From Alloyangia mangrovi (GTDB taxonomy: Bacteria > Pseudomonadota > Alphaproteobacteria > Rhodobacterales > Rhodobacteraceae), in the NCBI RefSeq assembly GCF_002300555.2, contig NZ_NTHN02000007.1, positions 62,001 through 126,000 on the forward strand: a stretch of DNA of 64,000 nt, written 5' to 3'. The position numbers and the translations under genes are program-made. Position 1 is the stretch's first letter. Each line of letters starts with the position of its first letter. The notes below the pieces were generated by a model, which made no database searches, was not told the DNA's origin, and worked only from the letters and a program-made list of their open reading frames with translations. Below are positions 1 to 64,000 of the stretch, in pieces.

Positions 1-64
1 GCTCCCGCGGATCACTAATAATCCCCGCAACCGCGCGGGACCCACCGTTGAAAAATCCTTCATC

Positions 65-3000
65 TCACCCAATGATCCCATCCACGTAAATGTAGTCTAG
101 ATAATCAATTCTGAGCGGCTCGCCGCCGTCCGAAATACCGGTGAAACTCACCACGTCGCCGGTCTCGAGTTCGACCCCGAGCGTGCTGTGCTCGGCAAAG
201 GATGTGCCGTTCACGATCGCGTCGCCCGCATCGAGGTTCCAGACGAAGCTGTCCACCACAATGCCGTTCACCTCGATGTCGAGCTGCGACTGACCGTCCG
301 ACTCGTCATAGTGACCCAAGGTAAAGTTATAGGTTCCGGTCGCATCCGCAAAGACGAAGCTTGCGCTCTGCACGCCCGCGTCGCCCGCACGGATCAATTG
401 ATCGCCGGATGCGTGACCATTGCCACTGATGATGAAACCTTGGTCGAGCGAGAAAGTCTCGGCCTCGATGCGCACCAGCTCACCCGGGTTGGCAGGCGCG
501 CTGCCGCCGCCGGAGCCACCCTCGAGGGGCGTGAAGTCGAGGTAGTCGATGCGGAGCGGCTCGCCCCCGTCGGACACGCCCGACAACTCCAGGGTATCCC
601 CGACCGACAGCTCGATCCCCGAGATCGTGTGCTGCGCGAAAGACCCAGGCGTGACCGTCGTTTCGGCCGCGTCGAGATCCCAGGTGAAGCTGTCGATCAC
701 CGTGCCGTTGAGCAGTACGTTCAGCACCGATTGCCCGTCGGATTCGTCGAAATACCCAAGGGTGAGATCGAAGCTGCCCGCCTGGGTGACGCTGTAGCTG
801 GCGATTTGCGTGCCCGGGTCCGTGGCCTGGATGAGTTGATCGTCCGAGGCATGCGGGTTGCCGAAGACCGCGAAGCCCTGCACGAGGGTCAGGCTCTCGG
901 CCTCGACGCGGAAGGTCTCGCCCGAGCTTGAGCCTCCGCCGGTGCTGCCTCCGCCGGTGCTGCCCCCGCCCGAGCTGCCCCCGCCCGAGCTGCCCTCGAC
1001 CGGCGTGAACTCGGCAAAGTCGATGCGCAGCGGCTCGCCGCCGTCGGACACGCCCGACAGCTCCAGTGTATCGCCGACCGCCAGCTCGATGCCCGAGATG
1101 ACGTGCTCGGCGAAGGAGGACGGCGTGACCGTCGTCTCGGCCGCATCGAGATCCCAGACAAAGCTGTCGATCACCGTGCCGTTGAGCAGCACGTTCAGCA
1201 CCGACTGACCGTCGGATTCGTCGAAGTAGCCGATCTTGATGTCGAAGGTGCCGGCCGTGACGACGCTGTAGCTGGCGATCTGCGTGCCCGGGTCCGTGGC
1301 CTGGATGAGCTGATCCCCCGAGGCGTGCGGATTGCCGAAGACCGCGAAGCCCTGCACGAGGGTCATGTCCTCGGCCTCGACGACGAAGGGATCGCCGGTG
1401 GGCGTGCTGCCGCCTCCGGTGCCGCCCCCTCCCGAACTGCCGCCGCCGCTCGAGCTGTCGGCATCATAGGTCAGGTAGATCGGCGACGTGGTCGGCCCCA
1501 CCGGCAAGTTGCCGTTGCTCGGGTCGATCACCGCCGCGACGATGCCGAGCGGAAGCTGGTCCTCGCCCGTGAAGTCAAAGGCCGCCACGCCCGAGAGGTC
1601 GAACATCGACGAGATGTCCTGCACGCCCCCGGTCAGGGTGACGTCGACGGTCTGCACCTCCACCGCGTTGTTCGCCGGGAAGTCCGACGCCGCCAAAGCC
1701 GCCAGCTGCGCGTCGAGCTGCGGCGCATAGGCCTGCTCGGTGCTGGTGCCGGTGGAGAAGGCGTTGGTGGTGGGCTGGATCATCGCCTTCATCAGCACCA
1801 CCCGCATGGTCGCGCCCGCCGGGCCGCTGACCAGCATGCTGAAGTCGCTGTCGCTGTAAGTGCCGACACCGCCCTCGATGAGCCCGTTGACCACGATGCT
1901 GGCCTCGGTGCCCGCCGCCGCCTGCGACGACAGCCCCTTGGCGCCCGCCTGCGTGCCGGTGCCCTGCAAGTAGCCCGTGCTGGTGGTGCCGTCGGCATAG
2001 GTCACGGTGAAGCTCGAGCCGATCAGCTCTGCCCCCGACACGCCGCCCACGTCCCAGCTGGGACTGGTTCCTGCATCCAGCGTCGACTTCTTGGCCCCGG
2101 CGATCGAGTTGGGATCCATATCAACCGAGAAGGTCACCGTCTCGCCCGACTGGAAACCGCCATTGGTGGCCGTATCGAAGGTCAGCACGATGCCCTCGTA
2201 ACCGGCTGTGCCGCCGGCCCCCAGGTAGGTCTCGTTGTTCGGGTCACTGGCATTGTTGTTCGGCGCATCCACGCCGGTGTTCCCGGCGCTGTCGATGGTC
2301 AGCGCCTTGGAGATCGTGTCCCCTGCGACGCCGAAGGGATCGAATACCGCATCCTTCAGCACCGCCTTCGAAACATCGATTTCGACCTTGGTGACCACCT
2401 TGGTGCCGGTGTTGCTGAGCACAAAGGAGCCGCTCCCATAGTTCGACTCCTTCACATTTGTCGCGTTCGCCGTGATCGCCAGGGTGACCGCGCCGCCACC
2501 CGTGCCTGGCGTGCCGCTGTCATTGTCCAGAATCGTTACCAAACCGGTTTCCTCCCCGATGGTTGCATTGGCTCCGCTGACCCCGGTGATCACCACCTCG
2601 AACCTCTCGGCCCCCTCGACCAGCGTGTCGTTCAGGATGTTGATCTGCACGCTGGCATCCGCCGCGCCGCCCGCGATCTGCCGGCTGCCGCTGTAGACGC
2701 CGGTTGCGGCGTTCAGCGTCGCATTGGCAACGCTGTAGTCGCTGCCCGCCGTCGCGGTGAGCGGACGCACCTCGAACTGCACGAGCACCGTGCTCTCGGA
2801 GGGCACGTAATTGCTCGCGGAAAGCGCGACGGTGACCGACCCGTCCGCCTCGCCGGCAATCGCGTCGCCGACCGAGATCGACGGCCCCGTCTCGACGTCA
2901 TCGATGGCAATGATCTCGATGGCGTTGATCAGCGGGTTCTCCAGCACCGACGCGAAGTCGATGTCGGCGATGCCGTCGTTGATCTGGCCCGTCCATTGCA

Positions 3001-6000
3001 CCATGCCACCGACGCCGCTCCCGAAGGTCGCGACGAGGTCGAAGTCGTTCAGGAAGAGCGTGCCCTCGATCGACACGTCGAAGATCCGCTCGCCGATCTG
3101 GTCGGTGCCAGCGTAGCCGTTGCCCATGTAGAGACGGATCGCGTAGCTACCCGGGTCGACAGCGAACTCGTACTGCATGCCCGCACCCGTGGGCTGCGCC
3201 CAACGCTCCTGGGTGAAGACCCCGATCGGGGTGGTCGAGGGCACCGAGCTGTCGAGCGTGGCAAGATTGAAGGTCGACACCGAGGTGGTGCCAGCCACCA
3301 GGACCGAGGTGGAACTGCTCCAGTCCATGCCGCCATCGGTGGCGGCGACGTCGGCATTGCCGCCGACCCAGCGGTGCACGACCTCCCCCTCCGAGGTGTT
3401 GGTAACCTCGATCCAGTCCCAGGAGGCGGCAAAGCTATCGTCCCCGGTGGTGGTGGAGGCGACCATGCCGACCACCGCGCCGGTGACCGAGCCGAGGTTG
3501 TCATACTCGCCCTTCACCGCCTCGACGACGGCCGTCGGAAGCGCCAGAGTCGCCGTCGGCACCCAGTCCGTGTAGACGCCATTGTTCACGTAGCGCGCCC
3601 GCGCCGTGGCGGTCTCGGCCCCGGAAGTCATGTCGAGATCGATCGCCACCTCGAAGTTCGGATCGCCGACCCCGAGGATGTCGGGATCCTCGATCCCCGG
3701 CACCTCGACGAAACTGCTGACGAAGCTGTTGTTCTCCTCGACGATCAGCTGCACGCCGTACTTGATCGTGCCGCCGTCATCGACCACAGCGATCGTGGCC
3801 TCGACGAAGGTGTCCTGATCCCCCGGCCCGACCATCAGGCCGACCTTCTCGCCGCCGTCCCAGGTCTTGGCCGGCGCATCCTTGTTCAGGGAATAGGCGA
3901 AGATGTTGACCATCTCGCTGGTGATCGCAAGCTGCTGCGCGCCCGAGGACATGAAGCCGATGCCGAGCACATCCTGCTGGGTGTTCGCGGCACCGACGGC
4001 GGTGCCCGCATAGGCCTCGTCGATGCTGACGAAGCTCGAGGCCCCGCCAAGGTTGAAGACACCGCCGTTGTAGAGACCCTGCGTCGGGTCACCGGCGTTG
4101 TCGGTGGCCGGAAGCACGTTGTTGCGCCACACCGCGTTGACACCGATGCCGCCCGCGATGCTGTCGCCGCTCGGCACGGCGCCGGGCGGCGTCGAGGCGG
4201 GGTTGTTCAGCTCGAAGTCCCACTTGGCCGAGGAATTCGGCCCCACCACCACGCCGGTGCCGTCGGTCGGATCGCCGACATGGCTGTCGAGGATGTTGTC
4301 CACCCCGTCGAGATCGAGATCGTCGCTCGGATCGAGCGGCTCGCCGCCGGGAATGAAGATGGCGATATTGTCCTTGCCGTAGACACCGCTGACGATGAGC
4401 CCGGCGAAATCGTCGAGCCCGTCCCCGTCATTGTCGATGAAGACCCCGAGCCCGTCGTCTCCCAGCGCGGTCACCGCCAGCGGCTGCGAGCCGAAGTTGC
4501 CCAGCTCGTAGACCACCGAAGCGGAATCCGTGCGGCCGTCGCCGTCGGTGTCATCGACCTTGATGAAATAGAGCGTGCCATCGAAGCTGGCCGCGACGAT
4601 GGTATTTTGCAGCGCCCCGCCGAAGAAGGTCGCGGTGTATTCCTCGAGCCCGTTGGTGGATTCGGGAAGCGTGAGCAGCGAGCCGTCCTCGGTGTAATCG
4701 AGCAACTCGGCCTCCGGCGAATAAGCCGTGCCATCCATCACCGAGGTGCCGTCGAAGAAATCAAGCACGTTGGCGATTGAACTACCGGGATGCTCCCAGT
4801 CGTAGCCCGAGACCACGTCAAAGAAATCGTCGGGCAGACCGGTGAGCGACGTCGTATCGACCCAGCTCCCGGCGGAATCCTGTGCGTAGATGATCAGCAG
4901 TTCGGACAGGAAGTCGCGCGCCTCCGCCTCATTGGCAAAAAGCACCTCTCCATAGGCCATGATCGCCGAGCCGGAGGTCGCCCCGGCGTAGGTCCCGTCG
5001 CTGTTGAAGGCCAGGGACAGTGCCTCGGCCGCCGCGCGGATCGGGTTGGCATGACCGCCGTAGGGGCCATATAGGTCGGTGATCTCGCCAATATAGTGCA
5101 GCTGGTCGCCATAGCCCTTGCTGCCGTCTTCGCTGAACTGGTTGGTGGCAAACTCCGAGGTCCAGTCGTCGACGATCGCGCCGTCGGAATAAGAGACCGC
5201 CTGACCACCCCAGCCGCCGTTCGGACCGTTGTCGAAGGTGTAGACCTGGCCGTCCTCGGTCACCAGCACGTCGAAAGGATTGCGGAAGCCCGGCGAATGG
5301 ATGCTCAGCGGATTGTCGACCAGCTTGAGTTGACCGTCCTCGCTGACCAGCACGTAGTCGGTGATCTTGGCCATGTTCAGGCCGTTGTTGCCGCCTGCCC
5401 AATCGGGCCGGAGAACGCCGCCGCTGCTGCCGTTGTTATCAAGCGTGAAGTTCGGGTCGAGATCCAGGTTCTGGATGTTCAGCGTGGTGAGATCGACGTT
5501 TGGCCGCGAGGGATCGTCGAGCGTCGGCAAGTCGAGAATGAAGAGGTTCCCGCTGGCATCGGTGCGGATGTCGTAGGAATCCAGCTCGGTCAGGTTGATC
5601 TTGATGACCGAGGCCGAGTAGGCGAAATCCACCGTCCCGGCAAAGTTGTTGCCGGGAGCGCCCTTGTTGGTGTTGCCGCCGATGGCGACCCACAGGTAGG
5701 TGTCGCCGGTGTCGGGATCTACCGACAGGTCCAGCCCGTTGATAGCGTGGTTCTCCTCCGAGCGCGGCAGGCCGCGCACGATGGCGACATTGGACAGCAC
5801 CTCGCCGGTGTCAGGGTCGAGCACGATGCGGTGGATCTGGCTCGAGTTGGTGTCGAGCCCGCTGTCCTCGCCCACCGAGATACGCCAATCCGAGGAGGTG
5901 ACATACAGAACGTCGTTCCCGTCCTCGTCGGTCGTCGCGACGAGCCCGGTCATCTGGCGGAACGCCTTGTTGTTCACCGAACCGTCATCGTTGTAGTTCT

Positions 6001-6232
6001 GGGTGTCGGCGGGAATGACATTGATCGCCGTCGACGAGGTGACGACGAAGTCGGGGCTCGTATCGGCATCCGCCCCATCCGGCTGCCGTTCGATTTCGTA
6101 GCGGTAGATCGTGCCGTCCTGCTGGGCGACAAAAAGGACCGGGTTACCGGTTTCGCTGAAATCCAGTGCGGTCGGGTTGGTGCTCTGTTCCCCGGAAAGG
6201 TCAGTGACACCGAATGTAATATCTTCGGGCAT
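65..6232 (-). CDS. Very large modular extracellular-type protein (sorbosone-dehydrogenase-like, malectin, Calx-beta, three CBM-like repeats)
   Basis: Encodes 2055 aa. Residues about 1-640 resemble a PQQ glucose/sorbosone-dehydrogenase-like beta-propeller region. Asp-rich calcium-loop-like stretches such as DTDGDGRTD and DLDLDGVDN follow around 570-660. A malectin-like domain lies near 945-1100 (HRWVGGNAD, YAIRLYMGNGY), a Calx-beta domain near 1110-1235 (AGSDYS, VEGAERFEV, ILDND), then an unassigned beta-rich region. Three C-terminal repeats of about 130 aa begin with VEAEDM, VEAESL or IEAETF and are joined by Gly/Ser linkers; they look like CBM6/35-type sugar-binding modules. There is no N-terminal signal peptide, so type I secretion is possible, but no RTX nonapeptides are visible. 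The ATG has AGAGGACC upstream. It borders the exopolysaccharide genes, suggesting a matrix or surface protein. Domain names are from pattern recognition; the exact function is unknown. Confidence 0.8.
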   Translation of the reverse strand: MPEDITFGVTDLSGEQSTNPTALDFSETGNPVLFVAQQDGTIYRYEIERQPDGADADTSPDFVVTSSTAINVIPADTQNYNDDGSVNNKAFRQMTGLVATTDEDGNDVLYVTSSDWRISVGEDSGLDTNSSQIHRIVLDPDTGEVLSNVAIVRGLPRSEENHAINGLDLSVDPDTGDTYLWVAIGGNTNKGAPGNNFAGTVDFAYSASVIKINLTELDSYDIRTDASGNLFILDLPTLDDPSRPNVDLTTLNIQNLDLDPNFTLDNNGSSGGVLRPDWAGGNNGLNMAKITDYVLVSEDGQLKLVDNPLSIHSPGFRNPFDVLVTEDGQVYTFDNGPNGGWGGQAVSYSDGAIVDDWTSEFATNQFSEDGSKGYGDQLHYIGEITDLYGPYGGHANPIRAAAEALSLAFNSDGTYAGATSGSAIMAYGEVLFANEAEARDFLSELLIIYAQDSAGSWVDTTSLTGLPDDFFDVVSGYDWEHPGSSIANVLDFFDGTSVMDGTAYSPEAELLDYTEDGSLLTLPESTNGLEEYTATFFGGALQNTIVAASFDGTLYFIKVDDTDGDGRTDSASVVYELGNFGSQPLAVTALGDDGLGVFIDNDGDGLDDFAGLIVSGVYGKDNIAIFIPGGEPLDPSDDLDLDGVDNILDSHVGDPTDGTGVVVGPNSSAKWDFELNNPASTPPGAVPSGDSIAGGIGVNAVWRNNVLPATDNAGDPTQGLYNGGVFNLGGASSFVSIDEAYAGTAVGAANTQQDVLGIGFMSSGAQQLAITSEMVNIFAYSLNKDAPAKTWDGGEKVGLMVGPGDQDTFVEATIAVVDDGGTIKYGVQLIVEENNSFVSSFVEVPGIEDPDILGVGDPNFEVAIDLDMTSGAETATARARYVNNGVYTDWVPTATLALPTAVVEAVKGEYDNLGSVTGAVVGMVASTTTGDDSFAASWDWIEVTNTSEGEVVHRWVGGNADVAATDGGMDWSSSTSVLVAGTTSVSTFNLATLDSSVPSTTPIGVFTQERWAQPTGAGMQYEFAVDPGSYAIRLYMGNGYAGTDQIGERIFDVSIEGTLFLNDFDLVATFGSGVGGMVQWTGQINDGIADIDFASVLENPLINAIEIIAIDDVETGPSISVGDAIAGEADGSVTVALSASNYVPSESTVLVQFEVRPLTATAGSDYSVANATLNAATGVYSGSRQIAGGAADASVQINILNDTLVEGAERFEVVITGVSGANATIGEETGLVTILDNDSGTPGTGGGAVTLAITANATNVKESNYGSGSFVLSNTGTKVVTKVEIDVSKAVLKDAVFDPFGVAGDTISKALTIDSAGNTGVDAPNNNASDPNNETYLGAGGTAGYEGIVLTFDTATNGGFQSGETVTFSVDMDPNSIAGAKKSTLDAGTSPSWDVGGVSGAELIGSSFTVTYADGTTSTGYLQGTGTQAGAKGLSSQAAAGTEASIVVNGLIEGGVGTYSDSDFSMLVSGPAGATMRVVLMKAMIQPTTNAFSTGTSTEQAYAPQLDAQLAALAASDFPANNAVEVQTVDVTLTGGVQDISSMFDLSGVAAFDFTGEDQLPLGIVAAVIDPSNGNLPVGPTTSPIYLTYDADSSSGGGSSGGGGTGGGSTPTGDPFVVEAEDMTLVQGFAVFGNPHASGDQLIQATDPGTQIASYSVVTAGTFDIKIGYFDESDGQSVLNVLLNGTVIDSFVWDLDAAETTVTPSSFAEHVISGIELAVGDTLELSGVSDGGEPLRIDFAEFTPVEGSSGGGSSGGGSTGGGSTGGGSSSGETFRVEAESLTLVQGFAVFGNPHASDDQLIQATDPGTQIASYSVTQAGSFDLTLGYFDESDGQSVLNVLLNGTVIDSFTWDLDAAETTVTPGSFAQHTISGIELSVGDTLELSGVSDGGEPLRIDYLDFTPLEGGSGGGSAPANPGELVRIEAETFSLDQGFIISGNGHASGDQLIRAGDAGVQSASFVFADATGTYNFTLGHYDESDGQSQLDIEVNGIVVDSFVWNLDAGDAIVNGTSFAEHSTLGVELETGDVVSFTGISDGGEPLRIDYLDYIYVDGIIG
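545..913. repeat. Intragenic direct repeat, copy A (CBM-like module 2)
   Basis: This stretch is nearly the same DNA as 1019-1387, offset by 474 bp (158 codons). Both encode the module with the shared run GFAVFGNPHAS and the same SDGGEPLRID ending. Differences are mostly synonymous. A third, more divergent copy lies at about 105-440. The identity suggests recent duplication or gene conversion inside the large protein gene. Confidence 0.85.
1019..1387. repeat. Intragenic direct repeat, copy B (CBM-like module 1)
   Basis: Partner of the repeat at 545-913, in the same orientation and frame. It is followed on the protein side by a Gly/Ser linker that is itself low complexity (930-1000 and 1400-1460 in DNA). 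Confidence 0.85.
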
Positions 6233-6374
6233 AATAAGGTCCTCTGAGGAGAGGGGTAAAATAAACTATAAAATCAATTATTTATTTTTGTTTTCTATCT
6301 GTTTTCGATCTTTCTGGGCCTTTGCCCTGGCAGGGGACCTCGTGTTTGCCGGGTGGGTTAATTCCCGTCCTGCA

Positions 6375-7586
6375 TCATGCCGCGGTCGAGCGGCTGAGCG
6401 CCCGTCGCAGCTTCGCGGAAAGGAACTCGGAACGGTGTGGCACGACCACGGCCTGGAACAGGTAACGGCTCAGAATGTGCTCGGCGTATTCACTTTTCGG
6501 CTTGTAGCTGACCTGCACCCGGCCGTTCGGCGCAGTGGCCTGGACCGTGCTCAGTTCGACCGCCGCGCTGCGGGTCTGACCATCCGGAAGCAGCATGGTC
6601 AGCCGACCGTTGAGCGGCACGTTCAGCGCATTGCCCTGGTCGAGGATGAGCTGATCCTCGTCGACCCAGAACACCGCCCGCGACTGACCGTCGTCGGAGA
6701 CGAAGCGCATGTCGTAAACCCGCGCACGCGCGGCCTCGACACGTTCCGACCGGCGACCGAAGAGCGTGGACCCGATCCGCGACACCGTGCGCGCAGCCAC
6801 GCAGGCCCCGACGAGGAACACCAGGGAGATCTCGCCGAGGTAGGACACCTCGGTGCGGCAGAGCTTGTTGTTCAGCCGCGAGCGGATCGCCTTGGAGGTG
6901 CCGTGGCTCATGAAGGCCTGGGCCGGGCCGATCATCCCGGGCTTGACCCGGAAGCGGCGTTCGTAATCGGGGATCGTGGCCGCGTATTGTGCCGCGATCT
7001 CCGGGCGCACGGGGCGCGGGCCGCACATGTTCATGTCGCCCTTGATGACGTTCAGAAGCTGCGGAATCTCGTCGAGACGGGTTTCGCGGAGGAACAGGCC
7101 CATCGGTGTTTCGATGCCCGACCCTTTGGGCAGCACCTTGTCCTTGGTGATCATCGCCGCCTTGGTGCTGTCGAGGCTGCGGAACTTGAACACGTCGAAG
7201 AGCTCGCCATTCTCACCGATGCGGGGGCCGCGATAAAAGATCGGCGCACCTTGGGTGAGGGCGAGGAGTGCGGTGATCACCAGAAACAGCGGCAGAACCA
7301 TGAGAAAAAGCGTCATGGCGATGGCGAAATTGTAAGTCCGGTAGACAATCCGAGAGCGCGGCTGGAAGCCGACCGAGAAACGCGGCCAGATCGCGCGCCG
7401 GCCGCCCGACGGCCAGGGATCGACCCCGGTGACCGCGCCACTCGCGTAGCCAGTGTCCCGCGCGGATGGGGAGGAGAGCTCCGTACGGTAGTGGGAGGAT
7501 TGGAAATCGCTGAAGGGGGAGGAGGAGTCGTCTACAGTTCTGTATGTGTTTGGTTTTTCTAGTTCTTTGTGTGTTGAAAAATTCAT
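6375..7586 (-). CDS. Exopolysaccharide priming sugar transferase with C-terminal extension
   Basis: A bacterial sugar transferase (PF02397 type) of about 403 aa. These enzymes move a sugar phosphate onto undecaprenyl phosphate at the inner membrane and start polymer synthesis. A membrane segment around FLMVLPLFLVITALLAL is followed by the hallmark blocks PIFYRGPRIGE, VFKFRSL, ETRLDEIPQLLNVIKGDM and GPRPVRPE, and by RFRVKPGMIGPAQ. The last 150 residues, after RRSERVEAAR, are beta-rich and could be a degenerate PilZ-like domain; canonical PilZ motifs are not clear. I prefer the ATG at 7586, which has GAGG about 9 nt upstream, over a TTG at 7610. It heads the minus-strand face of the polysaccharide cluster. 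Confidence 0.88.
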   Translation of the reverse strand: MNFSTHKELEKPNTYRTVDDSSSPFSDFQSSHYRTELSSPSARDTGYASGAVTGVDPWPSGGRRAIWPRFSVGFQPRSRIVYRTYNFAIAMTLFLMVLPLFLVITALLALTQGAPIFYRGPRIGENGELFDVFKFRSLDSTKAAMITKDKVLPKGSGIETPMGLFLRETRLDEIPQLLNVIKGDMNMCGPRPVRPEIAAQYAATIPDYERRFRVKPGMIGPAQAFMSHGTSKAIRSRLNNKLCRTEVSYLGEISLVFLVGACVAARTVSRIGSTLFGRRSERVEAARARVYDMRFVSDDGQSRAVFWVDEDQLILDQGNALNVPLNGRLTMLLPDGQTRSAAVELSTVQATAPNGRVQVSYKPKSEYAEHILSRYLFQAVVVPHRSEFLSAKLRRALSRSTAA

Positions 7587-7997
7587 CAGAAATATCCTCG
7601 GCAAACTCAAGGAGCCAAGGGAAAACCCCTAGCCAAAAAGCAAAATGCAAACGTTGCCGCATAAACACGCGGCGATCATGAAAACTTTCTTGATGCTCGG
7701 ACTTCGGCCAGAAACTGCCTCAAATGCCCCCTGACCAATACGGGGGCAGATCGTTTTGTATGTTAATCAAAGCGCATCATTCTATGCAAAATACTAACTT
7801 TACGGACCAGCGGTGCAAAGCTGTTTTTTTGGAGCCTAGCCTGCAAACCCGGAACAACAAGGATATTCGAGCGCTTGTCGCGCGGCGGTTGCACGGACAC
7901 TGTGCAGCATCTCGCAACAGTTGCTTCTCCCCCCCAAGCCAAGCGCACCAACTTCCTGCCCCATTTGATCCTTGATTTCGCCTTGTGCGGCGGGGCC
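7587..7997. other. Intergenic region, no gene seen
   Basis: About 410 bp between the sugar transferase start and the end of the polysaccharide lyase gene. It is AT-richer than its surroundings around 7740-7870. Short ORFs here resemble no family and lack convincing ribosome binding sites. It probably carries the promoter of the sugar transferase. Confidence 0.4.
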
Positions 7998-9201
7998 TTA
8001 GTTTGAATTTTGTTCTGCCTCCTCCGCATTCCCCGCTGCCCTCCTCGGGATGCGGCCGCCGATCACCTGCCGGGGCGAATCGATAATGTAGCCGCCACGG
8101 GAAATCACCTCTTCGAAGATTCTAAGGTCAGTGGAATCAACCTCGGGCAGACGAGCGCCCGCATGGGCGAGCACGGAGTCCGCGACTTCGGCCGAAGGCA
8201 TGACCGGCGCTCCGCTGCCCGCGAAAGTCGGCGCCTTCGACAGCCCGACCTCCGCGTCCCTGCGGATCTCCCCCAGGGTGTCCGACACGTAGAAGTTCGG
8301 CCCGGGACGGCCCGCGTCCTGCAGGTGCAGCGGCGGACGGTCAACGCTGTTCGGTCCGGCGATATAGACATTGCCAAGGATGTTGACCGTCGAGCCGGTG
8401 CCCTGAAAGCCGCTCGGGCCCCAGTTGTAGACGAGGTTGTTGATGAACTCGATCTGCTGGCTGTCGTCCTTGATATTGGGATTGCGGTGCCGGTTGTGCG
8501 CCAGAAGGTTGCCGATCACGGTGATGCGCTTCGCCGAGCCACCGCCGATCAGCAGCCCCATGCTGTGCCGCCCCTTGGGGTGGATCGACTGGTCGAGGGC
8601 CTCGGCGATGATATTGTTGGAGATGGTGACATCGGCGACGTTGCCCCACACCGCGAGGTTCTCGTCAACCGCCCAGCTGATTGAATTGCCGTCGATCAGC
8701 ACGTTGCGGATCGGCTTGGAGCCGTCCCCGATCGACAGCCCGTCGCGATTGTCGGGCGCATCGCCCGGACCGTCGCCCGGGCGCAGGCGCATTCCGCGCA
8801 CGATCACGTTGCTGCCCACCACCCGCAGCCGCCCGCCGGTGAGGGTGATCCCCCCCCGGCGCCGTACCGCCGTCGAGGGTGATGTCCGGCCCGATCTGGA
8901 TCTGACGCGACAGATCGATGGTGCCGCCGACATCGAAATGGATGATGCGCGGTCCCTGCTCCTGCTCGGCGGCCCAGCGGAGGCTGCCCGGCCCGTCGTC
9001 GGCCAGGGTGGTCACATGCAGGGTGCGGCCATCGCCGCCACCGCGGGTCAGGGCGCCGAAACCGATCAGTTCCGGGGCATCCGCCGGGGCGGCGGTCTCG
9101 GCCCGGGCAATGCCGACGGGTGGCGCGAATGCCGCGAGCGCGGTCGAGAGAATGAAACCTCCCAGCACCACACGGCGCGGAAGAGACGCAAGACGGGTCA
9201 T
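7998..9201 (-). CDS. PL1-type pectate/polysaccharide lyase, frameshifted at a G8 tract
   Basis: A secreted right-handed beta-helix lyase, about 400 aa once repaired. The N-terminal part starts at ATG 9201 (GGGAG upstream) with a signal sequence containing a twin arginine (LPRRVVLGG), so Tat export is possible. It continues through GPRIIHFDVGGTIDLS to LDGGTAPGG. The frame then breaks at the C-run 8850-8857; with 7 instead of 8 bases it reads straight into ITLTGGRLRVVGSNVIVRG and the typical helix rungs (DGLSIGDGS, ISWAVDENLAVWG, LVYNWGPSGFQG). Its place between polysaccharide genes suggests trimming or release of the polymer. The break is probably a sequencing error, though a real or phase-variable frameshift is possible. 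Confidence 0.8.
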
Positions 9202-9300
9202 CACCTGCTCCCATGAATAACAACGGCACCCGGACGACGGAGCGCCCGGGCTCACTAGGGTTGGTCGGGGCACGCGCCGTCCGCGACGCGTGCCTTCCGG

Positions 9301-10290
9301 TCAGGAGGTCGTCTGCATCTGTCGCGACTTCTTGCCCAGCAGCTCCTCGAAATAGGCGATGGTCCTGCCGATGCCCTCCGACAGCTCGATCGAGGGGTTC
9401 CAGCCGAGGTGCTCGCGCGCGAGGGTGATGTCGGGGCGGCGCTGCACCGGATCGTCGCTGGGAAGGTCGCGCGACACCAGCTTCGACTTCGAGCCGGTCT
9501 GTGCCACGATCATTTCCGCGAGCTGCTTCACGGTGCATTCCTGCGGGTTGCCGAGGTTCACCGGGCCGGTGAACCCTTCTTCGGTGGCCATCATGCGGAT
9601 CATGCCGTCGATCAACTCATCCATGTAGCAGAACGAGCGGGTCTGGCTGCCGTCGCCGTAGATGGTGATATCCTCGTCGTAGAGCGCCTGCCGGATGAAG
9701 TTCGACACGACCCGCCCGTCCTGCGGGTGCATGCGCGGCCCATAGGTGTTGAAGATGCGCACCACCTTGATCGGCAGCCCGTGCTGGCGGTTGTAATCGA
9801 AGAACAGCGTCTCGGCGCAGCGCTTGCCCTCGTCGTAGCAGGAGCGCACGCCGATCGGGTTCACGTTGCCCCAGTAGCCTTCTGCCTGCGGGCTGACCAG
9901 CGCGTCACCGTATACCTCGGAGGTCGAGGCCTGCAGGATCGGGCATTTCAGCCGCCGCGCCAGCCCCAGCATGTTGATCGCACCGTGCACCGAGGTCTTG
10001 GTCGTCTGTACCGGGTCGTGCTGGTAGTGGATCGGCGAGGCCGGACAGGCGAGATTATAGATCTCGTCCACCTCGACATAGAGAGGGATGGTCACGTCAT
10101 GGCGCAGGAACTCGAAACGCGGGTTGCCGAGCAAGTGCTCGATATTGCGTTTCGTGCCGGTGAAGAGGTTGTCGACGCACAGAACCTCTGCCCCGCTTTC
10201 CAGCAGCCGGTCGCACAGGTGCGAGCCCAGAAAACCCGCCCCGCCCGTGACGAGAATGCGCTTTCGGCTGTCGTAATTGCGCTTCAACAT
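9301..10290 (-). CDS. uxs: UDP-glucuronate decarboxylase (UDP-xylose synthase)
   Basis: An extended short-chain dehydrogenase of 329 aa. It has the Rossmann motif GGAGFLG near residue 16, the catalytic pair [13 protein letters not shown], and the UXS-like blocks [15 protein letters not shown] and [21 protein letters not shown] enzymes convert UDP-glucuronate to UDP-xylose, giving an activated pentose for the polymer made by this cluster. The ATG has AAAGGAAG just upstream. A dTDP-glucose 4,6-dehydratase is the main alternative, but the [10 protein letters not shown] block and length fit UXS better. Confidence 0.9.
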
Positions 10291-10349
10291 GGTGCTTCCT
10301 TTGCAAAAAATGAAATCAATTCAGTCACAACAAACACAATGCCCGGGGA

Positions 10350-11342
10350 TCATGCCCCCGCGGCGGATTTGGGCCGCACCGGGTCCGGCATAGGCCAGCC
10401 CAGCTCGGCGAGGTCACGTCCGACAAGCTGCTGCAGCAGCAGCATGTCCTCGGCGTAGGTTGCCGCGATCTCCTCGGCGAGGTCGGTGGGGACCGGCACC
10501 TTGGCGAGCTTGGCGGTATTGAGCGCATCGACCTTTTTCAGCAGCCCCAGCGACTCGAGGCCGAGGGCGCGCTTGATCGGCCGCGACACGAGCTGGCGCG
10601 CGGGACCGGCCCGCGTCACCACGTAGCGCACCAGCTTCGAACGCGCCCGCTTGGCTTCGTTGATCGACGGGAAGTCCCGCCGCCCGTCGTCCTCGAGGCC
10701 GAGGAACTCCAGCGTGCGCCGGTAGATGCCGGGCGTATCCGCCCGCATGTCCTCCTGGAACAGCACCAGCACCCGCTCGCGCGGCACGCGGGCGTAGAGC
10801 CGCGACAGCATCTCGCCATAGGCAGCGGTGCGCTTGTAGAGCAGCGTCTTCGGGGCGCGGCAGCTGCGGGGGATGCTCTTGCCCGCGGCGCGCGCGTCCG
10901 AGAGGTCCCATGCCGTGCGGAAATCCTCTTCGCTCTCGTCGAGGGCATGGATCAGCTGCCGGTGCAGCGAGGCCAGCATCTTGACCGGATTGCGCAGCAT
11001 GACGATGAACTTGGCATCCGGCCGCGCCTTGAGGATCTCGGTGATCGCGTTGTCCGAGTAGAGATACCAGACCGACCCTTCCATCATCACCTCGGCCTTC
11101 GGTCCCGGCGCAAAGATCGCGCGATAGGCGTCGAGATCGTCGCACAAGCACAGCCCGCGCAGGTCGCGCGAAAAGTAGTGCGGCTCCTTGGGGTTGCTGA
11201 AGCTCACCCCCGGATGCCCGGCAAGGTAGTGACCCAGCGCCGTCGTGCCGCATTTCGGCGCGCCGACCAGGTAGGCGGCGGGCGGAAAGAACTCCGCCCC
11301 GGAAACCGGTTCGGGATCGGACGGAAGGGAATGCGTCGACAC
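10350..11342 (-). CDS. Sulfotransferase family protein
   Basis: 330 aa with the PAPS-binding 5'-phosphosulfate loop near the N-terminus (YLVGAPKCGTTALGHYL), followed by HPGVSFSNPKEPHYFS. The second PAPS-binding region follows (KFIVMLRNPVKMLASLHRQ, with the RxP and S pattern). These features define sulfotransferases acting on carbohydrates or other acceptors. The start is GTG with AGGAG about 10 nt upstream. Placed between the UDP-xylose synthase and a glycosyltransferase, it most likely sulfates the polysaccharide or its precursor. Confidence 0.85.
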   Translation of the reverse strand: MSTHSLPSDPEPVSGAEFFPPAAYLVGAPKCGTTALGHYLAGHPGVSFSNPKEPHYFSRDLRGLCLCDDLDAYRAIFAPGPKAEVMMEGSVWYLYSDNAITEILKARPDAKFIVMLRNPVKMLASLHRQLIHALDESEEDFRTAWDLSDARAAGKSIPRSCRAPKTLLYKRTAAYGEMLSRLYARVPRERVLVLFQEDMRADTPGIYRRTLEFLGLEDDGRRDFPSINEAKRARSKLVRYVVTRAGPARQLVSRPIKRALGLESLGLLKKVDALNTAKLAKVPVPTDLAEEIAATYAEDMLLLQQLVGRDLAELGWPMPDPVRPKSAAGA

Positions 11343-11483
11343 GGGCAGCGTCTCCTACTGCGTCGCCGGTCGCCTCGGGCCACGGCACCGCAGGGGCGCC
11401 AGAACAAATTTCGGGATGATCGCACGGATCGGGGCCATCAATTGGCCGATTTGGGGGGCCGTCGGGGCGCCCGGGTCAGACGG

Positions 11484-11769
11484 TCACAGGATGACCGACA
11501 GAAAGAACCCGGCAAGAGCGCCCAAAAATGCAATCCCGATCCAGGCAACCGCCCCAAGGCTGAAACCAACGAAGAATGAAATAAGCCAAGCGTAAAAAAA
11601 TTGCGGTTAGCGCACAAGAAATAATAAGTATCGCCTGCCGGACATGCTGGCGGTCTCGCCGCGGCGGCTTTTCAGCCTGCTTGTCCATGGGCGATGTTTG
11701 CGACCGGTCGGCAGACCCGCGACCGCGCGTAAGACGAAGCCTCCTTTCTAGAGCGTTGAGCGGCATCAT
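11484..11769 (-). CDS. Small membrane protein, frameshifted at a T7 tract
   Basis: As given, the frame runs to 11476 and its hydrophobic stretch dissolves into a charged tail. Removing one base from the A-run 11594-11600 (T7 in the gene) gives a 94-aa protein with two clean hydrophobic segments: ILIISCALTAIFYAWLISFF and GAVAWIGIAFLGALAGFFLS, ending SVIL and TGA at 11484-11486. The start ATGATG at 11764-11769 has AGGA 5 nt upstream. A shorter start at 11688 is possible. I do not recognise the family. Its position between the sulfotransferase and the GT4 gene suggests a role in polysaccharide export or assembly. Confidence 0.55.
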
Positions 11770-12006
11770 CCAATCCTGACCAATCGGATGCGATCCGAGT
11801 GTTTTTCAGCCGGGCTGGCAGTGATGACCGACACGTGGTCCCCCTAAAAATCTGGGACAAATTCCAAAAAACAGGACCCGGACCAAAACCAGCGGCGGCC
11901 CCGTTGCGCGTTACTATACCATGACGATACGCAACCGCCGGAAGACGCGTCAAGGAATTATGCCCTGCGCGCCGGGGCCCACACCTAAGAGTGACCGTTC
12001 TGCCTG

Positions 12007-13251
12007 TCACCGCGGCACCCGCCGTGGTTGCAGGCTCGGCGCGGGAATATCCGCCCGCGCCCTGTGCCAGTCGCTACGGTGACCAGTCTCGGCGTAGATC
12101 GCCAGGAGCCGCTCGACCCAGGTCGTTACCCCGTAGCGCCCGAGCGCACGCTCACGGACCGCAAGGCCGGTGCGCTCGGCAAGACCCTCCGTCTCGATCA
12201 TCTCGAGCACGCCACGCGCCAGCGCCTCGGGATCGCGCGGCCGCACGAGGATCGCACCCGTCCCTTCCAGGACCAGCGCGTTCTCACCCACATCGGTCAC
12301 CACCGGCGGCAGGCCATTGGCCATGGCCTCGAGCAGCGAGACCGGCGCCCCTTCCCAATGCGACGAACTGACCAAGATGTCGCTGGCGGCCAACACCTCG
12401 GGGATGTCGCTGCGCATTCCCAGGAAGCGCAGCTCATCGCCCAGGCCGAGCTGCCCCGCCTGCGCCAGCAGCGCTTCGAAGCGAGGGGTGTCGCGGGCGT
12501 CACCGACGAGCAACAGAACCGCTTGCGGCGCCTGCGCGCGAATCGCGGCGAAGGCATCCAGAAGCACCTCATGCGCCTTCTGGCCGATGATGGCCCCGAC
12601 GCAGACAAGGGCGACCTGATCGTGGCCGAGGCCGAGCTCGCGGCGGAGCCGCGCGCGCGCGCCAAAGGGGGCGACGACGTTTTCGGAAACCGCATTCGGC
12701 ACGACCCGGCAGCCCGCCCGCCCGATCTCACCCGCCGCGGCCACGGCGACGGCCTCGCCCACCGCGATCTTGTTCACCCCGGGCAGACGCATCGCCATGC
12801 CCTGCAGAAGGCGGCGCCCGGGACGAATGCGCCGGACCGAGGGCTTCACGTTGTGGATGGTAGTGATGAAGGGGATCCCGAGCAGGCGCGAGGCATAGGC
12901 CCCCAGCGTGCTCGACGAGGCGAGATGCGCGTGCAGGTACTCGATCCGATAGGCACGCAGCGCCGCGACCAGCCGCCGGAAGCGCCCGAAGTCCGCAAGA
13001 TTGCGCCCAGGCAGCAAGACAACCTCGGTGCCCGTCTCCCTCAGCCGCTGGAGGAAGGGCGTGTCCAGATCACTAAGCACGAACACCGTTAGGGTTATGT
13101 CCGCCCGCCCGCGCACCGCTTCGGCAAAGGTCAGCACGAGCCGTTCGGCGCCGCCGGTCAACAGGGTGTCGATCATATAGCCCAGGCGCAACGGCGCCGG
13201 GCCGTGCACGGCAAGCGCATGTCCTGGGAAATCTATCTTCGCAGCCTTCAT
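12007..13251 (-). CDS. GT4-family glycosyltransferase
   Basis: About 414 aa with a GT-B fold. The N-terminal acceptor domain begins LRLGYMIDTLLTGGAERLVLTFAEA. The C-terminal nucleotide-sugar domain carries the GT4 signature around HWEGAPVSLLEAMANGLPPVVTD with its conserved Glu residues. It would transfer a sugar during repeat-unit assembly on the cytoplasmic face of the inner membrane. The ATG at 13251 is preferred over an upstream TTG at 13281. It is followed by the small membrane protein and preceded by the Wzz-type gene, all on the minus strand. Confidence 0.9.
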   Translation of the reverse strand: MKAAKIDFPGHALAVHGPAPLRLGYMIDTLLTGGAERLVLTFAEAVRGRADITLTVFVLSDLDTPFLQRLRETGTEVVLLPGRNLADFGRFRRLVAALRAYRIEYLHAHLASSSTLGAYASRLLGIPFITTIHNVKPSVRRIRPGRRLLQGMAMRLPGVNKIAVGEAVAVAAAGEIGRAGCRVVPNAVSENVVAPFGARARLRRELGLGHDQVALVCVGAIIGQKAHEVLLDAFAAIRAQAPQAVLLLVGDARDTPRFEALLAQAGQLGLGDELRFLGMRSDIPEVLAASDILVSSSHWEGAPVSLLEAMANGLPPVVTDVGENALVLEGTGAILVRPRDPEALARGVLEMIETEGLAERTGLAVRERALGRYGVTTWVERLLAIYAETGHRSDWHRARADIPAPSLQPRRVPR

Positions 13252-13313
13252 GAGACAGTCCGCCTTGGATAAGGGAGGCAACGCGCGGCCGGATCCGGTC
13301 GCGCGCGTCTTGC

Positions 13314-14480
13314 TCAGCGCGCGAGATGCGCCGGACGATCGTCGCCGCGCGGCGATTGCTTCATCACCGTCACCCCGGGCGCATGCAGATCTTCGTCGCG
13401 CGCCTTCTTGGGCCGCGAGGCCAGCAGGAAGGCGATCATGTAGGCGGCAAAGGCAGCGATCCCCGCAACGATGATGGCAATGGCGAACTGCGCTTTCGGC
13501 GACAGGCTGACCGGGTTGATCGGAGGCGTGCCCTCTTCGATCACCCTGACGTTGTCGAAGCCCGAGACCTCGACCGCCCGCGCATCACGCAGCCGCAGGT
13601 CAAGCTCGGCGATCCGGTTGGTCTGCGCTTCCTGACGCGCCTGCAGAAGCCGCGCCTTCGGCATCACTTCGGACAGGCCGGTGATATGGGTCTGCGTCTC
13701 CTGGAGCTCCTGCTCGAGATAGCTGATCCGGCTCTGCGCCTCCTCGATCTCGGTCTCGGCCTCCAGCGCATCCGCCTCGAAGCCCAGCCGGTTCTCGAGA
13801 GACGCCTTGCGCTGCTGCAGCGAGATCATATTCAGCCGCGCCTCGCGCAACTCGGCATTGAGCGCCACTTCGTCGCGCACCGCGTTCTCGTATTCGATCT
13901 GCAGGCCGGTTGCATCGGGACCCCCGAGCAGATCAGTCAGCGCCGAGTCGATCTCGTCGGCCTCCTGCTGCGCTTTCTCGAGCCGCGCCGTGATCGTCGA
14001 AAGCTCTCGTTCGGTATACATGACCCGGCGGTGATCGAGGAAGGCCTCGACCAGTGCATTCACCAGTTCCGCCGCAATCACCGGGCTGCCGTGGAAGACC
14101 GAGACCTTCACCACGTAAGATCCGGTGATCAGTTCGATCATCGTGCTTTCATCAAGCCGAATCGTGGCCTCGACAAGCCCCTCCTCGGTGTCGGGCATAT
14201 CGGGGTAGACCCGATTCAGACCGACCTTCTCGATCGCCTTGCGGACCAGCTTAGGGTTGTCGAGAAGCAGCATCTCGGCGTTCACGAAACCCTGGAAGTC
14301 GCCGGCGTTGGGTGCACGGATGTCGGTGAGGCTCGGGTCGGGCACATAAACATATTCACGCCCGAGCGCGAAGGACACCAGCGACCGAGCCTCGAACGTG
14401 GGGGTCGACTCCTTGATGGCGAAAAGCATGGGGGTGAGAGTTGCGCCGAACACGACAATAGCAAGAATGATGCGTTTCAC
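13314..14480 (-). CDS. Wzz-type polysaccharide chain-length determinant
   Basis: About 388 aa with the arrangement of polysaccharide co-polymerases. An N-terminal membrane segment (IILAIVVFGATLTPMLFA) is followed by a long periplasmic part with heptad-rich coiled-coil stretches at about 160-300 (ARLEKAQQEADEIDSAL, LEAETEIEEAQSRISYLEQE). The typical Pro-rich turn EEGTPPINPVSLSPKAQ leads into a second membrane segment (AIIVAGIAAFAAYMIAFLL). There is no C-terminal kinase domain. The GTG at 14480 puts the membrane segment right at the N-terminus but lacks a clear ribosome binding site; a TTG further up at 14591 is less likely. It probably controls polymer length with the flippase and polymerase encoded divergently. 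Confidence 0.85.
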   Translation of the reverse strand: MKRIILAIVVFGATLTPMLFAIKESTPTFEARSLVSFALGREYVYVPDPSLTDIRAPNAGDFQGFVNAEMLLLDNPKLVRKAIEKVGLNRVYPDMPDTEEGLVEATIRLDESTMIELITGSYVVKVSVFHGSPVIAAELVNALVEAFLDHRRVMYTERELSTITARLEKAQQEADEIDSALTDLLGGPDATGLQIEYENAVRDEVALNAELREARLNMISLQQRKASLENRLGFEADALEAETEIEEAQSRISYLEQELQETQTHITGLSEVMPKARLLQARQEAQTNRIAELDLRLRDARAVEVSGFDNVRVIEEGTPPINPVSLSPKAQFAIAIIVAGIAAFAAYMIAFLLASRPKKARDEDLHAPGVTVMKQSPRGDDRPAHLAR

Positions 14481-14803
14481 GGTCAAACCAATCCATGGAC
14501 ACCATGCGGCGTCGGTAAAAAAGAAATAGAAATAGATCAAAAATGTAGTCTTCCGGGGAACGACTGTAACACTCGTGCCGCCCTGCGGCAATATTTCGAG
14601 CGGCTTGTGGCGGAGTTCACGGGCAAGTGAGCGCCCTTGGGATCCGAACGCGGCAATCTTGGGCAGCCGCCCGTCGAAAGCGGTTTAAAGCTTTGCCCTA
14701 CGCCGGGATGCCCGTAGACTGACTTCGATTCTCACACCCGGCTAGCGCATTTTTCAGGCCGGATTTTTCTTTTTTTCTCCTCATGTTTTCGAGGATTTGC
14801 TGC
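14481..14803. other. Divergent promoter region of the polysaccharide cluster
   Basis: About 320 bp between the minus-strand Wzz-type gene and the plus-strand flippase gene. It should hold the promoters of both arms. I see no -35/-10 pair good enough to name. A T-rich patch at 14763-14779 lies just before the flippase start. Confidence 0.4.
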
Positions 14804-16249
14804 ATGGCATTCTCTCCCGGCAAGGCCACCTCCAAGAACCTGTTCTGGGCCTACCTCTCCTTCATCTCCACCAAGCTGCTGAACTTCGTCGCGGTCATTA
14901 TCATCGCCCGCTACGTCGACCCGGGCGAATTCGGCCTGATGGCGATCTGCCTCGCGATCATGGGCTATTTCGAGATCATCTCGAAGTTCGGCCTCGGCGC
15001 GGCGCTGATCTCGGTCAAGGACCGGCAGGAAGAGACCGCCAACGCGGTCTTCTACTGCGCGATCTTCACCTCGAGCCTCATGGCCCTGCTGCTCTGGTGG
15101 GGGTCCGGAGCCATCGCCGGGCTCTTCGAATCGCCCGAGCTTCAGCCGCTGCTGGGCACCGTCTGCCTCGTGCTGGTGATCCGCGCCCTCGGCTCGGTGC
15201 ATTACAGCCTGCTGTTCCGCGAACTCAACCTGCGCAAGAAGCTGGTGCCCGACGTGGCGCAGGGGCTGGCGAAGGGGCTGATCTCCATCGCCCTCGCGAT
15301 CATGGGATACGGGGTCTGGTCGCTGGTGATCGGCTATGTCGCCGGATCGCTGGTCTCTACGTTGCTGCTGTTCTGGATCCGCCCCTGGAAGCCCAGCGCC
15401 CTGCCCGACTGGCCGACGGTGCGCTACGTGATGAGCTTCGGATCCTACCTGATCGGAGCCGAGACCATCAACGCCACGCCCCGCCTGCTCGACAACCTGC
15501 TGGTCGGCAAGTTCCTCGGTCCGGCGGCGCTGGGGATTTACGCCATCGCCTATCGAATTCCCGAGCTGGCGATCAAGAGCTTCACGTCGGTCGCGGGCAC
15601 GGTGCTGCATCCCGTGATGTCAAAGATGCAGACCCACCCCGAGGATCTGGCGAAATACTACTATCAGGCGCTGCGTTACTGCGCGCTGCTTATGTTCGGC
15701 ATCGGCGCCGCCATCGCCGTGCTCGCCGAGCCCACCGTGCATGTGCTCTACAACGAGAAATGGTACGACATGGTCGCGCCGATGCAATTCATCGCCGCCG
15801 CCCTCGCCGTCAGCACGCTCAACATGGTGCCCGGCGAGCTGCTCAAGGCGGTGAGCCGCACCGACCTGATGTTCCGCGCCGCGCTATTCAACCTGCCGAT
15901 CTTCATCCTGTTGCTGGCCGGGGCGATTCCCTTCGGCATCACCGCCGTCGCTGCGGCGCAGCTGGCCATGGCCTTCATCCGCTTCATCCCGATCTACCTT
16001 GCCACCAAGCGGGTCATGAACGTGACCTTTGGCAAGATATTCGCCGCGCTGCGCCCTGCGCTGATCTGCTCCGGCAGCGCCTCGCTGGCGGCCTTCCTGG
16101 CGCTTCAGATGCACGCCGGCTCCGAGCTGCTGCGGCTGATGGCCGGGGCCGCGGCCTTTGCCGCGGTGTATCTCGTTGCCCTCCGGCTGTTACTACCCGG
16201 TGTCTTCGCCGCCGGGCATCGCTTCATCCTGAAGCGGAGGCGCGCATGA
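14804..16249 (+). CDS. Wzx-like polysaccharide flippase (MOP superfamily)
   Basis: About 481 aa, almost entirely hydrophobic, with roughly 12-14 membrane segments and the N-terminal pattern of lipid-linked oligosaccharide flippases (NLFWAYLSFISTKLLNFVAV, YVDPGEFGLMAI). The family moves undecaprenyl-linked repeat units across the inner membrane. ATG 14804 (MAFSPGK) is chosen because GAGG lies 9 nt upstream; an ATG at 14783 has no ribosome binding site. Its stop codon overlaps the start of the next small ORF (ATGA at 16246-16249), which implies coupled translation. Confidence 0.88.
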   Translation: MAFSPGKATSKNLFWAYLSFISTKLLNFVAVIIIARYVDPGEFGLMAICLAIMGYFEIISKFGLGAALISVKDRQEETANAVFYCAIFTSSLMALLLWWGSGAIAGLFESPELQPLLGTVCLVLVIRALGSVHYSLLFRELNLRKKLVPDVAQGLAKGLISIALAIMGYGVWSLVIGYVAGSLVSTLLLFWIRPWKPSALPDWPTVRYVMSFGSYLIGAETINATPRLLDNLLVGKFLGPAALGIYAIAYRIPELAIKSFTSVAGTVLHPVMSKMQTHPEDLAKYYYQALRYCALLMFGIGAAIAVLAEPTVHVLYNEKWYDMVAPMQFIAAALAVSTLNMVPGELLKAVSRTDLMFRAALFNLPIFILLLAGAIPFGITAVAAAQLAMAFIRFIPIYLATKRVMNVTFGKIFAALRPALICSGSASLAAFLALQMHAGSELLRLMAGAAAFAAVYLVALRLLLPGVFAAGHRFILKRRRA

Positions 16250-16452
16250 CACCGCCGAGACATCCCCAGACCGCGGTGCAGGCCACCTCGGCCTTTGTCA
16301 GCTCCCGCCCCGGCCAAAGCCGGCGCGACCATACGGGCTGGGTGCCCCTGCACCACGCTGCGCGCGATATCCTCGGAAACGCCCGCGCGCTGCGCGGCGC
16401 GATCTCCCCGGCCCCTTCCGCAAGCCGGACCAGCGCACGGAGCCCAGAATGA
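16246..16452 (+). CDS. Short coupled ORF of unknown function (68 aa)
   Basis: A 68-aa frame linked at both ends by ATGA overlaps: its ATG overlaps the flippase stop, and its TGA overlaps the ATG of the ligase gene at 16449. The protein is basic and Ser/Ala/Arg-rich with no membrane segment or recognised motif. The double overlap is the only support. It may be a real small protein, or a translated link that carries ribosomes to the ligase gene. Confidence 0.4.
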   Translation: MTPPRHPQTAVQATSAFVSSRPGQSRRDHTGWVPLHHAARDILGNARALRGAISPAPSASRTSARSPE

Positions 16453-17904
16453 GCGACGCCGCCCTCCCCCCCCCGCAAGGGCTTTGACTGGCGCGGCTCG
16501 CTGACCATCCTGATCTGCGGCTTCTTCGCCATGGCGGTCAGCTTCGTGCTTCTCGGCCGTGACACCCTGCTGATCGCCTTCCCCTTCGCCCTGCTAATCT
16601 TTGCCGTCGGCATCCGTTTCCCGATGATCGCGCTGGCGGGCCTGCTCGTCCTGATCATGAGCAATATGTCGGACAACCTCATCGAGTCCTTCGGAGCCCC
16701 CTCGCTGGCCAAGATCACCGCGCCGGGTCTCTTCGTGCTGCTGGCCGCGCGCTACGCGATCTACCGCGAGCCGCCCTATGTCCCGCGCATCGCGATCATC
16801 TTCCTGTCGATAATTTTCGCCATGAAGATGCTGAGCGCCACCTACGCCCTGCGATGGGAACTGAGCATCGCGCTGTCGATCGACTTCCTCAAGGAAGCCG
16901 CGGTGGCGATCCTGGCCCTTGCCTTCATGAACAACAAGCGCGGTTTCGAGACCGTGGCTCTGTCTGCGGTGCTGCCCATCGTGCTGATCTGCGGGCTTGG
17001 CCTCTACCAGCTTCTGGTCGACTATTCGCCCACCGGGTTTTTCGGCTTCTCGCGCTTCACGTACGGCTCCGGCCGCTTCTCGGGGATGTTGTTCGATCCC
17101 AACTTCTTCGGCGCGATCGTGGTCTTCGTCCTGCCGCTAGGACTGTTCCACCTGCTGAATGCGCGCGGCCCCACCAAGATGGCCCTCTGGACCCTGGCCT
17201 GCGGCATCCTGATCGCCGGCCTGCTCGCCACCCAGTCCCGCGGCGCGCTGATTGGGCTTGCTCTGGGTCTGGTCGTGCTGAGCACCAGCTTCACCCGCAA
17301 GCAGTTCATCGCCGCCGCCGCGATCGGCGGGCTGGTGGTGGTGATGGCCGGGGTCTTCGCCGGCGACCGCTTCATCGAGCGCTTTACCAGCATCTTCGAC
17401 ACCGCCGCCGCGGGCGCGGCGCAGGACACCAGCACCGAAGGCCGCCTCGCCAGCTGGACCGTGGCCTACAACCTCTTCAACGAGCATCCCTGGTTCGGGG
17501 TCGGGCTGGGCAACTTCAAGGTCCACTACCAGAACAATGCGCTCGAGGACGGGCTGATCTTCCGCGGCGAGGCCCGGGCGACGCACAGTCTCTACCTCGA
17601 GTTCCTCACCGAGCAGGGGCTGCTCGGCCTGTTGGTCTTCCTCGGCTTCGCCGCCTTCGGCACGGTGAGCTTCTTCCGGGGCGCCGCGCTCGCGCGGAGC
17701 GTCGGGGATGATTTGATGGCAAGGCGTCTGGTGGCCTTCTGCGCGGCTTTCGTCGGCTATCTGGCCGCCATGACTTTCCTTCAGGACGGCATCCCGCGAT
17801 TCCTCTGGTACGTGGTCTCGCTCGCTGCCGAGTCCCATATGATCATACGCTGCATCTATGCCGATCACCCGGCCCTGCAGTTCAGAAGTCGCCGCGTGAT
17901 CTAG
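16449..17904 (+). CDS. O-antigen ligase/polymerase (Wzy/WaaL-like), frameshifted at a C9 tract
   Basis: A multi-spanning membrane protein of about 484 aa after repair. The ATG at 16449 overlaps the preceding stop and opens MSDAAL, but the C-run 16466-16474 throws the frame into a TGA 30 nt later. With 8 Cs it reads on as PPRKGFDWRGSLTILICGFF and joins the long frame. The family signature is in the C-terminal half: ATQSRGALIGLALGLVVLS, then a large periplasmic loop with ASWTVAYNLFNEHPWFGVGLGN, the Wzy_C (PF04932) region. Its product would polymerise or ligate flipped repeat units. If the frameshift were real, starts at or after 16531 would lose the first membrane segment. Confidence 0.82.
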
Positions 17905-18168
17905 CCCTATCCCATCGGGACTCGCTGACCGATTCTGCGCCACTGGGCCGGCTCGGACGCGGCCACCATCGAGGATGCCCGAAGTCAGGCGACCGGGGAA
18001 ATGTTCACTTGCGGCCATTGTGGAGACATCGACGACCGGCCCGAATGCCGCGCCCGAAACGGCGGCAGATTCGCGTGCGCGCCCCGTCGGTGCAAAGGCC
18101 CGATCAGGCCGCGAGACCCCACAGGGGAAAGCGCCAAGTCGTTCACGTTTATGGGGAATTCGCCAGAG

Positions 18169-18244
18169 TGGTGAGCCGTGCAGGATTCGAACCTGCGACC
18201 CACTGATTAAAAGTCAGTTGCTCTACCAACTGAGCTAACGGCCC
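18169..18244 (-). tRNA. tRNA-Lys (anticodon TTT)
   Basis: A full cloverleaf on the minus strand, 76 nt with encoded CCA. It has acceptor GGGCCGT, D-loop AGCTCAGTTGGTAGAGC, anticodon loop CTTTTAA and T-arm GGTTCGAATCC. It is the downstream member of a tandem identical pair. Confidence 0.97.
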
Positions 18245-18267
18245 ACTCTCTCGGGACTTTAACACAG

Positions 18268-18343
18268 TGGTGAGCCGTGCAGGATTCGAACCTGCGACCC
18301 ACTGATTAAAAGTCAGTTGCTCTACCAACTGAGCTAACGGCCC
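18268..18343 (-). tRNA. tRNA-Lys (anticodon TTT), second copy
   Basis: Identical 76-nt gene 23 bp from the first copy, same strand and anticodon, with encoded CCA. The pair is probably cotranscribed from a promoter in 18344-18500 on the minus strand. Confidence 0.97.
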
Positions 18344-18512
18344 ACTGTGTGTGGGCGGCTTCTAGGAATTGTGGCGTGGGGGGTCAAGCGGAAAAATGAC
18401 ATTTCTTGCGAACTTGTGCCGCCCCCCCATCTCGGGCGCATGCACCAGAGGCAAGGCAGCCCCCCGCAACGCAGGCTGGAAACGCTCCGTCAAGAGGCGT
18501 ATATGCCCGCGG

Positions 18513-19346
18513 ATGAAACACGCGCGCACAAACACTCTGCCCTTCATGAAGATGCACGGGCTTGGAAACGACTTCGTCGTGCTGGACGCGCGTGCGCGCC
18601 CCGTTGCCATGACCCCTGCCCTTGCCATGGCCATCGCCGACCGTCACCGCGGCGTCGGCTTCGACCAGCTCGCGCTGATCGAGCAGGGCACGGGCGACGC
18701 GCATTTGACCTTCTACAACGCCGACGGCTCGACCGCGGGCGCCTGCGGCAACGCCACGCGCTGCATTGCGCGCTTCCTGATGGACGAGACCGGCAAATCC
18801 GAGCTGACACTCACCACCGAGCGCGGCACGCTCTTTGCCCGCGACGCAGGCGAGGGGCTGACCTCCGTCAACATGGGCCCGCCACAGCTTGAGTGGCACG
18901 AGATCCCCCTCGCCTCGGCGATGGACACGTTGGAGCTGCCGATCGAGGGCAAGCCCACCGCCACCGGCATGGGCAACCCGCATTGCACCTTCTTCGTCGA
19001 GGATACCGAGGCGGTCGACATCATGACTTTCGGACCGGCGCATGAGCATCACCCGCTCTACCCGCAGCGCACCAACGTGCAGGTCGCGAGCCTCATCGGC
19101 CCCGACCACCTGCGCATGCGCGTCTGGGAGCGCGGTGCGGGCCTCACGCTGGCCTCGGGCTCGTCCTCCTGCGCCACCGCCGTCGCCGCCGCCCGCCGCG
19201 GCCTGACCGGGCGCAAGGTGACCATCGAGCTCGACGGTGGCACGCTGCAGGTCGACTGGCGCGAGGATGGCGTCTGGATGACCGGCCCCACCGCCCATGT
19301 CTTCGACGGGCATTTCACCCACAACTGGCTGGAGATGGTCTCGTGA
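18513..19346 (+). CDS. dapF: Diaminopimelate epimerase
   Basis: About 277 aa. It converts LL-diaminopimelate to the meso form for lysine and peptidoglycan synthesis. The first catalytic Cys is in the [15 protein letters not shown] block and the second in [21 protein letters not shown]. The N-terminal signature [14 protein letters not shown] is present. ATG 18513 gives a normal N-terminus; ATG 18546 is the alternative. A TATATG hexamer ends only 7 nt before the ATG, with no ribosome binding site, so the mRNA may be leaderless. Its TGA overlaps the GTG of mtaB. Confidence 0.95.
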
Positions 19347-20605
19347 CCGGCGCCCCCAAGTTCACCACACTCGGCTGCCGGCTCAACGCCTATGAGACCG
19401 AGGCGATGAAGGATCTCGCCGCGCAGGCCGGCATGGAAAACGCGGTGATCGTGAACACCTGCGCCGTGACTTCAGAGGCGGTGCGCAAGGCCAGGCAGGA
19501 GATCCGCCGGCTGCGCCGCGAAAACCCCGATGCCAAGGTCATCGTCACCGGCTGCGCCGCGCAGATCGACCCCGACAGCTTTGCCGCGATGACCGAGGTC
19601 GATGCCGTCATCGGCAATACCGAGAAGATGGCCCCCGAGACATGGTCGCGCCTGTCGAATGGTTTCATCGGCGAGACCGAGCGCGTCATGGTCAACGACA
19701 TCATGTCGGTGACCGAGACCGCCGGCCACCTGATCGACGGCTTCGGCACCCGCAGCCGCGCCTACGTGCAGGTGCAGAACGGCTGCGATCACCGCTGCAC
19801 CTTCTGCATCATCCCCTACGGCCGCGGCAACTCGCGCTCGGTCCCCGCCGGTGTGGTCGTGGACCAGATCAAGCGGCTGGTGCAGCAGGGCTACAACGAG
19901 GTGGTGCTGACCGGGGTGGACCTTACCTCCTGGGGCGCCGACCTGCCGGGCACACCACGGCTCGGCGATCTGGTGATGCGGATCCTCAAGCTGATCCCCG
20001 ACCTGCCGCGCCTGCGCATCTCGTCGATCGATTCCATCGAGGCCGACGAGAACCTGATGCAGGCCATCGCCACCGAGCCGCGCCTGATGCCGCACCTGCA
20101 CCTGTCGCTGCAGCATGGCGACGATCTGATCCTCAAGCGGATGAAGCGCCGCCACCTGCGCGACGATGCCATCCGCTTCTGCGAGGAGGCGCGCAGGCTG
20201 CGCCCCGAGATGACCTTCGGCGCCGACATCATCGCCGGCTTCCCGACCGAGACCGAAGAGCATTTCGAGAACTCGCTGAAGCTGGTCGAGGAGTGCGATC
20301 TGACCTGGCTGCACGTCTTCCCCTACTCGTCGCGCCCCGGCACCCCCGCCGCGCGCATCCCGAGCAAGGTGAATGGCAACGTGATCAAGGAGCGCGCCGC
20401 CCGCCTGCGCGCTGCCGGGGACGCCGCCGTCGCGCGTCACCTCGCCGCCCAGCCCGGGCGCACCCATCACATCCTGATGGAAAGCCCCGAGATGGGCCGT
20501 ACCGAGCAGTTCACCGAGGTGCTCTTCGACAGGCCGCAGACCGAAGGTGCCATCGTCACCGCGACGATCACCGGCATCCGCGGCACGCAGCTGACGGCGG
20601 TCTGA
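19343..20605 (+). CDS. mtaB: tRNA t6A37 methylthiotransferase MtaB
   Basis: A 420-aa radical-SAM methylthiotransferase that converts t6A37 to ms2t6A37 in tRNAs reading ANN codons. The N-terminal UPF0004 domain has its cluster-binding Cys residues (TLGCRLN, VNTCAVT, VTGCAAQ). The radical-SAM motif is [19 protein letters not shown], and a TRAM-like C-terminus follows. The [10 protein letters not shown] start distinguishes MtaB from MiaB and RimO. It starts at GTG 19343, overlapping the dapF stop by 4 nt. Confidence 0.95.
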
Positions 20606-20609
20606 ACCG

Positions 20610-21235
20610 GTGCACCCGAACCCGATCTTTCGCCGCACCATCGAGGCCGAGAGCCTTGCGCAGGTGCGGGCGCGCAGTTTCGGTACGCTGGCGGTCAGCA
20701 CCAAGGGCGCGCCGCTGCTGTCGCACGTGCCCTTCCTGCTGTCCGAGGATGCCTCCTACGCAGATCTGCATCTCGTGCGCTCCAACCCGATCTGCCGCGC
20801 CGCCCGCGAGGCCTGCCGGCCCGGCTGGCGGTGACCGGCCCCGACGGCTACATCTCGCCCGACTGGTATGGAGACCCCGGCCAGGTGCCGACCTGGAACT
20901 ACGTCGCCGTCCATCTCATCGGCCGTCTCGAGTCGCTGCCGCAGGACCAGATCGACGCGCTGCTCGCTGCGCAGAGCGCCGCCTTCGAAGGCCGACTCGC
21001 GCCCAAGCCCCCCTGGACCATGGACAAGATGGACCCGGAGATCCGCGCCAGGCTGCAGCGCATGATCCTGCCCTTCCGCCTACACATCGACGAGATCGAC
21101 AGCACCTGGAAGCTCTCGCAGAACAAGACCGATCAGATGCGCCGCGCCGCCGCCGATGCGCTTGAATCCGGCTTCGGACAGGACCTCGGCGCGCTGGCCA
21201 CGCTCATGCAGGAACCCCCGCCCGACGAGGCGTGA
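20610..21235 (+). CDS. PaiB-like FMN-binding protein, frameshifted (-1)
   Basis: A PaiB-type (FMN-binding split-barrel) protein of about 208 aa, now split. The N-terminal frame from GTG 20610 covers FRRTIEAESL to RSNPICRAARE and hits a stop at 20832. The C-terminal frame carries the family core GPDGYISPDWYG, PTWNYVAVHLIG and the tail KLSQNKTDQMR. Adding one base near 20808-20812 (for example GAGGCC to GAGGGCC) gives REGLPARLAVTGPDGYIS without a gap. It lies 4 nt behind mtaB. It may be a sequencing error or a recent pseudogene. Confidence 0.75.
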
Positions 21236-21262
21236 CGATTGCAAGGCGCGCGCAGATCGGTC

Positions 21263-21979
21263 ATGTCAGGCGGCATGACCCTGAAAACCCGCGCTCTCAT
21301 CGTTCACCTGCTGACCGCCACCGGCGCGGTCTTCGCCATGCTCGCCATGCTCGCCGCCGCGCAGGAGCAATGGTCGATCATGTTCCTCTGGCTGGTCGTG
21401 GCCTTCTTCGTCGACGGCGTCGACGGTCCGCTGGCCCGCAAGTACGACGTGAAGTCGAACGCGCCGCGCTTCGACGGCGTGCTGCTCGACCTGATCATCG
21501 ACTACCTGACCTACGTCTTCATCCCGGCTTTCGCGCTCTTCCATTCGGGATTGCTGCCCGGCTGGACCGGCTGGATCGCGATCATCATCATCACCTTCGC
21601 CTCGGCGATGTATTTCGCCGACAGCCGCATGAAGACCAGCGACAACTCGTTCCACGGCTTCCCCGGCTGCTGGAACATGCTGGTGCTGGTTCTCTTCGCG
21701 CTGCAGCCGAACTTCTGGGTGATCCTCGCGCTGGTGAGCCTGCTCGCCGTGGCGATGTTCCTGCCGCTGAAGTTCATCCACCCGGTGCGCACCGAACGCT
21801 GGCGGCCGATGTCGCTGCCCATCGCCCTCGCCTGGACCTTCTTCGCCGGCTGGGCCGCCTGGGTCGATTTCCACCCTCAGAGCTGGGCGCACTGGGGTCT
21901 CATCATCACCTCGGTCTACCTGCTCTTCGCCGGCATCGCCCAGCAGCTTTTCCCCAAGGCCGCCCTCGAGCGCGCCTGA
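21263..21979 (+). CDS. pcs: Phosphatidylcholine synthase
   Basis: About 238 aa, a CDP-alcohol phosphatidyltransferase that condenses choline with CDP-diacylglycerol in the inner membrane. The catalytic signature is intact: DGVDGPLARKYDV, then FDGVLLDLIIDYLTYVFIP, giving the two aspartate pairs. Around 7-8 membrane segments follow. The SDNSFHGFPGCWNMLV block is typical of Pcs rather than PssA or PgsA. ATG 21263 or 21275 may be the start; neither has a strong ribosome binding site. Phosphatidylcholine made this way is common in Rhodobacteraceae. Confidence 0.9.
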   Translation: MSGGMTLKTRALIVHLLTATGAVFAMLAMLAAAQEQWSIMFLWLVVAFFVDGVDGPLARKYDVKSNAPRFDGVLLDLIIDYLTYVFIPAFALFHSGLLPGWTGWIAIIIITFASAMYFADSRMKTSDNSFHGFPGCWNMLVLVLFALQPNFWVILALVSLLAVAMFLPLKFIHPVRTERWRPMSLPIALAWTFFAGWAAWVDFHPQSWAHWGLIITSVYLLFAGIAQQLFPKAALERA

Positions 21980-21983
21980 GCCT

Positions 21984-22053
21984 TCTTCTAGGCGCAAATA
22001 TCCTCGGGGGTGAGGCGCGCAGCGCCGAGGGGGCGGAAAGCCCCCTCCTTCGC
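21984..22053. repeat. Intergenic hairpin repeat, copy 1 (likely bidirectional terminator)
   Basis: This stretch sits between the convergent pcs and ABC-2 permease genes. It starts TTCTTCTAGGCG and contains a 29-nt core at 22006-22034 made of GGGGGTGAGGCGCGC and AGCGCCGAGGGGGC. The same core occurs inverted at 25562-25590. The halves GGCGC/GCGCC and GGGGGC/GCCCCC allow stable hairpins. Confidence 0.7.
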
Positions 22054-22055
22054 CC

Positions 22056-22865
22056 TCAGGCCTTGAGCCGCCAGCCAGTGCGGAACAGCCCCCAGGCCAT
22101 CAGCGAGACCAGCAGCGTCGCGAAGATCGCCACCGCTGCGCCGAGCAGCGGGCTGGCATCCGACACCCCCAGCACGCCGTAACGCGCCCCGTCGATCAGG
22201 TAGAAGACCGGGTTGAAATGGGTGATCTCGTAGAGCCCTCGCGGCAGCGCCTCGACCGAGTAGAATGTGCCCGACAGGAAGGCGAGCGGCGTCACGATGA
22301 AGTTGGTGATCGCCGCCATCTGGTCGAACTTGTTGGCAAAAAGCCCTGCGACGATGCCTACCGCCGACAGGAAGGCCCCGCCCAGGAGGACGAAGCCCAG
22401 CACGATCAGCGGATGCGCCGGCACGAGGCCCGTGGTCGCCCAGAGCCCGGCAAGGATCGCGCAGGCCACCACCAGCCCGCGCGCGACACCGCCGGCGAGA
22501 TAGCCGATCACCAGCTCGAAGGGCGCGAGCGGCGGCATCAAGGTGTCGACGATATTGCCCTGCACCTTCGAGATCACGATCGACGAGGAGGTATTGGCAA
22601 AGGCGTTCTGGATCACCGTCATCATCAGGATGCCCGGCGCGATGAACCTCGTGAAGGGCACCCCCATCACCTCGCCACGGCTCGGGCCTATCGCGATGGT
22701 GAAGATCACCAGGAACAGACCCGCGGTGACCAGCGGTGCCAGAAGGGTCTGGGTCCAGACCGCGAGAAAGCGCTGGGTTTCCCGGCGGCAGAGCGTGGCG
22801 AGTCCGAGCCAGTTCACGGCGCCGAACCGGCGCGCTCCGGGCTCATGGCGGGGTTGGCTGTCCAT
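22056..22865 (-). CDS. ABC-2 type exporter permease without adjacent ATPase
   Basis: 269 aa with six membrane segments. The N-terminal cytoplasmic helix CRRETQRFLAVWTQTLLAPL and the ABC-2 block PFELVIGYLAGGVARGLVV are typical of YadH/NodJ-like permeases. The conserved PLAFLSGTFYSVEALP stretch is also present. These work with an ATPase to export lipids, polysaccharides or drugs. The start has AGGAGA 6 nt upstream. No ATPase gene lies on either side (pcs downstream, gcrA upstream and opposite), so the partner must be elsewhere. Confidence 0.88.
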   Translation of the reverse strand: MDSQPRHEPGARRFGAVNWLGLATLCRRETQRFLAVWTQTLLAPLVTAGLFLVIFTIAIGPSRGEVMGVPFTRFIAPGILMMTVIQNAFANTSSSIVISKVQGNIVDTLMPPLAPFELVIGYLAGGVARGLVVACAILAGLWATTGLVPAHPLIVLGFVLLGGAFLSAVGIVAGLFANKFDQMAAITNFIVTPLAFLSGTFYSVEALPRGLYEITHFNPVFYLIDGARYGVLGVSDASPLLGAAVAIFATLLVSLMAWGLFRTGWRLKA

Positions 22866-22892
22866 AAGGTCTCCTTTCCGTCTGGGTCCGGC

Positions 22893-22920
22893 TTGTAACT
22901 CGGCGGTTGATGACTACAAT
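22893..22920 (+). promoter_or_regulatory. Candidate gcrA promoter
   Basis: TTGTAA at 22893-22898 and TACAAT at 22915-22920 are spaced by 16 bp and predict a start near 22927. An imperfect palindrome (10-bp arms, 9 matches) at 22922-22949 straddles that start and could be a protein-binding site. Confidence 0.45.
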
Positions 22921-22943
22921 AGGCCCCCTGATGGAATTTTCAG

Positions 22944-22970
22944 GCGGCCCCGGATCACGGGCCGCTTTTT
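22944..22970 (+). terminator. Terminator-like hairpin in the gcrA leader
   Basis: Perfect 7-bp stem GCGGCCC/GGGCCGC with an 8-nt loop, followed directly by TTTTT, ending 18 nt before the gcrA ATG. It could attenuate gcrA transcription or stop upstream read-through. Confidence 0.6.
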
Positions 22971-22988
22971 CTCAAGCAAGGATCGGAC

Positions 22989-23594
22989 ATGTCCTGGACG
23001 GATGAGCGCGTCGAGCTTCTCAAGAAGATGTGGGCCGAGGGCCAGTCGGCCAGCCAGATCGCCAAGGAACTTGGCGGCGTCACCCGCAATGCGGTGATTG
23101 GCAAGGTGCACCGGCTCGGCCTGTCGAACCGCACCGCCCCCGCGGGCGGCGCGGCCCCTGCCGCACCGGCGGCCCCGGTCAAGGAAGCCAAGCCCGCCGC
23201 GAAAGAGACCAAGGCCAAGCCCGCACCCAAGGCAGACCCGGCCCCGGCAGCCGAGCCCGCGCGCGAGACCGCCACGGCGGTCGAGACACGCCCGGCTCCG
23301 CTTGGACCGTCGCGCAAGCCGATCGTGCCTGCGGGCCAGCCGCTGCCGCCGCAGCCCTCGGCCAACGAGATCAGCCCCGAGGCGCTGGCCAAGGTCAACG
23401 AGATCGAGAAGAAGGCGAAGAAGCTTTCGCTGATGGATCTCACCGAACGGACCTGCAAGTGGCCCGTCGGCGACCCGGCAACCGACGACTTCTGGTTCTG
23501 CGGCCTGCCGGTGCAGCAGGGCAAGCCCTACTGCGAGGCGCATGTGGGCGTGGCCTTCCAGCCGATGTCCTCGCGCCGCGATCGGCGTCGCTGA
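22989..23594 (+). CDS. gcrA: Cell cycle regulator GcrA
   Basis: 201 aa. GcrA binds methylated GANTC promoters with sigma-70 and drives S-phase genes in alphaproteobacteria. The N-terminal helix-turn-helix region is unmistakable: MSWTDERVELLKKMWAEG, SASQIAKELGGVTRNAVIGK, VHRLGLSNR. A long Ala/Pro/Lys linker (about 45-125) leads to the conserved C-terminal RNA-polymerase-binding part with RTCKWPVGDP and FCGLPVQQGKPYC. AAGGAT precedes the ATG. It is followed by a strong terminator. Confidence 0.97.
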   Translation: MSWTDERVELLKKMWAEGQSASQIAKELGGVTRNAVIGKVHRLGLSNRTAPAGGAAPAAPAAPVKEAKPAAKETKAKPAPKADPAPAAEPARETATAVETRPAPLGPSRKPIVPAGQPLPPQPSANEISPEALAKVNEIEKKAKKLSLMDLTERTCKWPVGDPATDDFWFCGLPVQQGKPYCEAHVGVAFQPMSSRRDRRR

Positions 23595-23613
23595 GCCGCC
23601 CCGCAAGATCATC

Positions 23614-23648
23614 AACCGCCCGAGCCCTCCCGGCCCGGGCGGTTTTTC
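23614..23648 (+). terminator. Intrinsic terminator after gcrA
   Basis: Inverted repeat AACCGCCCG (23614-23622) and CGGGCGGTT (23636-23644) followed by a T-run, 20 nt after the gcrA stop codon. Confidence 0.9.
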
Positions 23649-23761
23649 TTTGGCCGAACCCCGCCCTCCCCTCCGCCCGGCCGATTTTCGCCGGAAACGC
23701 GGGGGGTTGCGCAACTTCCTCGCGGGCTCCAGCGTTGTGCAAGACGCAAGAGTGAGCCGTG

Positions 23762-25544
23762 ATGACAGATTTTTTTCTCGCTGGTCGCCGACCATGATGC
23801 CCTGATCGCCCTGGGACTGATTGTCTGTCTCTTCATCGTCTTCATGCTCGAACTCTATCCGCCCGAGGTGCCCGCCGCCGGGCTCGCCGCGCTCTTTGTG
23901 AGCCTTGGCTACGTCGCGCCGGACCAGCTCCTGTCGGTCTTCTCCAACCCCGCGCCGCTGACCATCGCGGCAATGTTCGTTCTCTCGGGCGCGCTGGTCC
24001 GCACCGGGGTGCTGGAAGCGATCTCGGACCTGGTGATCAGCCAGGCGCAGGAACGCCCCGGCCTGGCGCTGGGGGTGATCCTGAGCGTCACCCTGCTGGC
24101 CTCGGGCTTCGTCAACAACACGCCGGTGGTGCTGGTGCTGATCCCCGTGGTGATCCGCCTTGCCGCCGCGCTCGGCAAGGCGCCGACCCGGCTGCTGATT
24201 CCGCTGAGCTACGTGGCGATCCTGGGAGGCACTTGCACGCTGATCGGCACCTCGACCAACCTGCTGGTCGACGGCGTCGCGCGTGGTCAGGGGCTCGCGC
24301 CGTTCGGTATCTTTGAGATTACCCCGGTGGGCCTTATGGTGGCCCTGGCCGGAGGTGCGACCCTCGCCTTGCTCGGCCCCTTGCTGCTTCCGGACCGCGA
24401 GGCGAGCGATCCGGAGCAGATGCTCGGCGAGACCACTTTCCTGTCGGAGGCGGCGCTGTCGGATGACACCTACGCGGGCAAGCCGCTTTCGGAAATCGCA
24501 CCGCTTGCGCGTGGCGGCGTGCGGGTGACAGGTCTCCGGCGCAAGGGCAGCGCCCTGCCCGCCCCGCTCGAAGAGCAGGTGCTGGAAAAGGGCGACACGG
24601 TGATCCTGCGCGCACCCACCTCCGAGCTGCTGACACTGCACGACGATCCTGGGCTGAAGATCGGCCTGCGCCGGGGCGAGCCGCCCGAGGGCGAGCTGGT
24701 CACGGTCGAGGTGGTGGTCTCGCCGCGCAAGTCCACGCTCGGGCGCAGCCTGCGCAGCATGTCGCTCGGCCGCCGCTTCGGCGTTCGGGTGCTGGGGGCG
24801 CATCGCCATGAGCACAACCCCGGCCCCGACCTCGGCTCGGTGCAGCTGCGCCCCGCCGACAAGCTGCTGCTCGAGGGCCCCGCCACCGCTTTCCAGACGC
24901 TGGAGGACGAGGCGCAGCTTGTCTCGGTCAGCCGCCCCACCGGTCGCGCCTTCCGCCGCGGCCGCGCGCCTCTGGTGCTGGCGGCGCTTGCCGCCGTCGT
25001 CGCCCTCGCCGCTTTCGGGCTGATGGACATCGCGACGCTCTCGATCATCGCCGTCGCGGCGATCCTCCTGCTGCGCTGCATCGACGCCGACGAGGCCTGG
25101 GGCGCGGTCGACGGCTCGGTGCTCGTCCTGATTTTCGCCATGCTGGTGGTCGGCCTCGGGCTGCAGAACACCGGCGCGGTGGACCTCCTGGTGAGCTGGC
25201 TGTCTCCGCCGATCTCTGGACTGCCGCCCTTCTTCGCGCTGCTGGCGGTCTACCTGCTGGCCTCGCTGCTCACCGAGACGGTCACCAACAATGCCGTCGC
25301 CGTGGTCTTCACACCGATTGCCATCGGCCTCGCCGAGAGCACCGGGCTCGATCCGCGCGCCCTGACGATGGCGGTGATGTTCGGCGCCTCGGCCAGCTTT
25401 GCCACGCCGATCGGCTACCAGACGAACACGCTGGTCTACGGGGCCGGGAACTACCGATTCTCCGACTTCCTGAAGATCGGTCTGGCGATGAACCTCGTCG
25501 CCGCGCTGGCTGCCTGCAGCGGGATCCTCTGGCTGTTTGGCTGA
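23762..25544 (+). CDS. SLC13-family transporter with TrkA-C domains, frameshifted at a T7 tract
   Basis: About 593 aa after repair. The family imports anions such as sulfate or dicarboxylates with sodium. Two membrane halves (PLTIAAMFVLSGALVRTG, SGFVNNTPVVLVLIPV; C-terminal TNNAVAVVFTPIAIGLAE, FATPIGYQTNTLVYG) flank a soluble middle with two RCK/TrkA-C-like modules at about 215-390. As written, the ATG at 23762 stops after 11 codons because of the T-run 23770-23776. With 6 Ts it reads MTDFFSLVADHDALIALGLI and joins the frame at 23844. If not repaired, starting at 23844 would remove the first membrane helix. Confidence 0.85.
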
Positions 25545-25552
25545 GCGGGTCA

Positions 25553-25654
25553 GGGGGCGATGCCCCCTCGGCGCTGCGCGCCTCACCCCCTGCGTATTTG
25601 AAAAAAGAAGAAGTTTCGGACGGCAATCGCGGCTTCTTCTCTTTCAAAATACGC
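25553..25654. repeat. Intergenic hairpin repeat, copy 2
   Basis: It contains the same 29-nt core as copy 1, here inverted at 25562-25590. A long inverted repeat follows: 25592-25613 (GCGTATTTG, then GAAGAAG) against 25633-25654 (CTTCTTC, then AAATACGC), about 19 of 22 positions paired. It lies between the SLC13 gene and rimO, both on the plus strand, and probably ends transcription of the former. Confidence 0.7.
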
Positions 25655-25748
25655 CTGCCGCGACCTCTTCGGAAGCACGGCGGCGCGGATTGACGCGCCG
25701 CGCGCGACCACCCTTTTCGCAGGCCGAGAGAGCGCGTATATGCCGCCC

Positions 25749-27104
25749 ATGCAGAATCCGCCCGATCTTCGCCCCGACCTTGCCCGCGCCCGCGTCACGG
25801 AAACCCGCCGCGACGGCCAGCCGACCATCGGCATGGTCTCGCTTGGCTGCCCCAAGGCGCTGGTCGACAGCGAGCGCATCCTCACCCGGCTGCGCGCCGA
25901 GGGCTACGGCATCTCGGCCGATTATGCCGGCGCCGATGCGGTGATCGTCAACACCTGCGGCTTTCTCGACAGCGCCAAGGCGGAAAGCCTCGAGGCGATC
26001 GGCGAGGCGCTGAAGGAGAACGGCCGGGTCATCGTCACCGGCTGCCTCGGCGCCGAGCCCGAGTATATCACCGGCGTGCATCCCAAGGTGCTGGCCGTTA
26101 CGGGCCCGCATCAATACGAGCAGGTGCTCGACGCGGTGCATGGCGCCGTACCGCCGGTCCCCGATCCCTTTGTCGACCTGCTGCCCGCCTCGGGCGTGAA
26201 ACTCACGCCGCGCCACTACAGCTACCTCAAGATCTCCGAGGGCTGTAACCACAAGTGCAAGTTCTGCATCATCCCCGACATGCGCGGTCTGCTCACCTCG
26301 CGGCCGCAGCGCGCGGTGTTGCGCGAGGCGGAAAAGCTGGTCGAGGCCGGGGTGAAGGAGCTGCTGGTGATCTCGCAGGACACCTCGGCCTATGGCACCG
26401 ACTGGAAGGACCGGGACGAGAAATTCCCGATCCTCTCGCTCGCCCGTGAGTTGGGCCAGTTCGGCGCCTGGGTGCGGATGCATTACGTCTACCCCTACCC
26501 GCACGTGCGCGAGCTGATTCCCGCGATGGCCGAGGGGCTGGTGCTGCCCTATCTCGACATCCCCTTCCAGCACGCCCACCCCGAGACGCTGAAGCGCATG
26601 GCACGCCCCGCCGCCGCCGCGCGCACGCTCGACGAGATCGCCGCCTGGCGTTCGGACTGCCCCGACATCACCCTGCGCTCGACCTTCATCGTCGGCTACC
26701 CGGGCGAGACCGAGGACGAGTTCCAGACGCTGCTCGACTGGATGGACGAGGCGCAGCTCGACCGGGTCGGCTGCTTCAAGTACGAGAATGTCGAAGGCGC
26801 GCGCTCCAACGCGCTGCCGGACCATGTGCCGGAAGAGGTCAAGCAGGACCGCTGGGAGCGCTTCATGGAGAAGGCTCAGGCGATCTCGGAAGCCAAGCTT
26901 GAGGCCAAGGTCGGCCAGACGATGCAGGTGCTGGTGGATGAGGTCGACGAGGATGCCGCCACCTGCCGCACCAAGGCCGATGCGCCGGAGATCGACGGCA
27001 ACCTCTTCATCGACGAGGGCTTCGAGCAGCTCAAGCCGGGCGACATGGTCACCGTCGAGGTCGACGAGGCCGGCGAATACGACCTCTGGGGCCGGCTGGT
27101 CTGA
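25749..27104 (+). CDS. rimO: Ribosomal protein S12 methylthiotransferase RimO
   Basis: About 451 aa. A radical-SAM enzyme that methylthiolates Asp89 of ribosomal protein S12. The RimO-specific N-terminus [18 protein letters not shown] is present, with cluster ligands in [11 protein letters not shown] and VTGCLGAEP. The radical-SAM motif is [16 protein letters not shown], and a C-terminal TRAM domain ends [10 protein letters not shown]. Starts at 25740 and 25749 are both in frame. TATATG at 25737-25742 looks like a -10 element 6 nt before the second ATG, so a leaderless start at 25749 is plausible. Confidence 0.95.
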
Positions 27105-27107
27105 GGC

Positions 27108-27989
27108 TCAGGCCGCGCCTTCGGGCGCGGCGATCTTCTTGCCGAGGTACTTCTTGCGCGGCGGCGCCGGCAGGTCGACGATCGCCGCCTCGCCCTGCGC
27201 GAGGAAGGCAAAGGCCAGCTGGCAGTCGATGCCGCAGGCAAGGATGTCGTCGTACCAGCGCTCGTTCAGCGCCGCGATCCGCGGATCCGCCATGTCGCGC
27301 AGGATGAAGTTGGTGGTGAACAGCCGGTCTGTCTCCAGCGTCTTGCCTGCCTCCATCTGCGCCAGCGTGTAGCGCAACATCTGGTGCGCCTGCTCGCGGT
27401 AGCGGTCCTGGAACAGCGAGTCGGTGAACTCCCAGAGGATATTGCCCTCGATATGCGGGCTCAGCCGCAGTGCCATGGCGCCGCCCGCCTCGACCAGCCG
27501 GTCGCGGATGCCCTCGAGATCGCCGTGCGGAATGCGCCGCTTGTCGTCCATGTAGGTAAGGAAGCGGTGCCGCGTGAGATCGGGGAAGAGATGCGGAAGC
27601 GCCTTGGCCACCTTGGCCTGATGCGCGCTCAGCACCGGGTTCTTCGACACCGGCAGGTCGAGGAAGATCGGCTTCCAGCCCAGCCCCTCGACGATCTCCA
27701 GCGCGCTGCGGTTGTTCGACACGAAGTAATGCGGCCAGTTCTTGGGCCGGTTGTTCTTGTCGTAGGTGAAGCTGCCGAGCGGCCCGCAATAGGTCGAGTA
27801 GACCGCCATCTCGCTCGTCTCGCCCGCATGCACCGGCGCGCTGCCGATCAGCGGCAGCAGTGCCTCGCGCTGCAGCGGCGCCCGGTCGAACTCGTTGGAG
27901 ATGCCGCTGCTGTCATGCTCGATGCGGCGCACCGTCTTGCGCAGCGACCGCGTCATCCGGCGGTACTTGATGATGGCGCGCAATTTCAT
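27108..27989 (-). CDS. Possible DUF616/TOD1-MUCI70-like glycosyltransferase
   Basis: About 293 aa, soluble. The sequence begins with a basic helix (LRAIIKYRRMTRSLRKTVRR). A core of MAVYSTYCGPLGSFTY, HYFVSNNR and RHRFLTYMDDKRRIPHGDL follows, which recalls the YTxxFGxYD / FTD / DxN order of PF04765-type glycosyltransferase domains. The call is tentative. ATG 27989 is chosen; a TTG at 28049 would extend it. The neighbouring divergent gene is an OCH1-like glycosyltransferase, which supports a sugar-transfer role. Confidence 0.5.
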   Translation of the reverse strand: MKLRAIIKYRRMTRSLRKTVRRIEHDSSGISNEFDRAPLQREALLPLIGSAPVHAGETSEMAVYSTYCGPLGSFTYDKNNRPKNWPHYFVSNNRSALEIVEGLGWKPIFLDLPVSKNPVLSAHQAKVAKALPHLFPDLTRHRFLTYMDDKRRIPHGDLEGIRDRLVEAGGAMALRLSPHIEGNILWEFTDSLFQDRYREQAHQMLRYTLAQMEAGKTLETDRLFTTNFILRDMADPRIAALNERWYDDILACGIDCQLAFAFLAQGEAAIVDLPAPPRKKYLGKKIAAPEGAA

Positions 27990-28140
27990 CAGGGCGAGGG
28001 ACAAGGCTGATCTCCATTCTTCGCGGCCGGGGATGCGCCGCTTGCGCAAGGCCGGTGCGCGGGCTAAGCCGGATGCGTTTCCTTTTGACCAAGTTGCGCA
28101 GGCGGCGCAACAGGGCGGACGTCAGGACGACGAGGCAGGC

Positions 28141-28995
28141 ATGATACCAAGGCGCATTTCGATGTTCTGGGCGCAGGGCGAGGCCGCCGCTCCCGACCTG
28201 GTGAAGCGCTGCTGGGACGCCTGGGCGCGTCTCAACCCCGGCTGGTCGCTGGAGATCGCCGACGAGAGCCAGGCTTCGGCGGCTTTCCGCGATCTGGGTC
28301 TCACGCATGTCCCCGCCACCCTGCAGGGCCGCGGCGACATTTTCCGAGTGCACGACCTTGACCAGCACGGCGGCGTCTACGTCGATTGCGGCACCATCCC
28401 CTGCGCGCCGCTCGACGACTGGCTCGAGCCGCTGACCCGCACGGGCTTCTTCGCCTTCCACGACCCCTACCGCCGCCGCCCGGTGGAGAACTGGTTTCTC
28501 GTCTCCGAACCCGGCCACGCGATCACCCAAGGCTGGCTGGAGGCGATGCGCGGCTACTGGGACCGCCCCCGCCGCGCGCAGAGCGCAAGGCGCGAGCTCG
28601 ACCGTGGCGGCAAGGGCGCGCTGGCATGCAAACTCGCCGGTCTGAGCAGCGCCGACACACGCAAGCGGGTGATTGAGCCGAAGAACCGCATGTGGTCGGT
28701 GCAGCCCGGCGGTGGGGCCGAGCGCCCGGTCCACCCCTACTTTTGGCCGCACTACCTGTTCGACCTGCAGCTCCACCGCAGCGAGCCCTTCCGCACCGCC
28801 TGGGCCGAGGTGCCCAAACGCCCTTCCTACCGCCACCTCATGGTGCGGCACTGGAAACGCGACTACGCCCACATGACCGACCGGGAGCTGCTCAGCCTGC
28901 TCGATGCGCCGATGCAGAAGCTGTCGCTGAAAAGCGTGCCCTCCGAGAAGCACCTCGACTTGATCTTCGGTCAGGCGGAGCGGGCGGCCCCCTGA
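28141..28995 (+). CDS. OCH1-like/TcdA-type glycosyltransferase with DXD-like motif
   Basis: About 284 aa. It starts MIPRRISMFWAQGEAAAPDL, typical of sugar-binding DXD glycosyltransferases (PF04488). RGDIFRVHDLDQHGGVYVDCG contains the donor/metal region, although the usual second Asp appears as Cys (VDCG). The start has GAGG 6 nt upstream. It is divergent from the DUF616-like gene with about 150 bp between. It probably modifies a surface glycan; substrate unknown. Confidence 0.7.
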   Translation: MIPRRISMFWAQGEAAAPDLVKRCWDAWARLNPGWSLEIADESQASAAFRDLGLTHVPATLQGRGDIFRVHDLDQHGGVYVDCGTIPCAPLDDWLEPLTRTGFFAFHDPYRRRPVENWFLVSEPGHAITQGWLEAMRGYWDRPRRAQSARRELDRGGKGALACKLAGLSSADTRKRVIEPKNRMWSVQPGGGAERPVHPYFWPHYLFDLQLHRSEPFRTAWAEVPKRPSYRHLMVRHWKRDYAHMTDRELLSLLDAPMQKLSLKSVPSEKHLDLIFGQAERAAP

Positions 28996-29033
28996 GCCTT
29001 GCTCAGCCTTCCGGGCTGGTGCAAGAGACGGCC

Positions 29034-29627
29034 ATGGCCAAGCTGCATTTCCACTACTCCACCATGAACGCCGGAAAATCGACCCTGCTCCTGCAGGCGG
29101 CGCACAACTACCGCGAACGGGGCATGGAGGTCTTCCTGCTGACCGCCCGGCTCGACACGCGCGCCGGGCACGGGCGCATCGGCTCGCGCATCGGGCTCGG
29201 ACAGGAAGCCGAGACCTTCGGCGGCGAGGATGACCTGTTCGCGGTGATCGCCGCGGCGCACCGCAAGACATCGCTGGCCTGCGTGTTCATCGACGAGGCG
29301 CAGTTCCTCACCGAGGAACAGGTCTGGCAGCTTGCACGGGTGGTGGACGATCTGGGTCTGCCGGTCATGGCCTACGGGCTGCGGGTGGATTTCCGCGGCC
29401 AGCTCTTCCCCGGCTCGGCGGCGCTGCTGGCGCTGGCGGATTCGCTGCGCGAGGTGCGCACCATCTGCCATTGCGGGCGCAAGGCGACCATGGTGATCCG
29501 GCAGGACGAGACCGGGAAGGCGCTCAGCGACGGCGCGCAGGTGCAGATCGGCGGCAACGAGACCTATGTCTCGCTCTGCCGCAAGCATTGGCGCGCAGCG
29601 ATGGGCGACACCTCCGCAAGCGCCTGA
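29034..29627 (+). CDS. tdk: Thymidine kinase
   Basis: About 197 aa, type II thymidine kinase for thymidine salvage. It has P-loop YSTMNAGKSTLLLQAA, the Walker-B-like CVFIDEAQFLTEEQV, the Asp-Phe-Arg segment YGLRVDFRGQLFPGS, and a zinc site with Cys in ICHCGRKA and SLCRKHW. ATG 29034 follows AAGAGACGG. It lies 38 bp behind the glycosyltransferase. Confidence 0.96.
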   Translation: MAKLHFHYSTMNAGKSTLLLQAAHNYRERGMEVFLLTARLDTRAGHGRIGSRIGLGQEAETFGGEDDLFAVIAAAHRKTSLACVFIDEAQFLTEEQVWQLARVVDDLGLPVMAYGLRVDFRGQLFPGSAALLALADSLREVRTICHCGRKATMVIRQDETGKALSDGAQVQIGGNETYVSLCRKHWRAAMGDTSASA

Positions 29628-29658
29628 CCCGGACGGCTTGCGCCCGGGTCCGCTGGTC

Positions 29659-30612
29659 TCAGACCGGGTTCGGCACCGGCTCCCCGGCAAAGAAGGCGCG
29701 CAGGTTGGCCACGGCCATGCGCCCCATGTCCTCGCGCACTTCCAGCGCCGCGGTGCCGAGGTGCGGCAGCAGCACCACGTTGTCGAGATCGCGCAGCGCC
29801 TCGGGCACCCGCGGTTCGAACTCGTAAACGTCGAGCCCCGCCCCGGCGATCCGCTTCTCCTGCAGCGCCGCGATCAGCGCCGCCTCATCGACCACGTCAC
29901 CGCGAGAGATGTTGATGAAATGCGCATGCGGGCGCATCGCCGCCAGCACGCTGTCGTTCACCGTGTGATGCGTCTGCGCGCCGCCCGGCAGGGCGGTGAC
30001 GAGGATGTCGACGTTGGCCGCCAGTTCCTCGGGCGTGTCGTAGCGCGTCGCCGGATGGTCGAGTGATTTCTCGGAGCGGCTCATGTAGGCCACCTCCATG
30101 CCGAAGCCGTAGTGACAGCGCCGGGCGATAGCCTGGCCGATGCGACCCATGCCGAGGATGCCGACGGTCTTGCCGGTTACGTGCAGGCCGAGCATCTGTA
30201 CCGGGTGCCAGCCCTGCCAGCTTCCCATGCGCACCAGCCGCTCGCCCTCTCCCGCGCGGCGGCAGGACATCAGGATCAGCGTCATGGCAATGTCGGCGGT
30301 GGCATCGGTGACGGCGCCGGGTGTATTGGTCACGGTGACCCCGGCGTGTTTCGCCACCTCGACGTCGATGTGGTTGAAGCCCACCCCGAAGTTGGCGAGG
30401 ATCCTCGCGCGCGGCACCCCGGCGGCGGCGAAGACCTCGGCGGTGTACTGGTCGCCCAGCGTCATCAGAACGCCGTCATAATCCGACAGCGAGGCCAGCA
30501 TCTCGTCGCGGCTCATCGGGTCGGGCCGGTCGCGGTAGGTCACGTCGAACTCGGCGCGGGCCTCGGCGACGACGCTCTCGGGCAGGTTTCGGGCGATCAG
30601 GATCTTGGTCAA
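29659..30612 (-). CDS. D-isomer-specific 2-hydroxyacid dehydrogenase (glyoxylate/hydroxypyruvate reductase-like)
   Basis: 317 aa. NAD-binding motif [17 protein letters not shown] around residue 150. The catalytic triad is in [19 protein letters not shown] (Arg), [12 protein letters not shown] (Glu) and [11 protein letters not shown] (His). [24 protein letters not shown] is typical of the glyoxylate/hydroxypyruvate reductase branch. The ATG overlaps the csaA stop by 4 nt, so it is the third gene of proC-csaA-dehydrogenase. Confidence 0.9.
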
Positions 30613-30947
30613 TGCAGGCGTCCTCCCGGCGGTACGGTCTTGTCGGGGGTCGCGAGCACGATCGCCCCGGTCTCGTCGGAGAAACCTAGAACAAGAACCT
30701 CGGACATGAAGGGGCCAATCTGCCGCGGCGGGAAATTAACCACCGCCATCACCGATTTGCCGACCAGCTCCTCGGACGTGTAGTGCACGGTGATCTGCGC
30801 CGAGCTCTTTTTCTCGCCGACCTCCGGGCCGAAATCGATCCAGAGCTTGATGGCGGGCTTGCGGGCCTCGGGAAAGGGCTCCGCGCGGGTCACCCGACCC
30901 ACGCGGATGTCGACCTTGAGGAAGTCGTCATAGCTGATCTCACCCAT
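30609..30947 (-). CDS. csaA: CsaA-like tRNA-binding-domain protein
   Basis: 112 aa, a single OB-fold tRNA-binding domain like CsaA and the C-terminus of MetRS. Seen in the sequence are [58 protein letters not shown] and the ending [11 protein letters not shown]. CsaA dimers have been described as tRNA-binding or chaperone-like. The ATG at 30947 overlaps the end of proC by 8 nt, and its stop overlaps the next gene by 4 nt. Confidence 0.9.
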
Positions 30948-31755
30948 TGGCCAGCTCTTCCGAGCGACGAACGGCGGCAGCAACCGTGGCGCGGATCAGT
31001 GGCGGCAGGCCCTTGTCCTCGTCCATCAGCACCTCGAGACCCGCCTGCGTCGTGCCGTTGGGCGAGGTGACGTTCTTGCGCAACTGCGCCGGGTCCTCGG
31101 CGGCCTGCATCGCCAGCGCGCCAGCGCCCGCGACGGTGGCCTTGGCAAGCTGCATGGCGAGCTCGGGCGCCAGCCCCTCGGCTTCGCCGGCCTTGGCGAG
31201 GCATTCGATCATGTGGAAGACGTACGCCGGGCCCGAGCCGCTGACGCCGGTCACCGCGTCCATCTGGCCCTCGCCCTCGAGCCGCACGACCTCGCCCACC
31301 GCCGAGAGCAGCTCCTCGGCCATGGCCACATCCGTGGCACTCGCATTAGCGTTACCGGCGATGGCGGTGATGCCCTGCCCGACGGCAGCAGGGGTGTTGG
31401 GCATGGCGCGGATGATCGGGGTCTTATCGCCGAGCATCCGCTCGTAGGTGGCGATGGTCACGCCCGCCGCCACCGACAGGAAGACAGTGTCGGCGTTGCC
31501 GTAGCTTGCCAGCACCGGCAGCGCATCGGCCATCATCTGCGGCTTCACCGCGATGAGCACGATCGCCGGGCTCTCGGGCAGGACCTCGTTCAGATGCACG
31601 CCCTGCGCCTGCAGCCATTCCGAAGGGTGGGGGTCGTTGACCCAGACCGACGCAGGCGGCAACCCCCGCCCCAGCCATCCTTCCAGCATGGCCGATCCCA
31701 TCTTCCCGCATCCCAGCAGCACCAAACCGCGCTGCGCCAGCTCACCGTCCTTCAT
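30940..31755 (-). CDS. proC: Pyrroline-5-carboxylate reductase
   Basis: About 271 aa. It makes proline from pyrroline-5-carboxylate with NAD(P)H. The nucleotide-binding region is [46 protein letters not shown] and the C-terminal family signature [14 protein letters not shown] and [14 protein letters not shown] are present. ATG 31755 is preceded by AGGAGGG. First gene of a three-gene operon with csaA and a dehydrogenase. Confidence 0.95.
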
Positions 31756-31969
31756 GGCGATCCCTCCTGTCGACGTCGCGGCAGTGATACGCGGGCAAAC
31801 CAGATCGCGCAACGGTCCGCGCCAAAAGGCGGAAAAGCGGGATGCATCTTTGCCCGACGAAGGAAAATCGCCCGCGGACCACGGCTGTTGCAGGCCATGC
31901 CAGAGGTCGCGGCCCGGCCAGAGCCGGGCAGCCTTGTCGCCTGGGGCACGGGCGCAAACCCAGGCAGGG

Positions 31970-32194
31970 TCAGGCGATGATATCGGGGGTCAGCCGGTCC
32001 TCGATCATCGCGATCTTGTCCTTGAGGAAGAGCTTCTTCTTCTTCAGCCGTTGCAAGGTCAGCTGGTCGGCGGTGCCGCGCTCCTGCAGCGCAAGGATGG
32101 CCTCGTCGAGATCGCGGTGCTCGCGCCGGAAGACTTCCAGCTCCACCCGCAACACCTCTTCCGTCTTCATCGAGATGTCTTGCGGCGCATTCAT
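31970..32194 (-). CDS. YdcH/DUF465-family small protein
   Basis: 74 aa, mostly one long charged helical hairpin: EEVLRVELEVFRREHRDLDE, then the family core LTLQRLKKKKLFLKDKIAMIED. It matches the DUF465 (YdcH) family, whose function is not established. It is divergent from hsp20. Confidence 0.88.
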   Translation of the reverse strand: MNAPQDISMKTEEVLRVELEVFRREHRDLDEAILALQERGTADQLTLQRLKKKKLFLKDKIAMIEDRLTPDIIA

Positions 32195-32353
32195 GAGGGT
32201 CTGTCCTTCGACGTCACGGGAAACATTAGACTACCAAGTCTTGCCGCGCCCGCAAAGCCCTTGCACTGCCCGGCGGCCCTTCCCATATTCCCTGATGTCG
32301 GGTTGCCGCTAACGGGGCCCGGCGGACGGTCGCTTCCCTGTCAAGGACATGTC

Positions 32354-32765
32354 ATGAGCAAACTGACCCTGGGTTCCTATCCGCATATGCTCGGCTTCGA
32401 GCAGCTCGAGCGCCTGCTCGAGCGCACGGCCAAGTCGAGCGAGGGATACCCCCCCCTTCAACATCGAACAGACGTCGGATCACTCCTACCGGATCACGCT
32501 CGCCGTGGCCGGATTCTCGGAGGCCGATCTCGCCATCACCGTCGAGGACCGCCAGCTGGTGATCCGCGGACGGCAGCGCGACGACGGGTCCGATCGGATC
32601 TTCCTGCACCGCGGCATCGCGGCGCGGCAGTTCCAGCGTAGCTTCGTGCTGGCCGATGGGGTCGAGGTGGGGGAAGCGGTCATGGAAAACGGTCTGCTGC
32701 ATGTGGATCTGACCATGTCCCGTCCCGAGACGGTGGTGCAGACCATCAACATCAGAAAGGGTTGA
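32354..32765 (+). CDS. Hsp20/alpha-crystallin small heat shock protein, frameshifted at a C8 tract
   Basis: About 136 aa after repair. IbpA-like holdase that keeps unfolded proteins soluble. The N-terminus MSKLTLGSYPHMLGFEQLER continues to SEGYPP, where the C-run 32449-32456 shifts the frame. With 7 Cs it reads PPFNIEQTSDHSYRITLAVAG, the normal IbpA-type sequence. The alpha-crystallin domain follows (DRQLVIRGRQRDD, FLHRGIAARQFQRSFVLADG, ENGLLHVDL). DUF1150 starts 3 nt after the stop. Confidence 0.88.
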
Positions 32766-32768
32766 GCC

Positions 32769-32996
32769 ATGAACACGAAATACGACTTTTCCGAGTTCGA
32801 CGCCGAGCGCATCGTCTACGTCCGCTCCGTCGAAGTGAGTGACCTGCCCGAGGACGTGCAGAGCCAAGTCGGTGACCAGACCCGCCTCTATGCGGTGCAC
32901 CGTGCCGACGGCGAGCGGCTGGCGCTGGTTCGCGACCGCGGCCTCGCCTTTGCGCTGGCCCGGCAGAACGACCTCGCACCCGTCACCGTCCACTAA
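32769..32996 (+). CDS. DUF1150-family protein
   Basis: 75 aa. Small acidic protein with the family pattern IVYVRSVEVSDLPEDVQ, YAVHRADGERLALVRDR and ALARQNDLAPVTVH. Members usually sit directly behind an hsp20 gene in Rhodobacterales, as here, suggesting a stress-linked role. The molecular function is unknown. Confidence 0.9.
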   Translation: MNTKYDFSEFDAERIVYVRSVEVSDLPEDVQSQVGDQTRLYAVHRADGERLALVRDRGLAFALARQNDLAPVTVH

Positions 32997-33018
32997 GGGC
33001 TCGCCCGGAGATCTCCCA

Positions 33019-33900
33019 ATGACCACGTTGCCGCTCGACTGGGCCGACGCCTTCACCGACGTGCCCTTCGGCGGCAACGGCTGTGCCGTCCTGCACGGCG
33101 GCGCTTCGCTGGACGACGAGACCTGCAAGGCGGTGGTGCGGGAGACCTCGCTGGTCGAATGCACCTTCACCGGTCCCTCCGAGGTGGCCGACGTGCGGGT
33201 GCGCTACTTCCTCGCGAGCGGCGAGATTCCCTTTGCTGGCCATCCCACAATCGCCACGGTCGCGGCGCTGCTCCACCGCGGGCTGGTCAGCGGCGACAGC
33301 ATCACGCTCGAGACGCAGGCCGGGCTCGTTCCCATCGAGATCGACCGCAGCGTGACCCCACCGCGCATTGTGATGACCCAGAAGGCACCCGCCTTCGGCC
33401 CCAGCCCCGACAAGGCGGTGGTGGCAGACGCCGTCTCGCTCTCCCCCTCCGACATTCTCGGCCAGCCGCAGGTGGTCTCCACCGGCCTGCCCTTCTGCAT
33501 CGCCGTGCTGAAGGACCGTGCCGCGCTGGAGCGGGCCAGCCTCGATCTCGACGCGCTGTCCCGCCTCGCCGAGGCCTCGGGCAAGCGTCTCGACCTCGCT
33601 GAGCCCTTTCTCGTCACCCTGTCCGGCGCGACCGAGGCGGGCGACACCTTCGCGCGGCTCATGCTTGCCCCGCCCAGCCCGGCCGAGGATCCCTTTACCG
33701 GCTCGGCCACCGGCGCCATGGCGGCCTATCTCTGGTCGAAGGGGCTGATCGACAGCCCCGTCTTCATCGCCGAGCAGGGCCACGGCATGGGCCGCCCCGG
33801 ACAGGCGCAGGTCGAGGTACTCGGCCCGCCCGGGGCGATCACCGGTGTGCGGGTGGGCGGTCAAGCCCATGTGCTTATCTCGGGCGAGATCCACCTCTGA
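33019..33900 (+). CDS. PhzF-family isomerase/epimerase-like protein
   Basis: About 293 aa with the duplicated diaminopimelate-epimerase fold. The family signatures are DAFTDVPFGGNGCAVLHGG near the start, the catalytic Glu in ETSLVECTFTG, and the second-half pattern EDPFTGSATGAMAAYLWSKG. The substrate is not predictable; this is a stand-alone member with no phenazine genes nearby. ATG 33019 follows CGGAGAT. Confidence 0.9.
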   Translation: MTTLPLDWADAFTDVPFGGNGCAVLHGGASLDDETCKAVVRETSLVECTFTGPSEVADVRVRYFLASGEIPFAGHPTIATVAALLHRGLVSGDSITLETQAGLVPIEIDRSVTPPRIVMTQKAPAFGPSPDKAVVADAVSLSPSDILGQPQVVSTGLPFCIAVLKDRAALERASLDLDALSRLAEASGKRLDLAEPFLVTLSGATEAGDTFARLMLAPPSPAEDPFTGSATGAMAAYLWSKGLIDSPVFIAEQGHGMGRPGQAQVEVLGPPGAITGVRVGGQAHVLISGEIHL

Positions 33901-33918
33901 CCCGACACCCCTCCCCGC

Positions 33919-34827
33919 TCAGAAGCGGATGCTGTAGCGCGTGTTGAGCACCAGAGGCTGCACCGGGTCGAAGACCTGCGTGCCGATCAGGCTCAGGGTG
34001 AAGCTGCGCTTCTTGTGGCTCCAGCTCAGACCGGTCTTGAGGCTGGGGGCATGGGTCTCGCCGGAATTGCCCGCATCGACCCAGCTGCCATAGCTGTAGC
34101 CCAGCTCGAAATAGGGGCGGAAGTTGCGCTCGAGCCGCAGCGTCGCGCGGGTGCGCAGCGAGGCCGAGAGCTTGCCCACCTGCCAGGTGGAGAGGTCCCC
34201 GATGCCGCTGCTGGTCTGCTGCGACAACGACAGGCCCGCCGCCCCCGAAAGGTCCATGCGCCGCAACTCGTAGCTGCCATTGGCATTGAGCCCCGCCGCG
34301 GTGCGCCAGGCGCTTCGCGGCGAGTTTCCGAGGCGGTAGCCGGGCCGCGCCAGCGCAGCCCAGGCCTTGAGCCTGATATGGTCGGTCAGCGCGGTCTGCA
34401 CGTAAGGCGCGAAGCTCAAGGTCTGGGTTCGGATGTCGCGCCCGGTGTCGAGATCGGCCACCCCGTACCCGGTGGCAAAGCCGAGCCGGGTGCCCGTTCC
34501 GACCGGCTTCTCGATCCCCAGCAGCATGTCGAATTTCCGGCCGAAGGTGCTGCCATGGTATTCGCGGGCCTCGAAGGCCCACCACATGCGCGGCGCAGAC
34601 CCCGGTCCCGGCGTCGCGAGGAACAGCCCCTTGCTGTTGAGCCGCACCTTGTCATAACCGCTCAGGGCATGCCCCAGGACGCTGTCGAAGGCCCCGACCG
34701 AGGCGCTGAGCGTGGTCGAGACACTGCTGCGATAGGCCGTCCGCATCTGGTCCGCTGCCAGAGCCGGCACGGCAGGCAGAAGACAGGTCAGTAGCGCAAG
34801 CCTGCGCATCAGAGGTGCGGTCTTCAT
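33919..34827 (-). CDS. Outer-membrane beta-barrel protein of unknown function
   Basis: 302 aa. A Sec signal peptide (MRRLALLTCLLPAVPALAA) is followed by alternating hydrophobic/polar strands with aromatic girdles, such as FRPYFELGYSYGSWVD and KKRSFTLSLIGTQVFD. It ends TRYSIRF, a C-terminal Phe typical of BAM-assembled barrels. It resembles autotransporter-type or Omp25-type barrels, but no passenger domain is present. Not assigned to a family. Confidence 0.7.
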   Translation of the reverse strand: MKTAPLMRRLALLTCLLPAVPALAADQMRTAYRSSVSTTLSASVGAFDSVLGHALSGYDKVRLNSKGLFLATPGPGSAPRMWWAFEAREYHGSTFGRKFDMLLGIEKPVGTGTRLGFATGYGVADLDTGRDIRTQTLSFAPYVQTALTDHIRLKAWAALARPGYRLGNSPRSAWRTAAGLNANGSYELRRMDLSGAAGLSLSQQTSSGIGDLSTWQVGKLSASLRTRATLRLERNFRPYFELGYSYGSWVDAGNSGETHAPSLKTGLSWSHKKRSFTLSLIGTQVFDPVQPLVLNTRYSIRF

Positions 34828-35065
34828 GGCGTCCTCCGGGGAAGAGGTCAGGGCGACATGGGGCCGGGCGAAGTTTCTGCATCCGTGCGCCGCGATGCGG
34901 CGCCGGGGCGAGGTCTTTGGGTCGTGTGATTTGTCCCAGTCATATGCGGCGCGGATTTGGCATCAAACCCCCCGGTGCCGCGAATGCGCTCAATTTCGCG
35001 CGAGAGACGCAGCGTCGCGCCGAGTCTAGGCGGAAAACCCCGCTTGCCGCGCCCGGCACAAGAAA

Positions 35066-35092
35066 GCGCGACGCCGGGTCCCGACGTCGCGC
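35066..35092 (-). terminator. Likely trxB terminator
   Basis: Stem GCGCGACG (35066-35073) and CGTCGCGC (35085-35092). On the minus strand the sequence after the stem is CTTTCTTG. It lies 26 nt after the trxB stop. Confidence 0.55.
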
Positions 35093-35117
35093 GTCTCTCA
35101 CATCCTGCCTCTAGGGC

Positions 35118-36122
35118 TCAGGAGGCCTGTTCGACCGGCGCACCGTAGCCAAGCGGCTCGGAGGTGTCCTTGCCCGAGTCGAGCCCCTGCTCCGCCAGCC
35201 AGCGCTCGGCTTCCAGCGCTGCCATGCAGCCCATGCCCGCCGATGTCACCGCCTGGCGGTACTTGTGGTCGGTCAGGTCGCCCGCGGCAAAGACGCCGGG
35301 AATCGAGGTCTCGGTGGTGCCGGGCTTGGTCACCACGTAGCCGCCCATGTGGGTCTCGAGCTGGTCCTTCACCAGCTCCGACGCCGGGGCGTGGCCGATG
35401 GCGATGAAGACACCCTTGGCGGGGATCTCGGTGATATCGCCGGTGGTCACGTGCTTGACCTTCACGCCGGTCACGCCCTTGGGCATGTCCTCGCCGACCA
35501 CTTCCTCGAGCTGGTGGTGCCAGAGGGTCTCGATCTTGGGGTGGTTGAACAGGCGTTCCTGCAGGATCTTCTCGGCGCGCAGCTCGTCGCGGCGGTGAAC
35601 CAGCGTGACCTTGGAGGCGAAGTTGGTGAGGAACAGCGCCTCTTCCACGGCGGTGTTGCCGCCGCCGATCACAACGATCTCCTGGCCGCGATAGAAGAAG
35701 CCGTCACAGGTGGCGCAGGCCGAGACGCCGAAGCCCTTGAATTCGTCCTCGGTCGGCAGGCCCAGCCACTTCGCCCGCGCGCCGGTGGCGAGCACTACCG
35801 CGTCGGCGGTGTAGGTGATGCCGCTGTCGCCCTTGGCGACGAAGGGACGCTGGCCGAGGTCGAGGTCGGTGATGATGTCGCCGATGATCTCGCAGCCCAT
35901 GGCGCGGGCATGCGCCTCCATCTTCACCATAAGGTCAGGGCCTTGAATCTCGGTCTCGCCGGGCCAGTTCTCGACCTCGGTGGTGGTGGTCAGCTGGCCG
36001 CCCGGCTCGAGGCCCTGCACCAGCAGCGGGGAGAGCATGGCGCGCGAAGCGTAGACGCCCGCGGTGTAGCCGGCCGGGCCGGAGCCGATGATCAGGAGCC
36101 GTGTGTGGCGGGTGTCGGACAT
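35118..36122 (-). CDS. trxB: Thioredoxin reductase
   Basis: 334 aa flavoprotein that reduces thioredoxin with NADPH. The FAD-binding motif is LLIIGSGPAGYTAGVYASRA, the redox-active disulfide CATCDGFF, and the NADPH motif VVIGGGNTAVEEALFL. The C-terminal FAD motif GVFAAGDLTDHKYRQAVTSA is also present. ATG 36122 is chosen by homology with the family N-terminus. A promoter-like TTGCGT-N16-TATATG lies at 36164-36191 on the same strand. It is divergent from an Lrp-type regulator, a common pairing in alphaproteobacteria. Confidence 0.96.
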   Translation of the reverse strand: MSDTRHTRLLIIGSGPAGYTAGVYASRAMLSPLLVQGLEPGGQLTTTTEVENWPGETEIQGPDLMVKMEAHARAMGCEIIGDIITDLDLGQRPFVAKGDSGITYTADAVVLATGARAKWLGLPTEDEFKGFGVSACATCDGFFYRGQEIVVIGGGNTAVEEALFLTNFASKVTLVHRRDELRAEKILQERLFNHPKIETLWHHQLEEVVGEDMPKGVTGVKVKHVTTGDITEIPAKGVFIAIGHAPASELVKDQLETHMGGYVVTKPGTTETSIPGVFAAGDLTDHKYRQAVTSAGMGCMAALEAERWLAEQGLDSGKDTSEPLGYGAPVEQAS

Positions 36123-36163
36123 ATCGTGCCTCTCGCGAGCTATGGCATTCGGTTTGGGAATTG

Positions 36164-36191
36164 CATATAGCCACGCGCGGCGGCGACGCAA
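36164..36191 (-). promoter_or_regulatory. Candidate trxB promoter
   Basis: Read on the minus strand: TTGCGT (36191-36186), 16-bp spacer, TATATG (36169-36164). The predicted start gives a leader of about 35 nt. Confidence 0.5.
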
Positions 36192-36235
36192 ACCCCGTGC
36201 CTCCGCCATATCCCCCGGAATCTCGTCCCGTTAAG

Positions 36236-36259
36236 AATCTTTCAAGAATATGAAAGATT
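36236..36259. promoter_or_regulatory. Candidate Lrp-type operator: perfect 9-bp inverted repeat
   Basis: AATCTTTCA (36236-36244), 6-nt spacer, TGAAAGATT (36251-36259). It lies in the trxB/lrp divergent region, directly upstream of the lrp promoter. Confidence 0.6.
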
Positions 36260-36287
36260 ATTGCGCTATCGTTCCGGCTGGTATAAT
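36258..36287 (+). promoter_or_regulatory. Candidate lrp promoter
   Basis: Consensus -10 TATAAT at 36282-36287 with TTATTG at 36258-36263, 18-bp spacing. The inverted repeat at 36236-36259 abuts the -35, which fits autoregulation. Confidence 0.6.
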
Positions 36288-36313
36288 ATTCGCGAAAAGC
36301 TCAAGGAAGTCGC

Positions 36314-36814
36314 ATGCCCGCCCACAGGCTCGATCCCATCGATCGTAAGATTCTGGCAGAACTGCAGGCCGATGGCCGAATGACCAACGTCGAACTCGCC
36401 CGCCGCGTGGGCATATCTGCCCCGCCCTGCCTGCGTCGCGTGCGCACACTCGAGGAGCAGGGCTTCATCAAGGGCTACCATGCCGAGGTTGATTCCCGCG
36501 AACTCGGCTTCGAGGTGCAGGTTTTCGCTAGCGTCGGACTGCAGAGCCAGGCCGAGGCCGATCTGCGCGCCTTCGAGGACCGCTGCCGCAGCTGGCCACT
36601 CGTACGCGAGTGCCATATGCTCAACGGTGAGGTGGACTTCATACTCAAGTGCGTGGCCCCGGATCTGTCGACCTTCCAGGCCTTCCTGACCGAGAAGCTG
36701 CTAACCGCGCCGAACGTGGCCTCGGTGAAGACCTCGCTGGTCATCCGCGGCGCCAAGGACGAGCCGGGCGTGCCCTTCGACGTGCTCGAGGAACGGCTGA
36801 ACCGGACCGCCTGA
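36314..36814 (+). CDS. Lrp/AsnC-family transcriptional regulator
   Basis: 166 aa. The N-terminal winged helix starts LDPIDRKILAELQADGRMTN and contains VELARRVGISAPPCLRRVRTLEEQG. A C-terminal RAM (ligand-binding, oligomerisation) domain follows (VQVFASVGLQSQAEADLRAF, ECHMLNGEVDFILKC). AGGAAG lies upstream of the ATG. It is divergent from trxB and may act on the palindrome between them. The amino-acid effector is not predictable. Confidence 0.93.
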   Translation: MPAHRLDPIDRKILAELQADGRMTNVELARRVGISAPPCLRRVRTLEEQGFIKGYHAEVDSRELGFEVQVFASVGLQSQAEADLRAFEDRCRSWPLVRECHMLNGEVDFILKCVAPDLSTFQAFLTEKLLTAPNVASVKTSLVIRGAKDEPGVPFDVLEERLNRTA

Positions 36815-36844
36815 CGGCGGCCCGGCCCCGGCACGACATACGGG

Positions 36845-37636
36845 TCAGCTGGCGAGCAGGTTGTCGACCGCCTCGCGCGAGGAACGGGTCATCGACAGCT
36901 CGCCGAAGTCCTGAAGCTCCGACAGGTTGTCGAACATCGACAGGAACAGCGCGCGCATGTTCGGGCTGGTCACGCTGTGCAACATCTTGCCCGGGTGGTA
37001 GGTCTCCATCTCGAGCCCGCCGACCCGGATCGTCGCGTGGCGTTGCACCATCAGGTGATAGAGCTGCACGCCGCCCGCCGGGGTCACCGGCACGATGCGG
37101 TCCCAATCCGCCTCATCGATGACCGGCACAAGCACGCTATCCTGCCCGAGCAGCGCCCTGAAGCGCGTGCGGGTCACCACCATCCGGGCCGCCTGGCCCA
37201 GCAGCAGATCGACGCCCGGACGGCCGAGACCGAAGGCCTCCGCGGTGACCCGGACAAGCGAGTCGAGCGCGCTCTCCTCCGAATGCACCCCCGGCACATA
37301 GGTTGTCGAGCCGATCCATGTGATCGACTGGGTGCCGCGGCTGGTCTCGATGTAATCGCCCGGCAGCAGGTCCTCGACGGCCACGGGGCCGCGCAGGGTC
37401 TGGATCAAGGTGCCGCGGGCAAAGGCCGAGCAGGCCTCTTCGAACAGCGGCAGCGCCGGAGCCACCTGCTGTTTCATCGAAATCGAGAGATCGGGCAACA
37501 GAGCGGCGACCTCGTACTTGCGCATGAGAGAAGTTGCGCGACGAGGCCGCCCGTTCCGGAGAGAAACCGGATCCCGCGGAGAATCTTGCGAAACAACACC
37601 TTCGCGGCCGCGGGCCGCGTGATGAATACTGGTCAT
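36845..37636 (-). CDS. Hint-domain (hedgehog/intein-type) protein
   Basis: 263 aa. From about residue 66 it follows the Hint_2 (PF13403) pattern of Rhodobacteraceae: ACSAFARGTLIQTLRGPVAV, EDLLPGDYI, QSITWIGSTTY, then HLMVQRHATIRVGGLEMETY and HPGKML. The Cys before the GTLI block is present. The segment that normally reads SPxHR is TRTRFRALL here, so the usual His is absent and self-processing may be lost. There is no signal peptide and no RTX repeats. The ATG at 37636 has AAGGGAT upstream. Function unknown. Confidence 0.8.
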   Translation of the reverse strand: MTSIHHAARGREGVVSQDSPRDPVSLRNGRPRRATSLMRKYEVAALLPDLSISMKQQVAPALPLFEEACSAFARGTLIQTLRGPVAVEDLLPGDYIETSRGTQSITWIGSTTYVPGVHSEESALDSLVRVTAEAFGLGRPGVDLLLGQAARMVVTRTRFRALLGQDSVLVPVIDEADWDRIVPVTPAGGVQLYHLMVQRHATIRVGGLEMETYHPGKMLHSVTSPNMRALFLSMFDNLSELQDFGELSMTRSSREAVDNLLAS

Positions 37637-37898
37637 ATCAACATCCCTTGGCAGGCTGTCACATCCGTGCTGGCCCCCACCAACAACGACAGAAGGACGT
37701 CTAATCGACTGACGCGATCTGGCCGCATTCGGGCATTTCTGTCAAAATTTCGATGAATTGGCAGCAGCTTATCCACTCAATCCCGGATGGAGAGAGGGAT
37801 TGTCCGGGATACGAGAACCACCTTGCCATATTTCGCCCCACACGCGGACGAATCGTGGCAGGGCGCCCGTTCCGGAAAGGCGCCCGCCGGAGCCTGCG

Positions 37899-38654
37899 TC
37901 AGAGGCGGATCGCCGAGATCAGCCGTCCGTAGTCGGCCTCGCGCAGGTGGGTTGCCCGGCGGAAGGAGTAGAAGCGGTCCGGGTCGGAATAGGTGCAGTG
38001 CCGGGTCCATTCGGCTTCGACCCCGGCGCTGCGAAGCCGGTGCAGCCCGTAGGCGGGCAGGTCGAACTGCGCGCGGTCGCCCTGGCCGCCCGCGAAGAAA
38101 CGACCGTTGCCCGGGTCCTCCGCCATGAATTCCCCGAGGAACTCCGGCCCGACCTCGTAGGCGCGCTGGCTGATGGTCGGCCCGATCACTGCGCGAATGC
38201 CCTCGCGGCTTGCGCCGAGGGCGAGCATCGCGTCGATGGTCTCTTCCAGCACCCCGGCTTGCGCGCCGCGCCAGCCTGCATGGGCGGCGCCGATCACCCC
38301 GGCCTCGGCATCGGCAAAGAGCACCGGTTGGCAGTCGGCGGTGAGCACCGCCAGCGCGATGCCCGGCTCGCGGGTGACCAGCCCATCAGCCTCGGGGCGC
38401 GGATCAGAGACCGGCCCGGTCACCGTGACGACCTTGGCGGAGTGCACCTGGCTGACCGTCACCAGCGACTCGTTCGGCACTTCCATGGCCTGCGCCACGC
38501 GGGTGCGGTTGATCGCCACTATCTCGCGCTGATCCGACGAGCCGGGCCCGCAGTTGAGCCCGGCAAACACCCCCGAAGACGCGCCTCCCTTGCGGGTGAA
38601 GAACCCGTGCCGGAGGGGGCTGAGTGACTCGGCGGTGATGATTTCGAGCGTCAT
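37899..38654 (-). CDS. pgeF: Peptidoglycan editing factor/polyphenol oxidase (YfiH/YlmD family)
   Basis: 251 aa, DUF152 family. The metal-site residues are in VSQVHSAKVV, LTADCQPVLFAD and GAAHAGWRGAQAG, and the family Phe-Phe-Thr motif is HGFFTRKGGASSG. Members remove L-Ser-type errors from cell wall precursors (PgeF) or act on purine nucleosides. The ATG overlaps the midA stop by 4 nt, so it is the last gene of lgt-midA-pgeF. Confidence 0.92.
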   Translation of the reverse strand: MTLEIITAESLSPLRHGFFTRKGGASSGVFAGLNCGPGSSDQREIVAINRTRVAQAMEVPNESLVTVSQVHSAKVVTVTGPVSDPRPEADGLVTREPGIALAVLTADCQPVLFADAEAGVIGAAHAGWRGAQAGVLEETIDAMLALGASREGIRAVIGPTISQRAYEVGPEFLGEFMAEDPGNGRFFAGGQGDRAQFDLPAYGLHRLRSAGVEAEWTRHCTYSDPDRFYSFRRATHLREADYGRLISAIRL

Positions 38655-39715
38655 GTATCCAATCCGGGCGGCGGCGGTGAGTCCGGCGCGTGCAGCGCCA
38701 GAACCTTGAACAAACTTCCCATTTCACCGGGGTGCGTCAACCGGCGATGTGCGGCGATGTGGCTTTCCAGCCCGGCGCCTTGCAGGTGCGCCGCAAGCGC
38801 ACGGGCGCGCTCGGTGATGCCAAGCCGTTCAAGGAAGACCCCCTGCGCGGTCAACGGCGCGTGAACTGCCGGGGCAGCCGCCTGCGCCAATGCGCGGAAA
38901 TCCACATGGGCGGTCAGGTCGGCCTCTCCGGGCATGTCCAGCGGCGCCGATTTTTCATGCGCCCGCACCGCCTGCAGTGTGTCTCCGAGGCTGCCCCACC
39001 CGCCGTAATCGATGATCAGCGCCACGCCGCCATGCGCCGCGATTCGCCGCCCGACCTCCTGCACGAGGGCTTCGGCGGGGGCGCAGGTCTCGACCATGTC
39101 GCCCTGCACGGTGTCCTGCAGCCGGTGCTCCAGCGCGGCCTGCGGCGCGACATCGGTGAGGCCGAAAGAGAGCCGCCCTTTGTGCCAGCCCACCACGCGC
39201 TCGCGCCAGAACTCCCCGTCACGCAGGAACTGGCGCACCGGCAGCGCGTCGAAGAACTCGTTGGCGAGCAGGAAAAGCGGCCCCTCGGGCAGGTCGGCGA
39301 GGCTGTCATGCCATATGGGCGCAAAGCCGCCGAGGCGTTTGGCCTGCTCGGCGCGCAGGGCGGGCGAGGCCTCGACGAGGTGCAGCTCCGCCGCCGCGAT
39401 CATCTCCGGCACCGCCCGCATCGCGCGCAGCGCGTCGGCCATCAGCGTGCCGCGCCCCGGCCCCAGCTCGGCAAGGATGATCCGCTTTGGCCGACCCTGA
39501 TCCACCCAGCTCTGTGCCAGCGCAAGACCCAGCAGTTCGCCGAACATCTGGCTGATCTCGGGCGCAGTGGTGAAATCGCCCCGGGCGCCAAGCGGGTCGC
39601 GGGTGGTGTAATAGCCGCGCTGCGGGTGCAGCAGGCACCATGTCATGTATTCGGCCACGCTCATCGGCCCCTCGGCCGCGATGCGCGCCTCGAGAAGCGG
39701 AAGCAGCGCGCTCAT
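38651..39715 (-). CDS. SAM-dependent methyltransferase, MidA/NDUFAF7 family
   Basis: 354 aa. It has the family start [20 protein letters not shown], the block [20 protein letters not shown], the SAM-binding stretch [20 protein letters not shown] and [14 protein letters not shown]. The human homologue methylates a complex I subunit; the bacterial role is less clear. It starts at ATG 39715, overlapping the lgt stop by 4 nt, and ends overlapping pgeF by 4 nt. The lgt-midA-pgeF order is common in alphaproteobacteria. Confidence 0.92.
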
Positions 39716-40599
39716 GCGCGCCGCCGCGCCCAGAAGATGAGGCCGATGCCCACCAGAACCATCGGCAGCGACAGCATCTGTCCCATGGTCAGACCGTAGC
39801 CGCCGACGTGCCACGCCAGCCCCAGCGGGTTCCCGGGCGAGACGAACTGCGCATCGGGCTGGCGCACGAACTCGACGAGGAAGCGCGCGACACCGTAGCC
39901 GGCAAGGAACACGCCCGCCATCTGCCACGGGGTCTTCAGCCCGCCCCTGCGCAGCGCCAGCCACAGCAGCAGCGCGCCCAGCAGAACGCCTTCGAGCAGC
40001 GCCTCGTAGAGCTGCGACGGATGCCGCGCGCACATCTCACCCACCGCCTGCCCGCAGGCCTGCGCGGCTTCACCGGGGAAGATCACCCCCCAGGGCAGCT
40101 CGGTCGGGCGGCCCCAGAGCTCGGCGTTGACGAAATTGGCGATGCGCCCCAGCAGCAGCCCCGGCGGCACCGAGATGGCCAGCATGTCGGCGGTGGAACC
40201 GAGCGGGATGCGGTTCTTCAGGCAAAAGCCCAGGAAGCCGACAAGCACCCCGAGGAAGCCGCCGTGGAAGGACATGCCGCCGTGCCAGACCATCAGGATC
40301 TCGGCCGGGTGGGTCAGGTAGTAGGCGGGCTGGTAGAACAGCACGAAGCCGAGCCGCCCGCCGAGGATGATGCCGAGGATCACCCAGGTCAGCAGCTGCT
40401 CGACCTGCGCCGCGCTCATCGGCGGCTGGTCGCCCGGCCAGAGGTGGACGCGCTTCACCGCGGCAACGGCAATGCGCCAGCCGATGATGATGCCCGCGAT
40501 ATAGGCAAGCGCGTACCAGCGCAGGGCGAATTCCATGCCGAAGACCGAGATCGAGAAGACCTCGGAGGACAGGGGCGGAAAGGGAATGGCTGCTCTCAT
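39712..40599 (-). CDS. lgt: Prolipoprotein diacylglyceryl transferase
   Basis: About 295 aa with seven membrane segments. It adds diacylglycerol to the lipobox Cys of lipoproteins at the inner membrane. Diagnostic blocks are [32 protein letters not shown] and the Lgt signature [16 protein letters not shown], then [13 protein letters not shown]. The start is ATG 40599 (MRAAIPFPP). First gene of the operon with midA and pgeF. Confidence 0.96.
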
Positions 40600-40693
40600 G
40601 CGCGATGAGTGACGGGAGTTTCCGGGGGAAGTCAACCTTGTGACCGCGGGCCTCTCGGCCCATATAGGACACAAGCATATGACGGAGAGCCCA

Positions 40694-40939
40694 ATGCAGA
40701 CGCGCAACAAGGTATTCGAGGATCTCTCGCAGCTCATGACCAACGCCATGGGCGTGGCACAGGGCGCGAAGGATGAGGCCGAAACGGCGATGAAATCGAT
40801 GATCGACCGCTGGCTGGCGGATCGCGACTTCGTGACCCGCGAGGAATTCGACGCGGTTCGCGCCATGGCGCAGAAAGCCCGCGAAGAGAACGAGACCCTC
40901 AAGGCGCGCCTCGACGCGCTGGAGAAGGGTCAGGGCTGA
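40694..40939 (+). CDS. ubiK: UbiK-family (BMFP/DUF526) ubiquinone biosynthesis accessory factor
   Basis: 81 aa, helical. The sequence [39 protein letters not shown] and the C-terminal coiled coil [13 protein letters not shown] match BMFP/UbiK proteins. In E. coli UbiK assists aerobic ubiquinone synthesis with UbiJ. ATG 40694 has GGAG 6 nt upstream and is preferred over ATG 40679. Divergent from lgt. Confidence 0.85.
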
Positions 40940-41006
40940 CCCGGACCGGGCAGCTCGCTCGATCCCATGAATTGGCCCGGGGCGACCAGCCCCGGCCGCG
41001 CCGGTC

Positions 41007-42244
41007 TCACCCCGCCTGCCGCTGCGCCACGAGTCCGCCGTCCGTCAGGTCACCCGGCGGATAGAGCACGATCTTGTCACCGTCGCTCAGCCCTTCCAGC
41101 ACCTGCACCTGCCGCCCGTTGCCCTGCCCCAGAGTGACCGGCACCTGCACCGCGCGCCCATCCTCGACCCGGAACACGGCCCAGCCCGTGCCCTCGCGGA
41201 AGGCCGCGCTCTGCGGGATCTGCAGCGTGTCCGCATCCTCCCAGATCACGATCCTCGCCAACACCCGGTAGCCATGACCCAGCGCCGCGCGGGCCTCGGC
41301 GGGCGCGGTGAAACGCAGGATCACCCGCACCCGCTGTTCCTCAACTCCCAGTGCCGAGACCTCGGTGGTTCCCAGCGGAGCGATGCGCTCGACCTCGGCC
41401 TCCAGCGAGCCCGGCCCGCCCCAGTCGTCGAGCATGACGCGCGCGCCCGGCACGACCTGCACCGCGTCCGAAGAGATAAGGTCCACCGCCACCTGCAGGT
41501 CCTGCGCGATATTGCCGATCTCGAGCACCGGGGCGCCGGCCTCCAGCGAAGTCTCTGACTGTTCGACCACTCGCAGGATGCGCCCATCGACCGGAGACCG
41601 CAGCGGGATGTCCGACGCCCCGACCTCGGCCAGCGCCTCGGCCAGGCCCTGATCGTCGAATCCGATGAGCTGCGCCTGCGCATTGGCCAGCTCTGCCTCG
41701 CGCATGGCCACCGCCGCCCGCGCCGTCTCGACCCGCGCCTGCGCCGCCAGCGCCGCGGTGCGGGCCTGATCCAGCGCCGCGGTGGAGATCGTGCCCCGCG
41801 CCGCCAGCGCCTTGGCCCGGTCATGGTCCGAGACCGCCAGTTCCACGTCCGCCTGCGCCACGTTCACCTCGGCCTTGGCTTGCAACAACGCCGCCTGTGC
41901 CCCCGCGACCGCCGCCCGTGCCTGCTCGCGCGTCCGCAGGTCCAGCACCGAAGGCGCGGCGGGGCGCATGTGCGCCACCACGTCGCCCTGCTTCACCGGA
42001 TCGCCGTCGATGGCCTGCACCCGCAGCAGCCGCCCGGCGACGGGTGTGGTCACCACGTAGACGTCGCGCACCTCGTCTTGCCCTCCTCGTCGATGGTCAC
42101 CACCAGCGGGCCACGCGTCACCTGACCGAGGTCGACCAGCTCGGGACGCGGCCAGAAGGCGGCGGCCAGCGCCAGGAAGAGCAGCAGCGCAAGACCGATG
42201 CCAAGGGCCAGCCGGGTCCGGTTGCGGGGTCGGTTGAGAGCCAT
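41007..42244 (-). CDS. HlyD-type periplasmic adaptor of an ABC exporter, frameshifted (-1)
   Basis: About 412 aa once repaired. The N-terminal fragment (from 42244) has a membrane anchor ALGIGLALLLFLALAAAFW and ends at GKTR. The rest continues in another frame as VRDVYVVTTPVAGRLLRVQA, with lipoyl and coiled-coil segments (ARAAVAGAQAALLQAKAEV) and a barrel ending LSDGDKIVLYPPGDLTDGG. Restoring one base at the CC pair 42071-42072 fuses the frames as EEGKTRVRDVYVV. It lies 4 nt behind the permease gene and should link the inner-membrane pump to an outer-membrane channel. Confidence 0.85.
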
Positions 42245-42248
42245 GAGG

Positions 42249-44609
42249 TCAATCCCGTGTCTTGAGCGCGGCGACGAGGTCGGCGCGGTCCACGTCGCGC
42301 TTCACCAGCAGCCCCGAGAGCACCGCCCCCGCGATCACCACCAACGCGGCGAATCCGAAGGCGGCGGGCCGGAACACCACCGTGATCGTGTAAAGGTCGG
42401 AGGAGTAGGCGGAGGCGAGCATATGCGCGATGCCCCAGCCCAAAAACGCGCCGCAGGGCAGCGCCAGCAGCGTCACCAGCCCCAGCTCGCCGAGCAGCAC
42501 GTAGGCGGCCTCGCCCTTGGAAAAGCCGATGACCCGCAGGCTGGCGAGATCATGGGCGCGCTCGGCCAGCGCGATGCGGGCGGCGTTGTAGATGATGCCG
42601 AAGGTGATGGTGAAGGCCACCGCCGCCATGATGAAACGCGTCGCCCCGGTGCCCTGGTTCATCACCCGCTCGAAGGCCTCGCGCGCCTCGGACTTGAGGC
42701 TCACGCCGGCCACCACCGGCTGATCGCGCAGCCAGACCTGCACCGCCTCGGCCAGCGCCGGATCGAGCCGCAGGGCGGCGCTGGAGATGCGACCCGGCTC
42801 GAAGAGCGCCCGGTCCAGCGCCTCCAGCGCCATGTAGGCCGGAGCACCGAGCACGGTCTCCGACACACCGGTGACCGGCAGGCGCAGCACCGGCTGCGCA
42901 CCCTCGCGCACCTCGACGGTCAGCACGTCCCCGGCCTGCGCCTTGAGCTTGCGCGCCAGCGCCGTGCTCAGCACCAACCCCGGCCCGTCGAGCGCGATGG
43001 GCGCGTAATCGGGCGTCAGCGCGCGGACCAGTTCGGGCTCCGGCGGCAACCCGGTGATCGCGCCGCGATGGGTCAGGCGGCCGTTGCGCAGCACCACCGG
43101 CACCGAGCGGGTGCCCTCGACCCGCAACACACCGGGGTGGCGTGCCAGCTCGAGCAGGGTCTTCTGCGACACGGCATGGGTGAAGGTCACCGTCGCCTCG
43201 GAGCGGTCGAGCACGTCGAAGCTGAGCGCCACCGCCTGGTTGAACCCGGCGTGGATGGTCAGCATCCCCACCGAGAGCCCCATGCCGAAGGTGATCCCCA
43301 CAACCGCGCCCAGCATGCGGAAGGGCGTGCGGGTGAAGCGGCGCAGCACCATGCGTGTCGGTTGGTCGAGCGCCTTCACCGCCCGCGCCCACCGCCCGGC
43401 GCGGCGGTAGTCGGCCGGCGTCGGCGGGCGCATCGCCTCGGCCGGTTGCAGCGCGAAGACGCGGCGCAGCACCACCGCCCCGCCCGCCGCCGCCGCCAGC
43501 ACGCTGACCACCAGCCCCAGCGCCAGAGCGCCCGGATCGAGACGGAAGATGAGAAAAGGGAACTTGTAGAAATGCAGGTAGAGCTGCACCATCGCACGCC
43601 CGCTCAGGATGCCCAGCAATGCCCCCAGCAGCGCACCGGCCACGGCGATCGCCAGCACCAGCTTGAGGTAATGGCCGCCGATCTCGGCGGCGCGGTAGCC
43701 GAAGGCCTTGAGCAGGCCGATTTCTTCGCGCTCGGCCTGCACCATGCGGGCGATGACGATGTTCAGCAGGAAGGCCGCGATACCAAGGAACACCGGCGGG
43801 ATCGCGGCCGCCGTGTCACGCAGCCCGCTGATCTCCTCCGAGACGAAGCGGTGCGAGAACTGGTCCTCGCGGTCGTAGGCCCCTGCCCCGCCCCAGGGTT
43901 TCAGGAGATGATCGAGCGCCTCGATCACCGCGCGCGGATCGGTGCCGCGGGTGAGCGTGACGAGGAACTCGGAATAGGCGCCCTTCATGTCGAAGGCGGC
44001 GGCGAGCGAAGCCTGCGACATCCACAGTACGGCAAAGCGCGCGTCATCCGGCACCATCTCGCCCGGCGCGGCGGCGTAGAGGAATTCCGGCGAGCGGGCG
44101 AGCCCGGTGATCCTGAGGCTGCGCCGTGCGCCGTTCATCACCACCTGCAGGCTGTCCCCCGGCCGCAACCCATGTGCGGCGGCGAAGGTGTCGAGCAAGA
44201 CCACCTCCTCGGGTGCACCGGGATCGAAGAGCCGCCCCTGCTGCAGGCGGATGGCGTTGAGCGCCGGTTCGGCGTGGTCGGGCAGGGATAGCGACACTGC
44301 CGCCACCGGAACCGCGTGGTCCGGCAACTCGATCCGCGCCGCGCCCGCGATGCGCCCCTCGGCCCGCGCGACGCCGGGCAGCGCCGCGATCTGGTGCAGC
44401 ACGTGGCGTGGGGCGCGGGTCACCGGGGCAAAGACCTCGGAGAAACGGTAACGCTCGTAATAGCTGCGGCGGGTTTCATCGAGGGTGACCACCAACCCCG
44501 CCATCATCACCTGCATCATCACGCCCAGCGCCATGACCACTGCGATCGCTGCCGCCTGCCCCTTCATCCGCCACAGATCGCGCGAGAGCTTGCGGTCGAG
44601 GGTGCTCAT
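42249..44609 (-). CDS. ABC transporter permease, FtsX/MacB-like, two-domain
   Basis: 786 aa with an N-terminal helix, a large periplasmic domain, then two FtsX-type three-helix blocks at about 265-400 and 660-770 (IPPVFLGIAAFLLNIVIARM; AHDLASLRVIGFSKGEAAYV; the EIGLLKAFGY motif). Such permeases extract or export lipophilic substrates rather than import solutes. It sits between the ATPase (4 nt upstream) and the HlyD-type adaptor (4 nt downstream), forming a complete tripartite exporter. Substrate unknown. Confidence 0.9.
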   Translation of the reverse strand: MSTLDRKLSRDLWRMKGQAAAIAVVMALGVMMQVMMAGLVVTLDETRRSYYERYRFSEVFAPVTRAPRHVLHQIAALPGVARAEGRIAGAARIELPDHAVPVAAVSLSLPDHAEPALNAIRLQQGRLFDPGAPEEVVLLDTFAAAHGLRPGDSLQVVMNGARRSLRITGLARSPEFLYAAAPGEMVPDDARFAVLWMSQASLAAAFDMKGAYSEFLVTLTRGTDPRAVIEALDHLLKPWGGAGAYDREDQFSHRFVSEEISGLRDTAAAIPPVFLGIAAFLLNIVIARMVQAEREEIGLLKAFGYRAAEIGGHYLKLVLAIAVAGALLGALLGILSGRAMVQLYLHFYKFPFLIFRLDPGALALGLVVSVLAAAAGGAVVLRRVFALQPAEAMRPPTPADYRRAGRWARAVKALDQPTRMVLRRFTRTPFRMLGAVVGITFGMGLSVGMLTIHAGFNQAVALSFDVLDRSEATVTFTHAVSQKTLLELARHPGVLRVEGTRSVPVVLRNGRLTHRGAITGLPPEPELVRALTPDYAPIALDGPGLVLSTALARKLKAQAGDVLTVEVREGAQPVLRLPVTGVSETVLGAPAYMALEALDRALFEPGRISSAALRLDPALAEAVQVWLRDQPVVAGVSLKSEAREAFERVMNQGTGATRFIMAAVAFTITFGIIYNAARIALAERAHDLASLRVIGFSKGEAAYVLLGELGLVTLLALPCGAFLGWGIAHMLASAYSSDLYTITVVFRPAAFGFAALVVIAGAVLSGLLVKRDVDRADLVAALKTRD

Positions 44610-44613
44610 GCGC

Positions 44614-45327
<714 letters not shown>

Positions 45328-45401
45328 GAAGCGCCCTCCTCTGCCGCCACCCTAGGGCAGCCGGGCGCGGCTTGTCTTGAGCCGGATCAAATGCTTCGCC
45401 C

Positions 45402-46289
45402 TCAGCCGGGACGCGCCAAGGCCTTTGCCTCGTCGAGCAGCGCCTGCAGGACCGGCGTATAGGGCTCCTGCCAGGGTGCGATCAGCCCGACCTCATGCGC
45501 CCGGCTGTCGGTCGCCAGCGGCACCAGCGACAGCGGTTTCCCCTCGGCAAGGAACTTTGCGAGGTCGGTCGGCAGGATGGTCACCCAGTCGCCGGTCAGC
45601 ACATTGCTCACCAGCACGACGGTGGAGTTCGATTCGATGGCCGAGACCGGCGCGACCCCGGCCTCCATGAACTGGCGGTTGATGATGCGTCGGTTCTGCA
45701 TCTCGGGCGTCAGCAGGCAAAGCTTCAGGCTGCCCAACTCGGACCAGTCCAGCATCTTGCGCCGGGCCAGCGGGTGATCCTCGCGACAGACGAGCTGGTA
45801 GGCCTCGCGGTAGAGCGGACGGGTGGTGACCCGACCCAGCGGCTCGTTGTCAAGGTAGGAGATGCCCGCGTCGATCTCGAGATCGTCGAGCATCGCGAGG
45901 ATCTCAGCCGAGGCGCGCGAGAGCACGGTGAAGGTGACCCGGGGGTGGCGCTCGATGAAGCGCGCCGTGAGCGTCGAGGCCCATGTCAGCGCGGTGGGGA
46001 TCACCGCCAGCCGCAGGTGTCCGGCGAGCCCTTCGCGCGAGGCGCGCATCTCGTCGCGCAACCGCCGCGTGTCGCCGACGATCTGCCGCGCCCAGACCAG
46101 AGCCCGCTGCCCCTCCGGTGTGAGCCCACCGAAGCGCGAGCCGCGCTGCACCAGCTTGACCCCGAGCTGCTCCTCGAGTTGGCGAATGCCGGTGGAAAGC
46201 GTCGGCTGGGTTATGCCGAGGCTGAGCGCCGCCCGGCCGAAGTGCTTCTCCCGGGCGAGCGCAATGAACATTTCAAGCTTGGCGATCAT
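45402..46289 (-). CDS. LysR-family transcriptional regulator
   Basis: 295 aa. The winged helix at the N-terminus is clear (IALAREKHFGRAALSLGITQ, PTLSTGIRQLEEQLGVKLVQ). An effector-binding domain follows (LAVIPTALTWASTLTARFIE, YREAYQLVCREDHPLARR). A perfect inverted repeat lies 9 bp before the start codon and may be its own operator. No obvious target operon is divergently encoded; the nearest upstream gene is the LnmK-like gene on the same strand. Confidence 0.93.
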   Translation of the reverse strand: MIAKLEMFIALAREKHFGRAALSLGITQPTLSTGIRQLEEQLGVKLVQRGSRFGGLTPEGQRALVWARQIVGDTRRLRDEMRASREGLAGHLRLAVIPTALTWASTLTARFIERHPRVTFTVLSRASAEILAMLDDLEIDAGISYLDNEPLGRVTTRPLYREAYQLVCREDHPLARRKMLDWSELGSLKLCLLTPEMQNRRIINRQFMEAGVAPVSAIESNSTVVLVSNVLTGDWVTILPTDLAKFLAEGKPLSLVPLATDSRAHEVGLIAPWQEPYTPVLQALLDEAKALARPG

Positions 46290-46297
46290 GAAGACCT

Positions 46298-46318
46298 ATC
46301 GAAACACGTGGTTTCGAT
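46298..46318. promoter_or_regulatory. Candidate LysR operator: perfect 8-bp inverted repeat
   Basis: ATCGAAAC (46298-46305), spacer ACGTG, GTTTCGAT (46311-46318). It lies just upstream of the LysR-type gene start at 46289 and fits the T-N11-A layout of LysR boxes. Confidence 0.55.
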
Positions 46319-46405
46319 CATGATTGCCCGCCAAATCGCCAAGAGCAATGCCGGATCGCCCGAGCGCGCCCCGCATCACTGCGCAAACGCGCGAGGGGTG
46401 CGCGG

Positions 46406-47254
46406 CTAGCGGGCGTAGATGCTCTCGGCGCAGGCGATCACCTGTCCGTCGCTCGCCCGCCGAGCGTGGCTATGAACGACCACGGAAGGGTTCGGAGACA
46501 GGGACCGCGCCCGCGCGCGGGCGGTAATTTCGAGCCGGTCCCCCACGTCGAGGTTCCCGTAGAAATGCGCCCGCCTGTTTCGCATCGGATATGTGCCGAC
46601 ATACTCGGGCACGGCATTGCGCTCCGCCCGCTCGATCATGTCGTGGATATGCGCGAAATAGACCAGCCCGACCCCGTTGAGATGCGCGTCCTCGTTGATC
46701 TCGAAGGTGATATGTGGCGGGGCTTCGTCCCGTACCGCAAGTTCGCGGTCGTGGCGGCCGATCCGCCGTATCAGGCCCGCCCTGCGTGCCGCGGCATGAT
46801 CCCGCTCGTCCCTGAACCGCTCGAACAGCTCCGGCGCCCCCAGTTCGGAGTTCGACGGACCGTTCCGGCGGGCATAGCTGGTGAGGATCTCCACACCCAG
46901 GGTCTTCGTCCCGGAGGTGAGCACGAACTGGCTGCGCCATCCGGTCTGCGCGCTCGGGACCTCGACCATGAAGAGTTGGCACATGTCGTCTTCGCGAAAG
47001 CGCGCCGCGTCGCCGTCGAGTATGCAGGCGACAACCGAGGCGAAGATGCGTGCGCCGGATATGTCCCGGAACTCCGAGGGGCGCCTGCCGACCTGCGCCG
47101 CGATCGAAAGCCAATGCCGGTGGCACGCCTCTTTGAGCAACCATGAGCGCCGCACGCCCGAGGTGCACATATGGGGCATTCCCAATCGGAACGTTTCCGG
47201 CTCGGCAATGGGAACCGCCCTGCCGGCCAAGTCGAAATCAAGAACGCTCAGCAT
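46406..47254 (-). CDS. LnmK/Pnap_2097-like hot-dog-fold acyltransferase/decarboxylase
   Basis: 282 aa. RLGMPHMCTSGVRRSWLLKE followed by CHRHW matches my memory of the Pnap_2097/LnmK family. The family founder, LnmK, is a bifunctional methylmalonyl-CoA decarboxylase/acyltransferase in leinamycin synthesis. The second half has GVGLVYFAHIHDMIERAERN and a hot-dog-like ending (YGNLDVGDRLEITARARARS). Nothing around it encodes a polyketide synthase or carrier protein. ATG 47254 has GGAGG 8 nt upstream. Family assignment is from recall; the reaction here is unproven. Confidence 0.6.
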   Translation of the reverse strand: MLSVLDFDLAGRAVPIAEPETFRLGMPHMCTSGVRRSWLLKEACHRHWLSIAAQVGRRPSEFRDISGARIFASVVACILDGDAARFREDDMCQLFMVEVPSAQTGWRSQFVLTSGTKTLGVEILTSYARRNGPSNSELGAPELFERFRDERDHAAARRAGLIRRIGRHDRELAVRDEAPPHITFEINEDAHLNGVGLVYFAHIHDMIERAERNAVPEYVGTYPMRNRRAHFYGNLDVGDRLEITARARARSLSPNPSVVVHSHARRASDGQVIACAESIYAR

Positions 47255-47946
47255 CGCTGAAACCTCCAAATTCTGCATGATCGGGTATCTGCCCGCTGTC
47301 CCGGGGCATCGGCGGACCGCCGAAAAGGATGTGAGACGAACGGTCGCAGCAGAATGTTGTAGGAATGTTTGAAATGTCCGGGAGGTGGAATTTCGGCCGC
47401 GAAGGTCCTGAGAAGATCGCCTCGCAGACTAAGAAAATTATTAATGATCTTTGCTGACAGCTCGCCCGCGTTCCCGGGAATGACGCGAGCACACAATGCA
47501 GGGCTTGCCCGCCTCGGAGGCGGCCCCAGGCCACGCGACCTGCGGGGACAGAGACGGCGAAGGGGAGAATCGCCCGGGCGGCGGCACCCCGGGGAAAGCC
47601 AGGCATCTCCTGCCGTTTGAAGAGGCGATCGGCAGACATCTGCCACCTGCATAGTGGAGGGCCGGCGCGGGCCGACGCGGGGCGGCGCCGGTGTCAGCCC
47701 CCCCGCAGCACCGCTATGTCCCTGCTATCGCTACCAACAATTTCATGCCAAGCGGCTCCGTACGGGTCCTGCTGCGAAAAGACAAAAAAGCCCCCTCTGA
47801 GAGGGAGCGCCGACAGGGGTCATCGCGGTGGATCGAACGCCACCCATGCACTAGCATTCGTTGTGGGACACAACTTGGGCTCATTTCCTCCCTGGCCCAT
47901 GCATCTTTAGTCCCGAAATTTTTTTTCGAATATTTGGAGCAGCTTA
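47255..47946. other. Long intergenic region without a supported gene
   Basis: About 690 bp. Short frames on both strands have no recognisable products. An intrinsic terminator pointing to the minus strand lies at 47784-47808, although no minus-strand gene ends there. The last 100 bp before the acyltransferase gene are AT-rich and likely hold its promoter. Confidence 0.5.
47784..47808 (-). terminator. Orphan intrinsic terminator (minus strand)
   Basis: On the minus strand it reads GCTCCCTC, loop TCA, GAGGGGGC, then TTTTTT, with one G-T pair. The nearest minus-strand gene upstream of it is tRNA-Arg, more than 2 kb away across the acyltransferase gene. Confidence 0.6.
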
Positions 47947-49846
47947 GTGAATTACAAAGCACACATCGATGGCTTGCGCGCCTTTGCTGTCATTCCAGTT
48001 ATTGCCTTTCACGCATCCAACACTGCAGTTCCCGGTGGCTTCATCGGAGTTGATGTCTTTTTCGTCATAAGCGGCTTTCTTATAACGTCCCTCCTGATGT
48101 CCGACCTTAAGTCCGGCAAGTTCAGTATTGTCGATTTCTACGAAAGGCGCGCAAGAAGAATTCTTCCGGCGTTGATCTTCGTCATTGCATGCAGCATTCC
48201 CGCTGCATTGATCTTCCTCCCCCCCCGGCGACCTGCAAACGTTCGGAAAGAGCGTGGTGGCCGCGATGACATTCCTGTCCAACATCTTTTTCCTGAAGGA
48301 AATCGATTATTTCCACACCCATGCAGATCTGAACCCCCTCCTCCACACCTGGAGCCTCGCAGTCGAAGAGCAATTCTACATCGTCTACCCGATCTTCCTG
48401 GCGCTCCTCTTTCGCAAGGCCCCGCGCTTCCTGGTCCATGCGCTGATCGCCGCCGGACTGCTGAGTCTGGCGCTGGTCCTGAACTCGGTGGCATCCGACC
48501 CAAAGTATGCCTTTTACCTCTTCCCGATGCGCGCTTGGGAGCTTTTGATTGGCGCGCTCGCATCCCTCGCCTTTGCCAGAACCGAAGTTTCCCCCCCGCG
48601 CGCTCTCTACAGCGGTCTGTCGATGGTCGGCTTCGCGGCCATCCTGCTAAGCTATGCGATCGTCGATGAAACCCGACTGTCCAGCGGCCTCTATGCGCTG
48701 CCCGCCTGCCTGGGTGCCGCGCTGGTCATCCTCTTCACCAAGCCCGGCATGATGGTGCACCGCATTCTGACAACGCGGTGGATCGTGCTGATCGGGTTGA
48801 TCTCCTACAGCGCCTACCTTTGGCACCAGCCACTTATAAGCTTCTACCGGCACGCTTTTCCGGACGACACGGTGGGCGTGGCCGTATGCGCATTCCTGAC
48901 CTTTCCCATCGCTTGGTTGACGTGGCAATTTGTCGAACAGCCCTTCCGGAAGCGGACACCGGGCGTCCCCGCGAGACGGGTTCTGACCTCCTCCTTCGCC
49001 GCGCTGAGCCTATTCGCCGTCCTTGGGCTTGCCCTGACCGCCGATACCGGCTGGGAGCGTCGCTACAGCCCCGACGAGCAGCGCATCCTCAGGAGCTTTG
49101 TCGATGCCGACGACTATGTGCCCACGCGCTTCGACGCGCTGAAGGGCCGCCAGTTCAACGCCGAAGGTAACCTTCCAAAGGTGTTGATCGTCGGGGATTC
49201 CTATGGGCAGGACCTGGTGAATGCGCTCTACGAGACGGGCATGGACCGGGACTTCGACCTCTCCACCTACCACATCCCCGGGCGCTGCGGGAACCTGATG
49301 ATCGACGACCTGGATAAGTACAGGAACCGCGAGAACCGCGAGGAATGCGCCAGGTTGCCCGGTTACGAGGACCCGGAGCTCCAGGCCCGGCTGCACGAAG
49401 CCGATCAGGTCTGGCTGGTCTCCTCCTGGAGTCCCTGGACCGCGCCGCTGCTGCCCAAGTCCCTCGAAGCGCTCTCGGCGAGCACCGATGCCGAGATCGT
49501 CGTCTTCGGGCGGAAACACTTCGGCGACCGGCTGACCTACCGCGTCTTTGCCGATGGCATCGACGCGCTTGTCGGCAAACGCCGCGTGCCGGACGATCCT
49601 TCCGCGGTCAGCCTCCAGATGAGCGAGACCATCCCCAAGCTGGCCGAATACGTCGATCTCCAGAGGCTCCTGTGCGGCGGTTACGAGACCTGCACCAACG
49701 CCGATTCCTCGGGCTCGCCCCTGACGTTTGACGGGACGCACCTCACACCGGCCGGGGCAAGGTACATGGGCGATCTGCTGAAACCCTATCTGGTCACGCA
49801 ACTGCAAGCCGAGCACCACCCGGTGAAAGAGATGCCGCGCCCCTAG
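47947..49846 (+). CDS. OafA-type acyltransferase with C-terminal SGNH domain, frameshifted at a C8 tract
   Basis: About 632 aa after repair. It O-acylates surface glycans. The acyltransferase-3 part has the catalytic region HIDGLRAFAVIPVIAFHASN, FIGVDVFFVISGFLIT and FYERRARRILPAL, with about 10 membrane segments (LHTWSLAVEEQFYIVYPIFL, SYSAYLWHQPLI). The periplasmic SGNH domain has VLIVGDSYGQDL and DGTHLTPAGARYM. The C-run 48219-48226 breaks the frame after LIFLPP; with 7 Cs it reads LPPGDLQTFGKSVVAAM. Start GTG 47947 has GGAG 8 nt upstream. It could decorate the exopolysaccharide or LPS. Confidence 0.87.
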
Positions 49847-49905
49847 GGCACGGCGCAAACCGGCGCCCGCGGAACGTCAGCCCTCTCTGGACGCGCGTAT
49901 TTTCG

Positions 49906-49931
49906 CCAATATGCGGCACCAATATGCGGCA
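49906..49931. repeat. Tandem 13-bp direct repeat
   Basis: CCAATATGCGGCA occurs twice head to tail (49906-49918 and 49919-49931), 10 bp from the 3' end of tRNA-Arg. Confidence 0.85.
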
Positions 49932-49940
49932 AGGGAAAGC

Positions 49941-50017
49941 TGGCGATCCCGGCAGGATTCGAACCTGCAACCTGCCCCTTAGGAGGGGGCTGCTCTATCC
50001 AGTTGAGCCACGGGACC
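49941..50017 (-). tRNA. tRNA-Arg (anticodon CCT)
   Basis: A 77-nt cloverleaf on the minus strand. It has acceptor GGTCCCG, D-arm GCTCAACTGGATAGAGC, anticodon stem GCCCC/GGGGC with loop CTCCTAA, and T-arm GGTTCGAATCC. Its 3' end faces the acyltransferase gene. Confidence 0.95.
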
Positions 50018-50151
50018 GACGGCCTTCCCATAGCGCGCGTGCACCCGGTTGTCACCCTGCAAGCGGAAAATTCGCTGCGCCGCGGCTTTGGCTTGTATGA
50101 CCCGGTAGAAAGGCTAACATTCAGGTATTTAGTGCTTTGGAGGAGCCTCCC

Positions 50152-51174
50152 GTGGCCGACACCGATCCCCGTCCCCTCACCCTTCGAGACGTCTCCGAAG
50201 CCTCCGGCGTGTCCGAGATGACCGTGAGCCGGGTGTTGCGCAACCGCGGGGACGTGTCCGAGGCGACGCGGGCCAAGGTGCTCGAGGCAGCCAAGGCACT
50301 CGGCTACGTGCCCAACAAGATCGCCGGGGCGCTGGCCAGCCAGCGGGTGAACCTCGTCGCGGTGATCATCCCCTCGATGCGCAACATGGTTTTCCCCGAG
50401 GTCATGGCAGGCATCGCCTCCGTGCTCGAAGACACCGAGCTGCAACCGGTCGTCGGCATCACCGACTACATGCCGGAAAAGGAAGAGCGGGTGCTCTACG
50501 AGATGCTGTCGTGGCGACCTTCCGGCGTGATCATCGCCGGGCTCGAGCATACCGAGGCAGCCAAGGCGATGATGAAGGCCAGCGGCATTCCGGTGGTCGA
50601 GATCATGGACATCGACGGCACGCCGGTCGATTGCGCCGTTGGTATCTCGCACCGCCGCGCCGGGCGCGAGATGGCCAAGGCGATCCTGCGCGCCGGTTAC
50701 CAGAAGATCGGCTTCCTCGGCACCAAGATGCCGCTCGACCACCGCGCGCGGAAACGCTTCGAGGGGTTCACCGAGGCGCTCGCCAAGAGCGGTGTCGAGG
50801 TGGTTGACCAGGAGTTCTACTCGGGCGGCTCGGCGCTGAAGAAAGGCCGCGAGATGACGCAGGCCATTCTCGAGCGCGAGCCGGAGATCGACTTCCTCTA
50901 TTACTCCAACGACATGATCGGCGCGGGCGGGCTGCTCTACCTGATGGAACAGGGCCGCGACATTCCCGGCGAGATCGGCCTTGCCGGCTTCAACGGCGTA
51001 GAACTGCTGCAAGGGCTGCCGCGCCAGCTGGCGACCATGGATGCGCACCGGGCCGAAATCGGCCGCAAGGCGGCGCAGATCATCGCGGCGCGGGTCGAGA
51101 ACCCGGACGCGGACTACGAGCGCATCGTCGAGCTGACCCCGAAGATCGCCTACGGCGACACGCTGCGCCGCTGA
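50152..51174 (+). CDS. LacI-family transcriptional regulator (GntR/GntK-locus type)
   Basis: 340 aa. The N-terminal LacI helix-turn-helix is LTLRDVSEASGVSEMTVSRV followed by LRNRGDVSEATRAKVLEAAK and ALGYVPN. A periplasmic-binding-protein-like effector domain follows (LVAVIIPSMRNMVFPEVMAG, FYSGGSALKKGREM, SNDMIGAGGLLYLMEQG). The overall look is of gluconate-type GntR repressors. GTG 50152 is chosen because GGAGGAG sits 6 nt upstream. No sugar-use genes are adjacent, so its regulon lies elsewhere. Confidence 0.9.
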   Translation: MADTDPRPLTLRDVSEASGVSEMTVSRVLRNRGDVSEATRAKVLEAAKALGYVPNKIAGALASQRVNLVAVIIPSMRNMVFPEVMAGIASVLEDTELQPVVGITDYMPEKEERVLYEMLSWRPSGVIIAGLEHTEAAKAMMKASGIPVVEIMDIDGTPVDCAVGISHRRAGREMAKAILRAGYQKIGFLGTKMPLDHRARKRFEGFTEALAKSGVEVVDQEFYSGGSALKKGREMTQAILEREPEIDFLYYSNDMIGAGGLLYLMEQGRDIPGEIGLAGFNGVELLQGLPRQLATMDAHRAEIGRKAAQIIAARVENPDADYERIVELTPKIAYGDTLRR

Positions 51175-51180
51175 TCCGGC

Positions 51181-51912
51181 TCAGAGAAGTGGGCGCACCG
51201 AGGGCTCCTCGGTGTCGGTCATGGCCAGTTCTGCCATGCCGTCGACGTCGCTGACGTGCAGTTCACCGTCTGCCCATTCCGCCAGCCCCCGCGCCCGTAT
51301 CCGCGCCAGCGTCTTGTTGGTGTGGACCAGCGACAGGCCGAGCGCATCCGCGAGATCCTGCTGGCGGTAGGGCAGCGGCACCCGCGCGCCCTGCCCGATG
51401 CCCAACTCGGTGAGCCGCCGGAAGATCTTCAGTAGGGCCCAAGCCACCCGCTCGGCAGCGTCGCGCTGGCCGACAGTGGCGAGCGTCTCGCCAAGGAAAT
51501 GCTCCTCGGAGGCGGCGATCCAGGTCACGTCATAGCCCAATGACGGCTGCTTGCGATAAAGCGACCAAAGGTCCGAGCGGTTGAACACGCACAGGCGCAT
51601 GGCGCTGGTGGCCTGCACAGAATGCTTCATCTCGCCCAGAAGCCCCGCCTGCAGCCCGGTCAGATCGCCGGGCAGCAGGAAGTTGATCACCTGCCGCCGC
51701 CCGTTCTCGAGCGTCTTGTAACGCAGCCCCATCCCCTCGAGAACGGTGAAGATCTGTGGTGAATTCGCTCCCTCTATCAGCAGGTGCGTGCCCGGGTCGA
51801 CGCTCAGTTCGCCGACCTTGAAGCGTTCCATGAAGGTCAGTTCATCCTCCTCGAACGGCCGGAACAGGGCCTTGCGGCGCAAGGGGCAGCTCTTGCAGGA
51901 TATCTGACTCAT
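51181..51912 (-). CDS. Crp/Fnr-family transcriptional regulator
   Basis: 243 aa with a cyclic-nucleotide-binding-type beta roll (GTHLLIEGANSPQIFTVLEG, VINFLLPGDLTGLQAGLLGE) and a C-terminal Crp helix-turn-helix (YRQQDLADALGLSLVHTNKT). The N-terminus has only CKSCPLR, so the full four-Cys FNR iron-sulfur pattern is not present. This is not a classic FnrL. Divergent from a pseudo-receiver gene with about 77 bp between. Confidence 0.9.
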   Translation of the reverse strand: MSQISCKSCPLRRKALFRPFEEDELTFMERFKVGELSVDPGTHLLIEGANSPQIFTVLEGMGLRYKTLENGRRQVINFLLPGDLTGLQAGLLGEMKHSVQATSAMRLCVFNRSDLWSLYRKQPSLGYDVTWIAASEEHFLGETLATVGQRDAAERVAWALLKIFRRLTELGIGQGARVPLPYRQQDLADALGLSLVHTNKTLARIRARGLAEWADGELHVSDVDGMAELAMTDTEEPSVRPLL

Positions 51913-51989
51913 GTCGCCCTCCTATGTCACAGATTAATGCGCCTCTGGCGGTTTGGTTCCAATCTGCGCGCAGCGAGAGGAGACCGCGC

Positions 51990-52364
51990 ATGATTCCCGA
52001 TGAGACGCCCGACACCGGGCCGGGGTTTCTCGTGCTGTTGAATGATCCCTTCGTGGCCGAAGACGTTTCACGAAGCATTTCCGAGCATGACCCCACTGCG
52101 CGCGTTGTCTGCGCGCGCACGCCCGAGGCGGCGCTGCTGCTCGTCCAGTCCGAGGGACATGTGGGCGTGGCGCTGCTGCAGATGGCCCCTGACGAGGTCC
52201 CCAAGAGCGCGCTCGGCCAGATGCTGAGCGCGGCCGGAACCCGTATCGCGCTTGCGGGGGATGCCGCCGAGCAGCAGGGACCGGCCTGCGCCTACGAGGT
52301 GCTTCAGCGCCCATTCAGCAGCGCCGAGCTCTTGCTGACCCTGAGCCGCGCGCGGGCGGGCTGA
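51990..52364 (+). CDS. Degenerate receiver-like (CheY-fold) protein
   Basis: 124 aa. The layout fits a receiver domain: FLVLLNDPFVAEDVSRSI at strand 1, VGVALLQMAPDEVP at strand 3, and a conserved LQRPFSSAELLLTLSRA ending like the KPF motif. The phospho-acceptor Asp position appears as Gln (LLQMAP) and the switch Lys as Arg, so phosphorylation is unlikely. AGAGGAG precedes the ATG. It is divergent from the Crp/Fnr gene. Assignment is from secondary-structure pattern only. Confidence 0.55.
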   Translation: MIPDETPDTGPGFLVLLNDPFVAEDVSRSISEHDPTARVVCARTPEAALLLVQSEGHVGVALLQMAPDEVPKSALGQMLSAAGTRIALAGDAAEQQGPACAYEVLQRPFSSAELLLTLSRARAG

Positions 52365-52513
52365 GCAGGCCGGTTGGCAAAACTGCGCCACCCTGCTGTC
52401 ATCGCGGCGTTACCTCAAAGGTCTAGGAGTCGGGGCGTTCTTTGCGAGTGCCGTGGTGCCCCTGCGGATTACCCCGCTCCCCCGGTCAGAAATACCAGTG
52501 ATTTAATGAAGAA

Positions 52514-52556
52514 GGGGGTGGCGCTTACGCCACCCCCGTTTTCCTTTTGCAGAGCC
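52514..52556. terminator. Bidirectional intrinsic terminator
   Basis: Perfect 10-bp stem GGGGGTGGCG/CGCCACCCCC with loop CTTA, followed on the plus side by GTTTTCCTTTTG. It lies between the plus-strand pseudo-receiver gene and the end of the minus-strand pyrimidine operon, and can serve both. Confidence 0.8.
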
Positions 52557-52564
52557 GAGATCGT

Positions 52565-53557
52565 TTATTTCAGCGCTTCGTCGGTGATCGCATGGGTCCA
52601 GGCAGCCTCGCCCGGGTCCTTGGTGATCACCGGGTCGGCGCCGGCGCTCAGCAGCACCTCGACGGTGCGGGTGAAATCGGCCGGGTCGAGTGTACCGTCC
52701 GAGCCGGAGGTCAGCTTGGCGATCTCGCCCATCATGCGCTTCTGGTGCTTTTCGGTCTGGGCACCGGTCTCGTCATTTTCGAGCACGATCTCTGCGGCCT
52801 CGTCCGGGTTCTCCTCGGCGTATTTCCAGCCCTTCATCGAGGCGCGCACGAAGCGCACCAGCTTGTCGGTCATCGCGGGATCGGCAAGGTTCTCCTCGGT
52901 GGTGTAGAGACCGTCCTCGAGCGTCGCGATGCCCTCGTCCTGGTACTTGAAGACCACCAGATCCTCGGGAGACAGACCCGCGTCGATCACCTGCCAATAC
53001 TCGTTGTAGGTCATTGTGGTGGCGCATTCGACCTGCTTCTGCAGCAGCGGATCGACGTTGAAGTTGATCTTCTGGATGGTCACCCCGCCCTCGGAGCCGT
53101 CGGTCGCGTAGCCGAGCTTGGACATCCACGAATAGAGCGGCAGCTCGTTGCCGAAGAACCAGGTGCCGAGCGTGTGGCCGGGGAAATCGGCGGGGCTCTC
53201 GATGCCGTGCTCCTTGAGGCAGGTCAGCATCAGCCCCGAGGACTTGAAGGGCTGGGCAATGTTGACGATCGGGGCACCGTTCTCACGCGCCGCCAGCGCC
53301 GAGGGCAGCCAGTCGACCATCACGTCGGCACCGCCGCCGAGCAGCACCTGCACGGGCGCGATGTCGGGCCCGCCCGGCTTGATCGTCACGTCGAGGTCCT
53401 CTTCCTCGTAGAAGCCCTTCTCGGCCGCCACGTAGTAGCCGGCGAACTGGGCCTGGGTCACCCACTTGAGCTGCAGCGTCAGCTCGTCCGCGGCCTGTGC
53501 ACCGCCGGCGGCGAGCAGCATCGCCGAGGCAATCCCCCATCCGGTAAACTTGGTCAT
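52565..53557 (-). CDS. ABC substrate-binding protein, NMT1/THI5-like (pyrimidine type)
   Basis: About 330 aa with a Sec signal (GIASAMLLAAGGAQAADE). The NMT1-like ligand-binding fold reads LQLKWVTQAQFAGYYVAAEK, GPDIAPVQVLLGGGADVMVD and LGTWFFGNELPLYSWM. The family binds pyrimidine precursors or related ring compounds in the periplasm. ATG 53557 has AGGAGAG 5 nt upstream. Last gene of the pyrimidine operon, which suggests uracil, thymine or dihydropyrimidine uptake. Confidence 0.9.
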   Translation of the reverse strand: MTKFTGWGIASAMLLAAGGAQAADELTLQLKWVTQAQFAGYYVAAEKGFYEEEDLDVTIKPGGPDIAPVQVLLGGGADVMVDWLPSALAARENGAPIVNIAQPFKSSGLMLTCLKEHGIESPADFPGHTLGTWFFGNELPLYSWMSKLGYATDGSEGGVTIQKINFNVDPLLQKQVECATTMTYNEYWQVIDAGLSPEDLVVFKYQDEGIATLEDGLYTTEENLADPAMTDKLVRFVRASMKGWKYAEENPDEAAEIVLENDETGAQTEKHQKRMMGEIAKLTSGSDGTLDPADFTRTVEVLLSAGADPVITKDPGEAAWTHAITDEALK

Positions 53558-53611
53558 GACTCTCTCCTGTTGCATTGCGCGTTTCTTTGTCTTTCACCGC
53601 AGTTTGCTGTG

Positions 53612-54451
53612 TCACCGGCCCCGCTGCGACGGGTGCCAGAAGGTCGCGGCGCGTTCGATCAGCGCCACGCCGCCGTAGAAGGCCGAGCCCGCAAGCGCGG
53701 CCACCACGATCTCTGCCCACACGAGGTCGAGCTGCAGCAGCCCGACGCTGGTGGAAATCCGAAAGCCCATGCCGGTGATCGGCGAGCCGAAGAACTCGGC
53801 CACGATGGCGCCGATCAGCGCGAGGGTGGAGGCGATCTTCAGCCCGTTGAAGATGAAGGGCAGCGCCGCCGGCAGGCGCAGCTTCCACAGGCTGGTCCAG
53901 TAACCCGCGGCATAGGTGCGCATCAGATCGCGCTGCATGGCGCTGGTGTCCGCCAGCCCCTGCACCGCGTTGACCAGCACCGGGAAGAACACCATGACCA
54001 CCACGACCGCCGCCTTCGACTGCCAGTCGAAGCCGAACCACATGACGAGGATCGGCGCGATGCCGATGATCGGCAGCGCCGCGACGAAGTTGCCCACCGG
54101 CAAGAGGCCGCGGCGGAGAAAGTCGAAGCGGTCCACCACGATCGCCGTCAGCAGCGCCGCGCCGCAGCCCAGCACGTAGCCGGTGAGCGCGCCCTTCAGC
54201 ACGGTCTGCACGAAGTCCTGCCAGAGCACCCCGCCCGACTGGGCAAAGCGCGCCGCGATCACCGAGGGCGCGGGCAGCAACACCGGCGAGATGCCGAAGC
54301 CGCGCACCACCGCCTCCCAGACGAAGACCAGCACCATCCCGAAGATCACCGGCACCGCCAGCGCCGCCGCGCGGCTCCGGCTTTTCGACAGTCGCACGTT
54401 GGCCCAGAGACCCAGCGCCCAGACGATCAGCCCAGCGAGTATCCAGCTCAT
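53612..54451 (-). CDS. ABC transporter permease (pyrimidine-type importer)
   Basis: 279 aa, BPD_transp_1 fold with about six membrane segments. The EAA-type cytoplasmic loop is LMRTYAAGYWTSLWKLRLPA followed by ALPFIFNGLKIA. Its ATG overlaps the stop of the preceding permease by 4 nt, so the two form a heterodimeric channel. Confidence 0.92.
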   Translation of the reverse strand: MSWILAGLIVWALGLWANVRLSKSRSRAAALAVPVIFGMVLVFVWEAVVRGFGISPVLLPAPSVIAARFAQSGGVLWQDFVQTVLKGALTGYVLGCGAALLTAIVVDRFDFLRRGLLPVGNFVAALPIIGIAPILVMWFGFDWQSKAAVVVVMVFFPVLVNAVQGLADTSAMQRDLMRTYAAGYWTSLWKLRLPAALPFIFNGLKIASTLALIGAIVAEFFGSPITGMGFRISTSVGLLQLDLVWAEIVVAALAGSAFYGGVALIERAATFWHPSQRGR

Positions 54452-55308
54452 GCCATGCCCATCCGCTTGAGGGTGATCCTCTGGATGAGGCCGATCAGCC
54501 CCACCAGCACCGCCGCCAGCGCCGCCGCCATGAGGAGCGCCGACCAGATTTGTATGGTCTGCCCGTAGTAGCTCCCCGCCAGCAGCCGCGCGCCGAGCCC
54601 CGCCACAGCGCCGGTCGGCAGCTCGCCGACGATGGCGCCGACGAGGCTCGCCGCCATGGCGATCTTCATCGAGGCAAAGAGATAGGGCATCGAGGCCGGA
54701 AGCCGCAGCCGCCAGAACTCCTGCGCCCGCGTGGCGCTCCAGGTGCGCATCTGGTCGAGCTGCATCGCGTCGGGGCTGCGCAGCCCCTTCACCATGCCCA
54801 CGACCACCGGAAAGAACGACAGGTACATCGAGATCATCGCCTTGGGCAGCAGCCCCGAGATGCCGATGGCGTTCAGCACCACGATGATCATCGGCGCGAT
54901 TGCGAGGATGGGGATGGTCTGGCTGGCGATCACCCAGGGCATCACCGAGCGGTCCATCACCTGGTTGTAGACAATGCCCACCGCCAGCGCGAAGCCAAGC
55001 AACGTGCCGAGCCCGAACCCGAGCACCGTGGCGCTCATTGTCACCCAGGCGTGATAGACGAGGCTGCGCTTAGAGGTGGGCTTTTTCATTGCCACCGTGT
55101 CCCAGAGCTCGGCGGCCACCTGGTGCGGCGCGGGCAGCTTGGGTTTCTCCTGAGCCCAGGTCTCGGCAATCAGCTCGGAGGTGGTCAGCACACGATCCTG
55201 CCGCGCCGCCTGGTCGAGCACCCATTGCCTGTTGAGCATCACGGCCGCGCCATACCAGATCACCAGGATCGCCAGCACGACGGTCAGAACGGGGATCACG
55301 TTTCTCAT
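54448..55308 (-). CDS. ABC transporter permease (pyrimidine-type importer)
   Basis: About 286 aa. It has an N-terminal membrane anchor and a long periplasmic stretch, then the BPD_transp_1 core (ATVLGFGLGTLLGFALAVGI) and the EAA loop (WSATRAQEFWRLRLPASMPY). ATG 55308 overlaps the GNAT gene stop by 4 nt and is preferred over 55317. Partner of the next permease. Confidence 0.92.
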   Translation of the reverse strand: MRNVIPVLTVVLAILVIWYGAAVMLNRQWVLDQAARQDRVLTTSELIAETWAQEKPKLPAPHQVAAELWDTVAMKKPTSKRSLVYHAWVTMSATVLGFGLGTLLGFALAVGIVYNQVMDRSVMPWVIASQTIPILAIAPMIIVVLNAIGISGLLPKAMISMYLSFFPVVVGMVKGLRSPDAMQLDQMRTWSATRAQEFWRLRLPASMPYLFASMKIAMAASLVGAIVGELPTGAVAGLGARLLAGSYYGQTIQIWSALLMAAALAAVLVGLIGLIQRITLKRMGMA

Positions 55309-55736
55309 CGCACCCACTCCATCCGCAGCTCGGGAAGCTCGTGCGGCGGCTCCGGGTCGACCTCCCCCGCATCGACGAAGCCCTCGCGTCTGTAGAAGCG
55401 CTGTGCGGCCTCGTTGGCGACATGAGTGTGCAGGAAGAGCGCGTCGCGCCCCTCCTTGGCCTTGTCCATCAGCGCCTTGCCGAGCCCCGCCCCGCTGCGC
55501 GCGCAGTAGAGCGCCCCGACCTTACCTGTTCCCGGATCGACCGAGAGGTAGCCTTCGACCGGCTCGCCGATCACCCAGATCTCGCGCTCGGGGAAGGCGT
55601 CGCGCAGGAAACCCTCGACCTCTTCGGCCGAATGCACCCGCGGGAACCACGGGCTCGCATCGATCCAGCCGTTCACCACCGCCGCGCAGGCGGGAATGTC
55701 GGACTCCCCGGCGCGCCTGACCAGCAGATCAGTCAT
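55305..55736 (-). CDS. GNAT-family N-acetyltransferase
   Basis: 143 aa. GNAT core with the acetyl-CoA loop around RSGAGLGKALMDKAKEGRDA and the C-terminal HTHVANEAAQRFYRREGFVD. ATG 55736 overlaps the ATPase gene end by 8 nt, and its stop overlaps the permease start. It is therefore fully embedded in the pyrimidine transporter operon. Its substrate is unknown; beta-alanine or a beta-amino acid product would be a guess. Confidence 0.88.
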   Translation of the reverse strand: MTDLLVRRAGESDIPACAAVVNGWIDASPWFPRVHSAEEVEGFLRDAFPEREIWVIGEPVEGYLSVDPGTGKVGALYCARSGAGLGKALMDKAKEGRDALFLHTHVANEAAQRFYRREGFVDAGEVDPEPPHELPELRMEWVR

Positions 55737-56550
55737 AGGCATGCCCCGCCCGCAGCCCCTCACGCACACGGTGGGCGATCTCGAGGAACTCCGGGCTGTC
55801 GCGGATCTCCAGCGGCCGCTCCTTCGGCAGCGGGCTTTCGATGATGTCGGTGATCCGCCCCGGACGCGGCGACATGACGACGATCTTGGTCGAGAGATAC
55901 ACGGCCTCGGGAATAGAGTGGGTGACGAAGCAGATGGTCTTCTCGGTGCGTGCCCAGAGCGCGAGTAGCTGCTCGTTCAGGTGATCGCGCACGATCTCGT
56001 CGAGCGCGCCGAAGGGTTCGTCCATCAACAGGATGTCTGCATCAAACGCCAGCGCCCGGGCAATCGAGGCCCTTTGCTGCATGCCGCCCGAAAGCTGCCA
56101 GGGGTACTTTTTCTCGAAGCCCGACAGCTCCACCAGTTCCAGCACCCGCTGCACCCGATCGGCCTGCTCCGCCTTCGGATAGCCCATGATCTCCAGCGGA
56201 AGGCGGATGTTGCCGCCGATGGTGCGCCAAGGATAAAGCCCCGCCGCCTGGAAGACATAGCCATAGGCGCGCGCCTTGCGGGCGGCCTCGGGGGTCACGC
56301 CGTTGACCAGCACGGTACCGGAGGTCGGCGTCTCGAGATCCGCCATCACCCGGAGGAAGGTGGTCTTGCCGCAGCCCGAGGGACCGATGAAGGAGACGAA
56401 GTCGCCCTTGCCGATCTCCAGGTCCACATCCTTGAGGGCCTGCACCGGGCCGTCGTTCGTCTCGTAGACGAGGTTCAGCCCCTCGGCCGAGATCACCGTC
56501 CGTGCCGGCGCGGCACCGGCCGCCTGGGCGACCGCTTTCTGTGTCATCAT
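55729..56550 (-). CDS. ABC transporter ATPase (pyrimidine-type importer)
   Basis: 273 aa, SsuB/TauB-like. Walker A SFIGPSGCGKTTFLRVMADL, Q-loop VFQAAGLYPWRTI, signature LSGGMQQRASIARA, Walker B ILLMDEPFGALDEIVRD and switch His in CFVTHSIPEAVYLS. It energises the two permeases encoded downstream. Start at 56550 or 56547 (ATGATG). Confidence 0.94.
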   Translation of the reverse strand: MMTQKAVAQAAGAAPARTVISAEGLNLVYETNDGPVQALKDVDLEIGKGDFVSFIGPSGCGKTTFLRVMADLETPTSGTVLVNGVTPEAARKARAYGYVFQAAGLYPWRTIGGNIRLPLEIMGYPKAEQADRVQRVLELVELSGFEKKYPWQLSGGMQQRASIARALAFDADILLMDEPFGALDEIVRDHLNEQLLALWARTEKTICFVTHSIPEAVYLSTKIVVMSPRPGRITDIIESPLPKERPLEIRDSPEFLEIAHRVREGLRAGHAYD

Positions 56551-56613
56551 CTTCGTCTTCCCTGAGTGGGGCGGGGGCGTCTTCTGGCCCCCTGCCCCGG
56601 TCGTCTGTCTAAG

Positions 56614-58065
56614 TCACACCCCGGAGGCCGGGATGCCCGTACGTTCCACCTTGCGCGGCGCGGTCAGCTCCTTCCACGAGCTCAGCGCCTTGTTCACCGC
56701 CCCGGCGGGCGGGCGGGCGACGAACTGGCCGTGCCCTTCCTCGGAACTCATCGCGCCCTCGGTCACCGAGACCTTGCCCCGGCTCAGCACGAAGCGTGGC
56801 AGACCTTTCACCGTCATGCCCTCGAAGACGTTGTAATCGATGGCCGACTGCTGGGTCTTGGCCGAGATCACCTTCTCCCGGGTCGGGTCGAGCACGACGA
56901 TGTCGGCATCGGCGCCGACAAGTATGGCCCCCTTGCGCGGGTAGATGTTGAGGATCTTGGCGATGTTGGTCGAGGTGACCGCGACGAACTCCTGCGGCGT
57001 CAGGCGGCCAGTGCCCACGCCCTGCGTCCAGAGCATCGGCAGCCGGTCCTCGAGCCCGCCGGTGCCATTGGGGATCTTGGTGAAGTCACCGACGCCGTAG
57101 CGCTTCTGGTCGGTGGTGAAGGCACAATGGTCGGTCGCCACGCAGGACAGCGATCCCGCGGCCAGCCCGGCCCAGAGGCTGTCCTGATGCGCCTTGTTGC
57201 GGAAGGGCGGCGACATCACCCGGCGCGCCGCGTGGTCCCAGTCGGGGTGGGCGTATTCGCTCTCATCCAGGGTCAGGTGCTGGATCAGCGGCTCGCCCCA
57301 GACCCGCTTGCCCGCCTGACGGGCGCGGCGGATCGCCTCGTGGCTCTCCTCGCAGCTGACGTGCACCACGTAGAGCGGCACGCCGGCCATGTCGGCGATC
57401 ATGATCGCACGGTTGGTGGCCTCGCCCTCGACCTGTGGCGGGCGTGAATAGGCGTGCGCCTCGGGGCCGTTGTTGCCGGCGGCGAGCAGCTTGGCGGAAA
57501 GTTCCGCCACCACGTCGCCATTCTCGGCATGCACCAGCGGGATCGCCCCCAGCTCGGCGCAGCGCTGGAACGAGGCGAAGAGCTCGTCGTCGTTCACCAT
57601 CAGCGCACCCTTGTAGGCCATGAAGTGCTTGAAGGTGGTGATGCCGCGATCCACCACCTCCTTCATCTCGTTGAACACCTGTTCGCTCCACCAGGTCACC
57701 GCCATGTGGAAGGAGTAGTCGCAATGCGCGCGGGTCGACTTGTTGTCCCACATCTGCAGCGCGTCGAGCAGCCCCTGCCCCGGCGAGGGCAGCGCGAAGT
57801 CGACCACCATGGTGGTGCCCCCCGCCAGCGCCGCGCGAGTGCCGCTGTCGAAGTCGTCGGCCGAATATGTGCCCATGAAGGGCATCTCGAGGTGGGTGTG
57901 CGGGTCGATCCCGCCGGGCATCACGTAGCAGCCCGAGGCGTCCAGCACCTCGTCGCCCTTGAGGTTCTGGCCGATCTCGGCGATGCGGCCGCCCTCGATT
58001 CGCACGTCGGCCTCATAACTCAGGTCGGCGGTGACGACGGTGCCGCCCTTGATCACTGTGGACAT
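56614..58065 (-). CDS. hydA: Dihydropyrimidinase (hydantoinase family)
   Basis: 483 aa. It hydrolyses dihydrouracil or dihydrothymine to N-carbamoyl-beta-amino acids. The amidohydrolase motifs are CYVMPGGIDPHTHLEMPFMG (metal His-x-His), TTFKHFMAYKGAL with the Lys to be carboxylated, VHAENGDVV and VATDHCAFTTDQK with the metal Asp. ATG 58065 has GGGAGG upstream; the frame runs further up but without a better start. It is the second gene of the pathway operon. Confidence 0.94.
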   Translation of the reverse strand: MSTVIKGGTVVTADLSYEADVRIEGGRIAEIGQNLKGDEVLDASGCYVMPGGIDPHTHLEMPFMGTYSADDFDSGTRAALAGGTTMVVDFALPSPGQGLLDALQMWDNKSTRAHCDYSFHMAVTWWSEQVFNEMKEVVDRGITTFKHFMAYKGALMVNDDELFASFQRCAELGAIPLVHAENGDVVAELSAKLLAAGNNGPEAHAYSRPPQVEGEATNRAIMIADMAGVPLYVVHVSCEESHEAIRRARQAGKRVWGEPLIQHLTLDESEYAHPDWDHAARRVMSPPFRNKAHQDSLWAGLAAGSLSCVATDHCAFTTDQKRYGVGDFTKIPNGTGGLEDRLPMLWTQGVGTGRLTPQEFVAVTSTNIAKILNIYPRKGAILVGADADIVVLDPTREKVISAKTQQSAIDYNVFEGMTVKGLPRFVLSRGKVSVTEGAMSSEEGHGQFVARPPAGAVNKALSSWKELTAPRKVERTGIPASGV

Positions 58066-58097
58066 GTTTCCCTCCCTTGGAAGTCCGTGTCCGGGGT

Positions 58098-58162
58098 TTC
58101 TTCTAGGCGAAAATATCCCGGGGAGTCCGCGGCCCTCGGGCCGCGGGCGGGGCAGAGCCCCA
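58098..58162. repeat. Intergenic hairpin repeat, copy 3 (divergent)
   Basis: It lies between the dihydropyrimidinase and ureidopropionase genes. It shares TTTCTTCTAGGCG and AAATATCC with copy 1, but the core has changed to a GCGGCCCTCGGGCCGC palindrome and then GGGGCAGAGCCCC. It has clear hairpin potential. Confidence 0.6.
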
Positions 58163-58177
58163 TATCCGGCGCCCGCC

Positions 58178-59428
58178 TCAGGCGACGATCTCCGCGGTCT
58201 CGAGCACCGCGTGGAACAGCACATCGGTGCCCGCAGCCGCCCAGTCCTGCGAGATCTCCTCGGCCTCGTTGTGCGAGATGCCGTCGACGCAGGGGCACAT
58301 GACCATGGTCGCGGGGGCCACCTTGGCGGCCCAGCAGGCATCGTGGCCCGCGCCCGAGATGATGTTCATGTGCGAGTAGCCCAGCCGCTCGGCGGCATTG
58401 CGGACGTTCTCGACCAGCTCGGGGGCAAAGGTCACCGGGTCGAAATGGCCGACCGGCTCGACCGCGCAGCCGACGCCCAACTCGGCGCAGATCTCCGCCG
58501 CGCGTGTCTCGATCTCGGCGCGCATGCCGTCGAGCTTGGCCTGATCGGGCGAGCGGATGTCGACGGTGAAGACCACGCTGCCGGGCAGCACGTTGCGCGA
58601 GTTTGGCGAGAAGGTCACCTGCCCCACCCCGCCGACGGCGCCGGGCTGGGCGGCCATGGCCACCTCCTGCAACATCTCGAAGATGCGGCCCATGGCGAGC
58701 CCGGCGTTCACCCGCATGTCCATCGGCGTCGAGCCGGTGTGCGCGGCCTTGCCGGTCAGGGTGAACTCGAGCCACCAGAGCCCCTGGCAATGGGTGACCA
58801 CGCCGATGTCGCGGCCCTCGGCCTCGAGGATCGGCCCCTGCTCGATGTGCAGCTCGTAATAGGCGTGCATCTTGCGCGCGCCGACCTCTTCCTCGCCCTG
58901 CCAGCCGATGCGCTTGAGCTCGTCGCCATAGGTCTTGCCCTCGAGATCCTTCCGCCCGTAGGCGTAGTCGAGGTCAAGCACCCCGGCAAAGACCCCCGAG
59001 GCCAGCATGGCCGGGGCAAAGCGCGCGCCCTCCTCGTTCGCCCAGTTGGTGACCACGATCGGGTGTTTCGTCTTGATGCCGAGGTCGTTCATCGTGCGCA
59101 CCGCCTCGAGCGCGCCCAACACCCCCAGCACGCCATCGTACTTGCCGCCCGTCGGCTGGGTGTCGAGGTGCGAGCCTACGTAGACCGGCAGCGCGTCCGG
59201 ATCCTCGCCTGCCCGAGTGGCGAACATCGTGCCCATGGCGTCGACGCCCATGGTCATGCCCGCGGCCTCGCACCAGCTCCGGAACAGCGCACGGCCCTCG
59301 GCGTCCTCGTCAGTGAGCGTCTGGCGGTTGTTGCCCCCGGCGATGCCCGGCCCGATCTTGGCCATCTCCATCAGGCTGTCCCAGAGTCGGTCGCCATCGA
59401 TCCGGAGGTTCTCGCCCGGTGCCGCCAT
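58178..59428 (-). CDS. Beta-ureidopropionase / Zn-dependent M20-type amidohydrolase
   Basis: 416 aa. It hydrolyses N-carbamoyl-beta-alanine to beta-alanine, CO2 and ammonia (pathway inference; allantoate or other carbamoyl amino acids are alternatives). Metal and substrate motifs are VGSHLDTQPTGGKYDGVLGV, WANEEGARFAPAM, YYELHIEQGPILE and GAGHDACWAA. ATG 59428 has GAGG 8 nt upstream; a longer frame to 59527 would run through the RutR box and is rejected. First gene of the minus-strand operon. Confidence 0.92.
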   Translation of the reverse strand: MAAPGENLRIDGDRLWDSLMEMAKIGPGIAGGNNRQTLTDEDAEGRALFRSWCEAAGMTMGVDAMGTMFATRAGEDPDALPVYVGSHLDTQPTGGKYDGVLGVLGALEAVRTMNDLGIKTKHPIVVTNWANEEGARFAPAMLASGVFAGVLDLDYAYGRKDLEGKTYGDELKRIGWQGEEEVGARKMHAYYELHIEQGPILEAEGRDIGVVTHCQGLWWLEFTLTGKAAHTGSTPMDMRVNAGLAMGRIFEMLQEVAMAAQPGAVGGVGQVTFSPNSRNVLPGSVVFTVDIRSPDQAKLDGMRAEIETRAAEICAELGVGCAVEPVGHFDPVTFAPELVENVRNAAERLGYSHMNIISGAGHDACWAAKVAPATMVMCPCVDGISHNEAEEISQDWAAAGTDVLFHAVLETAEIVA

Positions 59429-59498
59429 CTTTTTGTCCTCGCTGCCTTGCTTTGCATCTTGCATTGCGCGGTCGCGCTTGCGCGGGCCGCGCGTGTTT

Positions 59499-59514
59499 TT
59501 TACCATTTGGTAAA
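59499..59514. promoter_or_regulatory. rutR: RutR-type operator: perfect palindrome
   Basis: TTTACCA-TT-TGGTAAA, a perfect 7-bp inverted repeat in the divergent region between the ureidopropionase gene and rutR. It closely resembles the E. coli RutR box (TTGACCA-N2-TGGTCAA). Confidence 0.8.
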
Positions 59515-59626
59515 GCCACGATTGCAATGCGCCCCGAACCTGTCAAGAAATCCCTGCCTTGGCCCCCGGGACGGATGCGCATAGAGCGGGCAGCGCCGCC
59601 CGGAAAAGCAGCAGCCAAGGAATGCC

Positions 59627-60250
59627 ATGCCCGCTCCTCCCGAGAAAAAGCCCAGCCGAATCCAGATCCGCAACCGCCGCAAGATCATGGATGCCGCGCT
59701 GGATGTCTTCTCACAGCACGGCTTTCGGGGTGCGACGCTCGACCAGATCGCCGAGGCCGCGGGCATGTCGAAGCCCAATCTCATCTACTATTTCGACGGC
59801 AAGGAGGCGATCCACGTCGCCCTGCTGAACGCGCTCATGACCGAATGGCTCGACCCGCTGCGCGAGATGGATGCGCAGGGCGATCCGCTGCAGGAGATCC
59901 TCGCCTACGTCCGACGCAAGATGGAAATGAGCCGTCAGTTCCCGCGCGAGAGCCGACTCTTCGCGATCGAAATCATCCAGGGCGCGCCGCGCATGCTGCC
60001 GCACCTCGAGAGTGACCTGAAGCCACTCTTCGACGAGAAATGCGCGCTGATCGCGGGCTGGATGGAGGCCGGCAAGCTCGCCCCGCAGGATCCGCAGCAA
60101 CTTGTCATGTCGATCTGGGCGCTGACCCAGCATTTCGCCGACTTCGACACGCAGGTGCGGGTTCTGGTGCCCGACGAGGTCGCGGGCTGGGACGCGGCGA
60201 ATGCCCATGTCGAGACGATCTTCAAGGCGATCCTGACGCCGAAGGGGTGA
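59627..60250 (+). CDS. rutR: TetR-family repressor RutR
   Basis: 207 aa. The N-terminal helix-turn-helix is RKIMDAALDVFSQHGFRGAT, LDQIAEAAGMSKPNLIYYFD. The C-terminal domain matches my memory of E. coli RutR closely (EYIRLKLEVSR there, AYVRRKMEMSRQFPRESRLF here; also LIAGWMEAGKLAPQDPQQLV and WALTQHFADFDTQV). RutR is released from DNA by uracil or thymine. It is divergent from the catabolic operon and near two RutR-like boxes. Confidence 0.93.
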   Translation: MPAPPEKKPSRIQIRNRRKIMDAALDVFSQHGFRGATLDQIAEAAGMSKPNLIYYFDGKEAIHVALLNALMTEWLDPLREMDAQGDPLQEILAYVRRKMEMSRQFPRESRLFAIEIIQGAPRMLPHLESDLKPLFDEKCALIAGWMEAGKLAPQDPQQLVMSIWALTQHFADFDTQVRVLVPDEVAGWDAANAHVETIFKAILTPKG

Positions 60251-60279
60251 GGCAGGGCCAACAGGCCCCGCCCCTTGGA

Positions 60280-61581
60280 TCACTCTGCCGCGCGGGCCAT
60301 CGGATTGTTGGGGTGGGTCGTCCAGTCGCCGAACTCCGCCGGCACCACCTTGCCGGTGCGCGGGTCCGTCGCCCCGATATCCATCCGCTCCATGCTGATG
60401 CATCCCTCGACCGGGCAGACATTGACGCAAAGATTGCAGGCCACGCACTCGTCGTCCTTCACAGTGAAGACCCGGTCCGGGGACATGGCGATCGCCTGGT
60501 GCGAGGTGTCCTCGCAGGCGGCATAGCAACGCCCGCAGGAGATGCAGAGGTCCTGGTCGATCTTGGCCTTGGAGATGGCGTTGAGGTTGAGGTTCTGCCA
60601 GTCCGACACGTTCGGCACCGCCCGGCCGACAAGGTCGGAAAGCCCCACGCCCTTCTCGTCGAGGTACTGCGACAGGCCCGAGATCATCTCCTGCACGACC
60701 TTGAAGCCGTAGGTCATCGCCGCGGTGCAGACTTGCACGTTGCCGGCCCCTAGCGCCATGAACTCTGCCGCGTCGCGCCATGTGGTGACGCCGCCGATGC
60801 CCGAGATCGGCATCCCGCGGGTCTCGGGCGAGCGGGCAATCTCGGCCACCATGTTGAGCGCAATCGGCTTCACTGCCGGGCCGCAGTAGCCGCCATGCGC
60901 GCCCTTGCCGTCGATGGTCGGCTCGGGGGCGAAGAGGTCGAGATCGACCGAGGTGATCGAGTTGATCGTATTGATGAGTGAGACCGCATCCGCGCCGCCG
61001 CGCTTGGCCGCTTCGGCGGGCTTGCGGATGTCGGTGATGTTGGGCGTCAGCTTGACGATGCAGGGCATACGCGAGTTCTGTTTCACCCAGCGCGTCACCA
61101 TCTCGATGTACTCGGGCACCTGCCCCACCGCCGAGCCCATGCCGCGCTCGCTCATCCCGTGCGGGCAGCCGAAGTTCAGCTCGACCCCGTCGGCGCCGGT
61201 CTCCTCGACCAGCGGCAGGATCGCCTTCCACGCCGCCTCCTCGCAGGGGACCATGAGCGAGACCACCAGCGCGCGGTCGGGATAGTCGCGCTTGACCGCC
61301 TTGATCTCGCGCAGGTTCACCTCGAGAGGCCGGTCGGTGATCAACTCGATGTTGTTCAGCCCCAAGAGCCGCCGGTCCGCACCCCAGATCGCGCCGTAGC
61401 GCGGGCCGTTGACGTTGACCACGGGCGGTCCTTCCTCGCCGAGGGTCTTCCAGACCACCCCGCCCCAGCCCGCCTCGTAGGCGCGGCGGACATTGTATTC
61501 CTTGTCCGTCGGCGGCGCCGAGGCCAGCCAGAACGGGTTGGGCGACTTGATGCCCACGAAAGTGCTCGTCAGATCAGCCAT
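60280..61581 (-). CDS. preA: NAD-dependent dihydropyrimidine dehydrogenase, subunit PreA
   Basis: 433 aa. A dihydroorotate-dehydrogenase-like FMN barrel with MADLTSTFVGIKSPNPFWLA, ELNFGCPHGMSERGMGSAVG and PISGIGGVTTWRDAAEF. The C-terminal domain binds two 4Fe-4S clusters (CISCGRCYAAC, CVACNLCVNVCPVEGC). With PreT it reduces uracil and thymine to dihydropyrimidines. It starts 12 nt after preT ends. Confidence 0.96.
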   Translation of the reverse strand: MADLTSTFVGIKSPNPFWLASAPPTDKEYNVRRAYEAGWGGVVWKTLGEEGPPVVNVNGPRYGAIWGADRRLLGLNNIELITDRPLEVNLREIKAVKRDYPDRALVVSLMVPCEEAAWKAILPLVEETGADGVELNFGCPHGMSERGMGSAVGQVPEYIEMVTRWVKQNSRMPCIVKLTPNITDIRKPAEAAKRGGADAVSLINTINSITSVDLDLFAPEPTIDGKGAHGGYCGPAVKPIALNMVAEIARSPETRGMPISGIGGVTTWRDAAEFMALGAGNVQVCTAAMTYGFKVVQEMISGLSQYLDEKGVGLSDLVGRAVPNVSDWQNLNLNAISKAKIDQDLCISCGRCYAACEDTSHQAIAMSPDRVFTVKDDECVACNLCVNVCPVEGCISMERMDIGATDPRTGKVVPAEFGDWTTHPNNPMARAAE

Positions 61582-61593
61582 GTCGGTCCCTCC

Positions 61594-62916
61594 TCAGCGC
61601 ATCAACGTGGCGTGGATGTCTTCGGCCGCGTCGCGGCCCTCGGCGACGGCGGTGACGGTCAGGTCATCGCCCCCGGCGGCGCAGTCTCCCCCGGCCCATA
61701 CCCCGGGCAACGAGGTGCGCCCCGGCCCCTCGACCGCGATCTTGCGGCCCGCGAGTACGGGCAGACCCTCCGTCACGAGGCTCTGGCCGATGGCGCGGAA
61801 CACCTGATCGGCGGGCAGTCGGAAGCTCTCGCCCGTCGGGGTGAGGTCATCGTCGGTGAACTCGAACTCGATCTCGCGCACCGCGCCGTTGCCGTGCACG
61901 CCCTTGGGCGTGGCGTTGCAGATGATCCGCACCCCCTTGGCCTGCGCCAGCTCCTGCTCGAATGCGCTCGCCGCCATGCGCGCCTGCGAGCGGCGGTAGA
62001 CGATGGTGACGTTGAGCGCGCCCAGCAGCTTGGCCTGCACGGCCGCATCCACGGCGGTCATGCCGCCGCCGATCACCACCACGTCGCGGCCCACGGGCAG
62101 TGCAGAAAGATCGCCTGCCTGCCGCAGTTCGGAAATGAACTCCACGGCGTTCAGCACGCCCTCGCGGTCGTCGCCCTCGATCCCCAGCGTGTTCACTCCG
62201 CCAAGGCCGAGCCCGAGGAAGACCGCGTCATAGTCCGAGGTCAGTTCCGTCAGCGTGAGGTCGCGCCCGAGCATCCGGCCGGTCTCTATGGTGATGCCGC
62301 CGATGCCGAGCAGCCAGTCCACCTCGCGCGCGGCGAAATCGTCGGTGCTCTTGTAGGCGGCGATGCCGAACTCGTTGAGCCCGCCGGGCTTGGCGCGCGC
62401 GTCGAGGATGACCACGTCATGGCCCTTCATCGCCAGACGGTGCGCGCAGGACAGGCCCGCAGGCCCCGCCCCCACAACAACAACGCGCTTGCCAGTGGGG
62501 GCCGCGCGCTCGAAGGGGTGAATGTTGCGCGCCATGATGCGGTCGGTGGCGTAGCGCTGCAGCCGGCCGATCTCGACCGGCTTGCCCTCGGCCACCTCGC
62601 GCACGCAGACCTCTTCGCAGAGGGTCTCGGTCGGGCAGACCCGGGCGCACATGCCGCCGAGGATGTTCTGCGACAGGATCGTCTTCGCGGCCGCCTCGGG
62701 CGTGCCGGTCGCGATCTGCCGGATGAAGAGCGGAATGTCGATCGAGGTCGGGCATGCCGTCGCGCAGGGCGCGTCATGGCAGAAGTAGCAACGGTCCGCC
62801 GCCACCAGCGCCTCGTGATCGTCGTATGGAGGGTGCAGGTCGGAAAAGCCCTCCTCCAGCGCCTGCGGCTCCAGCCGTCCTGCGCGGATCCCTCCTGCCA
62901 GTTGTCTTGCGTCCAT
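61594..62916 (-). CDS. preT: NAD-dependent dihydropyrimidine dehydrogenase, subunit PreT
   Basis: 440 aa, GltD-like flavoprotein that passes electrons from NADH to PreA. N-terminal Cys clusters are CYFCHDAPCATACPTSIDIP and CARVCPTETLCEEVC. The FAD motif is VVVVGAGPAGLSCAHRLA and the NAD motif DVVVIGGGMTAVDAAVQA. ATG 62916 has GGGGAGG 8 nt upstream. A RutR-like box lies 58 bp upstream of the start. Confidence 0.95.
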   Translation of the reverse strand: MDARQLAGGIRAGRLEPQALEEGFSDLHPPYDDHEALVAADRCYFCHDAPCATACPTSIDIPLFIRQIATGTPEAAAKTILSQNILGGMCARVCPTETLCEEVCVREVAEGKPVEIGRLQRYATDRIMARNIHPFERAAPTGKRVVVVGAGPAGLSCAHRLAMKGHDVVILDARAKPGGLNEFGIAAYKSTDDFAAREVDWLLGIGGITIETGRMLGRDLTLTELTSDYDAVFLGLGLGGVNTLGIEGDDREGVLNAVEFISELRQAGDLSALPVGRDVVVIGGGMTAVDAAVQAKLLGALNVTIVYRRSQARMAASAFEQELAQAKGVRIICNATPKGVHGNGAVREIEFEFTDDDLTPTGESFRLPADQVFRAIGQSLVTEGLPVLAGRKIAVEGPGRTSLPGVWAGGDCAAGGDDLTVTAVAEGRDAAEDIHATLMR

Positions 62917-62973
62917 CGGTCGCCTCCCCGCTGCCTTTGCGCAATGGAGAAACGCTCTCACAGGTCAAATTTT

Positions 62974-62989
62974 TTTATCAATCGGTAAA
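62974..62989. promoter_or_regulatory. Second RutR-type operator, upstream of preT
   Basis: TTTATCAATCGGTAAA matches 13 of 16 positions of the perfect box at 59499-59514. It lies upstream of preT and would put preTA under the same repressor. Confidence 0.65.
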
Positions 62990-63034
62990 ATAATTGCAGC
63001 GGCTGCCGCAGGGGAAATCGCCCAAAACCCGGGC

Positions 63035-63075
63035 AAAAAAACGCAGGAAGGCCGCGCATTGCTGCGCGGCCTTCC
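63035..63075 (-). terminator. rpsD intrinsic terminator
   Basis: Perfect 13-bp inverted repeat: GGAAGGCCGCGCA (63046-63058) and TGCGCGGCCTTCC (63063-63075). On the minus strand it is followed by TGCG and a run of seven Ts (63041-63035). It lies just after the rpsD stop codon. Confidence 0.92.
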
Positions 63076-63097
63076 AAGGATCGTACGACCAGAAGGA

Positions 63098-63718
63098 TTA
63101 GTTCTGTGCGTAGTATTCGATGACGAGGTTCGGTTCCATCTGGACCGCGTAGGGCACGTCGGCGAGGCCGGGGGTGCGCACGAAGGTCGCGGTCATCTTG
63201 GAGTGGTCGGCCTCGATGTAGTCGGGAACGTCACGCTCTGCGAGCTGGACAGCCTCGAGCAGAACAACCATCTGCTTCGACTTCTCGCGAACTTCGATGA
63301 CGTCGCCTTCCTTCACGCGGTAGGAGGGGATGTTCACGCGCTTGCCGTTCACCAGCACGTGGCCGTGGTTCACGAACTGACGGGCTGCGAAGACGGTCGG
63401 CACGAACTTGGCGCGGTAGACGACGGCGTCCAGGCGGCGCTCGAGCAGGCCGATGAGCAGCTCACCGGTGTCACCCTTGAGGCGTTCTGCGTCGCCGAAG
63501 ATGCGGCGGAACTGCTTCTCGGTCAGGTCACCGTAGTAGCCCTTGAGTTTCTGCTTGGCGCGGAGCTGCAGACCGAAGTCCGACATCTTGCCCTTGCGGC
63601 GCTGGCCGTGCTGGCCCGGGCCGTATTCACGCTTGTTCACCGGGGACTTTGCACGGCCCCAGATGTTTTCGCCCATGCGGCGGTCAATTTTGTACTTGGC
63701 AGACGTGCGTTTGGTCAC
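63098..63718 (-). CDS. rpsD: 30S ribosomal protein S4
   Basis: 206 aa. S4 nucleates 16S rRNA folding. Typical sequence: [40 protein letters not shown], and the S4 RNA-binding domain [20 protein letters not shown] followed by [20 protein letters not shown]. The start is GTG with GAAGGAGA upstream. Transcribed alone from its own promoter and terminator. Confidence 0.98.
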
Positions 63719-63815
63719 GGCTGATCTCCTTCATAAGTTGTGAAGGGCGTTGTCCTTCTGCCCGGAGGCCGACAGGCATCCCCTTGCGGGGGCCACCAAC
63801 ACCAATGAGCGGGCG

Positions 63816-63843
63816 CTTATATGGGGATCGAGGGGGGAGTCAA
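63816..63843 (-). promoter_or_regulatory. rpsD promoter
   Basis: Minus strand: TTGACT (63843-63838), 16-bp spacer, TATAAG (63821-63816). It predicts a leader of about 90 nt containing GC-rich hairpin potential, which could be an S4 autoregulation target. Confidence 0.65.
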
Positions 63844-64000
63844 CCGCTGTTTGCGCACGGCCCCGCTTTGAAGCGCCGCCTTCCTGGCGCGGCTGCGCGT
63901 AATCCCCTGTTAAACCTCTTGCGCGCAGACTGACAGGGCCCAAGGGCAAAGGTCGATGGCTGGAGACAGGGTGGGAGACAGCGCATGCAGCCGGTCAGCG
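63844..64000. other. Window end, no complete gene
   Basis: This is the region upstream of the rpsD promoter. An ATG at 63984 (plus) has GGGAGA upstream and may be the start of a gene that continues beyond the window; only about five codons are visible. Confidence 0.3.

Follow-up and report, generated by a model that had tools for sequence, protein, structure and literature searches.

Candidate operators of a RutR-type regulator at the reductive pyrimidine cluster of Alloyangia mangrovi, and a probable regulon spanning both uracil routes

Which genes does a RutR-type regulator control when its own gene lies inside a reductive pyrimidine cluster? This question is raised by a locus of Alloyangia mangrovi, studied here in a window of 64,000 nucleotides (contig NZ_NTHN02000007.1, positions 62,001 to 126,000), in which a TetR gene of the RutR type (59627..60250, plus strand, 207 amino acids) is flanked by two palindromic boxes. 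Around it, the reductive pathway set is complete and encoded together on the minus strand, i.e., a dihydropyrimidinase (56614..58065; TIGR02033, 599.5 bits for a cut-off of 393), a hyuC-type N-carbamoyl amidohydrolase (58178..59428; NF006769, 685 bits for a cut-off of 452), whose family and context point to the role of ureidopropionase, the dihydropyrimidine dehydrogenase subunit preA (60280..61581; NF006183, 715 bits for a cut-off of 335) and the FAD/NAD oxidoreductase subunit preT (61594..62916). The last gene is assigned by synteny, from its position directly upstream of preA, which is kept in relatives, its profile matches being to glutamate synthase small-subunit-like families and under cut-off. 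Next to the cluster, also on the minus strand, are the genes of an ABC transporter (52565..56550; NMT1-type binding protein, two permeases and ATPase, recognized by PF09084 NMT1, ATPase matches and synteny), amid which a GNAT gene was identified by eye (55305-55769). This transporter is a probable pyrimidine uptake system; its genes have no box of their own, and the window holds only two sites.

The closest solved structure to the TetR protein is E. coli RutR (3loc, E=2.3e-55), the two proteins being identical at 93 of 196 residues (47%), and both Pfam domains, TetR_C_3 (146.3 bits, cut-off 25) and TetR_N (55.6 bits, cut-off 24), are above their gathering scores. The cut-offs of the NCBIfam RutR equivalog models (TIGR03613 and NF011584) are missed, with 221.5 vs. 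368 and 206.8 vs. 230 bits, respectively. In E. coli RutR, uracil is contacted by W77, Y97, W167, Q171 and Q179, according to the part of the source consulted (PMC10891134), and all five residues are kept in the window protein and in 83/83 family proteins, RutR being found in 83 of the 100 family genomes. The five-residue pocket is not specific to RutR: a second RutR-like protein of the same genome (37%, contig C114) keeps it too, while its recognition helix reads TKAQLHYYI vs. SKPNLIYYF in the window RutR.

The first candidate operator (59499..59514, no strand) lies between the divergent hyuC and rutR and reads TTTACCATTTGGTAAA, a perfect 7+2+7 palindrome. The second (62974..62989, minus strand) lies upstream of preT; it reads TTTATCAATCGGTAAA, or TTTACCGATTGATAAA on the preT strand, and is identical to the first at 13 of 16 positions. 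The E. coli RutR box, the reference used for comparison in the original prediction, has the consensus TTGACCAnnTGGTCAA. When the window was searched for TTTACCANNTGGTAAA with up to three mismatches, two sites were found vs. 0.16 expected, a number reached by 2/100 shuffles; with TTKACCRNNYGGTMAA and up to one mismatch, only these two sites were found vs. 0.02 expected, and 0/100 shuffles reached two. The search pattern is tuned to the host lineage, so that E. coli's own rut site is missed at up to two mismatches. For the E. coli site, the part of PMC10891134 consulted gives a palindrome of about 16 bp, its letters not being printed there.

Boxes were then counted across relatives in two sets that overlap partly, family loci and named loci, the criterion before preT being up to two mismatches within 250 bp upstream. 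A box precedes preT in 60/60 usable family loci and 63/63 usable named loci, and the rutR/hyuC box occurs in 67/82 and 53/79, respectively (the region upstream of rutR being devoid of it at two mismatches in 15/82 and 26/79), as well as in 20/20 genomes of the host genus, own included. The control regions upstream of preA (0/61) and of the dihydropyrimidinase gene (0/70) have none. None of 300 permuted palindromes reaches the true counts at one or two mismatches, even if one near-identical permuted pattern matches 59/60 preT regions at two mismatches; if exact matches alone are counted, the true pattern is found before preT in 1/60, which 2/300 permutations equal. Judged from these alignments and controls, box conservation is far beyond chance, and it is what makes the 62974 box credible, since that box alone in one genome would not stand out. 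Both arms are conserved, often as a perfect dyad at rutR. Very likely, then, the two palindromes are operators of a RutR-type uracil sensor controlling the reductive genes, here and in relatives. To this extent the original prediction is borne out: the two boxes have the sequences it described and the 13/16 match, the protein it called RutR-like has E. coli RutR as best solved relative, TetR_C_3 and TetR_N domains and the five contacts, and each of the two reductive-pathway promoters has its box, an arrangement kept family-wide. The difference from E. coli at the third base of each arm is not a recoding: within one locus, some promoters have the TTG form and others the TTT form, so that this base is free, and coevolution of the third base with the recognition helix was set aside on the same grounds.

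It had also been suggested that the regulator seems to have moved from the Rut pathway to the PreTA route, which is wrong for this genome: a genome-wide scan, one of the checks called for, corrects the story to what appears to be one regulator and two alternative pathways. In the whole genome (5.53 Mb), perfect matches to TTKACCRNNYGGTMAA are only two, the site at 59499 and one preceding a rutABCD operon located elsewhere, in which RutA, RutC and RutD are above the NCBIfam cut-offs and RutB, from a roughly cut ORF, reaches 374.7 vs. 377.95. The rutA box is present in 7/7 rutA-carrying genomes of the genus, own included; at the eight rutA paralog loci of the genus, no box was found at two mismatches. 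Since rutABCD, too, has such a box and keeps it in relatives, both uracil routes appear to belong to one regulon. A further (fourth) site lies upstream of a Bmp/PnrA-type ABC importer in 19/19 cases, with a pattern widened at two end bases after the importer site had been seen, and 7 of 16 further congener sites inspected lie upstream of the importer gene; the remaining nine, including those at a PreA-like gene (G111) and at an NMT1-like protein (G117), are not claimed as targets. Genome-wide counts with mismatches show no enrichment over the reversed pattern (13 vs. 19 matches at up to one mismatch; 47 vs. 74 at up to three with the narrower pattern). Accordingly, the nine one-mismatch sites of the genome (C44, C81, C89, C100 twice, C101, C102, C107, C112) were rejected as candidates, eight of them overlapping an ORF of at least 110 amino acids. 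The ninth (C112) lies 80 bp upstream of an NMT1-type binding-protein gene.

A RutA match at E <= 1e-80 is found in 2/100 family genomes, own included, the other one (63%) not belonging to the RutA clade when a quick tree was built, and the carriers within the genus are exactly the 7/20 genomes with a RutR at least 86% identical. RutE, RutF and RutG are absent from the retrieved rut stretches of three genus genomes, one stretch ending soon after rutD. The RutA of the genus clusters with its counterparts from E. coli (77%) and from three further families of Alphaproteobacteria (72-82%). A sigma54-like element precedes rutA in E. coli and is lacking in the host genus, while among the RutA of the three other families, two have such an element and the third a RutR box; RutR boxes adjoining rut genes also occur in two other families. 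We tentatively propose, at slightly less than even odds and from few genomes, that in a subclade of the genus the nitrogen-type (sigma54) promoter of rutABCD, which encodes a second, oxidative uracil pathway, was replaced by the host's RutR operator, leaving one sensor for two competing routes and a nucleoside/nucleobase importer. Given the boxes of the third clade member and of the two other families, the operator may instead have arrived together with the operon.

Taken together, these observations lead us to a regulon model to which we give a probability of about 0.8, binding, repression and ligand being inferred from sequence: a single uracil-released repressor of the RutR type would switch both uracil routes and the importer. 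The TetR protein (59627-60250) would sense uracil (or thymine), its dimer would bind palindromes of 16 bp (TTKACCRnnYGGTMAA) and repress transcription, and a pyrimidine in the conserved pocket would release it from the operator. The predicted regulon would comprise the divergent rutR and hyuC-dihydropyrimidinase operon (probably with the adjoining transporter), preTA, the rutABCD operon and the Bmp/PnrA-type importer.

Could the conserved blocks be promoter elements instead of operators, with TTGACC and TTGATA as -35 hexamers? The flanks of 115 aligned sites do show a conserved TTGAC and extended -10 adjoining operator 1, which in the window correspond to a predicted hyuC promoter (59518..59546, minus strand; -35 TTGACA at 59546-59541, extended -10 TGCAATCGT at 59526-59518), and the right arm of operator 2 would contain a -35-like TTGATA for preT, beyond which more alignment columns are conserved. 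No sigma70-type match came out of a simple promoter scan. A promoter does not need palindromy, yet both arms are kept, and the palindrome is found, at varying distances, in as many as four separate promoters, which makes this explanation very improbable. Sigma54 control of preT, hyuC and the importer was also considered for the host genome and rejected, the best matches having 7, 5 and 3 mismatches. Under the repressor model, the hyuC transcription start would probably fall within operator 1, which would thus cover it, and operator 2 would overlap the -35-like hexamer of preT.

Such overlaps suit repression, which argues against a RutR that binds the boxes as an activator or senses another ligand such as dihydrouracil; E. 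coli RutR is described as an indirect activator of carAB in the part of PMC10891134 consulted, but the invariance of the uracil contacts in the family also speaks against this variant, which we regard as quite unlikely. Unlikely too, if a little less so, is a RutR limited to the reductive route, the rutA box being incidental or bound by another TetR protein, e.g., the 37% paralog. Most family genomes do combine RutR with reductive genes and no RutA, and the paralog has the same pocket residues; nevertheless, the rutA box follows the same pattern and is kept in every genus genome with the gene, while the paralog differs in its recognition helix and 0/9 of its loci in the genus have a site at up to two mismatches within 1.5 kb.

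If the single-repressor regulon is real, it offers a clean case for asking why oxygen-consuming and reductive uracil routes share one signal, as well as a case of an apparently acquired operon wired into a resident regulon, and it predicts a pyrimidine-type substrate for the Bmp/PnrA importer. Control of Pyd genes by RutR is probably already catalogued: in the part consulted, RegPrecise predicts RutR regulons for 13 groups of Proteobacteria (68 genomes), among which the motif shows substitutions specific to the taxon, under the pathway label pyrimidine catabolism (PMC5343134). In searches of the open-licence literature, we recognized no account of RutR controlling both routes in one genome. 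The cluster itself resembles the Pyd clusters of PMC7332683, as far as that source was seen, in its dehydrogenase split in two ORFs, its dihydropyrimidinase and its ureidopropionase, though that work concerns a clostridial enzyme, unlike the host system. With E. coli RutR, the host regulator shares the TetR family, the pocket residues, the palindrome length and the (here predicted) control of rut genes, whereas its gene sits in the reductive cluster and not beside rutA, the box arms are TTT/AAA, differing from those of E. coli, and the predicted regulon adds preTA/hyuC and an ABC importer.

Both boxes lie within one cluster, which comprises preT (62916-61594), preA (61581-60280), a TetR gene (59627-60250, + strand), the divergent hyuC (59428-58178), a dihydropyrimidinase gene (58065-56614) and an NMT1-type ABC transporter (56550-52565). 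Box 1, between the TetR gene and hyuC, is the perfect palindrome TTTACCATTTGGTAAA at 59499-59514; box 2, upstream of preT at 62974-62989, reads TTTATCAATCGGTAAA and is identical to box 1 at 13 of 16 bases, exactly as the original prediction had it. Chance expectation for both is low at the level of the window, and the form TTKACCRNNYGGTMAA is found perfect at only two places in the whole genome. However, when one mismatch is allowed genome-wide, the reversed-pattern control is richer than the pattern itself (19 vs. 13 sites), so that one-genome counts are not decisive and the case is carried by conservation.

A RutR match (E <= 1e-40) was present in 83 of 100 family genomes (own included), and the loci of all 83 were searched for TTKACCANNTGGTMAA with at most two mismatches within 250 bp upstream. 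The box precedes preT in 60/60 usable loci (the remaining 23 having no usable preT in the stretch examined) and rutR in 67/82, while the control regions upstream of preA (0/61) and of dihydropyrimidinase (0/70) have none. Among 300 permuted palindromes, which averaged fewer than 0.5 loci for either gene, none reached the true counts at one or two mismatches, even though one near-identical permutation hit 59/60 preT loci at two; at zero mismatches, the preT box is found in only 1/60 loci, a count equalled by 2/300 permutations. A scan of named genomes, from which the best 80 loci out of 592 were kept (predominantly Rhodobacteraceae and some Mesorhizobium-type, in partial overlap with the family set), returned the box at 63/63 usable preT and 53/79 rutR loci, and upstream of dihydropyrimidinase in 0/69. 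Within the genus, the rutR box is present in every one of the 20 genomes (own included), in 18 with the exact sequence TTTACCATTTGGTAAA. The claim of boxes at both promoters of the reductive pathway thus holds, and the reading of the pair as putative operators of a known kind of regulator is well supported. In some relatives (L098, L094, L097, L104), the preT box has another box-like site 17 bp ahead of it, which suggests tandem operators.

The preT box is mostly fixed and slightly asymmetric (TTTACCRnTTGATAAA). Many relatives combine, at one locus, a rutR box of the form TTGACC..GGTCAA with a preT box of the form TTTACC..GATAAA; either G or T may thus stand at the third base, and the TTT arm of the window is rejected as a new specificity. 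Since the search pattern misses the rut site of E. coli itself at two mismatches and, at one mismatch, finds no site in the loci whose RutR is nearest to that of E. coli, it represents the alphaproteobacterial form.

Among solved structures, the regulator (207 aa) is closest to E. coli RutR (190.8 bits, vs. 50.7 for the best non-RutR entry), with which it shares 47% identity over 196 residues, and it carries the Pfam domains TetR_C_3 and TetR_N. Because it scores under both NCBI RutR cut-offs, we call it “RutR-type”. All uracil contacts of E. coli RutR named in PMC10891134 are kept in it and in 83/83 family proteins (own included). Within the recognition helix, P stands in place of E. coli T53 in 83/83, and K52 is retained in 82/83. 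In a second RutR-like TetR (37%; L025 7656-8240, + strand, contig C114), the five residues that contact uracil are all conserved, but the recognition helix differs. Its cluster also holds a creatininase-like gene and an ABC transporter, together with a RutG homologue (56%) and, by eye, a cytosine-deaminase-like gene; the protein appears to be a further pyrimidine sensor that recognises a different DNA site. Several genomes (G139, G046, G615, G641) carry RutR-like genes as adjacent tandem pairs.

The original prediction had the regulator moved from the Rut route to the reductive one, and had proposed a genome scan for more boxes. Further sites in the genome lie before rutABCD and before a Bmp/PnrA-type gene. 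The former (C145:3440), the other of the two perfect sites, starts 82 bp before the operon (RutA 699 bits, cut-off 498; RutC and RutD above their cut-offs, RutB just below), which argues against such a move. In the genus, rutA occurs in 7/20 genomes (own included) at 94–100% identity, with the box in 7/7 at -81 or -82, and these seven are exactly the genomes in which RutR identity to the protein in the window reaches 86% or more. RutA is rare in the family (2/100 genomes at E <= 1e-80, own included), and a quick tree places the one other match, G042, outside the RutA clade; it also lacks the box. Eight more distant rutA paralog loci of the genus have no box at two mismatches, and three-mismatch sites in two of them lie more than 400 bp off. 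In five congeners (L154-L158), a 60% rutA paralog has no RutR box; by eye, its upstream regions have in common a motif around GTCCGGAC and TTCGGACATA, which suggests a different regulator.

The fourth site, CTTACCGCTTGGTAAA (C33:62243), starts 39 bp before the Bmp/PnrA-type binding-protein gene, itself followed by an ABC ATPase. PnrA-like proteins bind nucleosides. The gene is found in 19/20 genomes of the genus, with the box in 19/19 (17 at zero and two at one mismatch, using a pattern widened after the site was first seen to allow Y and R at its two ends). In G111 (L224), a single box-like site reading TTTACCAATCGGTCAA is located some 40 bp upstream of another PreA-like gene, whose match to the PreA profile (422 positions) is confined to positions 3-332.

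To trace the rutA operator, 289 genomes of the class were sampled, of which nine have a RutA match (E <= 1e-100). Nine of 12 matches outside the genome of the window (L338-L340 omitted, at a contig end or distant) were scanned for a sigma54-like element; they come from five genomes of five families, four from a single genome. At up to three mismatches, the element precedes 8/9 of them and E. coli rutA, against 0/7 in the genus; of random 250-bp stretches, 96/2000 contain a match of that quality. In a quick tree, only three of the sampled alphaproteobacterial families share the clade of the RutA studied here: the element is present in two, whereas the third (G399) lacks it and carries a RutR box. 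RutR boxes also lie beside rut genes in G527 and G723. It is therefore possible that nitrogen-type control of the rut operon was exchanged for RutR control, but the box may have arrived together with the operon.

For the mechanism, the alignment of 115 rutR sites and of 118 preT sites was anchored on the box, so that only the flanks are informative. At box 1, the conserved flank columns include TTGAC as well as an extended -10 directed towards hyuC. In the window, these delineate a candidate hyuC promoter (TTGACA 59546-59541, TGCAATCGT 59526-59518), with a start point expected near 59511, inside box 1. The right arm of the preT box, TTGATA, is a -35-like hexamer. Because a simple promoter scan returned no consensus promoter, this placement is one that we infer; it would suit a repressor blocking RNA polymerase at hyuC and preT. 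Uracil entering the cell would then release RutR, opening preTA, hyuC–dihydropyrimidinase, rutABCD and the importer.

Across the phylum sample, where E. coli RutR was matched in 100/398 genomes, the gene neighbourhood of RutR varies by lineage. Among the 30 loci listed, 18 have rut genes beside RutR (14 with rutA, four with other rut genes only), two have hyuC with a box and one has preA, while nine have no rut gene, hyuC with box or preA recognised within 1.5 kb. The link between RutR and reductive genes thus looks like a lineage trait. PMC5343134 already reports RutR regulons for 68 genomes in 13 groups, with taxon-specific motif changes. One RutR serving both uracil routes in one genome was not found in the literature searched; the new twist would be that both routes stand under one operator.
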